From Bacillota bacterium (GTDB taxonomy: Bacteria > Bacillota > GCA-003054495 > Carboxydocellales > JAJZSN01), in contig JAJZSN010000013.1 in NCBI GenBank assembly GCA_021849745.1, positions 1 to 46,348 of the forward strand: DNA of 46,348 bases, read 5' to 3'. The translations under genes were made by a program, and so were the position numbers. The notes under the pieces are model-generated. The model saw nothing but the letters and a program-made list of their open reading frames with translations. It ran no database searches and was not told the DNA's origin. This document shows, in pieces, positions 1 to 46,348 of the stretch (position 1 is the stretch's first letter; every line of letters starts with the position of its first letter).

Positions 1-97
1 AAGGGTCACTTCGCGAAAGCTGACACCTCGTATATTAACAGGAGGTACTTTTTTTTGCAAAGGTCATTTTAATTCATTACAGGAATGCTCCTTAATT

Positions 98-134
98 AAA
101 TAAAATAGCCAATACCCCACGGAAAGGCATTGGC
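98..134 (-). terminator. Rho-independent terminator at the end of the left-edge structured region
   Basis: The stem GCCAATGCC / GGTATTGGC (plus positions 126-134 and 108-116, one G-U pair) is followed on the minus strand by TATTTTATTT. Confidence 0.6.
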
Positions 135-262
135 CGAAAATTAGCTTCAGGCTTCCTTTCCAAATGGGAGGCTTGCCCGTTTCCCGGCAAACCCTTTGAG
201 CAGGGATTAATCCTGCTCAGGCTAAGCACCATAGAATTTAGCTTAATTCTTTAGGTCTACTT
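98..262 (-). ncRNA. Leader-like structured RNA of unknown class ending in a terminator
   Basis: Read on the minus strand, successive helices can form: GCTAAG/CTTAGC enclosing GAATT/AATTC, then GAGCAGG/CCTGCTC (about 197-217), TTGCC/GGCAA (about 173-190), AAGCCTCC/GGAAGCCT with G-U pairs, and last a GCCAATGCC/GGTATTGGC hairpin followed by a T-rich tract. A string of helices ending in an intrinsic terminator is typical of a riboswitch or attenuator for a gene beyond the left edge. The bases did not match the SAM, TPP, cobalamin, Moco, c-di-AMP or c-di-GMP consensus motifs that I remember. It could instead be a free small RNA or a structured 3' region of phoH. Confidence 0.35.
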
Positions 263-326
263 AGCTCGGAAATAAGTTGTTATATATTATTTTATATCTT
301 TTTTCAGGAAAAATAAAGTTATTTTT

Positions 327-1661
327 TTAAATTAATTCTGCAGCCAGTTCAGCCAGTTCAGAACGCTCACCTTTGATGAAGGTGATATGACCGGCAAGAC
401 CGACTCCTTTAAACTTCTCAACAACAAAGCTTAAACCGTTGCTGTTGGAATCCAGATAGGGGTGGTCAATCTGATGGGGATCCCCGGTGAGAATGATCTT
501 AGTCCCCTCACCGGCCCGGGTCAACATGGTCTTAACCTCATGGGGTGTTAGATTCTGGGCCTCATCCACGATGATATACTGGTGAGGAATGGTGCGGCCC
601 CGAATATAAGTGATGGCCTCCAGTTCCAATTGACCTTTTTCCTTGAAATAACGAATCATGCTCTCGATATTGGTAACCTTGATATTCTCTTTATCCTTCT
701 TGGCTTCTTTAGCGCCGTTTAAAATATATTCTATATTATCATAGATGGGACTCATCCAGGGCCGCATCTTTTCATCTTTATCCCCCGGCAGGAAGCCGAT
801 ATCATTGCCCAGAGGCACCACCGGCCTGGTAATTAGCAGCTTCTTGAAAACCTCTTCATCCATAACCTTTTGCAAACCGGCAGCCACAGCCAACAAAGTT
901 TTTCCGGTACCCGCCTGCCCGATGAGGGTAATGAGCTTTACATTATCATCCAACAGCAATTCCATCGCAAAACGCTGTTCCCTGTTACGGGCTTTAATGC
1001 CCCAAGCATCATTATTGGCAAAAAGCAGGGGTACAACTCCCTTTTTCTCGGGTATATACCGAGCCAAAGCCGATTGAGTCCCTCCGTCGGTTAAGGCTAC
1101 GAACTGATTGGCAAAAAGCTCATCATCAGGCCAAGGTAAAAAGTTTTTCTTATAAAACTCATTAATCTTAGCAGATGATACTTCAACTTCCTGATAGCCA
1201 TTATATAATTCATCAATATTAACCCGGTCGGTCTTGTAGTCCTCAGCCCTAATCCCAAGAGCATCGGCCTTAATCCTCAGATAAGTATCCTTGGTGACAA
1301 GAATCACCGGTTTACGGGTATACTTTTGCTTGTAATAAAGAGCAACCGACAAAATCCTGTTATCAGATTTGCCATACAGCAATTCCTCCGGTAAATCAGC
1401 CCCTTCAGCGTTAAGCTCTACCTTGAACGACCCACCTCCGGCTAACTTAATGCCTTCGTGGAGCTTCCCCTGGAGTCGGAGTTGATCTATCATCTTGGCT
1501 ACCCTGCGGGCGTTTCTACCGACTTCATCTTGTCTCCTTTTCTGATCGTCCATTTCCTCGATAACCACTAATGGAATAACGATATCGTTATCCTGAAACT
1601 TAAAGAAAGCGTGGGGATCATGGAGCAGTACGTTGGTGTCTAAAACAAATATTTTCTTCAC
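327..1661 (-). CDS. PhoH-family ATPase with N-terminal PIN domain (YlaK-like)
   Basis: A 444-residue cytoplasmic protein. An N-terminal PIN-type nuclease domain (about 1-150) starts with FVLDTNVLLHDP, where the DTN aspartate is a metal ligand, and has further acidic residues in KSDNRILS and VTKDTYLR. A linker is followed by a PhoH/RecA-like NTPase domain (about 215-444) with Walker A GQAGTGKT and Walker B YIIVDEAQNLTP. This is the PIN-PhoH (PhoH2/YlaK) architecture, thought to be an ATP-dependent RNase or helicase in RNA metabolism; the in vivo substrate is not settled for the family. The start is GTG at 1661 (MKKIFVLDTN), because the PIN motif needs this N-terminus. It is monocistronic, downstream of the fdh operon in the same direction. 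Confidence 0.9.
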   Translation of the reverse strand: MKKIFVLDTNVLLHDPHAFFKFQDNDIVIPLVVIEEMDDQKRRQDEVGRNARRVAKMIDQLRLQGKLHEGIKLAGGGSFKVELNAEGADLPEELLYGKSDNRILSVALYYKQKYTRKPVILVTKDTYLRIKADALGIRAEDYKTDRVNIDELYNGYQEVEVSSAKINEFYKKNFLPWPDDELFANQFVALTDGGTQSALARYIPEKKGVVPLLFANNDAWGIKARNREQRFAMELLLDDNVKLITLIGQAGTGKTLLAVAAGLQKVMDEEVFKKLLITRPVVPLGNDIGFLPGDKDEKMRPWMSPIYDNIEYILNGAKEAKKDKENIKVTNIESMIRYFKEKGQLELEAITYIRGRTIPHQYIIVDEAQNLTPHEVKTMLTRAGEGTKIILTGDPHQIDHPYLDSNSNGLSFVVEKFKGVGLAGHITFIKGERSELAELAAELI

Positions 1662-1744
1662 CCGTATCGCCTGCCTTTCTAGTTAGTATATTAATAATTC
1701 GACAACTTTTGCCTCTTTTCCTCCTTGGGCATTTCTAGGTATAT

Positions 1745-1774
1745 TAAAAAAATATGGGCAGCCCAAACTGCCCA
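1745..1774 (-). terminator. Terminator of the formate dehydrogenase operon
   Basis: On the minus strand GGGCAG / CTGCCC (1768-1773 with 1756-1761) with a six-base loop is followed by ATATTTTTTT, about 55 bases after the fdhA stop. Confidence 0.75.
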
Positions 1775-1805
1775 AAATCTATTTTATACCCTTAAGATCA
1801 GCGAA

Positions 1806-1832
1806 AGCTAATAGCTGACAGCTGATAGCTAA
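1806..1832. repeat. Heptanucleotide repeat array, AGCTGAY family
   Basis: Period-7 units (AGCTAAT AGCTGAC AGCTGAT AGCTAAG). The fdhA TAG stop (1829-1831) lies in the last unit, so the array begins at the stop codon. Confidence 0.8.
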
Positions 1833-4522
1833 GAAACTCTCTCCACCCTCACCGCACAGACCTTTAACTCAGGAATTTTACAAACCGGATCCCGGGCCGT
1901 ATTGGTCAGGTAGTTAACCGCCGTTTCGGCAAAGTGGAAAGAAGTGAACACATTGCCTGGCTGTACCCTTTCCGTAACCTTGACCTTGATAACAATCTCG
2001 CCCCGGCGGGAAGTAACTTTGACCTGCTGGCCGTCTTCAACCCCCAGCTTGCAGGCATCAACAGGATTGACTTCCAGATAATCTTCCGGAAGCAAGGCAT
2101 CCAGACCCTTGGTTCTTCTGGTCATAGTACCGGTATGATAATGCTGCAATCTTCGGCCGGTATTGAGGACTAAGGGATATTCCTCATCAGGCAATTCTGC
2201 AGGACCGGTGAAGTCCACAGCGTGGAACTTGCCAAGACCCCTGGTAAATTGACCCGCATGGAGGTACTTGGTACCGGCATGGTCAGGGTTGGGGCAAGGC
2301 CACTGAATACCACCCTGTTCTAATCGGGCATAACTAATCCCGCCATAACTGGGAGTTAGTGCTGAAATTTCAGCAAATATCTCTTCGGGACAACTATAAT
2401 TCATGGGATAGCCCATTAGGGTACCGATTTCCGCAATAATCTGCCAATCAGGTCTTGCATTGCCTACGGGCTCAATGGCTTTCCGAACCCTCTGAACCCG
2501 GCGTTCACTGTTGGCGAAAGTACCGTCCTTCTCAGCGAAACTGGCTCCGGGCAGCACCACATCGGCCAACTCAGCGGTTTCGGTAAGGAAGATGTCCTGA
2601 ACCACCAGAAACTCCAGGTTCTTCAAGGAATGCTTCACATGGTTGATATCGGGGTCACTGAGAACAGGGTTTTCACCCAGGATAAACAACCCTTTTAGGT
2701 CGCCGTGATGGGCGGCATCCATCATTTCCCCTACCGTTAAGCCAGGCTTCAGGGAAAGCTCACAACCCCAGGCTTTGCTGAATTTTTCATTGACAGCAGC
2801 ATCAGCAACAGGTTGGTAACCACTATAAACATTAGGCAAGCTGCCCATATCGCAGGCGCCTTGAACATTGTTCTGGCCCCGCAAGGGGTTAACACCGCTA
2901 CTGGGTTTACCAATCTGACCACAAAGCATAGCAAGGTTGGCAATAGAAAGAACGTTATCTACACCGTTGGAATGCTGGGTAATACCCATGGTGTAAAGGA
3001 TGGTAGCGTTTTTGGCTTTAGCGTAGGCCCGGGCCACTTCTTTAATGGTGTCAGCCGGTACGCCGGTGTATTTCTCCACCGCTTCAGGACTGAAGTTCAC
3101 CACGGCCGCCTTCAGCTCATCAAAATTCTCGGTTCGGCTTTCAACAAATTCCTTGTTCCACAATTCTTCATTAAGAATGGTATGCATCATGGCATTGAAT
3201 AAAGGAATATTGGAACCGGGTTTAATGGGCAGATAATAATCGGCCATTTCCGCCAGTTCGATTCTCCGGGGGTCTGCTACCACCAGTTTGGCGCCCTTTT
3301 TCAAAGCCCAGCGAATACGCAGACTGATAATGGGGTGAGCCTCAGTGGTATTAGAACCGGTTACAAAAATATAATCCGCATCAGCAATCTCATCAATGGA
3401 GTTAGTCATTGCTCCACTACCAAATGCAGTTGCCAGACCGGCAACGGTAGCAGAGTGTCAAAGACGGGCGCAGTGATCGATATTATTGGTCCCAAAGGCC
3501 GCCCTGGTCAACTTACTCATGAGGTAATTCTCTTCGTTAGTACAACGGGCGGAACTTAAAGAAGCCAAAGCATCACTGCCATGGTTCTCCTTGATTTCAC
3601 TAAACTTCCGGGCCACGTAACCCAAAGCTTCATCCCAGGTAGCCTCAACCAGTTCCCCGTTTTTCCTGATAAGAGGATTGGTCAAACGTTTGGGACTATG
3701 GATGAAATCATAACCAAACCTGCCTTTAACACACAGGTGGCGGCCGTTAACCTCACTGGCAGGGTTGGAAGTTACCCCAACCACTTTACCGTCCTTTACA
3801 TTGAGGTCAAAATTACAGCCACATCCGCAATAAGGACAGGTAGTCTTAACCTTTTTAACTTCCCAGGGCCGCACTACGCCCACCATATTCTTCTCCACCA
3901 ACGCCCCAACCGGACAAACAGCTACGCAGCTGCCGCAGGAAACACAGGCAGACTGGGCAAAATCAGTATCAAGAGCAGGAGTAACCTTTGTATTAAAGCC
4001 CCGGTAGGCAAAATCAAGGATACTGCGGCCCTGAATTTCTTCACAAACGCGGACACATTTGCCGCAGAGAATACACTTGTTATTATCCCTTAAAATAACA
4101 GGACTGCTGTCATCAATGGGGAAGTCATGGCGTTCACCTTCAAAAGAAGGTTTGCGAACCCCATAACGATAAGCGTATTCACTCAATTTGCAATCCCCGC
4201 TTTTCTGACAGGTCAGACAATCTTCGGGATGATTGGCCAAAAGCAGGTCAATGATGGTCTTCCGGGTCTCTACCACCGTAGGTGCTTCTGTATGCACCAC
4301 CATGCCTTCAGCAACAGCGGTTACACAGGAAGCGGGCAGATTCCTGACCCCTTCAATTTCTACCACACAAATCCGGCACGCCCCTGGCTTGGTCAGCTCA
4401 GGATCATGGCAGAAGGTGGGGATATCTATCCCGATGGAAGCTGCCGCTTCCAAGACCGTGGTTCCAGCGGGCACAGTAACCTGTTGGCTGTCTATGGTTA
4501 AAGTAACTAAATTGTCGCTCAT
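1829..4522 (-). CDS. fdhA: NAD(P)-linked formate dehydrogenase catalytic subunit, selenocysteine-containing
   Basis: An 897-residue selenoprotein. It oxidises formate to CO2 (or the reverse) at a molybdenum/tungsten bis-pyranopterin site. Domains in order: NuoG-like [2Fe-2S] domain (1-80; CHDPELTKPGACRIC), His/Cys [4Fe-4S] segment (about 95-125), two-cluster ferredoxin segment (about 140-215; CILCGKCVRVCEE and CVSCGSCVAVCPVG), molybdopterin Fe4S4 domain (CPYCGCGC), catalytic domain, and C-terminal MopB-binding barrel (from about 770). The reading frame meets TGA at 3458-3460 (residue 355), in the context DHCARL-TGA-HSATVAG. In FDHs this position is the Sec or Cys metal ligand, and the frame continues uninterrupted with conserved sequence, so UGA is decoded as selenocysteine. 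Start: ATG with GAGGTG five bases upstream. It is the last gene of the nuoE-like, nuoF-like, short nuoG-like, fdhA operon. An ordinary ORF caller would split it in two. Confidence 0.95.
3413..3457 (-). promoter_or_regulatory. SECIS element for selenocysteine insertion in fdhA
   Basis: Starting three bases after the UGA, the mRNA folds as lower stem CUACC / GGUAG and upper stem GUUGCC / GGCAAC capped by the loop GGUCU, with a UGCAUUU bulge on the 3' side. A GGUCU apical loop is the SelB-binding feature of the E. coli fdhF SECIS. Confidence 0.85.
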
Positions 4523-4562
4523 CTTTTCACCTCACGTTCGTTGGTATAAACTCCTTTGGTGG

Positions 4563-4749
4563 GGAGGTTGGGGCTTTTTGCTCCTCAACTTTTCAGGCTT
4601 CAAACGAGCTACCATCGTTGTTCCTCTACGTCTTAACCAAGAGGTGACTGCACCTTTACGCCCTTTTAGGGTAGTGTCTCGGCATCCGACGGGCTGTCTC
4701 TCGTACGCTTGTGAAAAGTTGCTCCACAAAAAACCCCAACCTATGCATG
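4563..4749 (-). ncRNA. Candidate structured RNA element, copy A, in the fdhA leader
   Basis: It occupies most of the 310-base gap between the short NuoG-like gene and fdhA. Outer arms GGTTGGGGCTTTTTG (4566-4580) and CAAAAAACCCCAACC (4727-4741) pair with one mismatch. After an unpaired six-base step, AACTTTTCA (4587-4595) pairs with TGAAAAGTT (4712-4720). Inside lie the hairpin AACGA-7 nt-TCGTT (4603-4619) and the core TTTACGCCCTTTTAGGGTA (4655-4673). The element ends CCTATGCATG. Copy B at 26864-27054 has the same layout and spacing with different helix sequences. The strand shown is that of the downstream gene; the true sense is not established. The class is not recognised. Confidence 0.55.
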
Positions 4750-4815
4750 AAAGTAATTATTAAAACACTTGAAACTCGTAAGATTTGAACCCGTAAGATT
4801 TGCCCACCCTGGTTT

Positions 4816-4836
4816 TAGCTGACAGCTGACAGCTAA
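4816..4836. repeat. Heptanucleotide repeat array, AGCTGAY family
   Basis: Three period-7 units. The TAG stop of the 4833-5768 gene (4833-4835) is inside the array. Confidence 0.75.
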
Positions 4837-5768
4837 TCTTTAAGCCTGGCCAGCTTCGCCACAACCTCACTCAGGCCTAAGGCCGCTTCCCAGGGAGTCT
4901 CCACCCATTGGCCGTTGTCGTCTTTCATCAGGGGCGGGTTAACCCGGCCGGGGTTGTGGATGAAATCCAGGCCCAGGCGGCCTTTCAGGCACAAGGGGCG
5001 GCCTACGGCAGCAGCTTTAGCGGCCACGCCTAACACCTTGCCCTTGCGCTTAACCACATCGAATTCACATCCGGCATCACAGAAGGTGCAGGTCACAGGC
5101 TCTTTCTCCACTTCGAAAGCCCGGCCCTTGCCCAGCAATTGTTTATCACTCAAGGCCCCTACAGGGCAAACGGTAACACAGTTGTTACAAAAGACGCACT
5201 CCGATTCACCCAGGGGGTTATCCAAAGGAGCAGATACCTTGGTCTCAAAACCCCGGCGGGCAAAGTCCACCGCATGCTGGCCTTTGATTTCAGTACAGGC
5301 CCGGACGCACTTGCCGCACAAAATGCACTTGTTCATATCCCGGACGATATAAGGATTGCTGTCATCAAGGGGATAATCGTGACGCTCCCCGTCGAAGGTG
5401 GTTCCGGCCACCCCGTATTCGTAGGCATACTCCTGCAGTTTGCAGGCTCCGGACTTTTCACAGGTCAGGCAGTCTAGAGGATGGTTGGCCAGGATCAGGT
5501 CAAGAATGGTTCTCCTGGCTTCTAAAACGGCGGCTGAATGAGTTTCCACCACCATTCCCCCGGTAACGGGAGTAACACAGGAAGCAGGCAGATTCCGGGC
5601 CCCCTGAACCTCCACCACACAAATCCGGCAAGCGCCGGGCTTGGTTAAGTTAGGATCATGACAAAAGGTTGGGATGCTAATCCCCAATTTCTCCGCCGCC
5701 TCCAGCACAGTTGACCCCTCCGGCACAGTAACCTTCTGCCCGTTTATAGTTAACGTTACCATTGACAA
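4833..5768 (-). CDS. NuoG-like short iron-sulfur subunit, paralogue of the FdhA N-terminus
   Basis: A 311-residue electron-transfer protein. Order: [2Fe-2S] domain (about 1-80; CHDPNLTKPGACRIC), His/Cys segment (HPLDCLTCEKSGACK), two-cluster ferredoxin segment (CILCGKCVRACTE, CVFCNNCVTVCPVG), then a molybdopterin-Fe4S4-like motif CTFCDAGCEFD, ending shortly after PLCLKGRLGLDFIHNP. It aligns with the first ~320 residues of FdhA next door and stops where the catalytic domain would begin. It probably shuttles electrons between the NuoF-like subunit and FdhA. Start: TTG at 5768, seven bases after GAGGAGGG; an ATG two codons further in is the alternative. The stop lies in a heptad repeat. It could be a degenerate duplicate, but all cluster cysteines are kept. 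Confidence 0.85.
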   Translation of the reverse strand: MSMVTLTINGQKVTVPEGSTVLEAAEKLGISIPTFCHDPNLTKPGACRICVVEVQGARNLPASCVTPVTGGMVVETHSAAVLEARRTILDLILANHPLDCLTCEKSGACKLQEYAYEYGVAGTTFDGERHDYPLDDSNPYIVRDMNKCILCGKCVRACTEIKGQHAVDFARRGFETKVSAPLDNPLGESECVFCNNCVTVCPVGALSDKQLLGKGRAFEVEKEPVTCTFCDAGCEFDVVKRKGKVLGVAAKAAAVGRPLCLKGRLGLDFIHNPGRVNPPLMKDDNGQWVETPWEAALGLSEVVAKLARLKD

Positions 5769-5787
5769 TTTGATTCCCTCCTCTTTT

Positions 5788-5821
5788 AGTTCATAGTTCG
5801 TAGTTCATAGTTCGTAGTTGG
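5788..5821. repeat. Heptanucleotide repeat array, AGTTCRT family
   Basis: Units alternate AGTTCAT and AGTTCGT with period 7, four copies plus a partial one. It lies in the operon gap between the NuoF-like and short NuoG-like genes. Confidence 0.8.
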
Positions 5822-5909
5822 TCGGTCGGACTCTCTCAGGTTTTAGTTAATCATCGGTTAATCTTTCTGCGAACTAAAGCCATAAACCTCGAACCACAAT
5901 CCTTCTCAA

Positions 5910-5940
5910 AGCTGACAGCTGATAGCTGATAGCTGAACTA
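5910..5940. repeat. Heptanucleotide repeat array, AGCTGAY family
   Basis: Four period-7 units ending directly at the TAG stop (5938-5940) of the NuoF-like gene. Confidence 0.8.
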
Positions 5941-7890
5941 TCCCCTTTTCACAGCCCCAAACTTACAGCTGTCGATACAGGCGCCGCACTTGATACACTT
6001 GTCGGTATCAATCTTGTAAGGCTCCTTGACCACACCGGTAATTGCTCCGGCAGGACAAACCTTAGCGCACTTGGAGCAACCTTTGCAAAGTTCTTCGTCA
6101 ATGAAGTAGGTGAGGAGGGCCGAACAAACACCGGCAATACATTTTTTCTCATTAATGTGGTCTTCGTATTCAGAGCGGAAGTAACGGAGGGTTGCTAATA
6201 CGGGATTAGGAGCAGTCTGTCCCAAACCGCAGAGGGAAGCGGACTTGATGGTGTTACCCAAACGCTCCAGGGTTTCGATATCCCCTTGGCGGCCCTGGCC
6301 GTCACAGATGCGCTCCAGAATCTCCAGCATCCGCTTAGTGCCTTCCCGGCAGGGAATACATTTACCGCAGGATTCCTTCTGGGTGAAGTTGAGGAAGAAA
6401 CGGGCCAAATCCACCATACAGGTGGTCTCGTCCATAATTACCAAACCTCCGGAACCCATCATGGCCCCGGCCTGGGTTAAAGAATCATAGTCAATGGGCA
6501 GATCCAGCAGGTTTTCAGGCAGACATCCGCCGGAAGGACCGCCAATCTGAACAGCCTTGAATTTTTTACCGCCCTGGATACCGCCGCCGATTTCGAAGAT
6601 AATCTCCCTCATGGTAATACCCATGGGGACCTCGGCTAGACCGGTGTTATTAACCTTACCGGTAAGGGCGAACACCTTGGTTCCTTTACTCTTCTCGGTA
6701 CCAATACCGGCATACCAGTCGGCCCCTTTACGAAAAATCAAGGGTACATTGGCAAAGGTCTCAACATTATTAATATTGGTAGGCTTCTCCCATAAACCTT
6801 TTACGGCAGGGAAGGGAGGACGAGGTCTGGGCATACCCCGTAGGCCTTCAATGGAGTTCAACAGAGCTGTTTCTTCACCACAAACGAAGGCACCTGCCCC
6901 GGCCTTAATCTTTAACTTAAAGCTAAACCCGGAACCCAGGATATTTTTGCCCAACAATCCGTATTGTTCAGCTTTTTCAATAGCAGTGGTCAGACGTTTA
7001 ATGGCCAGAGGGTATTCGGCCCGTACATAAACATACCCTTCATCAGCCCCAATGGCATAACCGCAGATTAACATTCCTTCGATTACCGAATGGGGATCGC
7101 CTTCCAGCACCGAACGATCCATGAAAGCTCCGGGGTCGCCCTCGTCGGCGTTACAGACCACATACTTCTTATCTCCCGCAGCCTGCTGGGTGAATTGCCA
7201 CTTCAAACCGCTGGGAAATCCGCCGCCCCCACGGCCCCGCAAACCGGATTTCTTAACCTCTTCCACCACATCAGTGGGGGACATACCGGATAAAACTTTA
7301 GTTAAACCCAGATACCCGCCATTGGCGACATATTCATCAATACTGTCGGCATCGATATGACCGCAGTTATGAAGTACTTCCCGCTGCTGCCGGGCATAGA
7401 AATTAACGTTATTGTATTCCAGTACTGTTTGACCGGTACTTGGTTCATGGAACAAAAGCCGTTCCACTACCTGACCATTTTTCAGGTGGGATTCAACGAT
7501 TTCAGCCACATCTTCCGGCTGAACCCTGGTATAGAAAACATGCTGAGGTTCCACAATGAAAATAGGCCCCTGCTCACAGAAACCATGACATCCTGTGGTG
7601 GTAACCTTCACCTGACCTGTTAAGCCTGCTTTCTCCAGTTCTTCAACCAATTTATCAGAAACCTTTAAAGAACCGGAAGAGATACATCCGGTACCGGCAC
7701 AAATGAGAATTTTCTTCTTGTCTGAACCCGCCGGGATGTTAATTCCGGCCAGAAATGCAGCCCGCTTCTCCTTACATCCCTCGTCCTGGTGGCAGAAAGG
7801 CCCTTCCAACCGGCACTTGATATATCCTTGACACTGGTTTTCCACAGTGCTCTGACATTTATCACAACATTTATCCATCAAAGACTTCAC
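5938..7890 (-). CDS. NuoF/HydB-like FMN- and NAD(P)-binding subunit of the formate dehydrogenase complex
   Basis: A 650-residue protein. The N-terminus is an unusual Cys-rich segment (about 5-40, with CCDKC and further cysteines), then a thioredoxin-like [2Fe-2S] domain (about 55-145; CAGTGC...TTGCHGFC), then the NuoF flavoprotein core with FMN/NAD motifs GRGGGGFPSGLKW and NADEGDPGAFMDR, an SLBB segment, the [4Fe-4S] motif ESCGKCIPCREG, and a C-terminal 2[4Fe-4S] ferredoxin domain (CKGCSKCAKVCP, CIKCGACIDSC). This is the HydB/HndC layout of NAD(P)-linked, often electron-bifurcating, hydrogenases and FDHs. It would be the NAD(P)H site of the complex. Start: GTG at 7890, eight bases after GGAGGTG; ATG at 7878 is possible. 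It follows the NuoE-like gene by 16 bases. Bifurcation with ferredoxin is inference. Confidence 0.93.
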   Translation of the reverse strand: MKSLMDKCCDKCQSTVENQCQGYIKCRLEGPFCHQDEGCKEKRAAFLAGINIPAGSDKKKILICAGTGCISSGSLKVSDKLVEELEKAGLTGQVKVTTTGCHGFCEQGPIFIVEPQHVFYTRVQPEDVAEIVESHLKNGQVVERLLFHEPSTGQTVLEYNNVNFYARQQREVLHNCGHIDADSIDEYVANGGYLGLTKVLSGMSPTDVVEEVKKSGLRGRGGGGFPSGLKWQFTQQAAGDKKYVVCNADEGDPGAFMDRSVLEGDPHSVIEGMLICGYAIGADEGYVYVRAEYPLAIKRLTTAIEKAEQYGLLGKNILGSGFSFKLKIKAGAGAFVCGEETALLNSIEGLRGMPRPRPPFPAVKGLWEKPTNINNVETFANVPLIFRKGADWYAGIGTEKSKGTKVFALTGKVNNTGLAEVPMGITMREIIFEIGGGIQGGKKFKAVQIGGPSGGCLPENLLDLPIDYDSLTQAGAMMGSGGLVIMDETTCMVDLARFFLNFTQKESCGKCIPCREGTKRMLEILERICDGQGRQGDIETLERLGNTIKSASLCGLGQTAPNPVLATLRYFRSEYEDHINEKKCIAGVCSALLTYFIDEELCKGCSKCAKVCPAGAITGVVKEPYKIDTDKCIKCGACIDSCKFGAVKRG

Positions 7891-7906
7891 GTTAACTGCA
7901 CCTCCC

Positions 7907-8395
7907 TTACTCGTACTTAGCCAGAATGTCGGCGATTTGATCCGGTGTCAACCGGCCATGGGTATCATCGTTAATCATGATCACAGGCGCCAAACCGCAG
8001 GCTCCAATACATGCCACCGATTCTAAAGTATAACGCAAATCGGGTGTAGTTTCACCGTCATCTATAGTTAACTCTGTTCTGATACGGTCAAAAATCTTTG
8101 CTCCGCCCCGTACGTGACAGGCGGTGCCCAGACATACCCGGATAATATTGCGGCCCCGGGGCTTCAAGTGGAATTGGGCGTAAAAGGTCACCACCCCGTA
8201 AACCTTACTAAAGGGAATTTTGAGGTTTTTGGAGATCTGCTCCAACACCTCGGTGGGTAAATACCCGTAAATGTTCTGGGCCTCCTGAAGCACAGGAATT
8301 AAAGCCCCTTTCTGGCCGCTGTACTTGGCAAATACAGCATCCAACTGCTGTTGTTTGGGATCCTCCACCGGGTTCCCACACTGACAGATAGCCAT
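7907..8395 (-). CDS. NuoE/HydC-like [2Fe-2S] subunit
   Basis: A 162-residue thioredoxin-like ferredoxin. The four cluster cysteines are seen as CLGTACHVRG and CIGACGLAPV, the standard NuoE spacing. The N-terminal helical region (about 15-75) matches NuoE. It passes electrons to or from the NuoF-like subunit encoded 16 bases downstream. Start: ATG with AGGAGG upstream. As first gene of the run it probably carries the operon promoter in the 166-base gap before it, where no convincing -35/-10 pair was found. Confidence 0.93.
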   Translation of the reverse strand: MAICQCGNPVEDPKQQQLDAVFAKYSGQKGALIPVLQEAQNIYGYLPTEVLEQISKNLKIPFSKVYGVVTFYAQFHLKPRGRNIIRVCLGTACHVRGGAKIFDRIRTELTIDDGETTPDLRYTLESVACIGACGLAPVIMINDDTHGRLTPDQIADILAKYE

Positions 8396-8561
8396 TGTTA
8401 TCCTCCTCTCCCATCTCTAAAGATTTGAGTTATTTTTAGGTAAACTGCCTTTTTCTCTTTAGCTTCCCTTCATCAGTCTTCAGCCGAAACTGACCACTGG
8501 TGACCGGCGCCTATTGGCAATTTCCTCAAAATACAATTTAACTGAACCAGCGTAGAAAACC

Positions 8562-9146
8562 TTAATCTCTAAAAGTCCTATCTACTTTGATAACCCTATC
8601 CTCAGTAAACACATAATGAACCCTATAATCATGAGGTTCAGGGTAAACATCCGGCTGTATCTGCAACTCAAAAGCTAAAGCCACCAGGACGGTATCAGGC
8701 CTGGTGGTTGGATTAAACCGGTCGTAAAAACCGCCTCCGTATCCCAAGCGGTTGCCCTTAGTATCAAAAGCCACACCGGGCACCACAACCAAATCTATAT
8801 CACCGGCCGCCACCGGACGGACACATTCCGGCTTCGGCTCCAGAATCCCCCATGTACCGGGAACCAAATCCCCCGGAAAATCAAGAATCTCCGAAGGTAT
8901 AAGCTTTATATTCTTGGTATCGGTGATTGGAACAACCACCCTTTTCCCCAACTCCAGGGCTTTTTCAATCATCTTTCCGGTTTTTACTTCATTCCGGAAA
9001 TCAAGATAAAACATAATTGTTTTGGCCCTTATAAATTCAGGTAGGTTAAATAACCTCTCGGCTACAACAAAACTCTTAGCAGCCACTTCTTCATTTGCAA
9101 GCCCTTTTCGCAAACGCAAAATATCTTTTCTTAATTCGCCTTTCAA
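8562..9146 (-). CDS. 5-formyltetrahydrofolate cyclo-ligase
   Basis: A 194-residue enzyme that converts 5-formyl-THF to 5,10-methenyl-THF with ATP, recycling folate. Diagnostic features are the N-terminal basic stretch KGELRKDILRLRKGL, which binds ATP phosphate, and the C-terminal GYGGGFYDRF loop followed by the LVALAFELQ strand. The chosen start is TTG at 9146, eight bases after GGGAGGAG; an in-frame TTG at 9173 lies upstream of that ribosome-binding site and would add nine residues. It stands alone, reading in the same direction as the fdh operon. A one-carbon enzyme next to formate dehydrogenase is suggestive but not proof of a link. Confidence 0.92.
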   Translation of the reverse strand: MKGELRKDILRLRKGLANEEVAAKSFVVAERLFNLPEFIRAKTIMFYLDFRNEVKTGKMIEKALELGKRVVVPITDTKNIKLIPSEILDFPGDLVPGTWGILEPKPECVRPVAAGDIDLVVVPGVAFDTKGNRLGYGGGFYDRFNPTTRPDTVLVALAFELQIQPDVYPEPHDYRVHYVFTEDRVIKVDRTFRD

Positions 9147-9464
9147 CCCAAAAACTCCTCCCAATAAACTCAATTTTTCTGACTTTTCTTACAGTTAAAT
9201 TATATTACTGTAAATGAGCTGTTACAAGCGAAAATAATAGCCAATCTCTTTATACTCTTTTAAGGGTTTCTGTGGAAATAAGGTTTATTTAACCAGTTCT
9301 TAATTATTATTCACAGCATATGATATAAAGAAAATAGTTGGGTTCCCCGGAGGAGGTGAAACCCGTGTAAAAACTATTGTAATTAATAAAATTATCTGTC
9401 TGTCACAAGGTTTGTGAAAGTGAGAACATTCTTTTGGCCTAAAGGTTTAAAAGAAGGTGAGATT

Positions 9465-9632
9465 ATGAGCGATTTGCGGTGTGAATGTGGTAAAATTGTA
9501 TGTCAATACCAACAGAATATGCTCATCATTAAATGTCGACATTGTAAAAGATTTCTTATTATTAAGTTGAACAGTCCACAATTATCAACCGGAGTTGATC
9601 CCAAGAAGTTATTTAAAATTGAATACAAATAG
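9465..9632 (+). CDS. Small Com-like zinc-ribbon protein
   Basis: A 55-residue protein starting MSDLRCECGK, with two metal-binding pairs CECG and CRHC about 20 residues apart. The pattern resembles the Com zinc-finger family, named for the phage Mu translational activator of mom. Start: ATG at 9465, seven bases after AAGGTG, so the longer open frame from 9414 is not used. A terminator follows the stop. Its role here is unknown; free-standing chromosomal Com-like proteins are uncharacterised. It may bind nucleic acid. Confidence 0.7.
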   Translation: MSDLRCECGKIVCQYQQNMLIIKCRHCKRFLIIKLNSPQLSTGVDPKKLFKIEYK

Positions 9633-9654
9633 CCCGGAGAATTCAATTCCAGAG

Positions 9655-9688
9655 GCCAGCTTAAAGCCTAAATTGCTGGCTTTTTTTT
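9655..9688 (+). terminator. Terminator after the zinc-ribbon gene
   Basis: GCCAGC (9655-9660) pairs with GCTGGC (9675-9680), followed by eight T. Confidence 0.85.
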
Positions 9689-9863
9689 ATTTATTGTCTA
9701 GTTATTTGGAATATTTTTTTTGTCAGAAGGAATTTGTAGTTAATCGTCCAATATATATTTTAAGGCTATAAGAAATTTTAGATATAATGTGACAGTTTTC
9801 ACTTTGTTTTGGCGTTTCCATTTTTGGCGTAATAATCTTTCATATATTTGGAGGTAATTCGTT

Positions 9864-11702
9864 ATGTTGCGCAGAATTTTTCGTAAAGATCTTATCTTTT
9901 TACATGCACCGTCAGTTTATGATTTTCGCAAAGATACCATTATGTTCGGCCCTATCAGCGATGTAGTCCCTTCATCCTCCGCTTTTGAAATGTATCCCAT
10001 CGGCATCACCAGTATTGCGGCTACCCTGGAACGCAACGGTTTCAATGTACAGATTATTAACCTTGCTTACCAGATGTTGCGTGATCCCGGTTATGATGTA
10101 GAGAAGGTCATCGCCAAACTCAACCCCATGATGTTTGCTCTAGACCTCCACTGGCTTCCCCATGCCCACGGTAGTTGTGAAGTAGCCAAAATAGTTAAGA
10201 AATACCACCCTAATACTCCTATTCTCTTTGGCGGCCTTTCCGCCTCATACTTCCATGAAGAGTTAGTGAGCTATCCTTTTGTTGATTTTGTCGTCAGGGG
10301 TGATTCCACCGAAGAGCCCATCCGTCAGTTGGTTACTGCCGTCAAATATGATTTGCCCCTCCACGAAGTTCCCAACCTAACCTGGAAAGAGCCTAACGGC
10401 ACGGTAATGGTTAATCAATTATCCTTTGTGCCTGAAAACATCGATTATACCGATATCCCCAGCTATAAATATGTGGTTGGATCTGTTTTTAAGTACTACA
10501 ATTTACATAACGCCGTACCATACCTGGAATGGTTAAGCTACCCCACCACCGTTCTCCTCACCGCCCGGGGATGTGCCTATAATTGTTCCATCTGCGGCGG
10601 TTCCAAGTATGCTTACAAAAAAATCTGTAATCGAGATAAACCGGCTTACCGTTCACCTAAGACCCTTATTGAAGATATCCGCCTAATTCAGACCTTTGGT
10701 GAAGCTCCTATCTTCATCCTCCATGACTTGCGTATGGCCGGAATGGATTATGCCCGGGAATTTTTCTCTTTGGTTAAGAAGGAAACAATAAAAAACGAAC
10801 TGATTATAGAGTTATTTACCCACGCTGACGAAGAATATTTTAAGTTGATTAACGATTCCGTACCGAAATATAGTTTGGAAATGACCCTGGAAAGCCATGA
10901 TGAAGCCATTCGTAAACTAAACGGGAAATTCCCATGTACCAACGCCGAGGTTGAGGCCACCATAGCTGCGGCCCTCGACCACGGCTGCCGTAAAATCGAT
11001 ATCTTCTTCATGACCGGTATCCCCAAGCAAACTTATGAAAATGCGGTCTCCAGTATTGATTATTGCCGGCATCTACTGGAGAAATTTAATGGCGACCAAC
11101 GATTAGCCTTATTTATCGCCCCTCTTGCCCCCTTCCTTGACCCAGGCAGTCTGGCTTACGAAAATCCTGAGACCTATGGATATAAAAAATTCTGTCATAC
11201 ACTGGAGGATCACCGTCGGGCCTTAATGCAGCCCAGTTGGAAACAAATTCTGAGTTTCGAAACCACATCCATGACTAGGGATCAAATAGTTGACTCTACT
11301 TATGAAGCAGCTTACCGCCTTAATGAGTTGAAACGGGAATACCAACTTATTGACCAAGAAGTTTATGAAAAGGTCAAGTACCGTATAGAAGCCGCTCGCC
11401 AGGTAATTAAGGAAATAGATAATATTTTGCTTATTTCTGATGAGATAAGCCGCAAACAAGCACTTGACGCCCTTAAGACCAAGGTGGAAGATCTCAACCG
11501 TCATACCATATGTGGCAAAGATGAATTGAAATGGCCCTTGCGCAAACGTTTCTCCGGTGGGTTATCTTTGTTTAAATTACTGGCCGCACTTTTACTGAAT
11601 GAATGTAACCAGGTTTGGGGCCGCTTCACCGGCCGGTATGAACCAGCCCAGCCGCTAAGTAATCCTATAACTTCAAGACCGGAAAACACCCCCGTGGAGT
11701 GA
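9864..11702 (+). CDS. B12-binding-domain radical SAM protein
   Basis: A 612-residue protein. Residues about 45-190 form a Rossmann-like cobalamin-binding domain as in B12-type radical SAM enzymes. A radical SAM core follows with the cluster motif CAYNCSIC (CxxxCxxC, about residue 238) and the later strand motifs LTLESHDEAIRKLNG and DIFFMTGIPKQT. A helical C-terminal region of about 180 residues has no recognised domain. The reaction is not predictable from sequence; relatives include methyltransferases and ring-forming enzymes. The classic B12 DxHxxG signature is not obvious, so cobalamin binding may be absent or base-off by other contacts. Start: ATG at 9864, preceded by GGAGGT. It is monocistronic with its own terminator. 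Confidence 0.85.
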   Translation: MLRRIFRKDLIFLHAPSVYDFRKDTIMFGPISDVVPSSSAFEMYPIGITSIAATLERNGFNVQIINLAYQMLRDPGYDVEKVIAKLNPMMFALDLHWLPHAHGSCEVAKIVKKYHPNTPILFGGLSASYFHEELVSYPFVDFVVRGDSTEEPIRQLVTAVKYDLPLHEVPNLTWKEPNGTVMVNQLSFVPENIDYTDIPSYKYVVGSVFKYYNLHNAVPYLEWLSYPTTVLLTARGCAYNCSICGGSKYAYKKICNRDKPAYRSPKTLIEDIRLIQTFGEAPIFILHDLRMAGMDYAREFFSLVKKETIKNELIIELFTHADEEYFKLINDSVPKYSLEMTLESHDEAIRKLNGKFPCTNAEVEATIAAALDHGCRKIDIFFMTGIPKQTYENAVSSIDYCRHLLEKFNGDQRLALFIAPLAPFLDPGSLAYENPETYGYKKFCHTLEDHRRALMQPSWKQILSFETTSMTRDQIVDSTYEAAYRLNELKREYQLIDQEVYEKVKYRIEAARQVIKEIDNILLISDEISRKQALDALKTKVEDLNRHTICGKDELKWPLRKRFSGGLSLFKLLAALLLNECNQVWGRFTGRYEPAQPLSNPITSRPENTPVE

Positions 11703-11715
11703 AATGATTAATTAA

Positions 11716-11751
11716 AACAACCCCCGCTATAGTGAGATAGCGGGGGTTGTT
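11716..11751. terminator. Bidirectional terminator between convergent genes
   Basis: AACAACCCCCGCTA (11716-11729) and TAGCGGGGGTTGTT (11738-11751) form a 14-bp perfect stem with an eight-base loop. T-rich tracts follow on both strands. It serves the radical SAM gene (+) and the PAP2 gene (-). Confidence 0.9.
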
Positions 11752-12611
11752 TATTGGGGTTTAATTAATTCCAATCTTTTAAAAATTATCGGAACCAGAA
11801 ATAGGGCACCAAAAGTAATTAGGAAATACGAGGACAAGTCAGCCAGATTACTTACAGGCAGCAAAGCCTTAGCCCCAACCCTTAACAATACCAAGGTCGC
11901 CACCCCTATACCTACCTTGGCAAGCTGCCTGGTAATAGGGCTTTCCACCTGAAATTCAACCCAACGGTAACTTAAGATATAACCACTGACTAATCCTATC
12001 ATTGCTCCCACGATTTTGAAAGCCAATCCGTCATGATATAAAATTAATAGTGCTAAAGATAAAATAATAGCCAGAAGCAACTGCCAAGAGATGGAGATAT
12101 CCTTCAACTTGGGAATGACTCCCTTCTCCAACTGTCGAAACCCATAGACTATTACCAACCCTAGGGCTATCCCCGCCAGTACATCAACAGGGTAATGCAA
12201 TCCCAGGTATATCCGGGACAGAGAGACCAACAAAACCAAAGCCGCCGCCCAGTAGGTGAAGCGGGAATTTGCTACCCTTGCCGCCAGGTACCCCCAGAAG
12301 GTAGCCACTCCCTGGGCATGACCGCTGGGAAAAGAATAACCCCCTCCGGATTCTGCGAAGAGAACCCTCACCACTTGGGGATCGGGTCTAGGGGCCTGAA
12401 TCCAGTCTTTGAGCCAGTCATTAAGGAACATAGAGCTTATAAAAAGAATACCTACCCGGAAGCCTATCTCCCGGTTGAAGCACCAGTAGATTAGAGGCAC
12501 CAGCAAAAGGTAGGCGCTTTCGGTACCCAGCATGGTTACCGCCATGAAGAAGTAGTCGATTACGGTATTTTGAAGTTTTTGGACTAGAAGGATTAATTCA
12601 ATTTGGGACAC
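11751..12611 (-). CDS. PAP2-family membrane phosphatase
   Basis: A 286-residue integral membrane protein with about six to eight hydrophobic helices. The three phosphatase signatures are present: KDWIQAPRPDP (KX6RP), SFPSGHAQG (PSGH) and SRIYLGLHYPVDVLAG (SRX5HX3D). It would dephosphorylate lipid substrates such as undecaprenyl pyrophosphate or phosphatidic acid at the membrane. Helices continue after the last motif (about 175-275), longer than BcrC/YbjG-type enzymes and closer to DedA-free PAP2 proteins of about 280-300 residues. Start: GTG at 12611, eight bases after GGAGG. Confidence 0.9.
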   Translation of the reverse strand: MSQIELILLVQKLQNTVIDYFFMAVTMLGTESAYLLLVPLIYWCFNREIGFRVGILFISSMFLNDWLKDWIQAPRPDPQVVRVLFAESGGGYSFPSGHAQGVATFWGYLAARVANSRFTYWAAALVLLVSLSRIYLGLHYPVDVLAGIALGLVIVYGFRQLEKGVIPKLKDISISWQLLLAIILSLALLILYHDGLAFKIVGAMIGLVSGYILSYRWVEFQVESPITRQLAKVGIGVATLVLLRVGAKALLPVSNLADLSSYFLITFGALFLVPIIFKRLELIKPQ

Positions 12612-12650
12612 AAGATTAACCTCCGGAAAAATTGTTTGTCAATACTCCTA

Positions 12651-14153
12651 CTACATTTTTAATAAGATTCCTTTTTTATCATAAAGCCTTTCTCCAATAA
12701 ACCGGAGAGCCTCTTCTTTATCCTTTACCAAACCTTCTACCTGGGCCTCCATTAGCATCTCCAGCCAGCGGCCAATCTCCCGCCCTTTTACCTGAGGAAA
12801 AGCCTCGCCGAGCTCCCGCCCGGAAAGGAGGGGTTCGGGAAGTACCTGTTCCCTCTGATAATAATACCTCCTTAACAACCCGAAAACAAAATCCCTAAAT
12901 TCATATCCCGTCTCCCCTTTAAACTTTGCCTTGGCCCCGTGGTCAGCCAGGGAAATCACCAGTACATCCACGGCATTTTTTCCATAATCCCTGAAAAAAC
13001 GGTATGCAGCACGCTTGGATAAAGGCTTACATCCCGCTAACTGAAGAGGCCGCATATGTCCCTTAACTACCTTTTCTGCCAAAGCCAACTCCTTACCGCT
13101 TAATGCCAACTTCCGGCCCATCTCCCTTATCATCTCACTGCCTTTGAGGTCATGACCAAAGAAAGAGATCCGACCATCCTCCCGTTGCCGGGCCGTCACC
13201 GTCTTACCTACATCATGAAATAGGGCTATGAACTTCCACAGCATGGCCCTGGTGCTTTTCCCTTTCACCAGTACCTGCCTGCCATAATCGGCTACTGCCT
13301 CCCCCAAGTCTGGGGGAAAGAAATCCGGATTAACCAACATTTCTTCCATTTCCTCCAGGGCCGTGAGACAGTGAGTCCAAGCATCTACCTGATGATGATA
13401 GTTCTGCTTGGTTTCTTGCAGCCCGACTATCTCCGGCCACAAGAAGGGCAACAGGTTTAATTCATCCACCAGATAAGCAACCCAGCTAGCGGCATCACGC
13501 TGCCGGAGCAGCTTAAAGAACTCCTCTCCCAACCGCTCTCTGGCTGCCTGGTTAAGTAACGGGCCATGGCGACGAATTAATTCTACAGTTTCCTCTTCAA
13601 TCCGCCAACCTTTCATGGCGGCAATCCTCACCGCCCGCAGCATTCGTAAGGGGTCTTTCATCAACGCACTTTCCCCGGTAGCTCTGACAATCCCCGCATT
13701 AATATCCCGCATACCCTGCGTGGGATCAATAACCCATTTATGCAAAAGGAAAACCAGTCCCTCCAGGTCCACCTCCACCAAGGCAGCAATTACTTCTACC
13801 TTAACCGGCAGAGCTATGGCATTGACAGTGAAGTCCCTTCTCACCAGGTCTTCCTCCAAGGTCGCCCCCTGTAACCTAGCGAAATCCACAATATCGGGTT
13901 CACCCCAGGGCAAAACAATACGGGCCACCCCGTGCTTCTCATCTAGGGGCACAAAAGACCCCCCCAACCGGTCAGCCCCCAACCTAGCCAGTTCCATGGC
14001 CGGTTGACTATGGCGACCGGTGGGATCCACCACCACAAGATCCAGATCTTTTACGGCTTCCTTGTTCAGGACATCCCGCACAGCGCCACCCACCAGGTAT
14101 AACTTGTACCCAAGGGTTTCTGCCAAAGCCAATAATTTATATAAGATCTCCAT
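12651..14153 (-). CDS. CCA-adding-type tRNA nucleotidyltransferase with HD domain
   Basis: A 500-residue protein. The nucleotidyltransferase head (about 1-150) has LVGGAVRDVL and the catalytic DLDLVV carboxylates, then the RRDFTVNAIA and DPLRMLRAVRIAA motifs of class II CCA-adding enzyme / poly(A) polymerases. An HD phosphohydrolase domain follows (about 250-400; FIALFHDVGKT). It adds or repairs the 3' CCA of tRNA. Some Firmicute members of this family instead add only CC or A, or are poly(A) polymerases, and sequence inspection alone does not settle this. Start: ATG with GGAGGG eight bases upstream. The PAP2 gene follows 40 bases downstream. Confidence 0.88.
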   Translation of the reverse strand: MEILYKLLALAETLGYKLYLVGGAVRDVLNKEAVKDLDLVVVDPTGRHSQPAMELARLGADRLGGSFVPLDEKHGVARIVLPWGEPDIVDFARLQGATLEEDLVRRDFTVNAIALPVKVEVIAALVEVDLEGLVFLLHKWVIDPTQGMRDINAGIVRATGESALMKDPLRMLRAVRIAAMKGWRIEEETVELIRRHGPLLNQAARERLGEEFFKLLRQRDAASWVAYLVDELNLLPFLWPEIVGLQETKQNYHHQVDAWTHCLTALEEMEEMLVNPDFFPPDLGEAVADYGRQVLVKGKSTRAMLWKFIALFHDVGKTVTARQREDGRISFFGHDLKGSEMIREMGRKLALSGKELALAEKVVKGHMRPLQLAGCKPLSKRAAYRFFRDYGKNAVDVLVISLADHGAKAKFKGETGYEFRDFVFGLLRRYYYQREQVLPEPLLSGRELGEAFPQVKGREIGRWLEMLMEAQVEGLVKDKEEALRFIGERLYDKKGILLKM

Positions 14154-14175
14154 CTCAAAAACCCTCCGGACTTAA

Positions 14176-14211
14176 CAAAAAGATATGGGTTAACCAAGTT
14201 ACCCCATATCT
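14176..14211 (-). terminator. Terminator after the exported-protein gene
   Basis: On the minus strand AGATATGGG and CCCATATCT (14203-14211 with 14181-14189) pair and are followed by TTTTTG. Confidence 0.75.
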
Positions 14212-14222
14212 TTCCCCACTCC

Positions 14223-14714
14223 TTAGTTGCTTATTTCCACTGACTTGGCACGATGGTTCTTGTCCAGAACCATGGTAACATAACTGCCCTTCTGTAGAGC
14301 CTCCAGGGACACCTTGCCTAAGGAGGACTTGATTACAATGGCATCTTTAAGCACTTCCACATCTGGCGCCACCTGGACAGAATTATCATCCATCTCCTGG
14401 GCAAAAGAAATTACCCTGTTCTTAGTGTCAATACCGGTCACTTTTCCTTCGACAATAATTTCCCCTACCTCCGGTTGTACCATTGGTAATTCAGGTTTAC
14501 TAGCTTTTTCTTTAACAGGGGTAACCGGAACGACAGTCGCCGGTTCTTGTACAGGCTCCTTTGGAACGTCCAAAGATGGCTGCTTCTGGTTGACAACCAC
14601 AGGGGGCTCCTGAGGATTTTTCGGACTCTCTTCGCTTTGAAACATAGTGGGGCCGATAGTCGCTGCCGCCAGAGCAATGATAAAAATAGCCAGTACCAGC
14701 ATTGGTTTTCGCAT
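14223..14714 (-). CDS. Small exported or membrane-anchored protein of unknown function
   Basis: A 163-residue protein. MRKP precedes a hydrophobic segment (about 5-25), an uncleaved anchor or signal peptide without a lipobox Cys. A Pro/Lys/Gln/Val-rich low-complexity linker (about 28-80) leads to a C-terminal beta-rich domain (about 88-163; EGKVTGIDTKNRVISF, YVTMVLDKNHRAKSVEI). The latter resembles small OB-like DUF5666-type domains, an impression without search support. It is likely extracytoplasmic. Start: ATG at 14714 after GGGGCGG; the longer frame to 14756 lacks a ribosome-binding site. Confidence 0.7.
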   Translation of the reverse strand: MRKPMLVLAIFIIALAAATIGPTMFQSEESPKNPQEPPVVVNQKQPSLDVPKEPVQEPATVVPVTPVKEKASKPELPMVQPEVGEIIVEGKVTGIDTKNRVISFAQEMDDNSVQVAPDVEVLKDAIVIKSSLGKVSLEALQKGSYVTMVLDKNHRAKSVEISN

Positions 14715-14766
14715 TATACCGCCCCTTTCATCAAGGTTTTTGGTGTTTATTATCATATCATGAATT

Positions 14767-14847
14767 ACCCGTGGTTGACAACCCGGGAAGAAATTTCACT
14801 TTCGGGTCGACTTCGGGTGAGGCAGTAACCCTTCGTTGCTCACGGGT
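14767..14847. other. Compact multi-hairpin intergenic structure
   Basis: ACCCGTG (14767-14773) pairs with CACGGGT (14841-14847), closing about 80 bases that contain further short complementary segments (CCCG with TCGGG, GGGT with ACCC). It lies just upstream of the exported-protein gene. It may be an RNA leader or an operator; function unknown. Confidence 0.35.
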
Positions 14848-14857
14848 CAATAAGAAG

Positions 14858-14875
14858 AAAACCAATAACCCGGCC
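14858..14875 (+). repeat. Left copy of the inverted repeat bordering the RhuM gene
   Basis: AAAACCAATAACCCGGCC here is the reverse complement, over 17 bases, of 16216-16232. The pair encloses about 1.34 kb holding only the RhuM-family gene. Confidence 0.65.
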
Positions 14876-14934
14876 AAAGCTACGGTTTAATAGGGAAACT
14901 TATTGAACCATACCCCAAACCGATACGGAAAAGC

Positions 14935-14976
14935 AAGAGAGAGGCATTGTCCCGCAAGGGATGGCGTCTCTCTCTT
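14935..14976. terminator. Long hairpin downstream of the RhuM gene
   Basis: AAGAGAGA (from 14935) pairs with TCTCTCTT (to 14976), continuing inward to CCC-GCAA-GGG. Read on the minus strand it lies about 30 bases after the RhuM stop and is followed by TGCTTTTCC. It is probably the gene's terminator, though the T-run is poor. Confidence 0.45.
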
Positions 14977-15003
14977 GTTCTATCAGCATTAATGCTGAAA
15001 TAT

Positions 15004-16074
15004 CTAGGAGTTTTTATTATCAGTTTTTGCAATCTGCTGTTGTTTAGAAAGATTGATTTGTCTATCAAAATCGCTTTCAAACAGCTTATCCTGTACAATT
15101 CGATATTTTTCAAATTCGGCTTCCGCATGGGCTTTGGCTATTTCTGCTGTCACTTTTCCGGCATCCTGTAAGACGGCACGATCAGTTGCCTGTATGAAAC
15201 CATTTAACCGAGTTTCCCAGTCCTGCATGGTCATAGGTATGTGTCGCAACGCCATGTCCTCGGCAATATCTAAATAGGCCGAAACCAGACGCTGCAGCTG
15301 CCCCATTTCAAATTCGGTCAGGTAGTTTTTTGCTACTGATACATCAAATTTCTGAATTTTTCCATGCGGAGCATCTTTCCATGTAGTAAGTCCCATGTGC
15401 TCTTTTTCGGCATCAGCACGAGTATAAATCACTTCCGAAGCGGTCTGCCCATGAATCGCCCAATGAAGCTTATTTTGTACGGTGGCAAAAAAACGCTTTG
15501 TGGCATTTGCCGTTACGTCGTAATCTATAGCGGTTGCATAAATATCAGTTATTTTCTGGTAAAATTTCCGCTCACTAAGACGGATTTCACGAATGCGCTG
15601 GAGCTGCTCTTCAAAATATTGTTCTGTCAGAATGGAACCACCATTTTTCAGTCGCTCATCGTCCATAGCAAAGCCTTTGATAGTGTAATCCTTCATAATC
15701 TGATTAGCCCATTTTCGAAACTGAACAGCACGCTCATTGTTCACTTTAAAGCCCACGGCAATAATCATTTGTAGACTGTAATGCTTAACTTCGCGGCTTA
15801 CTTGTCGCGAACCTTCCGTTTGAACTATTCGGAAATTCCGAATAGTTGCCGCCTGCGTAAGCTCACCATCCGCATAAATTTTAGAAATATGCTCGTTTAT
15901 GGTATGGACCTCTACGTTGTAAAGCGTTGCAAACATTTTCTGTGTGAGCCAGATGTTCTCGTCTTCATATCGCATTTCAACGCTTTCGGGATTATCGCCT
16001 GTTGCAGCAATAAATGTCAGGTATTCAGCTGCACTGGAGCGTATTGTGATTTCGTTATTCTTTTTCCTCGCCAT
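15004..16074 (-). CDS. RhuM-family protein
   Basis: A 356-residue protein matching the RhuM family (named from a Salmonella pathogenicity island gene). Conserved stretches seen are VEMRYEDENIWLTQKMFA near the start, the HINEHISKIYADGEL-like segment, the RQVSREVKHYSLQMIIAVGF block, FRKWANQIMKDYTIKGFAMDDERLK and the C-terminal LSAYLDIAEDMA-type region. The N-terminal part resembles a KilA-N/Bro-type helix-turn-helix seen in phage and mobile-element proteins. The molecular role is unknown. Start: ATG with GGAGGG upstream. It is a lone gene between small inverted repeats and hairpins, typical of an acquired accessory gene. Confidence 0.8.
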   Translation of the reverse strand: MARKKNNEITIRSSAAEYLTFIAATGDNPESVEMRYEDENIWLTQKMFATLYNVEVHTINEHISKIYADGELTQAATIRNFRIVQTEGSRQVSREVKHYSLQMIIAVGFKVNNERAVQFRKWANQIMKDYTIKGFAMDDERLKNGGSILTEQYFEEQLQRIREIRLSERKFYQKITDIYATAIDYDVTANATKRFFATVQNKLHWAIHGQTASEVIYTRADAEKEHMGLTTWKDAPHGKIQKFDVSVAKNYLTEFEMGQLQRLVSAYLDIAEDMALRHIPMTMQDWETRLNGFIQATDRAVLQDAGKVTAEIAKAHAEAEFEKYRIVQDKLFESDFDRQINLSKQQQIAKTDNKNS

Positions 16075-16189
16075 AGGTATTATGCCCTCCGCTTTTTATT
16101 TTCAAATGATACCTTATCAACTTTCGGATTGCCTTGGTGCTATTTCCATAATATCACAAAAGTCCACACCAAGAATACCCATGGTTCAA

Positions 16190-16222
16190 AAAATAAAAAA
16201 TAGAAAGCCGCCTAAGGCCGGG
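16190..16222 (-). terminator. Terminator of the paaK-ACT operon
   Basis: On the minus strand a GC-rich hairpin around CCGGCCTTAGGCGG is followed by TTTCTATTTTTTATTTTTT, directly after the ACT gene stop. Confidence 0.75.
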
Positions 16223-16232
16223 TTATTGGTTT
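16216..16232 (-). repeat. Right copy of the inverted repeat bordering the RhuM gene
   Basis: GGCCGGGTTATTGGTTT is the inverted copy of 14858-14875. It overlaps the ACT gene stop codon and its terminator stem. Confidence 0.65.
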
Positions 16233-16662
16233 ATAAACTGTATACATCTTCCCCCTTGAGGGTATTGATTCCCTTAGCCTGCAGAATGTTGATAGCCTCA
16301 TCAATCTGCTCCACTCTGAGAACCACCAGGGCATCATTAGAAGACTTCTCCAGAAAAGCATAAAGGTATTCAATATTAATTCCATTATCCTGAAGAACCT
16401 GGAGTACAGCCCCTAGACCTCCCGGCTGATCAGCCACTTCCACCGCAATAACATCAGTCATGCTAACGGTAAACCCGCCCTCTTTTAATACCTTCAAAGC
16501 CTCATCCGGATTACTGACAATCATTCGTAAAATCCCAAAATCAGTGGTATCGGCAATAGACAAAGCCCTTATGTTAATATCATTCGTTCCAAGAAGCCGA
16601 GTAACCTCCGCTAACCTCCCGGACTTATTCTCCAAAAATAAAGATATCTGCTTAACCCGCAT
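16231..16662 (-). CDS. Tandem ACT-domain protein
   Basis: A 143-residue protein made of two ACT ligand-binding domains (about 2-65 and 70-140), seen in [21 protein letters not shown] and again in [20 protein letters not shown]. Such stand-alone double-ACT proteins occur widely beside phenylacetate-CoA ligase and indolepyruvate oxidoreductase genes in anaerobes and archaea, and are presumed amino-acid sensors. Start: ATG at 16662 behind GGGGTGA; an upstream in-frame ATG at 16683 has no ribosome-binding site. paaK is 74 bases upstream in the same direction, so the two are probably cotranscribed. Confidence 0.88.
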
Positions 16663-16705
16663 ACCCTCACCCCTTAAAATCATTTAACCTCAAAGAAACT
16701 CATAA

Positions 16706-16739
16706 CCGCTGATAGCTGACAGCTGACAGCTGATAACTA
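16706..16739. repeat. Heptanucleotide repeat array, AGCTGAY family
   Basis: Four period-7 units between the ACT gene and paaK. The paaK TAG stop (16737-16739) ends the array. Confidence 0.8.
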
Positions 16740-18035
16740 TATCTCCCTCTTATCCACAACCCGCTTGGCCTTACCCTCACTCCGCGGGATGGTCTTAGGT
16801 TCCACCAGCTTGATTTTGGCGCCAATACCCAAGATACTGTTGATTTCCTGCCTCAGCTTGCGCTCAATATCCTCTAGGCGGCGTACCTCATCAGAGAACA
16901 TCTTATCGGAAACTTCCACCCAAACTTCCAGTTCATCCAAGGTGCCTTTACGGTCAACCACCAACTGGTAATGGGGCTCTGTTTCACCGATTTCCAGCAG
17001 CACGCTTTCCACTTGGGAGGGGAATACATTAACCCCTCGAATAATGAGCATGTCATCAGTACGCCCGGTAACCCTCTCCATCCGGACGAAAGTCCGGCCA
17101 CAATCACATTTGTCTTCATGAAGGATGGAAATATCCCTGGTCCGGTAGCGGATGATGGGGAAACCTTCCTTATCAATGGTGGTAAAGACCAACTCCCCTT
17201 TTTCGCCATAAGGCAGCGGTTCGCCGGTTTCCGGATTGATGATTTCCGGCAGGAAGAAGTCTTCACTGATATGCAGACCCTTTTGGCATATACATTCGTA
17301 AGACACCCCGGGACCCATAATCTCACTTAATCCATAGATGTCCATAGCCTTAATCCCCCATTTGGCCTCCAGTTCCTTACGCATATTGAGAGACCAGGGT
17401 TCGGCCCCGAAGATACCGGTCTTGAGCTTGAGTTTACTGAAGTCAACACCATTTTCGTGGGCTTCCTCAGCCAGATTGAGGGCGTAAGAGGGAGTACAAC
17501 ATAGCAGGGTGGTGCCAAAGTCCTCCATCAACATCAACTGACGCTTGGAATTCCCCCCCGAAATAGGCACAACCGTAGCGCCCACACGCTCAGCCCCGTA
17601 ATGAAAACCCAATCCCCCGGTAAATAGGCCATAACCGTAAGCAATCTGCACCATACTGGAACTGGATTCCCCGGCGGCAGTTATGGAACGGGCCACCTGA
17701 TCCGACCAGTTGACGATATCCTGCTGGGTATAACCAACCACAGTGGGCTTACCGGTCGTCCCGGAGGAGGCATGCACCCGGACAATACTCTCCATAGGTA
17801 CGGTAAATAATCCAAAGGGATAGTTATCCCGCAAGTCCTGTTTGACGGTAAAAGGAAGTTTACGTAAATCCTCCAGGGACTTAATGTCTCCGGGTTCTAC
17901 CCCTTTGGCTTGAAAAGCCTGACGGTAGAATGGCACTTTATCGTAGACCCTTTGCACAGTTTCCTTGAGCTTATCCAGTTGCAGCTTCCGCAGCTCTTCC
18001 CTGGGCATGCACTCCAATTCTTTTTGCCAAAACAA
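16737..18035 (-). CDS. paaK: Phenylacetate-CoA ligase
   Basis: A 432-residue cytoplasmic adenylate-forming enzyme; it activates an aryl acid such as phenylacetate with ATP and CoA. The phosphate-binding motif [16 protein letters not shown] (about 88-103), the YGLSE motif, RYRTRDI and the C-terminal VNVFPSQVE hinge and [10 protein letters not shown] lysine region are all present; length is normal for PaaK. In anaerobes lacking aerobic phenylacetate breakdown the usual partner is indolepyruvate:ferredoxin oxidoreductase, so a role in aromatic amino-acid metabolism is plausible; no ior genes are in the window. Start: TTG at 18035, eight bases after GAGGAGG. Confidence 0.9.
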
Positions 18036-18124
18036 ATTTTTTTCCTCCTCTACTCACGAATAACCTATAAATAATTCGTGAAAAGAGGCTTCAAATCCTG
18101 CCATAGTGTTTATAATTTTTGCAA

Positions 18125-18871
18125 TTAATTAGCCGGTGTTACCCTTTGACGATAGATATAAAATAACGCCGCACCGACCAGCAGCAAGCCGCTGACCAAC
18201 TGGGCCACCGTTACCGAACCCCATACCGCGAGATTCTCTCTAAAGGCTTCGATGAAACTACGGATGATTCCATATAAAATAACATAAACCAGAAAGACCT
18301 GCCCGTTAAATTTCTTGTTCCTCAAAAGGTAATGTAGAAAACCAAAGAGCAAAAAGGCCGTGAGGGAAGAATAGATCTGGGTGGGATGACGGGCAATATC
18401 ATCCAGGTGGGGGAAAATCACCCCCCAAGAACCCTCCGTTGGCTTTCCGTAACAACACCCATTAGCAAAACACCCCAAACGCACAATGCCATAACCCAGG
18501 GCCAGAAAAGGCGCCACCAGGTCTGCCATAGACCAAAAGGGCAAATTAGCCCGCCTGACATACCAGAATCCGGCCCCTACCCCACCAATAAGACCCCCAT
18601 AGAAAACCAAGCCCCCTTCCCAAAGCCTGAAAATATCCAGGGGGTTAGCCAGATAGTTTTGAAGGTCATAAACCAGTACATAGAACAACCGCCCCCCTAC
18701 CAGACCCCCTACAACTACCGCCAATACCAAATCCATGATTTTACTGCCGTCGATGTCATGTCTTCTGGCCTCCTTGGCAGCCAGATAAGTCCCCACCAAC
18801 ACCGCCACCGCCAAGCTCGCCCCCCAGGAATAGATGGATAGTCCCCCCATTTGGAATAAAACCGGATACAT
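18125..18871 (-). CDS. lgt: Phosphatidylglycerol--prolipoprotein diacylglyceryl transferase
   Basis: A 248-residue membrane enzyme that transfers diacylglycerol from phosphatidylglycerol to the lipobox cysteine of prolipoproteins. About seven hydrophobic helices. Lgt motifs visible: WGASLAVAVLVGTYL, GGLVFYGGLIGGVGAG, the signature region ALGYGIVRLGCFANGCCYGKPT and HPTQIYSS. The start is ATG at 18871 (MYPVLFQMGG), seven bases after AAAGGAGG. The open frame runs 42 bases further, but that part contains the ribosome-binding site and a heptad repeat and is not coding. Single-gene unit downstream of the DnaA-box region. Confidence 0.93.
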   Translation of the reverse strand: MYPVLFQMGGLSIYSWGASLAVAVLVGTYLAAKEARRHDIDGSKIMDLVLAVVVGGLVGGRLFYVLVYDLQNYLANPLDIFRLWEGGLVFYGGLIGGVGAGFWYVRRANLPFWSMADLVAPFLALGYGIVRLGCFANGCCYGKPTEGSWGVIFPHLDDIARHPTQIYSSLTAFLLFGFLHYLLRNKKFNGQVFLVYVILYGIIRSFIEAFRENLAVWGSVTVAQLVSGLLLVGAALFYIYRQRVTPAN

Positions 18872-18892
18872 CGTGCAAGTAACCTCCTTTTT

Positions 18893-18908
18893 CAGCTGAC
18901 AGCTGAAA
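18893..18908. repeat. Short heptanucleotide repeat, AGCTGAY family
   Basis: Two units only, immediately upstream of the lgt ribosome-binding site. Confidence 0.6.
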
Positions 18909-18917
18909 TCCACACCC

Positions 18918-19171
18918 TTATCAACACTCTTGACAAAGTTTTAGCTGGCCTTTCACAAATTATCCACATTATCCACAGGAGGTGTGGAAACTTTTTTCGA
19001 CAATATAGCCCACATGAAAAAACCTTAGATAACAGGTTATTAACAGGGTTATCCACATTATCCACAGGTAGCTTTCATCCACAAAACAAGTGTTCCGAAA
19101 GGATTTTCGCTTAGAAAATCAAGGGTTTGCGGGGATTTAAAAAAAGGGCCTGCTACAGGCCCTGTGGATAA
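18918..19171. other. DnaA-box cluster between tsaD and lgt
   Basis: Five exact TTATCCACA matches: 18960-18968, 18969-18977, 19049-19057, 19058-19066 on plus and 19163-19171 on minus. Near-matches lie at 18918 and 19075. The first four form two tandem pairs inside a repeated segment (TTATCCACATTATCCACAGG at 18960 and 19049). The 317-base gap otherwise holds the tsaD terminator. DnaA protein should bind here. No dnaA or dnaN gene is present, so this is more likely a titration or regulatory cluster than oriC. Confidence 0.75.
19139..19162 (-). terminator. Terminator of the thi-tsa gene run
   Basis: GGGCCTG-TAG-CAGGCCC on the minus strand, followed by TTTTTTT, 27 bases after the tsaD stop. A DnaA box abuts its stem. 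Confidence 0.85.
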
Positions 19172-19188
19172 TTTTGCGTAAAGTTTAG

Positions 19189-20214
19189 CTAATATTCTTC
19201 TATACCTAATTTTAAGGTGGGTACCGCATTTAGAGTTAACCCAGCCCTAATACCTTTAATAAATTTGAAATACGCCGCCGCCCCAATCATGGCCCCGTTA
19301 TCGGTACACAGAATGGGGGGAGGATAGAAAACCTGTAGATTATGGTCTGCGGCCCTGGCAGCAAGACTTTCCCGAAGCTGGCGGTTAGCCGCCACACCGC
19401 CCGCCAGCAGGATGGTCTTAACCTTTTTCAACCGGGCCGCCTGCATGGTTTTATCCACCAAGACATCAGTGACCGCCCTCTGGAAACTTGCCGCCAGGTC
19501 GGCTTTATTAACCTCTTCTCCTTTTTGTTCTGCCCTGTTGAGATAGTTTAATACAGCAGATTTAAGGCCGCTGAAACTAAAGTCCAGGCTGTCCGGCTCA
19601 AGGTAAGCCCTGGGTAGAAGGATGGCTTGGTCATCCCCTTCTTCTGCCACTTTCGACACCAAAGGTCCTCCGGGGTAACCTAAGCCTAAGGCCCGGGCGA
19701 TTTTGTCGAAGGCCTCTCCAGCAGCGTCGTCCCTGGTGCGGCCCAAAATCTCGTATTGCCCGTGGCCGGCCATGTAGACCAGATCAGAATGGCCCCCGGA
19801 AACCACCAGGCAGACCAGAGGGAACTCCAACTCAGGATGGGCCAGGAAATTGGCATAGATATGCCCTTCCATATGATTGACTCCCACTAGAGGGATATTC
19901 AGGGTATAGGCCATGGCTTTGGCTGTGGACAACCCCACCAGTAATGCCCCCACCAAACCGGGGCCGTAAGTGACGGCCACTGCCGATAGGTCGGCGAAGG
20001 TTTTCCCCGCCAGTTCCAAGGCCTCAGCCACTACGCTGTTGATAAGCTCCACATGCTTACGGGAAGCAATTTCCGGCACCACCCCGCCGTACTTCTGATG
20101 GACAGGAACCTGGGAGGAAATAACATTGGACAGGACTTCCCGGCCATCGACCACCACCGCCGCCGAGGTTTCATCACAACTGGTTTCTATGGCTAGTATA
20201 GTACTTTGGGTCAT
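19189..20214 (-). CDS. tsaD: tRNA N6-adenosine threonylcarbamoyltransferase
   Basis: A 341-residue ASKHA-fold protein, formerly Gcp/YgjD. It transfers threonylcarbamoyl from TC-AMP to A37 of ANN-decoding tRNAs (t6A), together with TsaB and TsaE. Family features: [16 protein letters not shown] (phosphate loop), the metal-binding HMEGHIYAN histidines, [11 protein letters not shown], and [14 protein letters not shown] near the C-terminus. Length is normal. Start: ATG behind GAGGTGA. It is last in the run tsaE-tsaB-rimI-tsaD, a common Firmicute order. Confidence 0.97.
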
Positions 20215-20238
20215 TTTTTCACCTCAATTGTTTTTCCC

Positions 20239-20700
20239 TTATCCAGCAGAAGTACCTATATTTTCTTTCCACATAATAACAGCATCTTCCCTGGTATCGG
20301 TATAATACCCCTTACGCAGGCCCATAGGCCTGAAACCCATCCGGGTATACAAATGCCGGGCCGCCTGGTTGGATACCCGAACCTCCAGAGTCATCCTTTC
20401 CGCCCCCAATTTAACCGCCCGCTCCAACAATTCCTCAAGTAGGCGGGCCCCGATGCCCCGGCCCCGGTAATCAGGATGTACCGCCACATTGGTCAAGTGG
20501 GCCTCATCAATGATTATCCACATTCCTGCGTAACCCGCCACTTTATCTCCATCCAGGGCCACTACGTAGCACGCCAGGTCATTGTCCGATAATTCATGGA
20601 GAAAAGACTGCCTGGACCAGGGTGTAGGAAAAGAAACCGCCTCGATAGCCAGAATCTCATCTATGTGCTCCCACCCCATGGGAGTAAACCTGATGCCCAT
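20239..20700 (-). CDS. rimI: Ribosomal protein S18-alanine N-acetyltransferase
   Basis: A 153-residue GNAT acetyltransferase. The acetyl-CoA loop appears as YRGRGIGARLLEELL, and the C-terminal TLEVRVSNQAARHLYTRMGF block is typical of RimI. It acetylates the N-terminal alanine of S18. Its place between tsaB and tsaD matches the usual cluster. Start: ATG at 20700 directly after GGAGGAGTAATC; the longer frame to 20724 is not preferred. It begins two bases after the tsaB stop. Confidence 0.92.
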   Translation of the reverse strand: MGIRFTPMGWEHIDEILAIEAVSFPTPWSRQSFLHELSDNDLACYVVALDGDKVAGYAGMWIIIDEAHLTNVAVHPDYRGRGIGARLLEELLERAVKLGAERMTLEVRVSNQAARHLYTRMGFRPMGLRKGYYTDTREDAVIMWKENIGTSAG

Positions 20701-20702
20701 GA

Positions 20703-21443
20703 TTACTCCTCCACCTGACAGCAATTTTTCTTTTCCCAGGTGACCTCCGCCTCCGACCGGCGGACATAGGCAGGCTCCAGAAACAGCCAGTCCCGGCCTT
20801 CCCCGGCCCTAAGTTTGTCGAAGCCCAATAAGGCCACCCCGCTGCCCCTGGGTAGGTTGTTGATGGGGCTGGCAAAAGAGGCTCGGTTATCCAATTTCTC
20901 CTCCAGTTGCGCCCTATAAGGGGCAACCCCGTCCCCCAGAAAGGTCACCTGTTCATCATATCCCATCAAGGTATCCACCAACTCGTCCAAACTCAGGGCT
21001 AGGTAATCTGTTAATTTGACCGGACAGAGGGAAGGTATGAGGCGGCCCTCTTGCCCGCCGCTCCTGTAGACAGCAGTATAGACCTGCTGTTTCCTGGCAT
21101 CAAGGATGGGACAAATTAATCCCGGCACTCCAGCCAGGTTATAGGTCAGAATATCCAGAGTGGGAACCCCAACCAGGGGAATTCCTAACACCTGGGCCAT
21201 CCCCTTGGCTGCAGCCAAACCGATGCGCAAGCCGGTAAAAGAACCCGGCCCAATGGATACCGCCAACCCTTTCAAATCCCTGGGACCGACCCCTGCATCC
21301 TTCAGCACCTGGTCTACCATAGGCATTAGGTTTTGAGAATGGGTCAATTTATTATTAACAAACCTTTCGGCGATCACCTTATCATCATTGATTATCGCTG
21401 TTCCTGCTACTACGGTAGCAGTATCAATGCCTAAAACCAGCAC
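20703..21443 (-). CDS. tsaB: tRNA threonylcarbamoyladenosine biosynthesis protein TsaB
   Basis: A 246-residue TsaD paralogue that dimerises with TsaD and supports t6A synthesis. N-terminus VLGIDTATVVAG and the motif VSIGPGSFTGLRIGLAAAKGMA are diagnostic. Start: GTG at 21443, with GGAGGAG ten bases upstream. Its first 20 bases overlap the end of tsaE, indicating translational coupling. Confidence 0.94.
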   Translation of the reverse strand: MLVLGIDTATVVAGTAIINDDKVIAERFVNNKLTHSQNLMPMVDQVLKDAGVGPRDLKGLAVSIGPGSFTGLRIGLAAAKGMAQVLGIPLVGVPTLDILTYNLAGVPGLICPILDARKQQVYTAVYRSGGQEGRLIPSLCPVKLTDYLALSLDELVDTLMGYDEQVTFLGDGVAPYRAQLEEKLDNRASFASPINNLPRGSGVALLGFDKLRAGEGRDWLFLEPAYVRRSEAEVTWEKKNCCQVEE

Positions 21444-21894
21444 TCTGCTTCAACTCCTCCAGCAACTCCAGGTATCTCGTCCCCAGAGGCGTAAACTCCA
21501 ATTCTCGCCCCTCTTCACCGGTTACAGTGATATCAATCATCATAACTTCCCTGGGGAGAAAATCTTCTATCCGCTGGGGCCACTCCACCAGAGTAACCCC
21601 CTGCCCATAAAAATACTCCTCTAACCCCAGGTCATAGGCTTCATCGGGGTCACTCAAACGATAGACATCCATATGATAAAAGGGCAGCCGCCCCTGATAT
21701 TCGTTGATTATAGTGTAAGTGGGGCTAGATACATGCTCGGTAACACCCAGCCCTTTAGCCACCCCTTTGGCAAACCAGGTCTTACCCGCCCCTAAGTCAC
21801 CGGTTAACAGCACAACATCACCCGGCTGTACTAAGCGGCCCAGTTTCTCACCCAGAGCAAAAGTTTCGTTAGGATTCCCACAGGTGAATTTCAC
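21424..21894 (-). CDS. tsaE: tRNA threonylcarbamoyladenosine biosynthesis ATPase TsaE
   Basis: A 156-residue P-loop ATPase that drives turnover of the TsaBD complex. Walker A is GDLGAGKTWFAKG, followed by SSPTYTIINEY and the HMDVYRL and LVEWPQRI segments typical of the family. GTG at 21894 is chosen because GAGGTG lies seven bases upstream. An ATG at 21909 would add five residues but has no good ribosome-binding site; both lengths fit the family. Confidence 0.93.
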   Translation of the reverse strand: MKFTCGNPNETFALGEKLGRLVQPGDVVLLTGDLGAGKTWFAKGVAKGLGVTEHVSSPTYTIINEYQGRLPFYHMDVYRLSDPDEAYDLGLEEYFYGQGVTLVEWPQRIEDFLPREVMMIDITVTGEEGRELEFTPLGTRYLELLEELKQSAGFRH

Positions 21895-21927
21895 TTTTTC
21901 GCACCTCATGTTTCTAGTATAACCTCA

Positions 21928-22935
21928 TTAGCCGGAAAAATGGTCATAACCACCCTTTGCCAGGGGTTGAATACCTTTTTCAGTCACCAGTCCAATACCT
22001 TGTTCCAGTGAGGTTATCACCCCGACAATTCCGTAAGCAACTCCCCGCTTACGAAGGGTTTCCTCTATCTCATCCAAGCCATCAGGTTCTACAGTGAATA
22101 CCAACTGAAAATCTTCACCGCCGTTTAGAGCCCACTCTACCGGACTATGACCGGTTATCTCGCCCAAAACCCTGGCTTCTTCCGAAATGGGTATCTTTTT
22201 ATCAATTAACCGGCAACCTACCCCGCTGGCCTCACAAATCTCACTGATTTCCCTAGCCAAACCATCACTGATGTCATTGATGGCCGTGACCAGGCCGGTC
22301 TCCGCTAAGAGGGGCCCTATATCCAATCTAGGTTCAGGTTCTAAGTGTCTTTTTCGTAAAGTATCCCCTATCTCCTGAGCCAATTCGACATCCTGGTTTT
22401 GAAACAAATAAAGGCCGGCAGCGGAATCCCCCAAAGTTCCGGTAACTAAAATGTAGTCACCCTCCTCGGCTCCCGAACGGTAAATGGCCCTGCCCGGGGC
22501 CACCTCCCCCAGCAAGGCTACGTTAATAACCAGTTGACCGGCGGTTTTAACGGTATCGCCCCCAACTATGTTAACACCAAACCTAGCCGCCAGGTCAGCC
22601 ATTCCCCGGTAGAGTTCCTGTAAGTCCTCCACAGCCCTTTCCGGCGGAACCCCTAGAGATACCACAGCATGGGTGGGTTTTCCCCCCATGGCCGCAATGT
22701 CGCTGAGGTTGACAGCCAGGGCCTTATGGCCTACCTGCCGGTAAGTAGCATAACGCAAAGAAAAATGAACCTCCTCCACCATCATATCAGTGGTAAAAAG
22801 AAGCTGGTTTTTCCCGGATGGAGCTAGTACGGCGGTATCATCACCGATACCTTGAACCACCGCCTCCGGATTATTAATCAAGCCCTTGTTAATTAGTTTA
22901 ATAAAGCCAAATTCGCCAATGTCCTTAATTTTCAA
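21928..22935 (-). CDS. thiL: Thiamine-monophosphate kinase
   Basis: A 335-residue enzyme phosphorylating thiamine monophosphate to the active pyrophosphate. The N-terminal GDDTAVL (Mg/ATP-binding aspartates), the strand LLFTTDMMVEEVHF, LSDIAAMGG, and NGGEDFQLVFTV near the C-terminus are ThiL/PurM-fold signatures. Start: TTG at 22935, five bases after AGGTGG. It lies between thiE and tsaE in the same direction, so thiamine and t6A genes probably share a transcript. No TPP riboswitch was seen upstream of this run. Confidence 0.93.
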   Translation of the reverse strand: MKIKDIGEFGFIKLINKGLINNPEAVVQGIGDDTAVLAPSGKNQLLFTTDMMVEEVHFSLRYATYRQVGHKALAVNLSDIAAMGGKPTHAVVSLGVPPERAVEDLQELYRGMADLAARFGVNIVGGDTVKTAGQLVINVALLGEVAPGRAIYRSGAEEGDYILVTGTLGDSAAGLYLFQNQDVELAQEIGDTLRKRHLEPEPRLDIGPLLAETGLVTAINDISDGLAREISEICEASGVGCRLIDKKIPISEEARVLGEITGHSPVEWALNGGEDFQLVFTVEPDGLDEIEETLRKRGVAYGIVGVITSLEQGIGLVTEKGIQPLAKGGYDHFSG

Positions 22936-23006
22936 TTAGTCCACCTACTTAAGGCAATTATATCCTCTCCGGGCCGGACACGCAACTTTGCTAACCGGTG
23001 AGGTTC

Positions 23007-24053
23007 CTAACCGGATTGACGTTGGGTAAATAATCCCTGCAACCTTTTAGCTGCGGCTGCCACATCATTGGCCCCCATAACAGCGGTGATTACAGCGATA
23101 CTGTCTGCACCGGCCTCCACCACTTGGGCCGCATTTCCGTCGTTAATTCCCCCGATGGCCACAATGGGGATATTAACCGCCTCTTTAATCCTGGTCAGCA
23201 ACTCAAGGCCAACCACGGGGTCCAGGTTCTCCTTAGTTGCCGTGGGAAACACCGGCCCTACCCCGATGTAATCTGCCCCCGCCTCCTCGGCGGCCACCGC
23301 CTGCTCCAGGCTGTGGGTGGAAATCCCGATAAGCTTGTCCCGCCCCAATAACTCCCGGGCCACCTCTAATGGCAGGTCATCCTGACCCAAATGGACACCA
23401 TCAGCCTCAGCGGCCTTGGCCAAATCCACCCGGTCGTTGACGATAAAAGCAACCCCAGCCTCCTTGGTCATGACCCGCAGTTTATCGGCAAGTTTCAGCA
23501 GTTCCCTGGCGGTAGTCTCTTTTTCCCGCAGCTGGACCACTTTGGCCCCTCCTTCAATGGCTTGGGCCACCACCTCCAACAAAGGGCGGCCCTTGGTGAA
23601 CTCCGACCCGGTGATAACATAAAGACCTCCCGGAAACCCCGGTCCCTCCAGGAGGAACAGCATTTCTTTCTCCAGGGTATAGGCCCGGTAACGCAATTCC
23701 TTAAACTTAAAGGCCGCATTCTCACTTTTGGTCTTGGTGAATTCCTCCAGCACCCGAGCCCCTTCCTGAACCCGCCGAATGTTGGCCAGAAAGAGATCCT
23801 TCAGGCTGTCCCGCTTTTTCTCTCCCGGAGAAAAACTATCCGCTCCCACGTCTTCATTGGCATCACGGGCCGCCAGCAAGCCCGCCTTACCCCTGGGCAG
23901 CAAAGCCACCGCCTCTGTCAGCAAATGGCGCATGGCCTTCAACTCACCGGTCAGCGGCCCGTGATTCAAGGCAAACCGGGCCACCTCCTCCACCACCCGC
24001 AGCCCTTCCCCAGTCCTATTAATGTTGGCATCAATAATACGCAAAATTTTCAT
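23007..24053 (-). CDS. thiE: ThiD2-ThiE fusion: thiamine phosphate synthase with N-terminal ThiD2-type domain
   Basis: A 348-residue two-domain protein. Residues about 1-135 (ILRIIDANINRTGEGLRVVE, then a helical segment ending YTLEKEML) are the ThiD2-type domain, reported in other bacteria as a HMP-phosphate kinase that can replace canonical ThiD. Residues about 143-348 are the ThiE TIM barrel joining HMP-PP to the thiazole phosphate, with VQLREKETTARE, FIVNDRVDLA, DGVHLGQDDLP, GVGPVFPTATK and VAIGGIN. Start: ATG, five bases after GGAGGT. Both functions are assigned from family knowledge. Confidence 0.92.
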   Translation of the reverse strand: MKILRIIDANINRTGEGLRVVEEVARFALNHGPLTGELKAMRHLLTEAVALLPRGKAGLLAARDANEDVGADSFSPGEKKRDSLKDLFLANIRRVQEGARVLEEFTKTKSENAAFKFKELRYRAYTLEKEMLFLLEGPGFPGGLYVITGSEFTKGRPLLEVVAQAIEGGAKVVQLREKETTARELLKLADKLRVMTKEAGVAFIVNDRVDLAKAAEADGVHLGQDDLPLEVARELLGRDKLIGISTHSLEQAVAAEEAGADYIGVGPVFPTATKENLDPVVGLELLTRIKEAVNIPIVAIGGINDGNAAQVVEAGADSIAVITAVMGANDVAAAAKRLQGLFTQRQSG

Positions 24054-24096
24054 TTAGCACCTCCATTTGAAGTCTTCTCAAGTAGGCCAACTTCCA

Positions 24097-24125
24097 ACAG
24101 CTGACGACTGAAGACTGACGACTTC
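24097..24125. repeat. Degenerate heptanucleotide repeat array
   Basis: Units AGCTGAC, GACTGAA, GACTGAC, GACTTCA keep period 7 but have drifted from the AGCTGAY consensus. The array lies in the divergent gap before the Met-rich gene. Confidence 0.55.
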
Positions 24126-24205
24126 ATAAATTTTGCCATCATAAAAATACCTCTGTCTACGAATACTTAACCTGATGAGGAATAACCGTAAAAGGAGGAA
24201 TTATC

Positions 24206-24697
24206 TTGCCCACTACAGTTTTAGGATTCTTCAATAACCAGGCCAAAGCCGATGATGCCATTGAAGAACTGCGTCAGAAATTCAAGAAAAATAATGTCTC
24301 CATCATGTCCAGAAACCAAACCATCCCATCTCCTGTTTCTGCTTCCGGTAGCTTAAACGTCATACAACAGTTCTCCTCCCAGGCTACTAAAATGGGAGAA
24401 ACCGCCGGAGGTGTCATGGGCCGTATGGCGGGAATGACCATGGGGGCCATGATGTCTGTCCCCATGATGATGATCAATACCATGATGAGTACCGTAAGCG
24501 GCATGACTTCCATGGGACCCAACATGGCAATGATGCCCGGCGCTAATACCGGTTCTGCTGTTATGATAACCGATAACACCACAGGTGCCGCAGATAATAA
24601 AATTACCGTGACGATTCAAAGCGACGAAGATATCAGCTATGCCCAGCATGTGCTTAAATCCCATGGCGCCAAAGAAGTAAATAGCTACAGTTCCTGA
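24206..24697 (+). CDS. Met/Gly-rich protein of unknown function
   Basis: A 163-residue protein. The N-terminus (TTVLGFFNNQAKADDAIEEL) is a ferredoxin-like alpha-beta start as in small YflT/general-stress-type domains. A central segment (about 70-115) is very rich in Met and Gly (GRMAGMTMGAMM, MMMINTMM) and mildly hydrophobic. The C-terminal part (ITVTIQSDEDISYAQHVL...GAKEV) forms a second beta-alpha unit. It may be a split small-domain protein with a membrane-associating loop, or a Met-rich metal binder. Start: TTG at 24206, after AAAGGAGG. Its 3' end overlaps the convergent amidohydrolase by 13 bases. Confidence 0.7.
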   Translation: MPTTVLGFFNNQAKADDAIEELRQKFKKNNVSIMSRNQTIPSPVSASGSLNVIQQFSSQATKMGETAGGVMGRMAGMTMGAMMSVPMMMINTMMSTVSGMTSMGPNMAMMPGANTGSAVMITDNTTGAADNKITVTIQSDEDISYAQHVLKSHGAKEVNSYSS

Positions 24698-25842
24698 TTA
24701 ACCGGCAGACCGTTAATAAAGACCTTTTCTACTCTAGTTTGCAGATCCAGGGGATGACCGTCCAGAATGATAATATCTGCATCTTTACCAACTTCGAGGC
24801 TGCCCACCCGGGAATCTATCCGGCAAATACGGGCAGCTTCTATGGTTATAGCCTCCAGGGCCGCCTGGGGGCTCATCCCTTCCTTTACCGCCAAAGCCGC
24901 CATTAAACTCAAATAATTAATAGGAATTACCGGATGGTCAGTCATAATGGCCACCTTCACTCCGGCATTGCTCAACAACCCCGGAGTCATTACACTCCGA
25001 TCCTTTAATTCCACCTTGGCCCGATTGGTCATGGTAGGCCCTACCACAGCAGGGATTTTTTTATCCGCTAGAAAAGAGGCAATTTTATAACCCTCGGTAC
25101 AATGTTCAATAATTAAATCCAGGTTAAATTCCTCGGCAATACGAATGGCGGTGACAATATCGTCAGCCCGGTGGGCATGGGCCCGTAAGGGAATTTCTCT
25201 TTTCAACACTTTGACGAGAGTTTCCAACCGCAAGTCCCTTTCCGGTAATTGGCTGGAATCTTGCCTGCCCTTATCCAATTTATTGGCGTAATTCTGGGCC
25301 TTAACCAAAGCCTCCCGTAAAAGTCCTGCAGTGGCCATCCTGGTCACCGGGGCCTTTTTTTGGGTACCATAGACCCTTTTGGGGTTTTCTCCGAAGGCCA
25401 CTTTCAACCCCGCCGGGGCTTTAATTACCATCTCGTCCACAATGGCGCCATGGGTTTTAATAGCTACCATCTCGCCACCGATAACATTGGCGCTCCCCGG
25501 TGTGGCCACCACCGTTGTAACACCGCCCAGGAGAGCGTCCTTAAACCCCAAATCCTCAGGATTTATCCCATCAATAGCCCGCAAGTGGGGAGTTACCGGT
25601 TCCGAAATCTCGTTACCGTCATCCCCTTCATGGAAAATCTCCTCCATAATTCCCACATGACTATGGGCGTCAATAAACCCCGGCATCACCACCTTACCGG
25701 CAACATCAGTGATATCCGTGCCCGCAGGAATAGGGATATCCGCCCCAATGGCAAGAATCTTGCCTTCCTTAATTAGTATAGTTCCCTTATCGTAGTCCTT
25801 CCCAGCCATGGTCAGAACCCGACCATTGGTTATGGCGTGCAT
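24685..25842 (-). CDS. Amidohydrolase-family metal-dependent hydrolase
   Basis: A 385-residue TIM-barrel enzyme of the imidazolonepropionase/dihydroorotase-like superfamily. Metal ligands visible: GFIDAHSHVGI (HxH), ALRAHAHRADD, IIEHCTEGYK and AIMTDHPVIP (catalytic Asp). The N-terminal NGRVLTMAG and C-terminal GSLEVGKDADIIILDG strands form the usual accessory beta-sandwich. The substrate cannot be named. Start: ATG at 25842, with GGAGG eight bases upstream; a GTG three codons earlier overlaps the ribosome-binding site. Confidence 0.87.
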   Translation of the reverse strand: MHAITNGRVLTMAGKDYDKGTILIKEGKILAIGADIPIPAGTDITDVAGKVVMPGFIDAHSHVGIMEEIFHEGDDGNEISEPVTPHLRAIDGINPEDLGFKDALLGGVTTVVATPGSANVIGGEMVAIKTHGAIVDEMVIKAPAGLKVAFGENPKRVYGTQKKAPVTRMATAGLLREALVKAQNYANKLDKGRQDSSQLPERDLRLETLVKVLKREIPLRAHAHRADDIVTAIRIAEEFNLDLIIEHCTEGYKIASFLADKKIPAVVGPTMTNRAKVELKDRSVMTPGLLSNAGVKVAIMTDHPVIPINYLSLMAALAVKEGMSPQAALEAITIEAARICRIDSRVGSLEVGKDADIIILDGHPLDLQTRVEKVFINGLPVNQEL

Positions 25843-25860
25843 GTTGTTCACCTCCGTGTT

Positions 25861-25893
25861 AGTTCGTAGTTCATAGTTCGTAGCTCGTAGTTG
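25861..25893. repeat. Heptanucleotide repeat array, AGTTCRT family, forward
   Basis: AGTTCGT AGTTCAT AGTTCGT AGCTCGT AGTTG, period 7. It faces an inverted array at 25949-25978, and the two could form a long hairpin. Confidence 0.8.
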
Positions 25894-25948
25894 TAGGTAA
25901 GCCCTTCTTATAGGGATCTCTGACCCTAGAAATATAGCTAAAATTAAA

Positions 25949-25978
25949 CTATGGACTATGAACTACGAACTATGAACC
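25949..25978. repeat. Heptanucleotide repeat array, AGTTCRT family, inverted
   Basis: The reverse-complement orientation (ACTATGA ACTACGA ACTATGA) of the array at 25861-25893, 18 bases from the NIF3-like gene's stop. Confidence 0.8.
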
Positions 25979-25995
25979 CTCTTCCAAGCCAGCCC

Positions 25996-26820
25996 CTAAG
26001 CCTCAATAACTCCACTCATCCTCACAACTTCCAGCCCCTTGGCCTCCAGTGCCTTGATGACCTCGTTGATACCTACCGAATCGCTGGCCATGTGGCCAGC
26101 TACCACTACATTGCCGATGCCCTGTTCCTTGACCGCCTTGATGGTCTCAGGGGGCATGTGCATCACCACCAGGGTGCCTACCCCGGCCTCAAAATAGGCC
26201 TTGGCTACCTTGGCCCCGCCGCCGGTGCCCCCGGCCATGGTGACAAAAACCTTGCCGGCGAAGCTTTTTTCCGAACCCACTCGGATTACCGGTTTGGTGA
26301 CAGTTTTTTTATACTCCGGCATTTGTTCCAGGGCCGCCAACACGTCCTTTAAAGTGGCTCTATCGTTCCCGGCCAGGGCTTGATCCAAATGAGCCTGGAC
26401 CTTTCGTTCTGCCAGTTTATCTGCCGGGGAGTGAATGGCCAAAAAGGGCATCCCCAGCACCCGGGCCGCCGAAACGGCCCGGTCGTAGTTGCTCACATGG
26501 AGGCCTATATCCACCTGTTCCATTCGTTCCTTAATGGCCTTCTGGGCCTTGTTGATAGGCACGCCTGCTTCCACCATCCGGTCAATCTGGTTTTCCATCA
26601 CTTTATAGAGGTTGACCATAGGTTCTCCGCCCTTGGGGTGATGGGTAATCACCCCATCGGCCCCGATTTGCTTGGCGATAAGGATTTCGGCGGCTTCCAT
26701 ATCCACCCCGAAAACTACCTTTTTTATATTCTCGCCGGGGATGATTACGCCGGAGTCTGCGGGTACTTCGGCAAGTCCGGCGGCATCTAGGGCTGTTTGT
26801 AAGATTTCTTCGGTGTTCAT
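25996..26820 (-). CDS. NIF3/YqfO-like metal-binding protein
   Basis: A 274-residue protein of the NIF3 family (DUF34), a widespread dinuclear-metal protein of uncertain function, often annotated as GTP cyclohydrolase I type 2. Metal-ligand regions are GVDMEAAE and ADGVITHHPKGGEP at the front and FVTMAGGTGGGA... VVMHMPPE at the back; the usual THHPLIF is replaced by THHPKGG. Start: ATG at 26820 after AAAAGGAGG. The open frame runs upstream into structured-RNA copy B, which is not coding. Confidence 0.8.
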   Translation of the reverse strand: MNTEEILQTALDAAGLAEVPADSGVIIPGENIKKVVFGVDMEAAEILIAKQIGADGVITHHPKGGEPMVNLYKVMENQIDRMVEAGVPINKAQKAIKERMEQVDIGLHVSNYDRAVSAARVLGMPFLAIHSPADKLAERKVQAHLDQALAGNDRATLKDVLAALEQMPEYKKTVTKPVIRVGSEKSFAGKVFVTMAGGTGGGAKVAKAYFEAGVGTLVVMHMPPETIKAVKEQGIGNVVVAGHMASDSVGINEVIKALEAKGLEVVRMSGVIEA

Positions 26821-26863
26821 TGGGGACCTCCTTTTGGGTTGTTGTGACCGGTTTTTTCTGGCA

Positions 26864-27054
26864 GGAGGAAAGGGGTTATTCTTCCATTGCGCCGCAACTA
26901 GACTTTGGGTTATAGACCAAAATGCCTTTACGCAGATATTGAGTGAGGTACTAATTACTTTACGCCCTTTTTGGGTAATAAATGTGGCCTTCACGGGCTA
27001 TGTAACGCACCCGGATGCGGACTCCATTCCAGAATAACCCCTTTCCTATGCACG
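26864..27054 (-). ncRNA. Candidate structured RNA element, copy B, in the NIF3-like gene leader
   Basis: Homologous to copy A at 4563-4749. The outer arms GGAAAGGGGTTATTC (26867-26881) and GAATAACCCCTTTCC (27032-27046) are 15-bp perfect complements but differ in sequence from copy A. A hairpin TTTGG-8 nt-CCAAA (26904-26921) lies 40 bases from the left end, exactly where copy A has AACGA/TCGTT. The core TTTACGCCCTTTTTGGGTA (26959-26977), ACGGGCT (26993-26999) and the ending CCTATGCACG match copy A. It lies 44 bases before the gene start. Confidence 0.55.
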
Positions 27055-27114
27055 TCCCGGTAGATTCAGAAGATCATCCTCGCCCGTCCGGGCAGTATAA
27101 TTCACTCTCAAATC

Positions 27115-27145
27115 AACTACGAACTATGAACTACGAACTATGAAC
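27115..27145. repeat. Heptanucleotide repeat array, AGTTCRT family, inverted
   Basis: Four units (ACTACGA ACTATGA ACTACGA ACTATGA) ending three bases from the tex TAA stop at 27148-27150. Confidence 0.8.
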
Positions 27146-27147
27146 CC

Positions 27148-29295
27148 TTATATCTTCATACTCAACCCAATCCGCTCCCGTTGTAAATCCACACTAACTA
27201 CCTTCACCTTGACGATGTCCCCCACTGCGAGTACTTCCATGGGGTGTTTGATGTACCTGTCCGTAATCTGGGAGATGTGCACTAAGCCGTCCTGTTTTAC
27301 TCCGATATCCACGAAAGCGCCGAAGTCCACTACGTTGCGGACTGTGCCTTCCAGTACCATGCCTTCTTTGAGGTTCTCCAGGGAAGTGATATCACTGCGC
27401 AACAGGGGTTTGGGTAAATCCTCTCGGGGGTCGCGGCCCGGTTTTTGGAGGGCTGCTACGATATCTTTTACCGTGGGGAGACCGGCCTGCAGCTCTTCGG
27501 CTACCTGGGATAGATTGAGTTTACCCAGGGCCTCCCTGATGGCAGGGAGCTTATCGGTCTTTAAATCACCTTTTTTGTACCCTACCTTGGCTAGGATTGC
27601 CTCGGCTACATCATAAGACTCAGGGTGAACTGGGGTAATCTCAATGGGATTATCTCCATCGGGAATCCGCAAGAAACCGGCACACTGGATAAAGGTCTGT
27701 TCCCCCAACCGGGGAACCTTTTTCAACTCCGACCGTTTCTTGAACTTACCCTTTTCTTCCCGGAAAGCCACGATGCTTTTAGCTACCGCAGGCTTAATTC
27801 CGGCCACATATTGGAGTAAGGAAGGAGATGCGGTATTTAAGTCCACTCCCACTGAGTTAACTGCTGATTCCACTACTCCACCTAGGGTTTCATCCAATTG
27901 TTTGGGATTAACATCATGCTGGTACTGGCCTACCCCTATGGATTTGGGCTCTATTTTAACCAGTTCGGCCAAGGGGTCCTGCAGCCTCCGGGCGATAGAA
28001 ATGGCACTACGCAAGGACAGGTCATACTGGGGAAATTCCTCCCCAGCCACCTTGGAAGCCGAATATACCGAAGCCCCTGCTTCACTCACTATTATATAGA
28101 AAATTTCACTTTCCAATTCCTTAATCAATTCCACTACCAGGGCCTCCGTCTCCCTGGAAGCGGTACCATTACCGATGGCAATTATGTCGGTTTTGTGGAC
28201 CCCAACCAGCTTTTTGATGGTCTCTTTGGCCTCATTCCACTTTTTCTGGGGTTGATGGGGATAAATCACCCCAACATCTTTTAACTTACCGGTATCATCA
28301 ACCACCGCCAGCTTGCATCCTGTACGATAACCGGGGTCAATGCCCAGAACGGTCTTACCCTTAACGGGAGGTTGAAGTAAAAGGTTCTTTAGGTTAGTCC
28401 CGAATACAGTTATGGCTTGGGTTTCCCCTTTTTCAGTGAGCTCATTTCTAACCTCCCTTTCAATGGAAGGAGCGATTAATCGTTTATAAGCATCCTCAAT
28501 GGCCATTTCCAGCTGACCGCTGAAAATGGACTTAGGATTAGTGATAACTTTACCTTTGAGATAGGACAAAATTTTATCCACCGGGGCCTCGATTTTAACG
28601 GACAGCACTTCTTCTTTTTCTCCACGGTTGATAGCCAATATCCTATGGGGCGGGATTTTGCCCACCGGCTCAGAATAATCGTAGTACATCTCATAAGGGG
28701 TCACCTCTCCCGGCTTACCCCCCTTGGCCACTAACAAACCTTCCCGCAAGGTCAGTTCCCGGATATATTTGCGAAATTCAGCCTCATCGGAAATCTGTTC
28801 CGCAATGATATCCTTGGCCCCGGCCAAAGCCTCGGCCTCGTCGTTAACCCCCAGTTCAGGGTTGATGTATTCCTTGGCGTAGTCTTCGGGGCGGCCCTGA
28901 ATAACCTCTTGGGCCGCCATCAACTGGGCCAGAGGCTCCAGCCCCTTTTCCTTGGCCACACTGGCCCTGGTCCGGCGCTTCTGTTTATAAGGCCGGTACA
29001 GATCCTCCACCTCCTGGAGAATCTTGGCCTTTTGGATAGCCTCCGCCAACTCCGGAGTTAACTTACCTTGCTCCTCTATAATCCGCAGCACCTCTTCCTT
29101 CCGCTGGGCCAAGTTGCGCAGGTAGTTCAAACGATCCTGAATATCCCGAATGACATTCTCATCCAGTTCCCCCGTCATCTCCTTGCGGTAACGGGCAATA
29201 AAAGGAATAGTATTCCCTGCATCCAGCAGTTCCACTACATTCCCTACTTGACTTTCCTTTAGTTTCAATTCCACTGCAATTTGTTGGCTAATCAT
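27148..29295 (-). CDS. tex: Tex-family S1 RNA-binding protein (transcription accessory protein)
   Basis: A 715-residue protein. It has the long Tex N-terminal helical core with TIPFIARYRKEMTG, the YqgF-like nuclease fold (LGIDPGYRTGCKLAVVD), helix-hairpin-helix motifs (NTASPSLLQYVAGI) and a C-terminal S1 domain (about 640-715; GTVRNVVDFGAFVDIGVKQDGLVHIS). Tex binds nucleic acid and RNA polymerase and affects transcription and stress traits. Length and domain order are typical. Start: ATG at 29295 after GGGGTG, a site that can pair with upstream sequence (see 29302-29331). Confidence 0.95.
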   Translation of the reverse strand: MISQQIAVELKLKESQVGNVVELLDAGNTIPFIARYRKEMTGELDENVIRDIQDRLNYLRNLAQRKEEVLRIIEEQGKLTPELAEAIQKAKILQEVEDLYRPYKQKRRTRASVAKEKGLEPLAQLMAAQEVIQGRPEDYAKEYINPELGVNDEAEALAGAKDIIAEQISDEAEFRKYIRELTLREGLLVAKGGKPGEVTPYEMYYDYSEPVGKIPPHRILAINRGEKEEVLSVKIEAPVDKILSYLKGKVITNPKSIFSGQLEMAIEDAYKRLIAPSIEREVRNELTEKGETQAITVFGTNLKNLLLQPPVKGKTVLGIDPGYRTGCKLAVVDDTGKLKDVGVIYPHQPQKKWNEAKETIKKLVGVHKTDIIAIGNGTASRETEALVVELIKELESEIFYIIVSEAGASVYSASKVAGEEFPQYDLSLRSAISIARRLQDPLAELVKIEPKSIGVGQYQHDVNPKQLDETLGGVVESAVNSVGVDLNTASPSLLQYVAGIKPAVAKSIVAFREEKGKFKKRSELKKVPRLGEQTFIQCAGFLRIPDGDNPIEITPVHPESYDVAEAILAKVGYKKGDLKTDKLPAIREALGKLNLSQVAEELQAGLPTVKDIVAALQKPGRDPREDLPKPLLRSDITSLENLKEGMVLEGTVRNVVDFGAFVDIGVKQDGLVHISQITDRYIKHPMEVLAVGDIVKVKVVSVDLQRERIGLSMKI

Positions 29296-29301
29296 GATAA
29301 C

Positions 29302-29331
29302 ACCCCTTAGTAGTTTACACTCTTAAGGGGT
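29302..29331 (-). promoter_or_regulatory. Possible ribosome-binding-site-masking hairpin upstream of tex
   Basis: On the minus strand ACCCCTTA and TAAGGGGT (29324-29331 and 29302-29309) are perfect complements, and the second arm holds the tex Shine-Dalgarno, six bases before the ATG. A TATAAT lies just upstream (29333-29338). If that is the -10 box, the transcript may start inside the hairpin and the palindrome would instead act as a DNA operator. Confidence 0.35.
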
Positions 29332-29404
29332 ATTATATCATAAGAGAGTCTTATAAGTAAGGTTTTAGGGGATAGGGGTTAGGTTGGGGATGTTCTTATG
29401 AGCT

Positions 29405-29424
29405 GAGTTCGTAGTTCATAGCTA
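29405..29424. repeat. Short heptanucleotide repeat, mixed AGCTGA/AGTTCRT
   Basis: AGCTGAGTTCGTAGTTCATA: two AGTTC units preceded by an AGCTGA fragment, so the two repeat families meet here. Confidence 0.55.
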
Positions 29425-29452
29425 TTGTATGTAATAAATTCTCTTTTTTGAA

Positions 29453-29488
29453 AGTAAAAAACTAACGGCCACAAAAGTGACCGTTAGT
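29453..29488 (-). terminator. Terminator beyond the DUF3825-like gene
   Basis: ACTAACGGTCAC-TTTT-GTGGCCGTTAGT on the minus strand (one mismatch), followed by TTTTTAC. It lies 200 bases after the gene's stop. Confidence 0.6.
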
Positions 29489-29687
29489 AGTTGTTTTTGT
29501 CTTTAATGTTGTTTTGGTTACAAGAGTTTTTGTTTTGAAAAACTGTTTTAAGTGTTTTACACTAAAAGATAAAACAAATGTTGATGTTCTTTGTTCTGAG
29601 GTTATGTTTTTAAGTTTCTTCTTTGAGTTTTGCTTATGGGATGTTCTAGAAAATATTTTACCACTAATGCACTTAAATGTCAACATC
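29489..29687. other. AT-rich region without a supported gene
   Basis: A strongly biased stretch, T-rich on the plus strand. Open frames of 84-90 codons on both strands have low-complexity composition and no ribosome-binding site. It could be the 3' untranslated region of the DUF3825-like gene. Confidence 0.5.
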
Positions 29688-30512
29688 CTAAATGTTACCA
29701 AGAATCCATTCAACATCAGGCCGTACTATCCTCCTAGAATTCATATACGCCCAATCAAGAGGTATTGCAGTCCTTCCAATATATGAATTACCATCGCGCT
29801 CGACTACTAAAGCTAAGTCCACAATCTTTCTATCTTTTAGGCATAAAGGTAACAATAATTGGATTTTTCCCCTTTTGGTAATTTTATCGGTATAAAATTG
29901 GGGGATAGCCATTTTATAGTTTCTTTTAACTCGCTCTTCGGCAATAGAAATTGCACCATAAATTGCTGCTCTAAGTTCATGTTCCTGATAAGCAGCATCA
30001 AATCTTTCTTTATTATCCCTAATAATGTGTTCATAATTTGGTCTTATTGGTAACAACCTTTTATCAAAAATTAAATCGGACGGATTTTCAAAGTAGTCAG
30101 CAATGGGAGGCAGTGGTGAAAATATAGTTAATTCTTTTTCAAAAGGCCTACAAAATTTAACAAAGAACCACGGCTGGCTAGCCATATCAGGGTACCTTTC
30201 GTTTTTTACAAAATATGCAAAAATATCTTCTTCAAATTGAGTTTGCAAACCTGTATTAAAACACATAGCCTGACCATCTTCCGAAGTCGCTAACTTGTTT
30301 TCTTCTTTTAAGCGGTCATATGTAAAGTTTAAATAGTTGTACAATATCGGAAAGTTTCTACCATCAACTTTATACTGTGGATCTTTGAAGTTCCACTCTT
30401 CTTTTATTGTCATTTCAGCAAGGTAGGCTAATTTTTTCTCAAATATTTCTTGTGGGTGTCCCAAATATGCGTCTGAAACAAGTGTGTATTCAGGTTTATA
30501 ATTTGTATCCAT
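29688..30512 (-). CDS. DUF3825-like protein
   Basis: A 274-residue soluble protein. The C-terminal block PLCLKDRKIVDLALVVERDG ... IPLDWAYMNSRRIVRPDVEWI resembles the DUF3825 family, which in other proteins is found with LOTUS/OST-HTH RNA-linked domains. No such domain is present here. N-terminal part (1-80): YLGHPQEIFEKKLAYLAEM and KVDGRNFPILYNYLNFTYDRL. Function unknown. The gene and both flanks are more AT-rich than the neighbouring housekeeping genes, suggesting recent acquisition. Start: ATG seven bases after GGGAGG. Confidence 0.7.
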   Translation of the reverse strand: MDTNYKPEYTLVSDAYLGHPQEIFEKKLAYLAEMTIKEEWNFKDPQYKVDGRNFPILYNYLNFTYDRLKEENKLATSEDGQAMCFNTGLQTQFEEDIFAYFVKNERYPDMASQPWFFVKFCRPFEKELTIFSPLPPIADYFENPSDLIFDKRLLPIRPNYEHIIRDNKERFDAAYQEHELRAAIYGAISIAEERVKRNYKMAIPQFYTDKITKRGKIQLLLPLCLKDRKIVDLALVVERDGNSYIGRTAIPLDWAYMNSRRIVRPDVEWILGNI

Positions 30513-30871
30513 CGTAAACCTCCCATATTGGCTCTAACAAGATATTCAACATATAATGCCAAATCTCCTCTTATTTTACATTACTTTTTAGAGAATTTTG
30601 TTATTTTGTTTAATGTAAAATCGAAATTAATTAAAAAGTTCAGGCGAAAAACTACATGTATAATAATGGATATACGACTTCGCTAGCTCCGATGCACCTT
30701 AGTGGCTATTACACTTTTGTGAGATGGGGACCACTGTGGGACAGCAAAAATTTATACCAGCCACTAAGTTTATATATACCTTGGACAATGGAATGTTTAA
30801 ATCTCCCACTTCCTTGGTTGCCTTTCTGTTAACGACTAAGGACTAACGAATCACAGAATAAGGAATGCCCC
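30513..30871. other. AT-rich intergenic region with a 71-base hairpin structure
   Basis: No coding sequence found in 359 bases. CTTAGTGGCT (30698-30707) and AGCCACTAAG (30759-30768) are 10-bp perfect complements enclosing CACTTTTGTG and CCACTGTGG palindromes. This could be a remnant end of a mobile element or a small RNA. Confidence 0.4.
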
Positions 30872-31279
30872 CTACAGTCTCACAACATACGTACTGGCCG
30901 CCAAATCATTCCAGCCCCGCTTATCCTTTTCCCAGGCAATCCAGAAGTAACCTATACCCAGCATAGCCACCCCTATCATCCAGACCCAGTACCTTATAAA
31001 AGCATCCTTGTAACTAAGCCCGGAACCATCATATTTAACCACCTTGGTTCTCAACAACCGCTTCCCAGGAGTCTGTCCCCCGAAGACCCAGAACAAGGTG
31101 TAATAATTGTAATCCAAAATTTCATAAAAAATCAGGATAAACCAAAGGGAAGTCCCCCATCCCTCGGGAAGATACGGGCCTAATAACATCAACAGAACAA
31201 ATGTCAAAGCAACCAAAATAATCTCATCAATGGTCAGGGCCGACACCCTCAACCAAAACCCCGCTTTTTCCTTCTCCAC
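30872..31279 (-). CDS. RDD-family membrane protein
   Basis: A 135-residue protein with about three hydrophobic helices (about 12-35, 43-66, 95-112). Family pattern: GFWLRVSALTIDEIIL (arginine and aspartate of the RDD signature) and GGQTPGKRLLRTKVV. Function is unknown for most members; some relatives affect ion balance. Start: GTG at 31279, chosen because it keeps the AGFWLR motif; it overlaps the upstream radical SAM gene by 53 bases, and a GTG at 31248 is possible. Confidence 0.82.
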   Translation of the reverse strand: MEKEKAGFWLRVSALTIDEIILVALTFVLLMLLGPYLPEGWGTSLWFILIFYEILDYNYYTLFWVFGGQTPGKRLLRTKVVKYDGSGLSYKDAFIRYWVWMIGVAMLGIGYFWIAWEKDKRGWNDLAASTYVVRL

Positions 31280-32120
31280 TCCTCCTCAACCCCTCATACC
31301 CATAGAATATATTAGAAAAATAATAGGCCAGATTCAACGGCAAAGTCCACCATAACCCCGCCGCAGACCTACTCAACCTCTTAGCAATACTACCCAATGA
31401 ATAAAACCGCTGATTAGCCCGGATAAACCCCTCCAGCAGCTCCTCCCGGCTCATCCTTTTAGGCTCAAAAACCACGTCCGTCCGGGCATTATACTTACTC
31501 CAATCATAAGTAAGAATTCGCCCCTCCCTTTTCAACCGCTCAAACAAAGGCGTTCCCGGATAGGGAGTCAAGATATTAAATGTGGCATTCTGAACCCCGG
31601 CCTCCTCTAGAAAACCCAGGGTTTCAATAAAAACCCCTTGCTCATCCTCATCAAAACCGAAAACCACTCCGGCTTGTACAGCTATTCCATAGGAATGAAT
31701 CTTCTCGATAATCCTATAATAATCATCCACCCTGTTAAAGGTCTTATTGGCCTTATTCAAGCTCCTTTGGGAAATGGACTCCAACCCCAGAAACAATTGC
31801 TTGCAACCGCTTTTAGCCGCCAATTCCAGAAACTCATCATCCTGACCGGCATGGATACTGGCCTGACTGCTCCACCACTTCTTGTGCGGAGTAATAGCCT
31901 TAAAAAGCTCCTTGGCATAAGCCAAATCCCCGGCGATATTCTCATCCCAGAAAATTATTACCTTCCCCTTGAAGGAACCATACTCCCGGGCCACTTCCTC
32001 CACCGGCCTTTTCTTAAAGCAGTTCTTATACATCACCGACACGGCACAAAACTCACACTTATTAGGACACCCCCTGGTAGCAATCAAAATCCCCCCGGAA
32101 TTGTCCTTTCGATGAAACAA
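31227..32120 (-). pseudogene. 5'-truncated B12-type radical SAM gene
   Basis: A 297-codon frame that starts directly at the radical SAM domain: TRGCPNKCEFCAVS holds the CxxxCxxC cluster motif at about residue 18, followed by VIIFWDENIAGD, LFLGLESISQRSLNKANK and VVFGFDEDEQGVF. Family members have a cobalamin-binding domain of roughly 150-200 residues in front; here an in-frame TGA lies at 32154-32156 and only YEVKSRKD-like residues remain upstream. The C-terminal domain is complete. The best start is TTG at 32120 after AGGAAGGA. So the gene has lost its 5' part, or became a short radical SAM protein. The core is undamaged, so activity is possible. Confidence 0.6.
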
Positions 32121-32243
32121 ATCCTTCCTGGACTTAACCTCATAATTCCTCCATCATCGACCGGTAAAAGTCTACTAATGGTCACTTCTCCAAAAATCCC
32201 CAAATTCCTCCCAGAAATCCCCCGAAACATTCCCCAATAAAAA

Positions 32244-32275
32244 AGCTGACCGCTGATAGCTGACAGCTGACAGCT
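32244..32275. repeat. Heptanucleotide repeat array, AGCTGAY family
   Basis: Four units in the gap where the 5' part of the radical SAM gene is missing, about 20 bases past the C26 peptidase stop. Confidence 0.8.
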
Positions 32276-32294
32276 CCCCAGATGGAATACCCCC

Positions 32295-32996
32295 CTACCT
32301 CCCCGCTTCCACAAAATACTTAAATACCCTCAAAAAAGTCTCATCTTTCTCCCACATACACTCTGGATGACACTGGAGACCCATCACAAACTTATGATTT
32401 TCACTCTCGATAGCCTCTATCACCCCATCAGGGGCCACCGCCGTCACCTTGAAACCGGAGGCTACATCAGCCACTGCCTGATGATGGAAGCTATTCACCC
32501 GCACCTCTTTACTCTGCAATATACTAGCCAACTGACTTCCTGGCTTTATGCTAATCCGGTGAGTAGGATACCAACGGGGCGCTTTTTGAAAATGTTTAAT
32601 ACTATGGGCTACCTGGGAATTAATGTCCTGGTAAACTGTCCCCCCTGCTGCCGCATTAATCAACTGTATACCCCTGCAAATAGCTAAGATTGCCAAATCA
32701 GCCCCCAAGGCCTGGCGAGCCAGTTCTAACTCAAAAAAATCCCGCTCCGGAGTAATTTCCCCCAATCTATTCATAGGTTCCTGACCAAAACAAAGGGGAT
32801 CCAAATCCGCCCCCCCAGAAAAAAGCAATCCATCCACCATATGCACCATCTGATTAAGACAAACCCCATCCCCTACAATAGGCAGTAAAACGGGTATCCC
32901 TCCGGCCTTTTCTACCGCCCGCACATAGAACTGGTTAAGATAAGCCCGATCCAACTCATTATCATGGGCACAGGTAATGCCAATCACCGGTCTCAT
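32295..32996 (-). CDS. Gamma-glutamyl-gamma-aminobutyrate hydrolase-like peptidase (C26)
   Basis: A 233-residue class I glutamine amidotransferase-like hydrolase of the PuuD type. The nucleophile elbow is AICRGIQLINAAAGG, with the oxyanion glycines at LLFSGGADLDP and the catalytic His-Glu at GLQCHPEC. It hydrolyses gamma-glutamyl amides; the exact substrate is unknown, since no putrescine-pathway genes are nearby. Start: ATG at 32996 (MRPVIGITC). Confidence 0.88.
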   Translation of the reverse strand: MRPVIGITCAHDNELDRAYLNQFYVRAVEKAGGIPVLLPIVGDGVCLNQMVHMVDGLLFSGGADLDPLCFGQEPMNRLGEITPERDFFELELARQALGADLAILAICRGIQLINAAAGGTVYQDINSQVAHSIKHFQKAPRWYPTHRISIKPGSQLASILQSKEVRVNSFHHQAVADVASGFKVTAVAPDGVIEAIESENHKFVMGLQCHPECMWEKDETFLRVFKYFVEAGR

Positions 32997-33079
32997 CCGG
33001 AACTCCCCTTTTCTTTATGAAATAGCTGTTGTAATTTATGTACCCATAATAAAAAAGGTGCAAAATTGTTCTTCAGGTC

Positions 33080-33136
33080 TTGACATGACAAACTATTCCA
33101 ATATATAATTTAATTGGTTTAAACTTATTTACTAAT
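33080..33136 (+). promoter_or_regulatory. arsR promoter and operator
   Basis: TTGACA (33080-33085), an 18-base spacer and TATAAT (33104-33109). The operator-like TTGGTTTAAACTTATTTACT (from 33114) follows the -10 box and recurs, inverted, before arsM. Binding by ArsR with release on arsenite is the expected control. Confidence 0.8.
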
Positions 33137-33152
33137 CAAGGAGTAATTTAAA

Positions 33153-33470
33153 TTGAGCACAAGCAATGAGATAACAATGATCCTAGACGAAAAAACAAAA
33201 GAGACTATCCTGGCAGTGGCCGATACCAACCGCCTTGAGATTTTGTTTCATATTGGCAACCAGGGCCGCATGTGTGTAGGTGATATCGCCAGCCGTTTCA
33301 AAATTAGCAGGCCCGCCATATCCCATCATCTCAAAGTACTGAAAAACTGCGGCTTGGTAAGTGGCGACAAGGTAGGTCAGGAAATCTATTATTCGGTAAA
33401 TGTTAGTGATCTAATAAAAATGTTGCGTGACTTAGCGGATAATCTTGAAAATTGTTGTTGTCCAAAATAA
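33153..33470 (+). CDS. arsR: ArsR/SmtB-family metalloregulator
   Basis: A 105-residue winged-helix repressor. The recognition helix region is FKISRPAISHHLKVLKNCGLV, with the wing GDKVGQEIYYSV. Cysteines near the recognition helix (MCVGD, KNCGLV) and the C-terminal CCC are candidate As(III) ligands, but their layout differs from the ELCVCDL motif of classic ArsR. Start: TTG at 33153, nine bases after AAGGAG. The downstream arsM and shared operator make arsenic the likely signal. Confidence 0.88.
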   Translation: MSTSNEITMILDEKTKETILAVADTNRLEILFHIGNQGRMCVGDIASRFKISRPAISHHLKVLKNCGLVSGDKVGQEIYYSVNVSDLIKMLRDLADNLENCCCPK

Positions 33471-33493
33471 TAAATTAAATAATTTTTTTGACT

Positions 33494-33520
33494 AATAGGT
33501 AAATACGTTTAAACCAGTTT
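33494..33520 (+). promoter_or_regulatory. Second ArsR-type operator upstream of arsM
   Basis: Read on the minus strand this is TGGTTTAAACGTATTTACCT, matching the arsR operator in 17 of 20 positions, in inverted orientation. It follows a TTGACT at 33488-33493, so arsM may have its own controlled promoter. Confidence 0.65.
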
Positions 33521-33546
33521 ATATTTTATGAAAGGATTGATGTTTC

Positions 33547-34395
33547 ATGCAAACTAATCAAGGCAACCAAATTAAAGGTGAAATCCAAAAGATTTACGGA
33601 AAAATTGCTGACGGGGTAATGGATAGAAAGGATTTTTGTTGCAAGTCGACAAAGGGTAATTCCGAATCTACAAGTCTAACCAAAGGAATTTACTCAGAGC
33701 AACAGCTAACTGTACTCCCGGATGGAGCAAAGGAAGCATCTCTTGGATGCGGAAACCCAACAGCTATAGCTAACCTTAAATCCGGGGATGTGGTCCTTGA
33801 TTTAGGGAGTGGTGGCGGTATCGACTGCTTTCTGGCGGCTAACAAAGTAGGTCCGACAGGAAGGGTTATCGGTATTGACAGTACCCCTGAGATGGTGAGA
33901 CTGGCCAAGGCCCATGCCGGGGAAATGGGATTAGATAATGTAGAGTTTTTGTTAGGGGATATTGGTCAAATACCCCTTGAGGATAACTCAGTAGATGTAA
34001 TTATCTCAAACTGTGTGATTAACCTTGCCCTGGATAAAGATACCGTATTCCAAGAAGCATACCGGGTTTTAAAACCAGGTGGACTGATAACCTTTTCTGA
34101 TATAGTTCTTTATGGTGAGCTACCCGAAATAGTCCGCAGTAGTATTCAGAACTGGGCAGGATGTCTAGCCGGAGCCTTAAATAAAGACGAAATGATTAAT
34201 AAAATGAAGGTTGCCGGTCTTAAGGATTTAACCGTTACTCAGGAAGTTTTTATTAGAGTAGAGGATTTTTATAACCTGCCGGATATTCAAGAAGCGATCA
34301 TAGAACTAAAGCCGCATACTGATATAAGTTCCTTAGGGAAAGAAATGGCTGGTAAGATTGCCAGTATCACTATTTCGGGATATAAGCCTAGGTAA
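33547..34395 (+). CDS. arsM: Arsenite S-adenosylmethionine methyltransferase
   Basis: A 282-residue class I SAM-dependent methyltransferase. The SAM loop is VVLDLGSGGGIDCFLAA with ASLGCGNPTA before it, both ArsM hallmarks. Cysteines in FCCKST, SLGCGN, ISNCVINL and NWAGCLAGAL match the conserved As(III)-binding positions. It converts arsenite to methylated species, using SAM. Start: ATG, nine bases after AAAGGA. It is the arsR partner gene and shares a terminator with convergent glnA. Confidence 0.94.
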   Translation: MQTNQGNQIKGEIQKIYGKIADGVMDRKDFCCKSTKGNSESTSLTKGIYSEQQLTVLPDGAKEASLGCGNPTAIANLKSGDVVLDLGSGGGIDCFLAANKVGPTGRVIGIDSTPEMVRLAKAHAGEMGLDNVEFLLGDIGQIPLEDNSVDVIISNCVINLALDKDTVFQEAYRVLKPGGLITFSDIVLYGELPEIVRSSIQNWAGCLAGALNKDEMINKMKVAGLKDLTVTQEVFIRVEDFYNLPDIQEAIIELKPHTDISSLGKEMAGKIASITISGYKPR

Positions 34396-34400
34396 TAAAA

Positions 34401-34437
34401 AACCACTTGGAAGTATGTTTAACACTTCCAAGTGGTT
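34401..34437. terminator. Bidirectional terminator between arsM and glnA
   Basis: ACCACTTGGAAGT (34402-34414) and ACTTCCAAGTGGT (34424-34436) form a 13-bp perfect stem. The minus side is followed by TTTTTTATT (for glnA), the plus side by a T-rich tract (for arsM). Confidence 0.9.
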
Positions 34438-34453
34438 TAAACTTTCTTTCTTA

Positions 34454-35782
34454 TTAATATCTAGTTAAATAACTATCCAGCTCCCACTGATGAACCTTAG
34501 TCCGGTAGTCATCCCACTCTGCCAGTTTGGCTTCAGTATATTTATTGAAAATATGCTCCCCTAGAGCATCCTTAATAACAGGATTCTTGCCCAACTCTTC
34601 AATGGCCTCATAAAGGGAAGCAGGCAGACTAGCAATGCCTTCTTTTTCCCGCTCAGCGGCATCCATGTGATAAATATTCCGCTCAGTTGGAGCAGGAGGC
34701 TGAATCTTATTCTTAATACCATCTATCCCGGCAGCCAGCATAGCGGCCAGGGCCAAATAAGGATTGGTTGCGGGATCGGGGTTCCGCATTTCTACCCTGG
34801 TTGATAAGCCCCTCTTGGCAGGAATCCGAATTAGCGGACTACGGTTTCTCGGAGACCATGCTACATAAACCGGAGCCTCATAACCAGGTACCAACCTCTT
34901 ATAGGAGTTGACCAGAGGATTGGTAATAGCGGCAATGGCCCTGGCGTGTTTGATTAAGCCACCGATAAAGAACCTGGCATTTTCACTCAATTGATATTCT
35001 GCCTTGGGATCAAAGAAAGCATTTTCTTCCCCTTTGAACAGGGACAAGTTACAATGCATTCCCGAACCATTGATACCGAAAACAGGTTTAGGCATAAAGG
35101 TGGCATGAAGGCCATGCTGCTGAGCAATAGTCCGTACTACTGTTTTAAAGGTAACAATCCTGTCTGCACTACTCAAAGCATCAGCGTATTTGAAATCAAT
35201 TTCATGCTGTCCTTCAGCTACCTCGTGATGGGAAGCCTCAATCTCAAAGCCCATTTGCTCCAGATTAAGTACCATATCCCGGCGGGCATTTTCACCCAAG
35301 TCTACGGGTGCCAGGTCGAAATACCCCCCCTGGTCATGGGTATGGGTGGTAGGAACACCGTTCTCATCCTTATGGAAGAGGAAAAATTCCGCTTCAGGGC
35401 CAACATTCATACTGAAACCCAATTGAGCGGCTTCCGCCAAAACCCTCTTTAGATTACCCCTGGGATCCCCCGCAAAGGGAGTACCGTCAGGGTTATAAAT
35501 ATCACAAATCAATCGGGCCACCGCACCGTCTCTCGGCCGCCAGGGGAAAACAACAAAAGTGCTGGGATCCGGGCGAAGGTACATATCAGATTCTTCAATC
35601 CGCACAAATCCCTCAATGGATGAACCGTCAAACATCATTTCACCGTCCAGAGCCTTCTCCAATTGCTCAACGGTGATAGCTACGTTCTTGACAATACCCA
35701 GGATGTCGGTGAATTGCAAGCGGATGAATTTGACATCGTTCTCCTTGGCCAGTCTCAAAACATCATCCTTGGTAATGGCCAT
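34454..35782 (-). CDS. glnA: Type I glutamine synthetase
   Basis: A 442-residue enzyme joining ammonia and glutamate to glutamine with ATP. Features: beta-grasp N-domain with FDGSSIEGF (about 52-60), metal-binding GPEAEFFLF, the [11 protein letters not shown] histidine segment, and [16 protein letters not shown] near the ADP site. The ~440-residue size fits the GSI-alpha type of Firmicutes, usually feedback-inhibited rather than adenylylated. Start: ATG at 35782 after AAAGGTG. A terminator-antiterminator leader of the ANTAR type precedes it, and the REC-ANTAR gene lies directly upstream. Confidence 0.97.
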
Positions 35783-35817
35783 ACTAAACACACCTTTCTG
35801 TGAGTAATATAGGTATT

Positions 35818-35902
35818 AAAAAAAGCCTTCTAATATGGATTAGTATATCCATATCAGAAGGCCTCTTTGCCTGTTGGGAAAAGATACCTCTTCGTATCTT
35901 TT
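35818..35902 (-). promoter_or_regulatory. ANTAR-type antiterminator/terminator leader of glnA
   Basis: Minus-strand order: hairpin 1 AAAAGATAC-GAAGAG-GTATCTTTT (35879-35902), hairpin 2 AGGC-AAAGAG-GCCT (35859-35872), then a 16-bp terminator stem (35825-35840 with 35847-35862) and seven T. The 3' arm of hairpin 2 is part of the terminator 5' arm, so they exclude each other. Loop 2 fits the ANTAR rule (A at 1, G at 4); loop 1 has G at position 4 but G, not A, at position 1. Confidence 0.8.
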
Positions 35903-35976
35903 ATATTTAATTCTATTACCATTTTATCATATGCATATCAAAATGAAAAGATGTTAACTAAGGTTTACAGGAAAAA

Positions 35977-36558
35977 TTACCTAGAAATATCATAAGATAG
36001 AATAATGGCCTCTGCAATGGCTTTTTTAGTCACTCGTTTATTCATACTCTGCTGCTGTATATATCTAAAGGCATCCTGCTCCGATAGGTTTTTGGTCCTC
36101 ATTAAAATACCTTTAGCTTTATCCACTACCTTACGGGTAGCGATGTTTTCTTTCAGTTCAGAAATTTCCCTTTCCAGGGTAATCAATTTTTCGTATTTGG
36201 ATCTGGCCAGTTCGATATGGGCGTGCAGGCTGACCTCATTAACCGGTTTAAAAAGCAAGCTCATAACCCAGGAATCCTTTACCGTATTAATCCATTCTAC
36301 CTGGTGTGGTGAGGCCAAGAGCAATACAGGAGCCAAGCGGCCTTCTTCTACTATCTTCGCCACATCAATGGTATCCAATACAGGTAAATTAACATCTAGG
36401 ATTACCATATCCGGTTGAGTGCTGCGGATAAGAGTTAAAGCGGCCAAGCCGTCCTTGGCTTCCCCAACTACACCGTAACCTGCTTTCCCTAACATATCTT
36501 TCAGGCGTTTACGGGATCTATTATCACTGTCAGCTAAGACTATCCGCGAAAGATACAT
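35977..36558 (-). CDS. REC-ANTAR response regulator (RNA antiterminator)
   Basis: A 193-residue cytoplasmic protein. The receiver domain (1-115) has the acidic pair DSD near the start, phospho-acceptor Asp in MVILDVNLPV and the conserved Lys in LLFKPV. A coiled-coil segment (about 118-140) leads to the C-terminal ANTAR RNA-binding domain (about 138-190; RKVVDKAKGILMRTKNLSEQDAF). ANTAR proteins bind twin hexanucleotide-loop hairpins and prevent termination. The nearest targets are the glnA and gltB leaders in this window. No sensor kinase is adjacent. Start: ATG behind GGGTGA. Confidence 0.92.
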   Translation of the reverse strand: MYLSRIVLADSDNRSRKRLKDMLGKAGYGVVGEAKDGLAALTLIRSTQPDMVILDVNLPVLDTIDVAKIVEEGRLAPVLLLASPHQVEWINTVKDSWVMSLLFKPVNEVSLHAHIELARSKYEKLITLEREISELKENIATRKVVDKAKGILMRTKNLSEQDAFRYIQQQSMNKRVTKKAIAEAIILSYDISR

Positions 36559-36589
36559 ATCTTTTCACCCGTATTAAGTCATCAAAACC

Positions 36590-36619
36590 AAACAGAAAGG
36601 CTTAGGCTGGTGCCTAAGC
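36590..36619 (-). terminator. Terminator of the EndoAI-EndoA operon
   Basis: GCTTAGGC-ACCA-GCCTAAGC on the minus strand, followed by CTTTCTGTTT. Confidence 0.7.
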
Positions 36620-36638
36620 GCCGTTTGTTTTACCACCG

Positions 36639-36989
36639 TTAAATATCAATTAATCCCAGGCTGACTTCCACTGCCCGATTAATCTTTTCCATCTGTTCAT
36701 CATTTAACGTTGTAACTTTTTCTTTAAGGCGGGACTTATCAATGGTTCTAATCTGCTCTAGGAGTACTACCGAGTTTTTTTCCAGACCACTCTTCCCAGC
36801 TTTAATCTCAACATGGGTGGGCAATTTGGCTTTACTAATCTGTGAGGTTATGGCCGCAATAATGGTGGTAGGACTATACTGATTGCCGATATCGTTTTGC
36901 AACACTAAAACCGGTCTGGTACCACCTTGTTCTGAGCCAATAACCGGACTTAAGTCAGCAAAGTATATATCCCCTCTTCGGATTAACAT
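36639..36989 (-). CDS. ndoA: EndoA/MazF-type mRNA endoribonuclease toxin
   Basis: A 116-residue PemK/MazF-fold RNase. The N-terminus [30 protein letters not shown] is the hallmark of Firmicute EndoA (YdcE), with catalytic Arg and Thr in GGTRP and [14 protein letters not shown]. EndoA cleaves single-stranded RNA at a short U-containing site. It is two bases after the antitoxin gene, so the pair is coupled. Confidence 0.95.
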
Positions 36990-36991
36990 CT

Positions 36992-37264
36992 TTATTCCCC
37001 TTCCGCCATCGGCCAGGAAAGGTGCCCTACCTCTTGTTCAACAGTAAAATTTTCATTGGCTAGGGATAGGTTAATTTTGGCCATTTCCAGATAGCCTCTT
37101 TTCATCTGCTCCCTAATTATGCGACGCTTCCGCTCTTCAATGTAAAGTCTCATTGCTTCCCTGATAAACTCGCTGCGATTAAGGTTATCAGATTCAACTA
37201 TTCGGTCAACTTCTTTTAACAAGGCATCTGGGAGGCTGATCATGATTCTCTTGACCTCGGCCAC
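36992..37264 (-). CDS. EndoAI-type ribbon-helix-helix antitoxin
   Basis: A 90-residue protein. The N-terminal RHH DNA-binding domain is [35 protein letters not shown]; the C-terminal tail (about 55-90) would wrap the toxin. It neutralises EndoA and probably represses its own operon through the palindrome upstream. Start: GTG at 37264, six bases after GGAGGAGGTG. Confidence 0.93.
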
Positions 37265-37300
37265 TCAGCGCACCTCCTCCAGAGCATTTTATAGCACGCA

Positions 37301-37330
37301 GTATATATTATTTATGATATTATTATATAC
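37301..37330. promoter_or_regulatory. Palindromic operator candidate upstream of the EndoAI-EndoA operon
   Basis: GTATATATTATT and ATTATTATATAC form an inverted repeat with two mismatches (arms at 37301-37312 and 37319-37330), 37 bases before the antitoxin start. RHH antitoxins bind such AT-rich palindromes. Confidence 0.55.
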
Positions 37331-37432
37331 ACACTATGCTAATTGTGTCAATGTTACTAGATAATTATACCCGTTTTTTTTGCTTTAAGCAATTTATCAT
37401 GCATGGTAAGTTTTGGGTATTCCTCATGGGTG

Positions 37433-37452
37433 AGCTGACAGCTGATAGCTAA
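37433..37452. repeat. Heptanucleotide repeat array, AGCTGAY family
   Basis: Units AGCTGAC AGCTGAT AGCTAAT, ending one base from the permease TAA stop (37454-37456). Confidence 0.75.
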
Positions 37453-37453
37453 T

Positions 37454-38290
37454 TTAAGCCTTAGTCAATCCCCACTTATGCCGTACATTATTCTCCAGGC
37501 GGGCGAAGATTAGGCGGTCGATGGCTAGGCCTAGTAGGGCAATGATAATCATCACGCTGATTACCTGGGCCATATCGGCTAGATCGCGGCCCAACATCAG
37601 CACTTGACCTAGACCAAGGCCGGAGGCAAGCAGTTCACCGGCCATCAGCGACCGCCAAGCGAAAGACCAGGCTAGTTTCATACCGGTGATAATTTCGGGC
37701 AGGGCCGCCGGAAGCACCACCTCCAGGTACATGCGCCACCCTTTGGCGCCCATGGTTTTGGCCGCCCGTAGGAACAGAGGAGGTATATTTTTCACCCCGG
37801 ATTCCGCCGAAAGGGTGATAGAAAAAATAGCCCCGATAATAACTATGAAAATAATGGCCTGTTCATTAAGACCGAACCACAATATGGCTAATGGCAGCCA
37901 ACAGATGCTTGGTAAAGTCTGCAACCCCAGAACCAGGGAACCAACCGTCTCATGTAAGACCTTAACTCTAGCGATTAAAATCCCTAAAGGAATTCCCACC
38001 GCCAGGGAAAGCAGGTATCCAATGCCAATCCGTTCCATACTGGCTCCCACCGCAATGGGAATGGACTTGTCGGCAAACCCGGTGATTAAGGATTGCAGAA
38101 CATCTAAAGGAGAAGGAAACAGGTGACGGGGCCAGACTTCAATTCTGACTAACCCTTCCCATAAGACAAGTAATAAGATATAAAAAACCGCCTTCACCAA
38201 AATAGAACGTAACCATTCTTTTCTGACGGAAGTGCGGGCCTGCAATTTGCCGGTATCCGCCGGGCTGCCTAATAAGCTCTGACTCTTCAT
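37454..38290 (-). CDS. ABC transporter permease, SsuC/TauC-like
   Basis: A 278-residue inner-membrane protein with about six helices. The EAA-type coupling loop appears as AAKTMGAKGWRMYLEVVLPAALP, matching nitrate/sulfonate/taurine-class permeases. Start: ATG at 38290 after AAGGAGG; the open frame to 38386 runs back into the ATPase gene and is not used. It lies 28 bases after the ATPase gene. No substrate-binding protein is encoded here, so the ligand is unknown; the upstream SAM riboswitch points to a sulfur or methionine-related substrate. Confidence 0.9.
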   Translation of the reverse strand: MKSQSLLGSPADTGKLQARTSVRKEWLRSILVKAVFYILLLVLWEGLVRIEVWPRHLFPSPLDVLQSLITGFADKSIPIAVGASMERIGIGYLLSLAVGIPLGILIARVKVLHETVGSLVLGLQTLPSICWLPLAILWFGLNEQAIIFIVIIGAIFSITLSAESGVKNIPPLFLRAAKTMGAKGWRMYLEVVLPAALPEIITGMKLAWSFAWRSLMAGELLASGLGLGQVLMLGRDLADMAQVISVMIIIALLGLAIDRLIFARLENNVRHKWGLTKA

Positions 38291-38318
38291 GTAAATCCTC
38301 CTTAAAAACCTTATAACC

Positions 38319-39161
38319 CTATATGCCGCTGCCCTGATCCTGATTAGCCAGGGAGAAAGCCGGTTTTTCTCCCAGAGAATAACCATAATCTATTTCTTCC
38401 CGGGCCACCTTCTCAATCTCCTCAGCCAAGTAACCCATGATTTCATTTTGCAGGTAAACTAAGTTGGGATTGCCTTCCACTCTGGGCCTTGCCAACTGCA
38501 CATTGAATTCCTTTTTAATCTTCCCGGGACGGGCGGTAAAAAGTACGATGCGGTCTGCCAGACAGGCTGCTTCAGCCACATTATGGGTGACAAAAATAAT
38601 GGTTTTACCCGTCTGAGCCCAAATCTCCTGAAGCTCTTTATGGAGAAGACTCCTAGTCTGGGCATCCAGAGCAGCGAAAGGCTCATCCATCAGCAGGATT
38701 TTAGGATTCATAGCCAAGGCCCGGGCGATGGCCACCCGTTGCTTCATACCTCCCGATAATTCATGGGGATAAGCATCCACGAAGCGGCCCAAATGCACCA
38801 TCTGTAAGTATTTCAAGGCAATGGCAGCCCTCTCGGCTTTATCCACCCCCAACATCTTTAAACCAAATTCCACATTCTTTTGCACCGTCAGCCAGGGAAA
38901 AAGTGCCGCCTCCTGAAAAACCACCACCCGGTCCGGCCCGGCTCCACTGATATGCGTCCCATCAACCTGGATACTGCCGCCGTCATTTTTCTCCAAACCG
39001 GCAATAATGTTCAACAAAGTAGATTTCCCACACCCTGACGGACCAAGAAAACAAATAAATTCCCCTTCCCGAATCTCCAGATTGATATCCTGTAAGGCTT
39101 GTACAGAATTGGTTCCGTTTTTGATAAAAAGCTTGCTCACATTATTCACGGTAACTGTCAT
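38319..39161 (-). CDS. ABC transporter ATP-binding protein, SsuB/TauB-like
   Basis: A 280-residue ATPase. Walker A GPSGCGKST, Q-loop VVFQEAALFPW, signature LSGGMKQRVAIARAL, Walker B ILLMDEPFAALD and the switch His in IFVTHNVAEA are complete. The class matches nitrate/sulfonate/taurine importers. Start: ATG at 39161 behind GGGGGG. The leader carries an S-box riboswitch and a second long hairpin. Confidence 0.92.
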   Translation of the reverse strand: MTVTVNNVSKLFIKNGTNSVQALQDINLEIREGEFICFLGPSGCGKSTLLNIIAGLEKNDGGSIQVDGTHISGAGPDRVVVFQEAALFPWLTVQKNVEFGLKMLGVDKAERAAIALKYLQMVHLGRFVDAYPHELSGGMKQRVAIARALAMNPKILLMDEPFAALDAQTRSLLHKELQEIWAQTGKTIIFVTHNVAEAACLADRIVLFTARPGKIKKEFNVQLARPRVEGNPNLVYLQNEIMGYLAEEIEKVAREEIDYGYSLGEKPAFSLANQDQGSGI

Positions 39162-39188
39162 GAAAATCCCCCCAAATCTAAAATAAAA

Positions 39189-39240
39189 GACAACACGGAG
39201 GTTAAAGCATCAAAAAAAGATGCTTTAACCTCCAGTTGTC
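39189..39240 (-). terminator. Long hairpin just upstream of the ABC ATPase gene
   Basis: A stem of about 22 bp (39219-39240 with 39189-39211, nearly perfect, around GGAGGTTAAAGCATC) has a loop of T. It is followed on the minus strand by CTTTTATTTTA, 27 bases before the ATG. It looks like a second intrinsic terminator after the S-box one. Confidence 0.6.
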
Positions 39241-39278
39241 TGGTCAGTTAAATCTTGTTAGTAGTTTTATAAGAAAGG

Positions 39279-39302
39279 TTCGTAGTTCGTAGCTCGTAGT
39301 TA
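39279..39302. repeat. Heptanucleotide repeat array, AGTTCRT family
   Basis: Three units (GTTCGTA GTTCGTA GCTCGTA) between the S-box terminator and the ABC gene hairpin. Confidence 0.7.
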
Positions 39303-39340
39303 AAAGAAATATCAAAACCTCTTCAAGGAGGGAAGAGGTT
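39302..39340 (-). terminator. S-box expression-platform terminator
   Basis: AACCTCTTC-7 nt-GAAGAGGTT on the minus strand (39332-39340 with 39316-39324), followed by TTGATATTTCTTTT. Confidence 0.7.
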
Positions 39341-39356
39341 GCTTCTCACTACGCTC

Positions 39357-39545
39357 CTCTCATCTTTCAGGTCAAACCTGCAGGACTTGGCACCTTTCTA
39401 TAAATGAGGTTGCTCTCGATGGCGAACCCGGACCCGGCGCCTCACGAAACTGCCCGAATCAAACTTCGAATTTCGAACCACTAACCTCAAGAAGGTTGCC
39501 GGGTTTCATCGGGCCTTCCCCTCCACCACTCTGGATAAGAGTTTT
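39357..39545 (-). promoter_or_regulatory. SAM-I (S-box) riboswitch
   Basis: Conserved S-box blocks in order on the minus strand: CTCTTATCCAGAGTGGTGGAG, GGCCCGATGAAACCCGGCAACC, AGGTGCCAAGTCCTGCAG and GAAAGATGAGAG closing P1. The P3/P4 region is longer than the minimal form. When SAM is bound, the downstream terminator forms and turns genes off. The downstream genes are the SsuBC-like ABC transporter. Confidence 0.95.
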
Positions 39546-39558
39546 TTCTATTACTGAG

Positions 39559-39587
39559 ATAATACCACGCAATCACCCTAAAGTCAA
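39559..39587 (-). promoter_or_regulatory. Promoter of the S-box leader
   Basis: TTGACT (39582-39587), 17-base spacer, TATTAT (39559-39564) on the minus strand. The transcript would start about 10 bases before the aptamer. Confidence 0.8.
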
Positions 39588-39634
39588 TAGGTTTTATAGT
39601 ATTTCTCTTTATTTACTACCCTAAAGAATGCCCA

Positions 39635-39669
39635 CCGCTGATAGCTGACAGCTGACAGCTGACGACTTC
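39635..39669. repeat. Heptanucleotide repeat array, AGCTGAY family
   Basis: Four good units followed by a GACGACT variant, between the gltD terminator and the S-box promoter. Confidence 0.8.
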
Positions 39670-39689
39670 CCTAAGGCTCCATTCTAAAG

Positions 39690-39724
39690 CATAAGCAAAA
39701 CGGAGGCTAACAACCTCCGTTTCT
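39690..39724 (-). terminator. Terminator of the gltB-gltD operon
   Basis: AAACGGAGG-7 nt-CCTCCGTTTT on the minus strand, followed by GCTTAT, 14 bases after the gltD stop. Confidence 0.75.
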
Positions 39725-39737
39725 TAACAACTTCTTC

Positions 39738-41222
39738 TTAAGGTAAATTACTTGAGCCCATGAGATACTTATCCACTTCCCGGGCCGCACCCCGGCCTTC
39801 GTTGATGGCCCAGGCCACCAGACTCTGGCCCCGGCGGGCGTCACCGGCAGCAAAGATACCTTTGACATTGGTAGCAAATTTTCCGTACTCAGCCTTGGCA
39901 TTGGCGAAGTTATCCTTTTCCACGCCAAGCTGATCAAGGAGGTGGGCCTCAGGTCCCACGAAGCCCATGGCCAGTAATACTAACTGGGCCGACCAGACTT
40001 TTTCGGTGCCGGGGATTTCCTTGGGGTTAAACCGCCCTTGGTCATCCTTAACCCATTCTACCTCCACGGTATGGACTTCTTTAACATTTCCCTGGTCATC
40101 ACCGACAAATTTCTTAGTCAGGATGTTATAATTTCTCGGATCATCACCTTGGGCGGCTTTGGCTTCTTTTTGGCCGTAGTCCACTTTTAGCACCTTAGGA
40201 TACTGGGGCCAAGGATTATTATCAGCCCGCTCCTCCGAAGGCTTGGGCAGAATCTCTAACTGGGCGACACTGTTACACTTATGCCGTAAAGAAGTACCCA
40301 CACAGTCAGTTCCGGTGTCACCACCACCGATGACGATGACATCTTTACCTGCAGCCGAGACAAAATTACCGTCGGTGAGATTGGAATCCAACAGGCTCTT
40401 GGTATTAGCGCCAAGGAATTCCATGGCAAAATGAATGCCTTTTAAGTTCCGGCTTTCCACCGGCAGATCCCTGGGCACTGTTGATCCGACGCAAAGGACT
40501 ACTGCGTCAAAGTCTGCCAACAATTTAGCTGCAGGATAATTTTTGCCAATCTCGGTATTGGTTACGAATTTAATCCCTTCAGCAGCCAGAATATCAATTC
40601 GGCGCTGGATATATTTTTTGTCTAGCTTCATATTAGGAATCCCGTACATGAGGAGACCGCCAACCCGGTCGGCCCGTTCGAATACAGTTACCCAGTGACC
40701 GGCTTTATTTAATTGGGCGGCAGCAGCTAGGCCGGACGGCCCGGAGCCAACTACGGCAACTTTTTTACCGGTACGGATGGAGGGAGGCTGTGGTACTACC
40801 CAACCCTCGGCATAAGCCCGTTCGATGATGCTGTATTCGTTATTCTTAACAGTTACCGGTTCAGCATTCAAACCTACGGTACATGCCCCTTCACAGAGGG
40901 CCGGACAAACCCGGCCGGTAAACTCGGGAAAGTTGTTGGTTTTAACCAAACGCTCATAAGCTTCTTTCCACAAGCCCCGGAAAATCAAGTCATTCCATTC
41001 AGGGCACAGGTTATTCACAGGACAACCCGATGGTACACCATTAAGAACAGTACCCATGTGGCAGAAGGGCACACCGCAGTCCATACAACGGGCTCCCTGT
41101 TTTTTCAGTTGTTCTTCAGAAATATCCTCATATAATTCCTGCCAATCTTTGAGCCGTTCAATGGGGGCACGATCAGCAGGGAGTTCACGGTTATATTCCA
41201 AAAATCCGGTTGGTTTTCCCAT
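39738..41222 (-). CDS. gltD: Glutamate synthase small subunit
   Basis: A 494-residue flavoprotein that carries electrons from NAD(P)H to the large subunit. The N-terminal Fe-S region has [20 protein letters not shown] and [11 protein letters not shown] binding: [18 protein letters not shown](P) binding: [13 protein letters not shown]. Start: ATG nine bases after GGGAGG. It follows gltB by 36 bases. Its length and clusters are standard for bacterial GltD. Confidence 0.96.
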
Positions 41223-41258
41223 TAGTTTTTCCTCCCAACAATGTTCTGTGCTTATTTT

Positions 41259-44200
41259 TTAGCCGATATTTTCCTTAAAGGCGGCCAGAAAAGCTGCTTC
41301 ACCCTCTAAGCCCGAATCTTGAGCCCGGTCAATGGCCTCAATCATCTTCTTGAAATCCTTAGGAATAACTCGGACGAACTTCGGTAATAGTGCTTCCCAA
41401 TTTTTGAGCACCTTTTCCCCAAGGGTACTCTTGGTGTACTTGACATGGTTTTCAATCATCCCTTTAACCTGGGCAACTTCCTCAGGCTTTTGGTCAACAA
41501 GGGATTCAAGTAGTACCATATCCTTATTGCAACGGGTGGCAAAGGTGCCGGCTTCGTCCAGTACGTAGGCGATTCCACCGGACATCCCGGCCGCAAAGTT
41601 CCGGCCGGTGGAGCCAAGGATAACAACCCGGCCACCGGTCATGTATTCACAACCGTGGTCGCCCACACCTTCCACAACAGCCTGCACACCACTGTTCCGC
41701 ACACAGAATCTTTCCCCGGCGATACCGTGAATATAAGCTTCACCGGAGGTAGCTCCATATAAAACAGTGTTGCCGACAATTATATTTTCTTCCGGCACAA
41801 AAGTAGATTTTTCGGAAGGGAAAACAGCCAGCTTACCACCGGAAAGGCCTTTGCCGAAATAGTCATTGGCATCCCCTTCAAGGAGCATGGTAATTCCTTT
41901 GGGTACGAAGGCACCGAAACTTTGCCCGGCTGAGCCTTTGAAGTAGAGGCGCACGGTATCTTCAGGCAAGCCTGTTTCACCATAACGTTTACTTACTTCA
42001 CTACCCAAGATGGTTCCTACTACCCGGTCGGTATTCTTGATTGGTAAAATGGCCTCCACAGGCTCTTTGTTTTCCAAGGCAGAGGCGCAAATCTTTACGA
42101 TTTCCCGCATATCCAAAGATTGGTCTAACTTGTGGTCTTGCTCTATTTGGCAATATCTACCCACATTTTCAGCAACCTCAGGCTGGTAGAGTAAGGCCGA
42201 AAGATCTACACCCTTAGCTTTCCAATGTTGAACTGCTTTTTTGGGTTCAAGGACATCAGTCCGGCCAACCATTTCGTTGATGGTCCGGAAGCCTAACTGA
42301 GCCATAATCTCCCGCATTTCCTGGGCGATAAAGCGCATGAAGTTAACCACATGCTCTGGGTCACCCTTGAACCGAGCCCGCAGTTCTGGGTTCTGGGTAG
42401 CTATACCCACTGGGCAGGTATCTAAATGACATACCCGCATCATCACACAACCCAATACCACCAATGGTGCGGTGGAGAAACCATATTCCTCGGCCCCGAG
42501 GAGGGTAGCGACAATAACATCCCGGCCGGTCATCAGCTTGCCGTCGGTTTCCACTACGATTCTATCCCGCAGGTTATTTAAGAGCAGGGTCTGATGGGTT
42601 TCGGCTAATCCTAATTCCCATGGCAAACCGGCATGCTTGATACTGGTTCTGGGTGATGCACCGGTACCACCGTCATAGCCGCTGATTAGAACCACGTCGG
42701 CCCGGCCTTTGGCTACCCCGGCAGCAATGGTACCTACCCCTGCTTCAGAAACCAGCTTAACATTAATCCTGGCCCTGGGGTTAGCATTCTTTAAATCGTG
42801 AATCAATTCAGCCAAATCCTCGATGGAGTAAATATCATGATGGGGCGGTGGTGAAATCAGTTCCACCCCTGGGGTAGAATGTCTTACCTTAGCTACCCAT
42901 GGATAAACCTTCTTGCCAGGTAACTGGCCGCCTTCGCCAGGCTTGGCTCCCTGGGCCATCTTAATCTGAATTTCGTCAGCATTAATCAAGTAATTACTGG
43001 TTACTCCGAATCTACCGGAAGCTACCTGCTTAATGGAGCTTCTTCTTAAATCACCATTGGCATCAGGAGTGAAACGGTCAGGGTCTTCTCCCCCTTCACC
43101 GGTGTTACTTCTGCCGCCGATACGGTTCATGGCAATAGCCAAGGCTTCGTGGGCCTCTTTACTGATGGAACCAAAGGACATGGCCCCAGTCTTAAAGCGC
43201 TTACAAATATCTTCCACAGACTCAACTTCATCAATAGGGATTGCTTTTCTGCCCTTCTTCAACTCTAAGAGTCCCCGTAAGGTACTAACTTGTTGGGTTT
43301 GTTCATCCAACAGAGCGGAATACTTCTTAAATAACTCATAGTCGCCATTGCGGCAGGCTTCCTGAAGGTAGGTAATGGACTCCGGATTAAATAGATGATA
43401 TTCGCCGTTTTTACGCCACTGGAAATCAGACCCTGATTCAAGGGTTTTGTCACGGCCCTCCTGCTCAGAAAAGGCCCGCTTGTGGTTGAGCAGAGTTTCC
43501 TCGGCAATGACATCTAAACCAATACCACCGATTCTGGAAGCTGTCCAGGTAAAGTATTTATCAATAACCTCTTGGTTGATACCAACGGCTTCAAAAATCT
43601 GAGCACCACGGTAACTCTGGATGGTGGAAATACCCATCTTGGACATTACTTTCACAACACCCTTAGTGGCCGCTTTAATGTAGTTCTTAACAGCATCCTT
43701 ATGCTTGATATTGGGCAAGAGGTTCTGGCCAATCATATCATCAATAGATTCAATGGCCAGGTATGGGTTGACAGCACTCACACCAAAACCTAACAGCAAG
43801 GCAAAATGATGAACTTCTCGAGGCTCACCGGATTCAAGAATCAAGCTAACCTTCGTCCGGGTACCTTCCCGAACCAAGTGGTGATGCAAACCGGAAACCG
43901 CCAACAAGGCAGGGATAGCAGCATTTTTGGAATCTACACCCCGGTCGGATAAAATCAAAATATTAGCCCCGCCGCTAATGGCGCTGTCCGCTGCTTGGTA
44001 CAGATCGGCCAAAGCCTGCTCCATCCCTTTAGCGCCTTGGGCAGCTTTAAAATGAATAGATAACGTAATGGTTTTGAAGCCTTTACGGTTAACAAAACGG
44101 ATTTTGGCCAGTTCTTCGTTGCTGATAACAGGATTCTTCAACCGAATCTGCCGACAGCTCTCCGGCACCGGTTTAATCAGGTTGCCCTCAGAACCGATGG

Positions 44201-45854
44201 TGGTAATAGTGGCAGTAATGATTTCTTCCCGAATAGCATCAATAGGGGGATTGGTTACCTGGGCAAATAATTGTTTAAAGTAGTCGTATAAAAGCCTGGG
44301 CCGATTGGATAATACCGCCAAAGGAGAATCATGACCCATGGCCCCGGTAGGCTCAATACCATTCTGAGCCATGGGAGCAATAGTCTGAGTTAAATCTTCA
44401 AAGGTATAGTTAAAAACCTGCTGCCGTTGTAAGACGGTATCGTGGTCAGGCTCTGGAACCTCAGAAGCCTCAGGCAGGTCTTCCAGATTAACCAGATGCT
44501 CTGCTACCCATTGTTGATAAGGTTGTTCAGTGGCAATTTGATGTTTTAATTCTTCATCGGAAACAATACGCCCGGCCTCGGTATCAACCAAAAGCATCCG
44601 ACCAGGACGTAAGCGCTCCTTTATTAAAACATTCTCAGGAGCAACATCTACTACCCCTACCTCAGAGGCTAGAATAATCATGTCATCTTTAGTTACATAG
44701 TAACGGGAAGGTCTTAAGCCATTCCGGTCAAGGACCGCACCGATAATTTTGCCATCAGTAAAGGCCACGGCTGCAGGGCCGTCCCATGGTTCCATCAGAC
44801 AACTATGATATTCATAGAAGGCTTTTTTCTCCGGACTCATGGTCTCATGGTTTTGCCACGGCTCAGGAATCATCATCATGGCGGCATGAGGCAGAGACCG
44901 CCCGGATAGGTATAGGAATTCCAAAGTGTTATCAAATATTTGGGAATCACTACCGTCATTATCAACAATGGGTAGAATCTTGGCCATATCATCACCGAAA
45001 ACCTCAGATTGACACATAGCCTGACGGGCACGCATCCAGTTGACATTTCCCCGCAGGGTGTTGATTTCCCCATTGTGAATCATGTAACGGTAAGGGTGGG
45101 CACGCTCCCAGCTGGGGAAGGTATTGGTACTGAATCTGGAGTGCACTAGGGCCATGGCCGTTTCTACAGCAGAATCCTGGAGATCCAGATAAAAAGCATC
45201 CACCTGCTCAGGAGTAAGCATTCCTTTGTAAACTATGGTACTGGTGGAAAGGCTGACAAAGAAGAAAAACTCTCCGCCCTTCATACCGGAATGGCGAATA
45301 GCGTTTTCCGCCCGCTTCCGAATGACATAAATTTCCCGCTCAAAAGCAAGTTTATCCTGGGCCAGTTTACTCTTGGTTGCTTCTCCGGGAGTAATAAAAA
45401 TCTGCCTAATAAAGGGCTGTAAAGATTTAGCGGTATCTCCCAAAGAAGAGTTATCAGTGGGCACAGTTCTCCACCCTAGAACTACCTGCCCTTCTTCCTT
45501 GATGATATTCTCCAGAATTTCTTCACTCTTTCGACGTTCCTCGGCGTCTGGGGAGAGGAACAACATACCCACACCATATTCTCCGACTTCAGGCAGTTGC
45601 AAATCTAACTTTGCACATTCCTTTTTGAGGAAGGCATGGGGAATTTGAATCAAAATCCCAGCACCGTCACCGGTATTGGTTTCGCTACCCTGACCACCCC
45701 GATGGTCAAGATTAACCAGAGTTCTTAAAGCCTGATGGATAATGGAATTAGTTTTTTTACCTTTAATATTGGCAAGCATACCAATCCCACAGGCATCACG
45801 TTCAAAGCGGGGATCGTATAAACCTTGTTTACGAGGCAATCCGTTGATTTTCAT
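41259..45854 (-). CDS. gltB: Glutamate synthase large subunit
   Basis: A 1531-residue enzyme; with GltD it makes two glutamates from glutamine and 2-oxoglutarate. The class II glutaminase domain has its nucleophile at Cys22 ([10 protein letters not shown]), so a 21-residue propeptide must be removed. The FMN synthase domain follows (about 850-1230; [21 protein letters not shown]), then the 3Fe-4S cysteines in [15 protein letters not shown], and the C-terminal beta-helix domain with G-x-x-G repeats (about 1270-1500). Start: ATG at 45854. An ANTAR-type leader and a strong promoter lie upstream. Confidence 0.97.
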
Positions 45855-46036
45855 GCTTATGCAACCTTTCTTTGATAAATTTTATAAATTATAAAAAGAA
45901 ACTTACTGATACAAATCTGTTAGCATTTATATAAAAGGCTTCAGGACACCAATCCGTCCTTTATCCTATGACTCATGCAATCGAATTTACATAGTTCGAC
46001 ATAATTTACAAAAATCTAGTATTAATTATAGACCAC

Positions 46037-46125
46037 AAAAAAAGACGTCCTCAAGCAAGGGTTACGATAACCCTTATCCCGAGACGCCTTTGTCCCTGGT
46101 GCTGCAAATACCCCGATGTATTTGC
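46037..46125 (-). promoter_or_regulatory. ANTAR-type antiterminator/terminator leader of gltB
   Basis: Minus-strand order: hairpin 1 GCAAATAC-ATCGGG-GTATTTGC (46104-46125), hairpin 2 GGGAC-AAAGGC-GTCTC (46081-46096, one G-U), then a terminator whose 5' arm begins inside hairpin 2 (GCGTCTC pairing with the GAGGACGT arm) and whose inner stem is AAGGGTTA-TCG-TAACCCTT, ending in seven T. Both loops are six bases with A at 1 and G at 4, the ANTAR rule. Confidence 0.85.
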
Positions 46126-46172
46126 CTCCATTTAAGTGATAAAAATGCTATGTTGTTTTATAGTCAAACATA

Positions 46173-46201
46173 ATTATAACAAAACCCGCTATACATGCCA
46201 A
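46173..46201 (-). promoter_or_regulatory. Promoter of gltB
   Basis: TTGGCA (46196-46201), 17-base spacer, TATAAT (46173-46178) on the minus strand, about 48 bases before the first ANTAR hairpin. A second, weaker TTGACT/TTTTAT pair lies downstream of it. Confidence 0.75.
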
Positions 46202-46348
46202 TAAGTAATTATATGAATACAGTATTTTTTCTTATTAAATGGTGTTATTAATCACGCTAGTTGACGGCAATATCGGAACCGAAAATGACGGGGGCGATTC
46301 CCGTTTATCACCGACACCGTTTAGGCGTTTCTCTTTCGTCCAATAACA
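46202..46348. other. Right-edge region without a supported gene
   Basis: A minus-strand frame is open from the window edge to a TAA near 46240, about 35 codons including RLNGVGDKRESPPSF. It may be the 3' end of a gene outside the window or a mobile-element remnant, but it is too short to judge. Confidence 0.3.

Follow-up and report, generated by a model that had tools for sequence, protein, structure and literature searches.

In Klebsiella, the nasF leader is controlled by NasR, an ANTAR protein which acts on a nitrogen operon by antitermination and senses nitrate via a fused NIT domain. The leader of the glutamate synthase operon gltBD analysed here is likewise predicted to place a nitrogen operon under ANTAR antitermination, whereas the ANTAR proteins of its genome carry a receiver-like N-terminal part. 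The likeness to EutV/EutW of Enterococcus faecalis (PMC3369931, PMC8934654) lies in the RNA geometry, the A1/G4 loops (A at loop position 1, G at position 4), the AC/GU closing pairs, the overlap of the second hairpin (P2) with the terminator and the ANTAR contact residues, which are kept here. EutV differs in its complete phosphorylation site and cognate kinase, while the receivers here are degenerate and no kinase gene adjoins the copy in the window.

For Desulfotomaculum reducens, Ramesh et al. 2012 (PMC3369931, Fig. 9A) also predicted ANTAR RNAs upstream of glutamate synthase genes, and the same paper (PMC3369931) described a multi-operon nitrogen set of such RNAs for D. acetoxidans. The D. 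reducens cases share with this locus the dual hexaloop hairpins, the overlapping terminator, the downstream glutamate synthase, a genome with REC-ANTAR proteins and the nitrogen theme; they differ in belonging to another organism, and a large single-chain gltB followed by gltD is the arrangement here. For NitR of Clostridium saccharobutylicum, induction of GS/GOGAT by antitermination on nitrogen limitation was reported (PMC6316151 citing Stutz et al. 2007). In the account given there, NitR resembles the present case in an ANTAR protein adjoining nitrogen-assimilation genes, in GS/GOGAT antitermination and in the induction by nitrogen limitation that may be expected here, whereas here about 3.7 kb containing other genes separate gltBD from the ANTAR gene, and the set also includes asnB and a second ANTAR gene. 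Both the mechanism and the kind of leader are already published, and the gltBD leader is a well-supported further case, not a new kind. It offers a compact testable case, with glutamine synthetase, glutamate synthase, asparagine synthetase and an ANTAR gene apparently under one antitermination system.

The window, that is the whole stretch of 46,348 nucleotides analysed, is one entire contig (C4) of a 3.1 Mb draft genome. The gltB gene (41259-45854, minus strand) encodes a glutamate synthase large subunit of 1531 aa (NF008730, 1770 bits), for which the nearest named sequence is from Heliobacterium (72%). The small subunit gene gltD (39738-41222, minus strand; Pfam Fer4_20 and Pyr_redox_2) begins 36 nt after gltB. 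The leader lies upstream of gltB on the minus strand, and the position given in the initial annotation, 46037-46125, was exact. Two A1/G4 hexaloop hairpins (ATCGGG and AAAGGC) and a terminator sharing bases with P2 had been claimed there, and all were confirmed by folding. The first hairpin, P1 (46104-46125, minus strand), has a stem of 8 bp (GCAAATAC-ATCGGG-GTATTTGC, -7.9 kcal/mol; as RNA GCAAATAC-AUCGGG-GUAUUUGC, 46125-46104) and its hexaloop AUCGGG at 46117-46112. P2 (46081-46096, minus strand; GGGAC-AAAGGC-GTCTC) has 5 bp, GGGAC/GUCUC, and its hexaloop AAAGGC at 46091-46086; two further C-G pairs are possible at its base, giving -7.8 kcal/mol. The intrinsic terminator (46037-46091, minus strand) consists of a stem at 46091-46041 of -26.9 kcal/mol, with a run of seven U at 46043-46037.

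The 5' arm of the terminator begins within the P2 loop and uses the entire 3' arm of P2, so the P2 and terminator folds exclude each other through shared bases. In the minimum-energy fold of the leader P1 is kept and the terminator replaces P2, the same pattern as published for eutP. AC/GU pairs close both loops, and EutV required these same closing pairs in eutP (PMC3369931). P1 and P2 are separated by 7 nt between continuous stems, or about 4 nt should the two additional C-G pairs be formed; the functional linker range in eut is 5-12 nt, with 3 and 14 impaired, and the 7-nt linker falls inside the range expected of an ANTAR-target RNA. The minus strand of 46020-46140 gave a folding z of -6.7, and folding of the plus strand, which has no gene there, gave nothing beyond mirror images of the hairpins on the minus strand. 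The Rfam scan of the gltB leader returned no meaningful family match, even at E up to 10.

Two results bear on whether chance could produce such an arrangement. With lax settings (two A..G.. hexaloops on stems of at least 4 bp, one of at least 5 bp, a short linker and a following U run), a search of the two strands of the 46 kb window found exactly one match, the gltB leader. In 100 simulated Markov-1 windows there were 0.22 lax matches each, none with P1 of at least 7 bp and P2 of at least 5 bp. When position 1 was relaxed to A or G, the glnA leader and one chance match inside a coding region were added. A covariance model, R1, was then built from 14 dual hairpins with overlapping terminators, seeded from the own genome and from ANTAR gene neighbourhoods in relatives, with the gltB leader left out; its seeds were picked by the same pairing rule, so that covariation in A1/A2 is in part a product of that choice. 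R1 matched the gltB leader at 46081-46124 with 31.9 bits and E = 7.5e-5 over the whole 3.1 Mb genome. This match, obtained from a model built without it, and the ANTAR genes of the genome support the reading of the leader as an ANTAR-target geometry.

Four strong R1 sites were present in the own genome (42.4, 39.7, 38.1 and 31.9 bits), while the next site scored 17.1; the calibration was short, which leaves the E-values rough but this gap in bit score unaffected. They precede asnB (C20), the second ANTAR gene (C134), glnA (C4) and gltB (C4), and each is followed by a terminator-like hairpin and a U run. The asnB and gltB sites were absent from the R1 seeds, and among the four leaders that of gltB scores lowest. 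The glnA leader (35818-35902, minus strand; 38.1 bits) has the P1 loop GAAGAG, with G at position 1, the P2 loop AAAGAG and an overlapping terminator, and stands before a type I glutamine synthetase gene (34454-35791, minus strand; TIGR00653, 600.9 bits). The best ANTAR leader of the genome (L164, G000:C20:28406-28447, minus strand) lies before asnB, as do those of L174 and L197.

With high confidence, the gltB leader is an ANTAR-target dual-hexaloop antiterminator standing before the gltBD operon, to which binding is predicted, and very probably nitrogen assimilation is switched on by antitermination in this organism. Transcripts would start at the promoter near 46173-46201, and by default the terminator 46091-46037 would fold, so that most would end some 130 nt downstream of the start. 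On the emerging transcript an active ANTAR protein would bind first P1 and then P2; P2 would hold the bases required by the 5' arm of the terminator, and RNA polymerase would continue into gltB and gltD. The sequences show the anatomy, the mutually exclusive folds, the family match, the co-occurrence with ANTAR genes and the shared regulon; protein binding, the way in which control runs, the inducing signal and the identity of the acting ANTAR protein are inferred. The same switch also precedes glnA, asnB and one ANTAR gene, and for this reason the ammonium-assimilation genes appear to form one antitermination regulon. By analogy with NitR of C. saccharobutylicum, the regulon would probably be induced when nitrogen is short.

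The strong promoter claimed upstream of the leader could be retained in part. A site resembling a promoter lies at 46173-46201 (minus strand); it reads TTGGCA-17-TATAAT, has TG preceding the -10 element and agrees with the consensus in 11 of 12 positions, which would put the expected transcription start near 46166. Since promoter-like sites in the window are near chance frequency (4 found vs 2.9 expected), this promoter is taken as plausible. A possible second promoter, TTGAGG-18-TATAAT, lies just past the terminator at 46025-46054 (minus strand); it may be due to chance, and it could give terminator-independent basal transcription of gltBD.

That site is also a starting point for a rival explanation, in which the terminator is a plain intrinsic one, either belonging to an upstream gene or acting as a constitutive attenuator, the hexaloops are fortuitous and gltBD is read from a downstream promoter. 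The TATAAT with its weak -35 element (TTGAGG, 18 nt) at 46054-46025, directly after the terminator, would suit it, as would the 186 nt between terminator and gltB start and the end of the contig only 220 nt upstream of the leader. The match of the dual hairpin is nevertheless far above chance, three more such leaders stand before nitrogen genes in the genome, and the strong promoter-like site upstream of P1 points in the same direction as the leader, which together make this explanation improbable. Still less likely is that the ANTAR-bound leader works mainly as a small RNA, its terminated short transcript titrating ANTAR protein in the manner put forward for EutX/Rli55. Termination should yield a product of about 130 nt with intact P1, and single hexaloops can bind EutV (PMC8934654), but the leader lies directly before gltBD and others directly before glnA and asnB, and no separate non-coding unit was seen. 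The least probable is control of the terminator by another kind of leader element, such as a riboswitch, a T-box or a leader peptide: SAM and Moco riboswitches in the same window indicate that the organism uses such switches, whereas it is the ANTAR model that matches this leader and Rfam gave nothing meaningful.

The association of R1 with ANTAR proteins was followed in 150 genomes, taking E <= 0.05 as a match and E <= 1e-3 as a strong one. A REC-ANTAR protein match was present in 41 of the 52 genomes with R1 matches vs 22 of the 98 without (Fisher 2e-11), and the association held without the seed genomes (Fisher 1.4e-8). Five genomes with strong matches seemed to have no REC-ANTAR protein, and all five carry the ANTAR domain PF03861, so every genome among the 150 with an R1 match at E <= 1e-3 encodes an ANTAR protein. 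The R1 matches of the six remaining genomes that had no REC-ANTAR match were weak (E 0.007-0.036), about what chance would give. On the same strand, 28 of 100 R1 matches lay within 300 nt of an ANTAR gene, a count biased upward by the seed neighbourhoods (15 of 65 without seed genomes), and none did so on the opposite strand. Half of these 28 were upstream of the ANTAR gene and the 14 others downstream, usually between the ANTAR gene and glnA. The 14 leaders found no more than 300 nt upstream, of which L001 1000-1085 (G000:C134) is an example, suggest that these ANTAR genes are autoregulated; the second ANTAR gene of the own genome (C134) itself bears the leader.

The genes behind the best R1 matches, as read from translations, were mostly glnA. 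Others encode a glutamate synthase amidotransferase subunit, AsnB, an ammonium transporter (amtB) and carbamoyl-phosphate synthase, and further ones a nitrite reductase and a nitrate transporter-like protein, in agreement with the nitrogen theme of ANTAR RNAs reported by Ramesh et al. (PMC3369931). Two further arrangements were noted among the R1 sites. One is a glnA leader (L125 2362-2470, G112) with three successive hexaloop hairpins before one terminator, the first having G at position 1. Another is a pair of divergent ANTAR motifs 180 nt apart (L192, G067; 1281-1321, minus strand, and 1501-1541, plus strand), one of which precedes a nitrate transporter-like gene.

Two ANTAR genes were found in the genome, scoring 77.6 and 73.9 bits. 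A REC-ANTAR protein resembling NitR is encoded in the window at 35977-36558 (minus strand), directly upstream of glnA; its ANTAR domain scored 71.7 bits and it matches Rv1626 (1s8n) and EutV (6wsh). It is the likeliest candidate for the trans-acting factor of the gltB leader. The second gene is located at L001 1105-1692. When the hexaloop contact residues of EutV were taken from PMC8934654, both proteins were found to keep R142, K143, K147, K149, E160, M172 and R175. Tyr164 is replaced by Phe in both, which keeps the aromatic residue, R168 by Q and R177 by T/S, and the window protein retains N173, where the second has D.

The initial annotation had assumed that a phosphorylated REC-ANTAR protein acts on the leader, and this part was unsupported as stated, the receivers lacking a complete phosphorylation site. 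At the receiver site, where EutV has D,D,D,S,K, the window protein reads D,S,D,A,K and its counterpart on C134 reads I,K,D,G,G. A complete canonical five-residue phosphorylation site was found in none of the 21 nitrogen-linked REC-ANTAR proteins examined (window, L001, L115-L156), and the phospho-acceptor Asp was missing or replaced in 7 of 20 proteins from other genomes or the window. Inspection by eye around the window ANTAR gene revealed no adjoining kinase gene. Because the receivers are degenerate and no kinase adjoins the window gene, the phosphorylation step of EutV should not be assumed here, and the model built on it may not be transferable. The degenerate sites suggest a signal other than a histidine kinase for nitrogen-linked ANTAR proteins. 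It is conceivable, though rather doubtful, that the nitrogen-type ANTAR proteins form a phosphorylation-independent class of antiterminators whose receivers would sense nitrogen otherwise, e.g. via contact with glutamine synthetase or PII; if true, the gltBD leader would belong to a regulon that a pseudo-receiver reads. The case sharpens the question by which route nitrogen status is signalled to the ANTAR proteins of this group, whose RNA-contact residues are kept while the phosphorylation site is not.

Among 39 aligned family members, 77 of 78 loops have G at position 4, and at position 1 there is A in 71 of 78 and G in 7 of 78; since G1 occurs in those seven loops, the strict A1 criterion was dropped. 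Loop L1 of the gltB leader has U at position 2, where 37 of the 39 members have A. The alignment has 97.6% of its cells paired, and was fitted to the model, so that the high pairing and covariation lean towards it.

Conservation of the A1/G4 positions in orthologous gltB leaders, by which the initial annotation would judge the leader, gave a mixed result that leans towards the ANTAR reading. The leader was absent in the closest gltB orthologues (L004-L006, L008, L033 and L034), among them those 75-76% identical and from the same order, G052 and Heliobacterium, and because of this the gltB leader is lineage-specific relative to its nearest orthologues. None of 80 gltB loci of many phyla had the leader either. 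In 399 genomes of the phylum it was found before three more distant large gltB genes from other families (L204, L207 and L211), no more than about 150 nt from the start codon and each time with two hexaloops and an overlapping terminator, and in one genome (G120) an ANTAR motif heads a glnA-gltB pair (L161). As judged from these sequences, ANTAR control of the large gltB is recurrent and patchy, and would have been gained repeatedly or often lost.

Some other elements of the window were noted. A Moco riboswitch (137-283, minus strand; 79.8 bits) lies where the contig end cuts off the controlled gene, and a SAM riboswitch (39357-39541, minus strand; 79.7 bits) stands directly before an ABC transporter of nitrate/taurine type (SaoA/SaoP-like, 39161-37454). 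Between this transporter and the ANTAR-glnA pair, a MazF-like toxin gene with a small antitoxin-like gene upstream was observed at 36639-37280 (minus strand).
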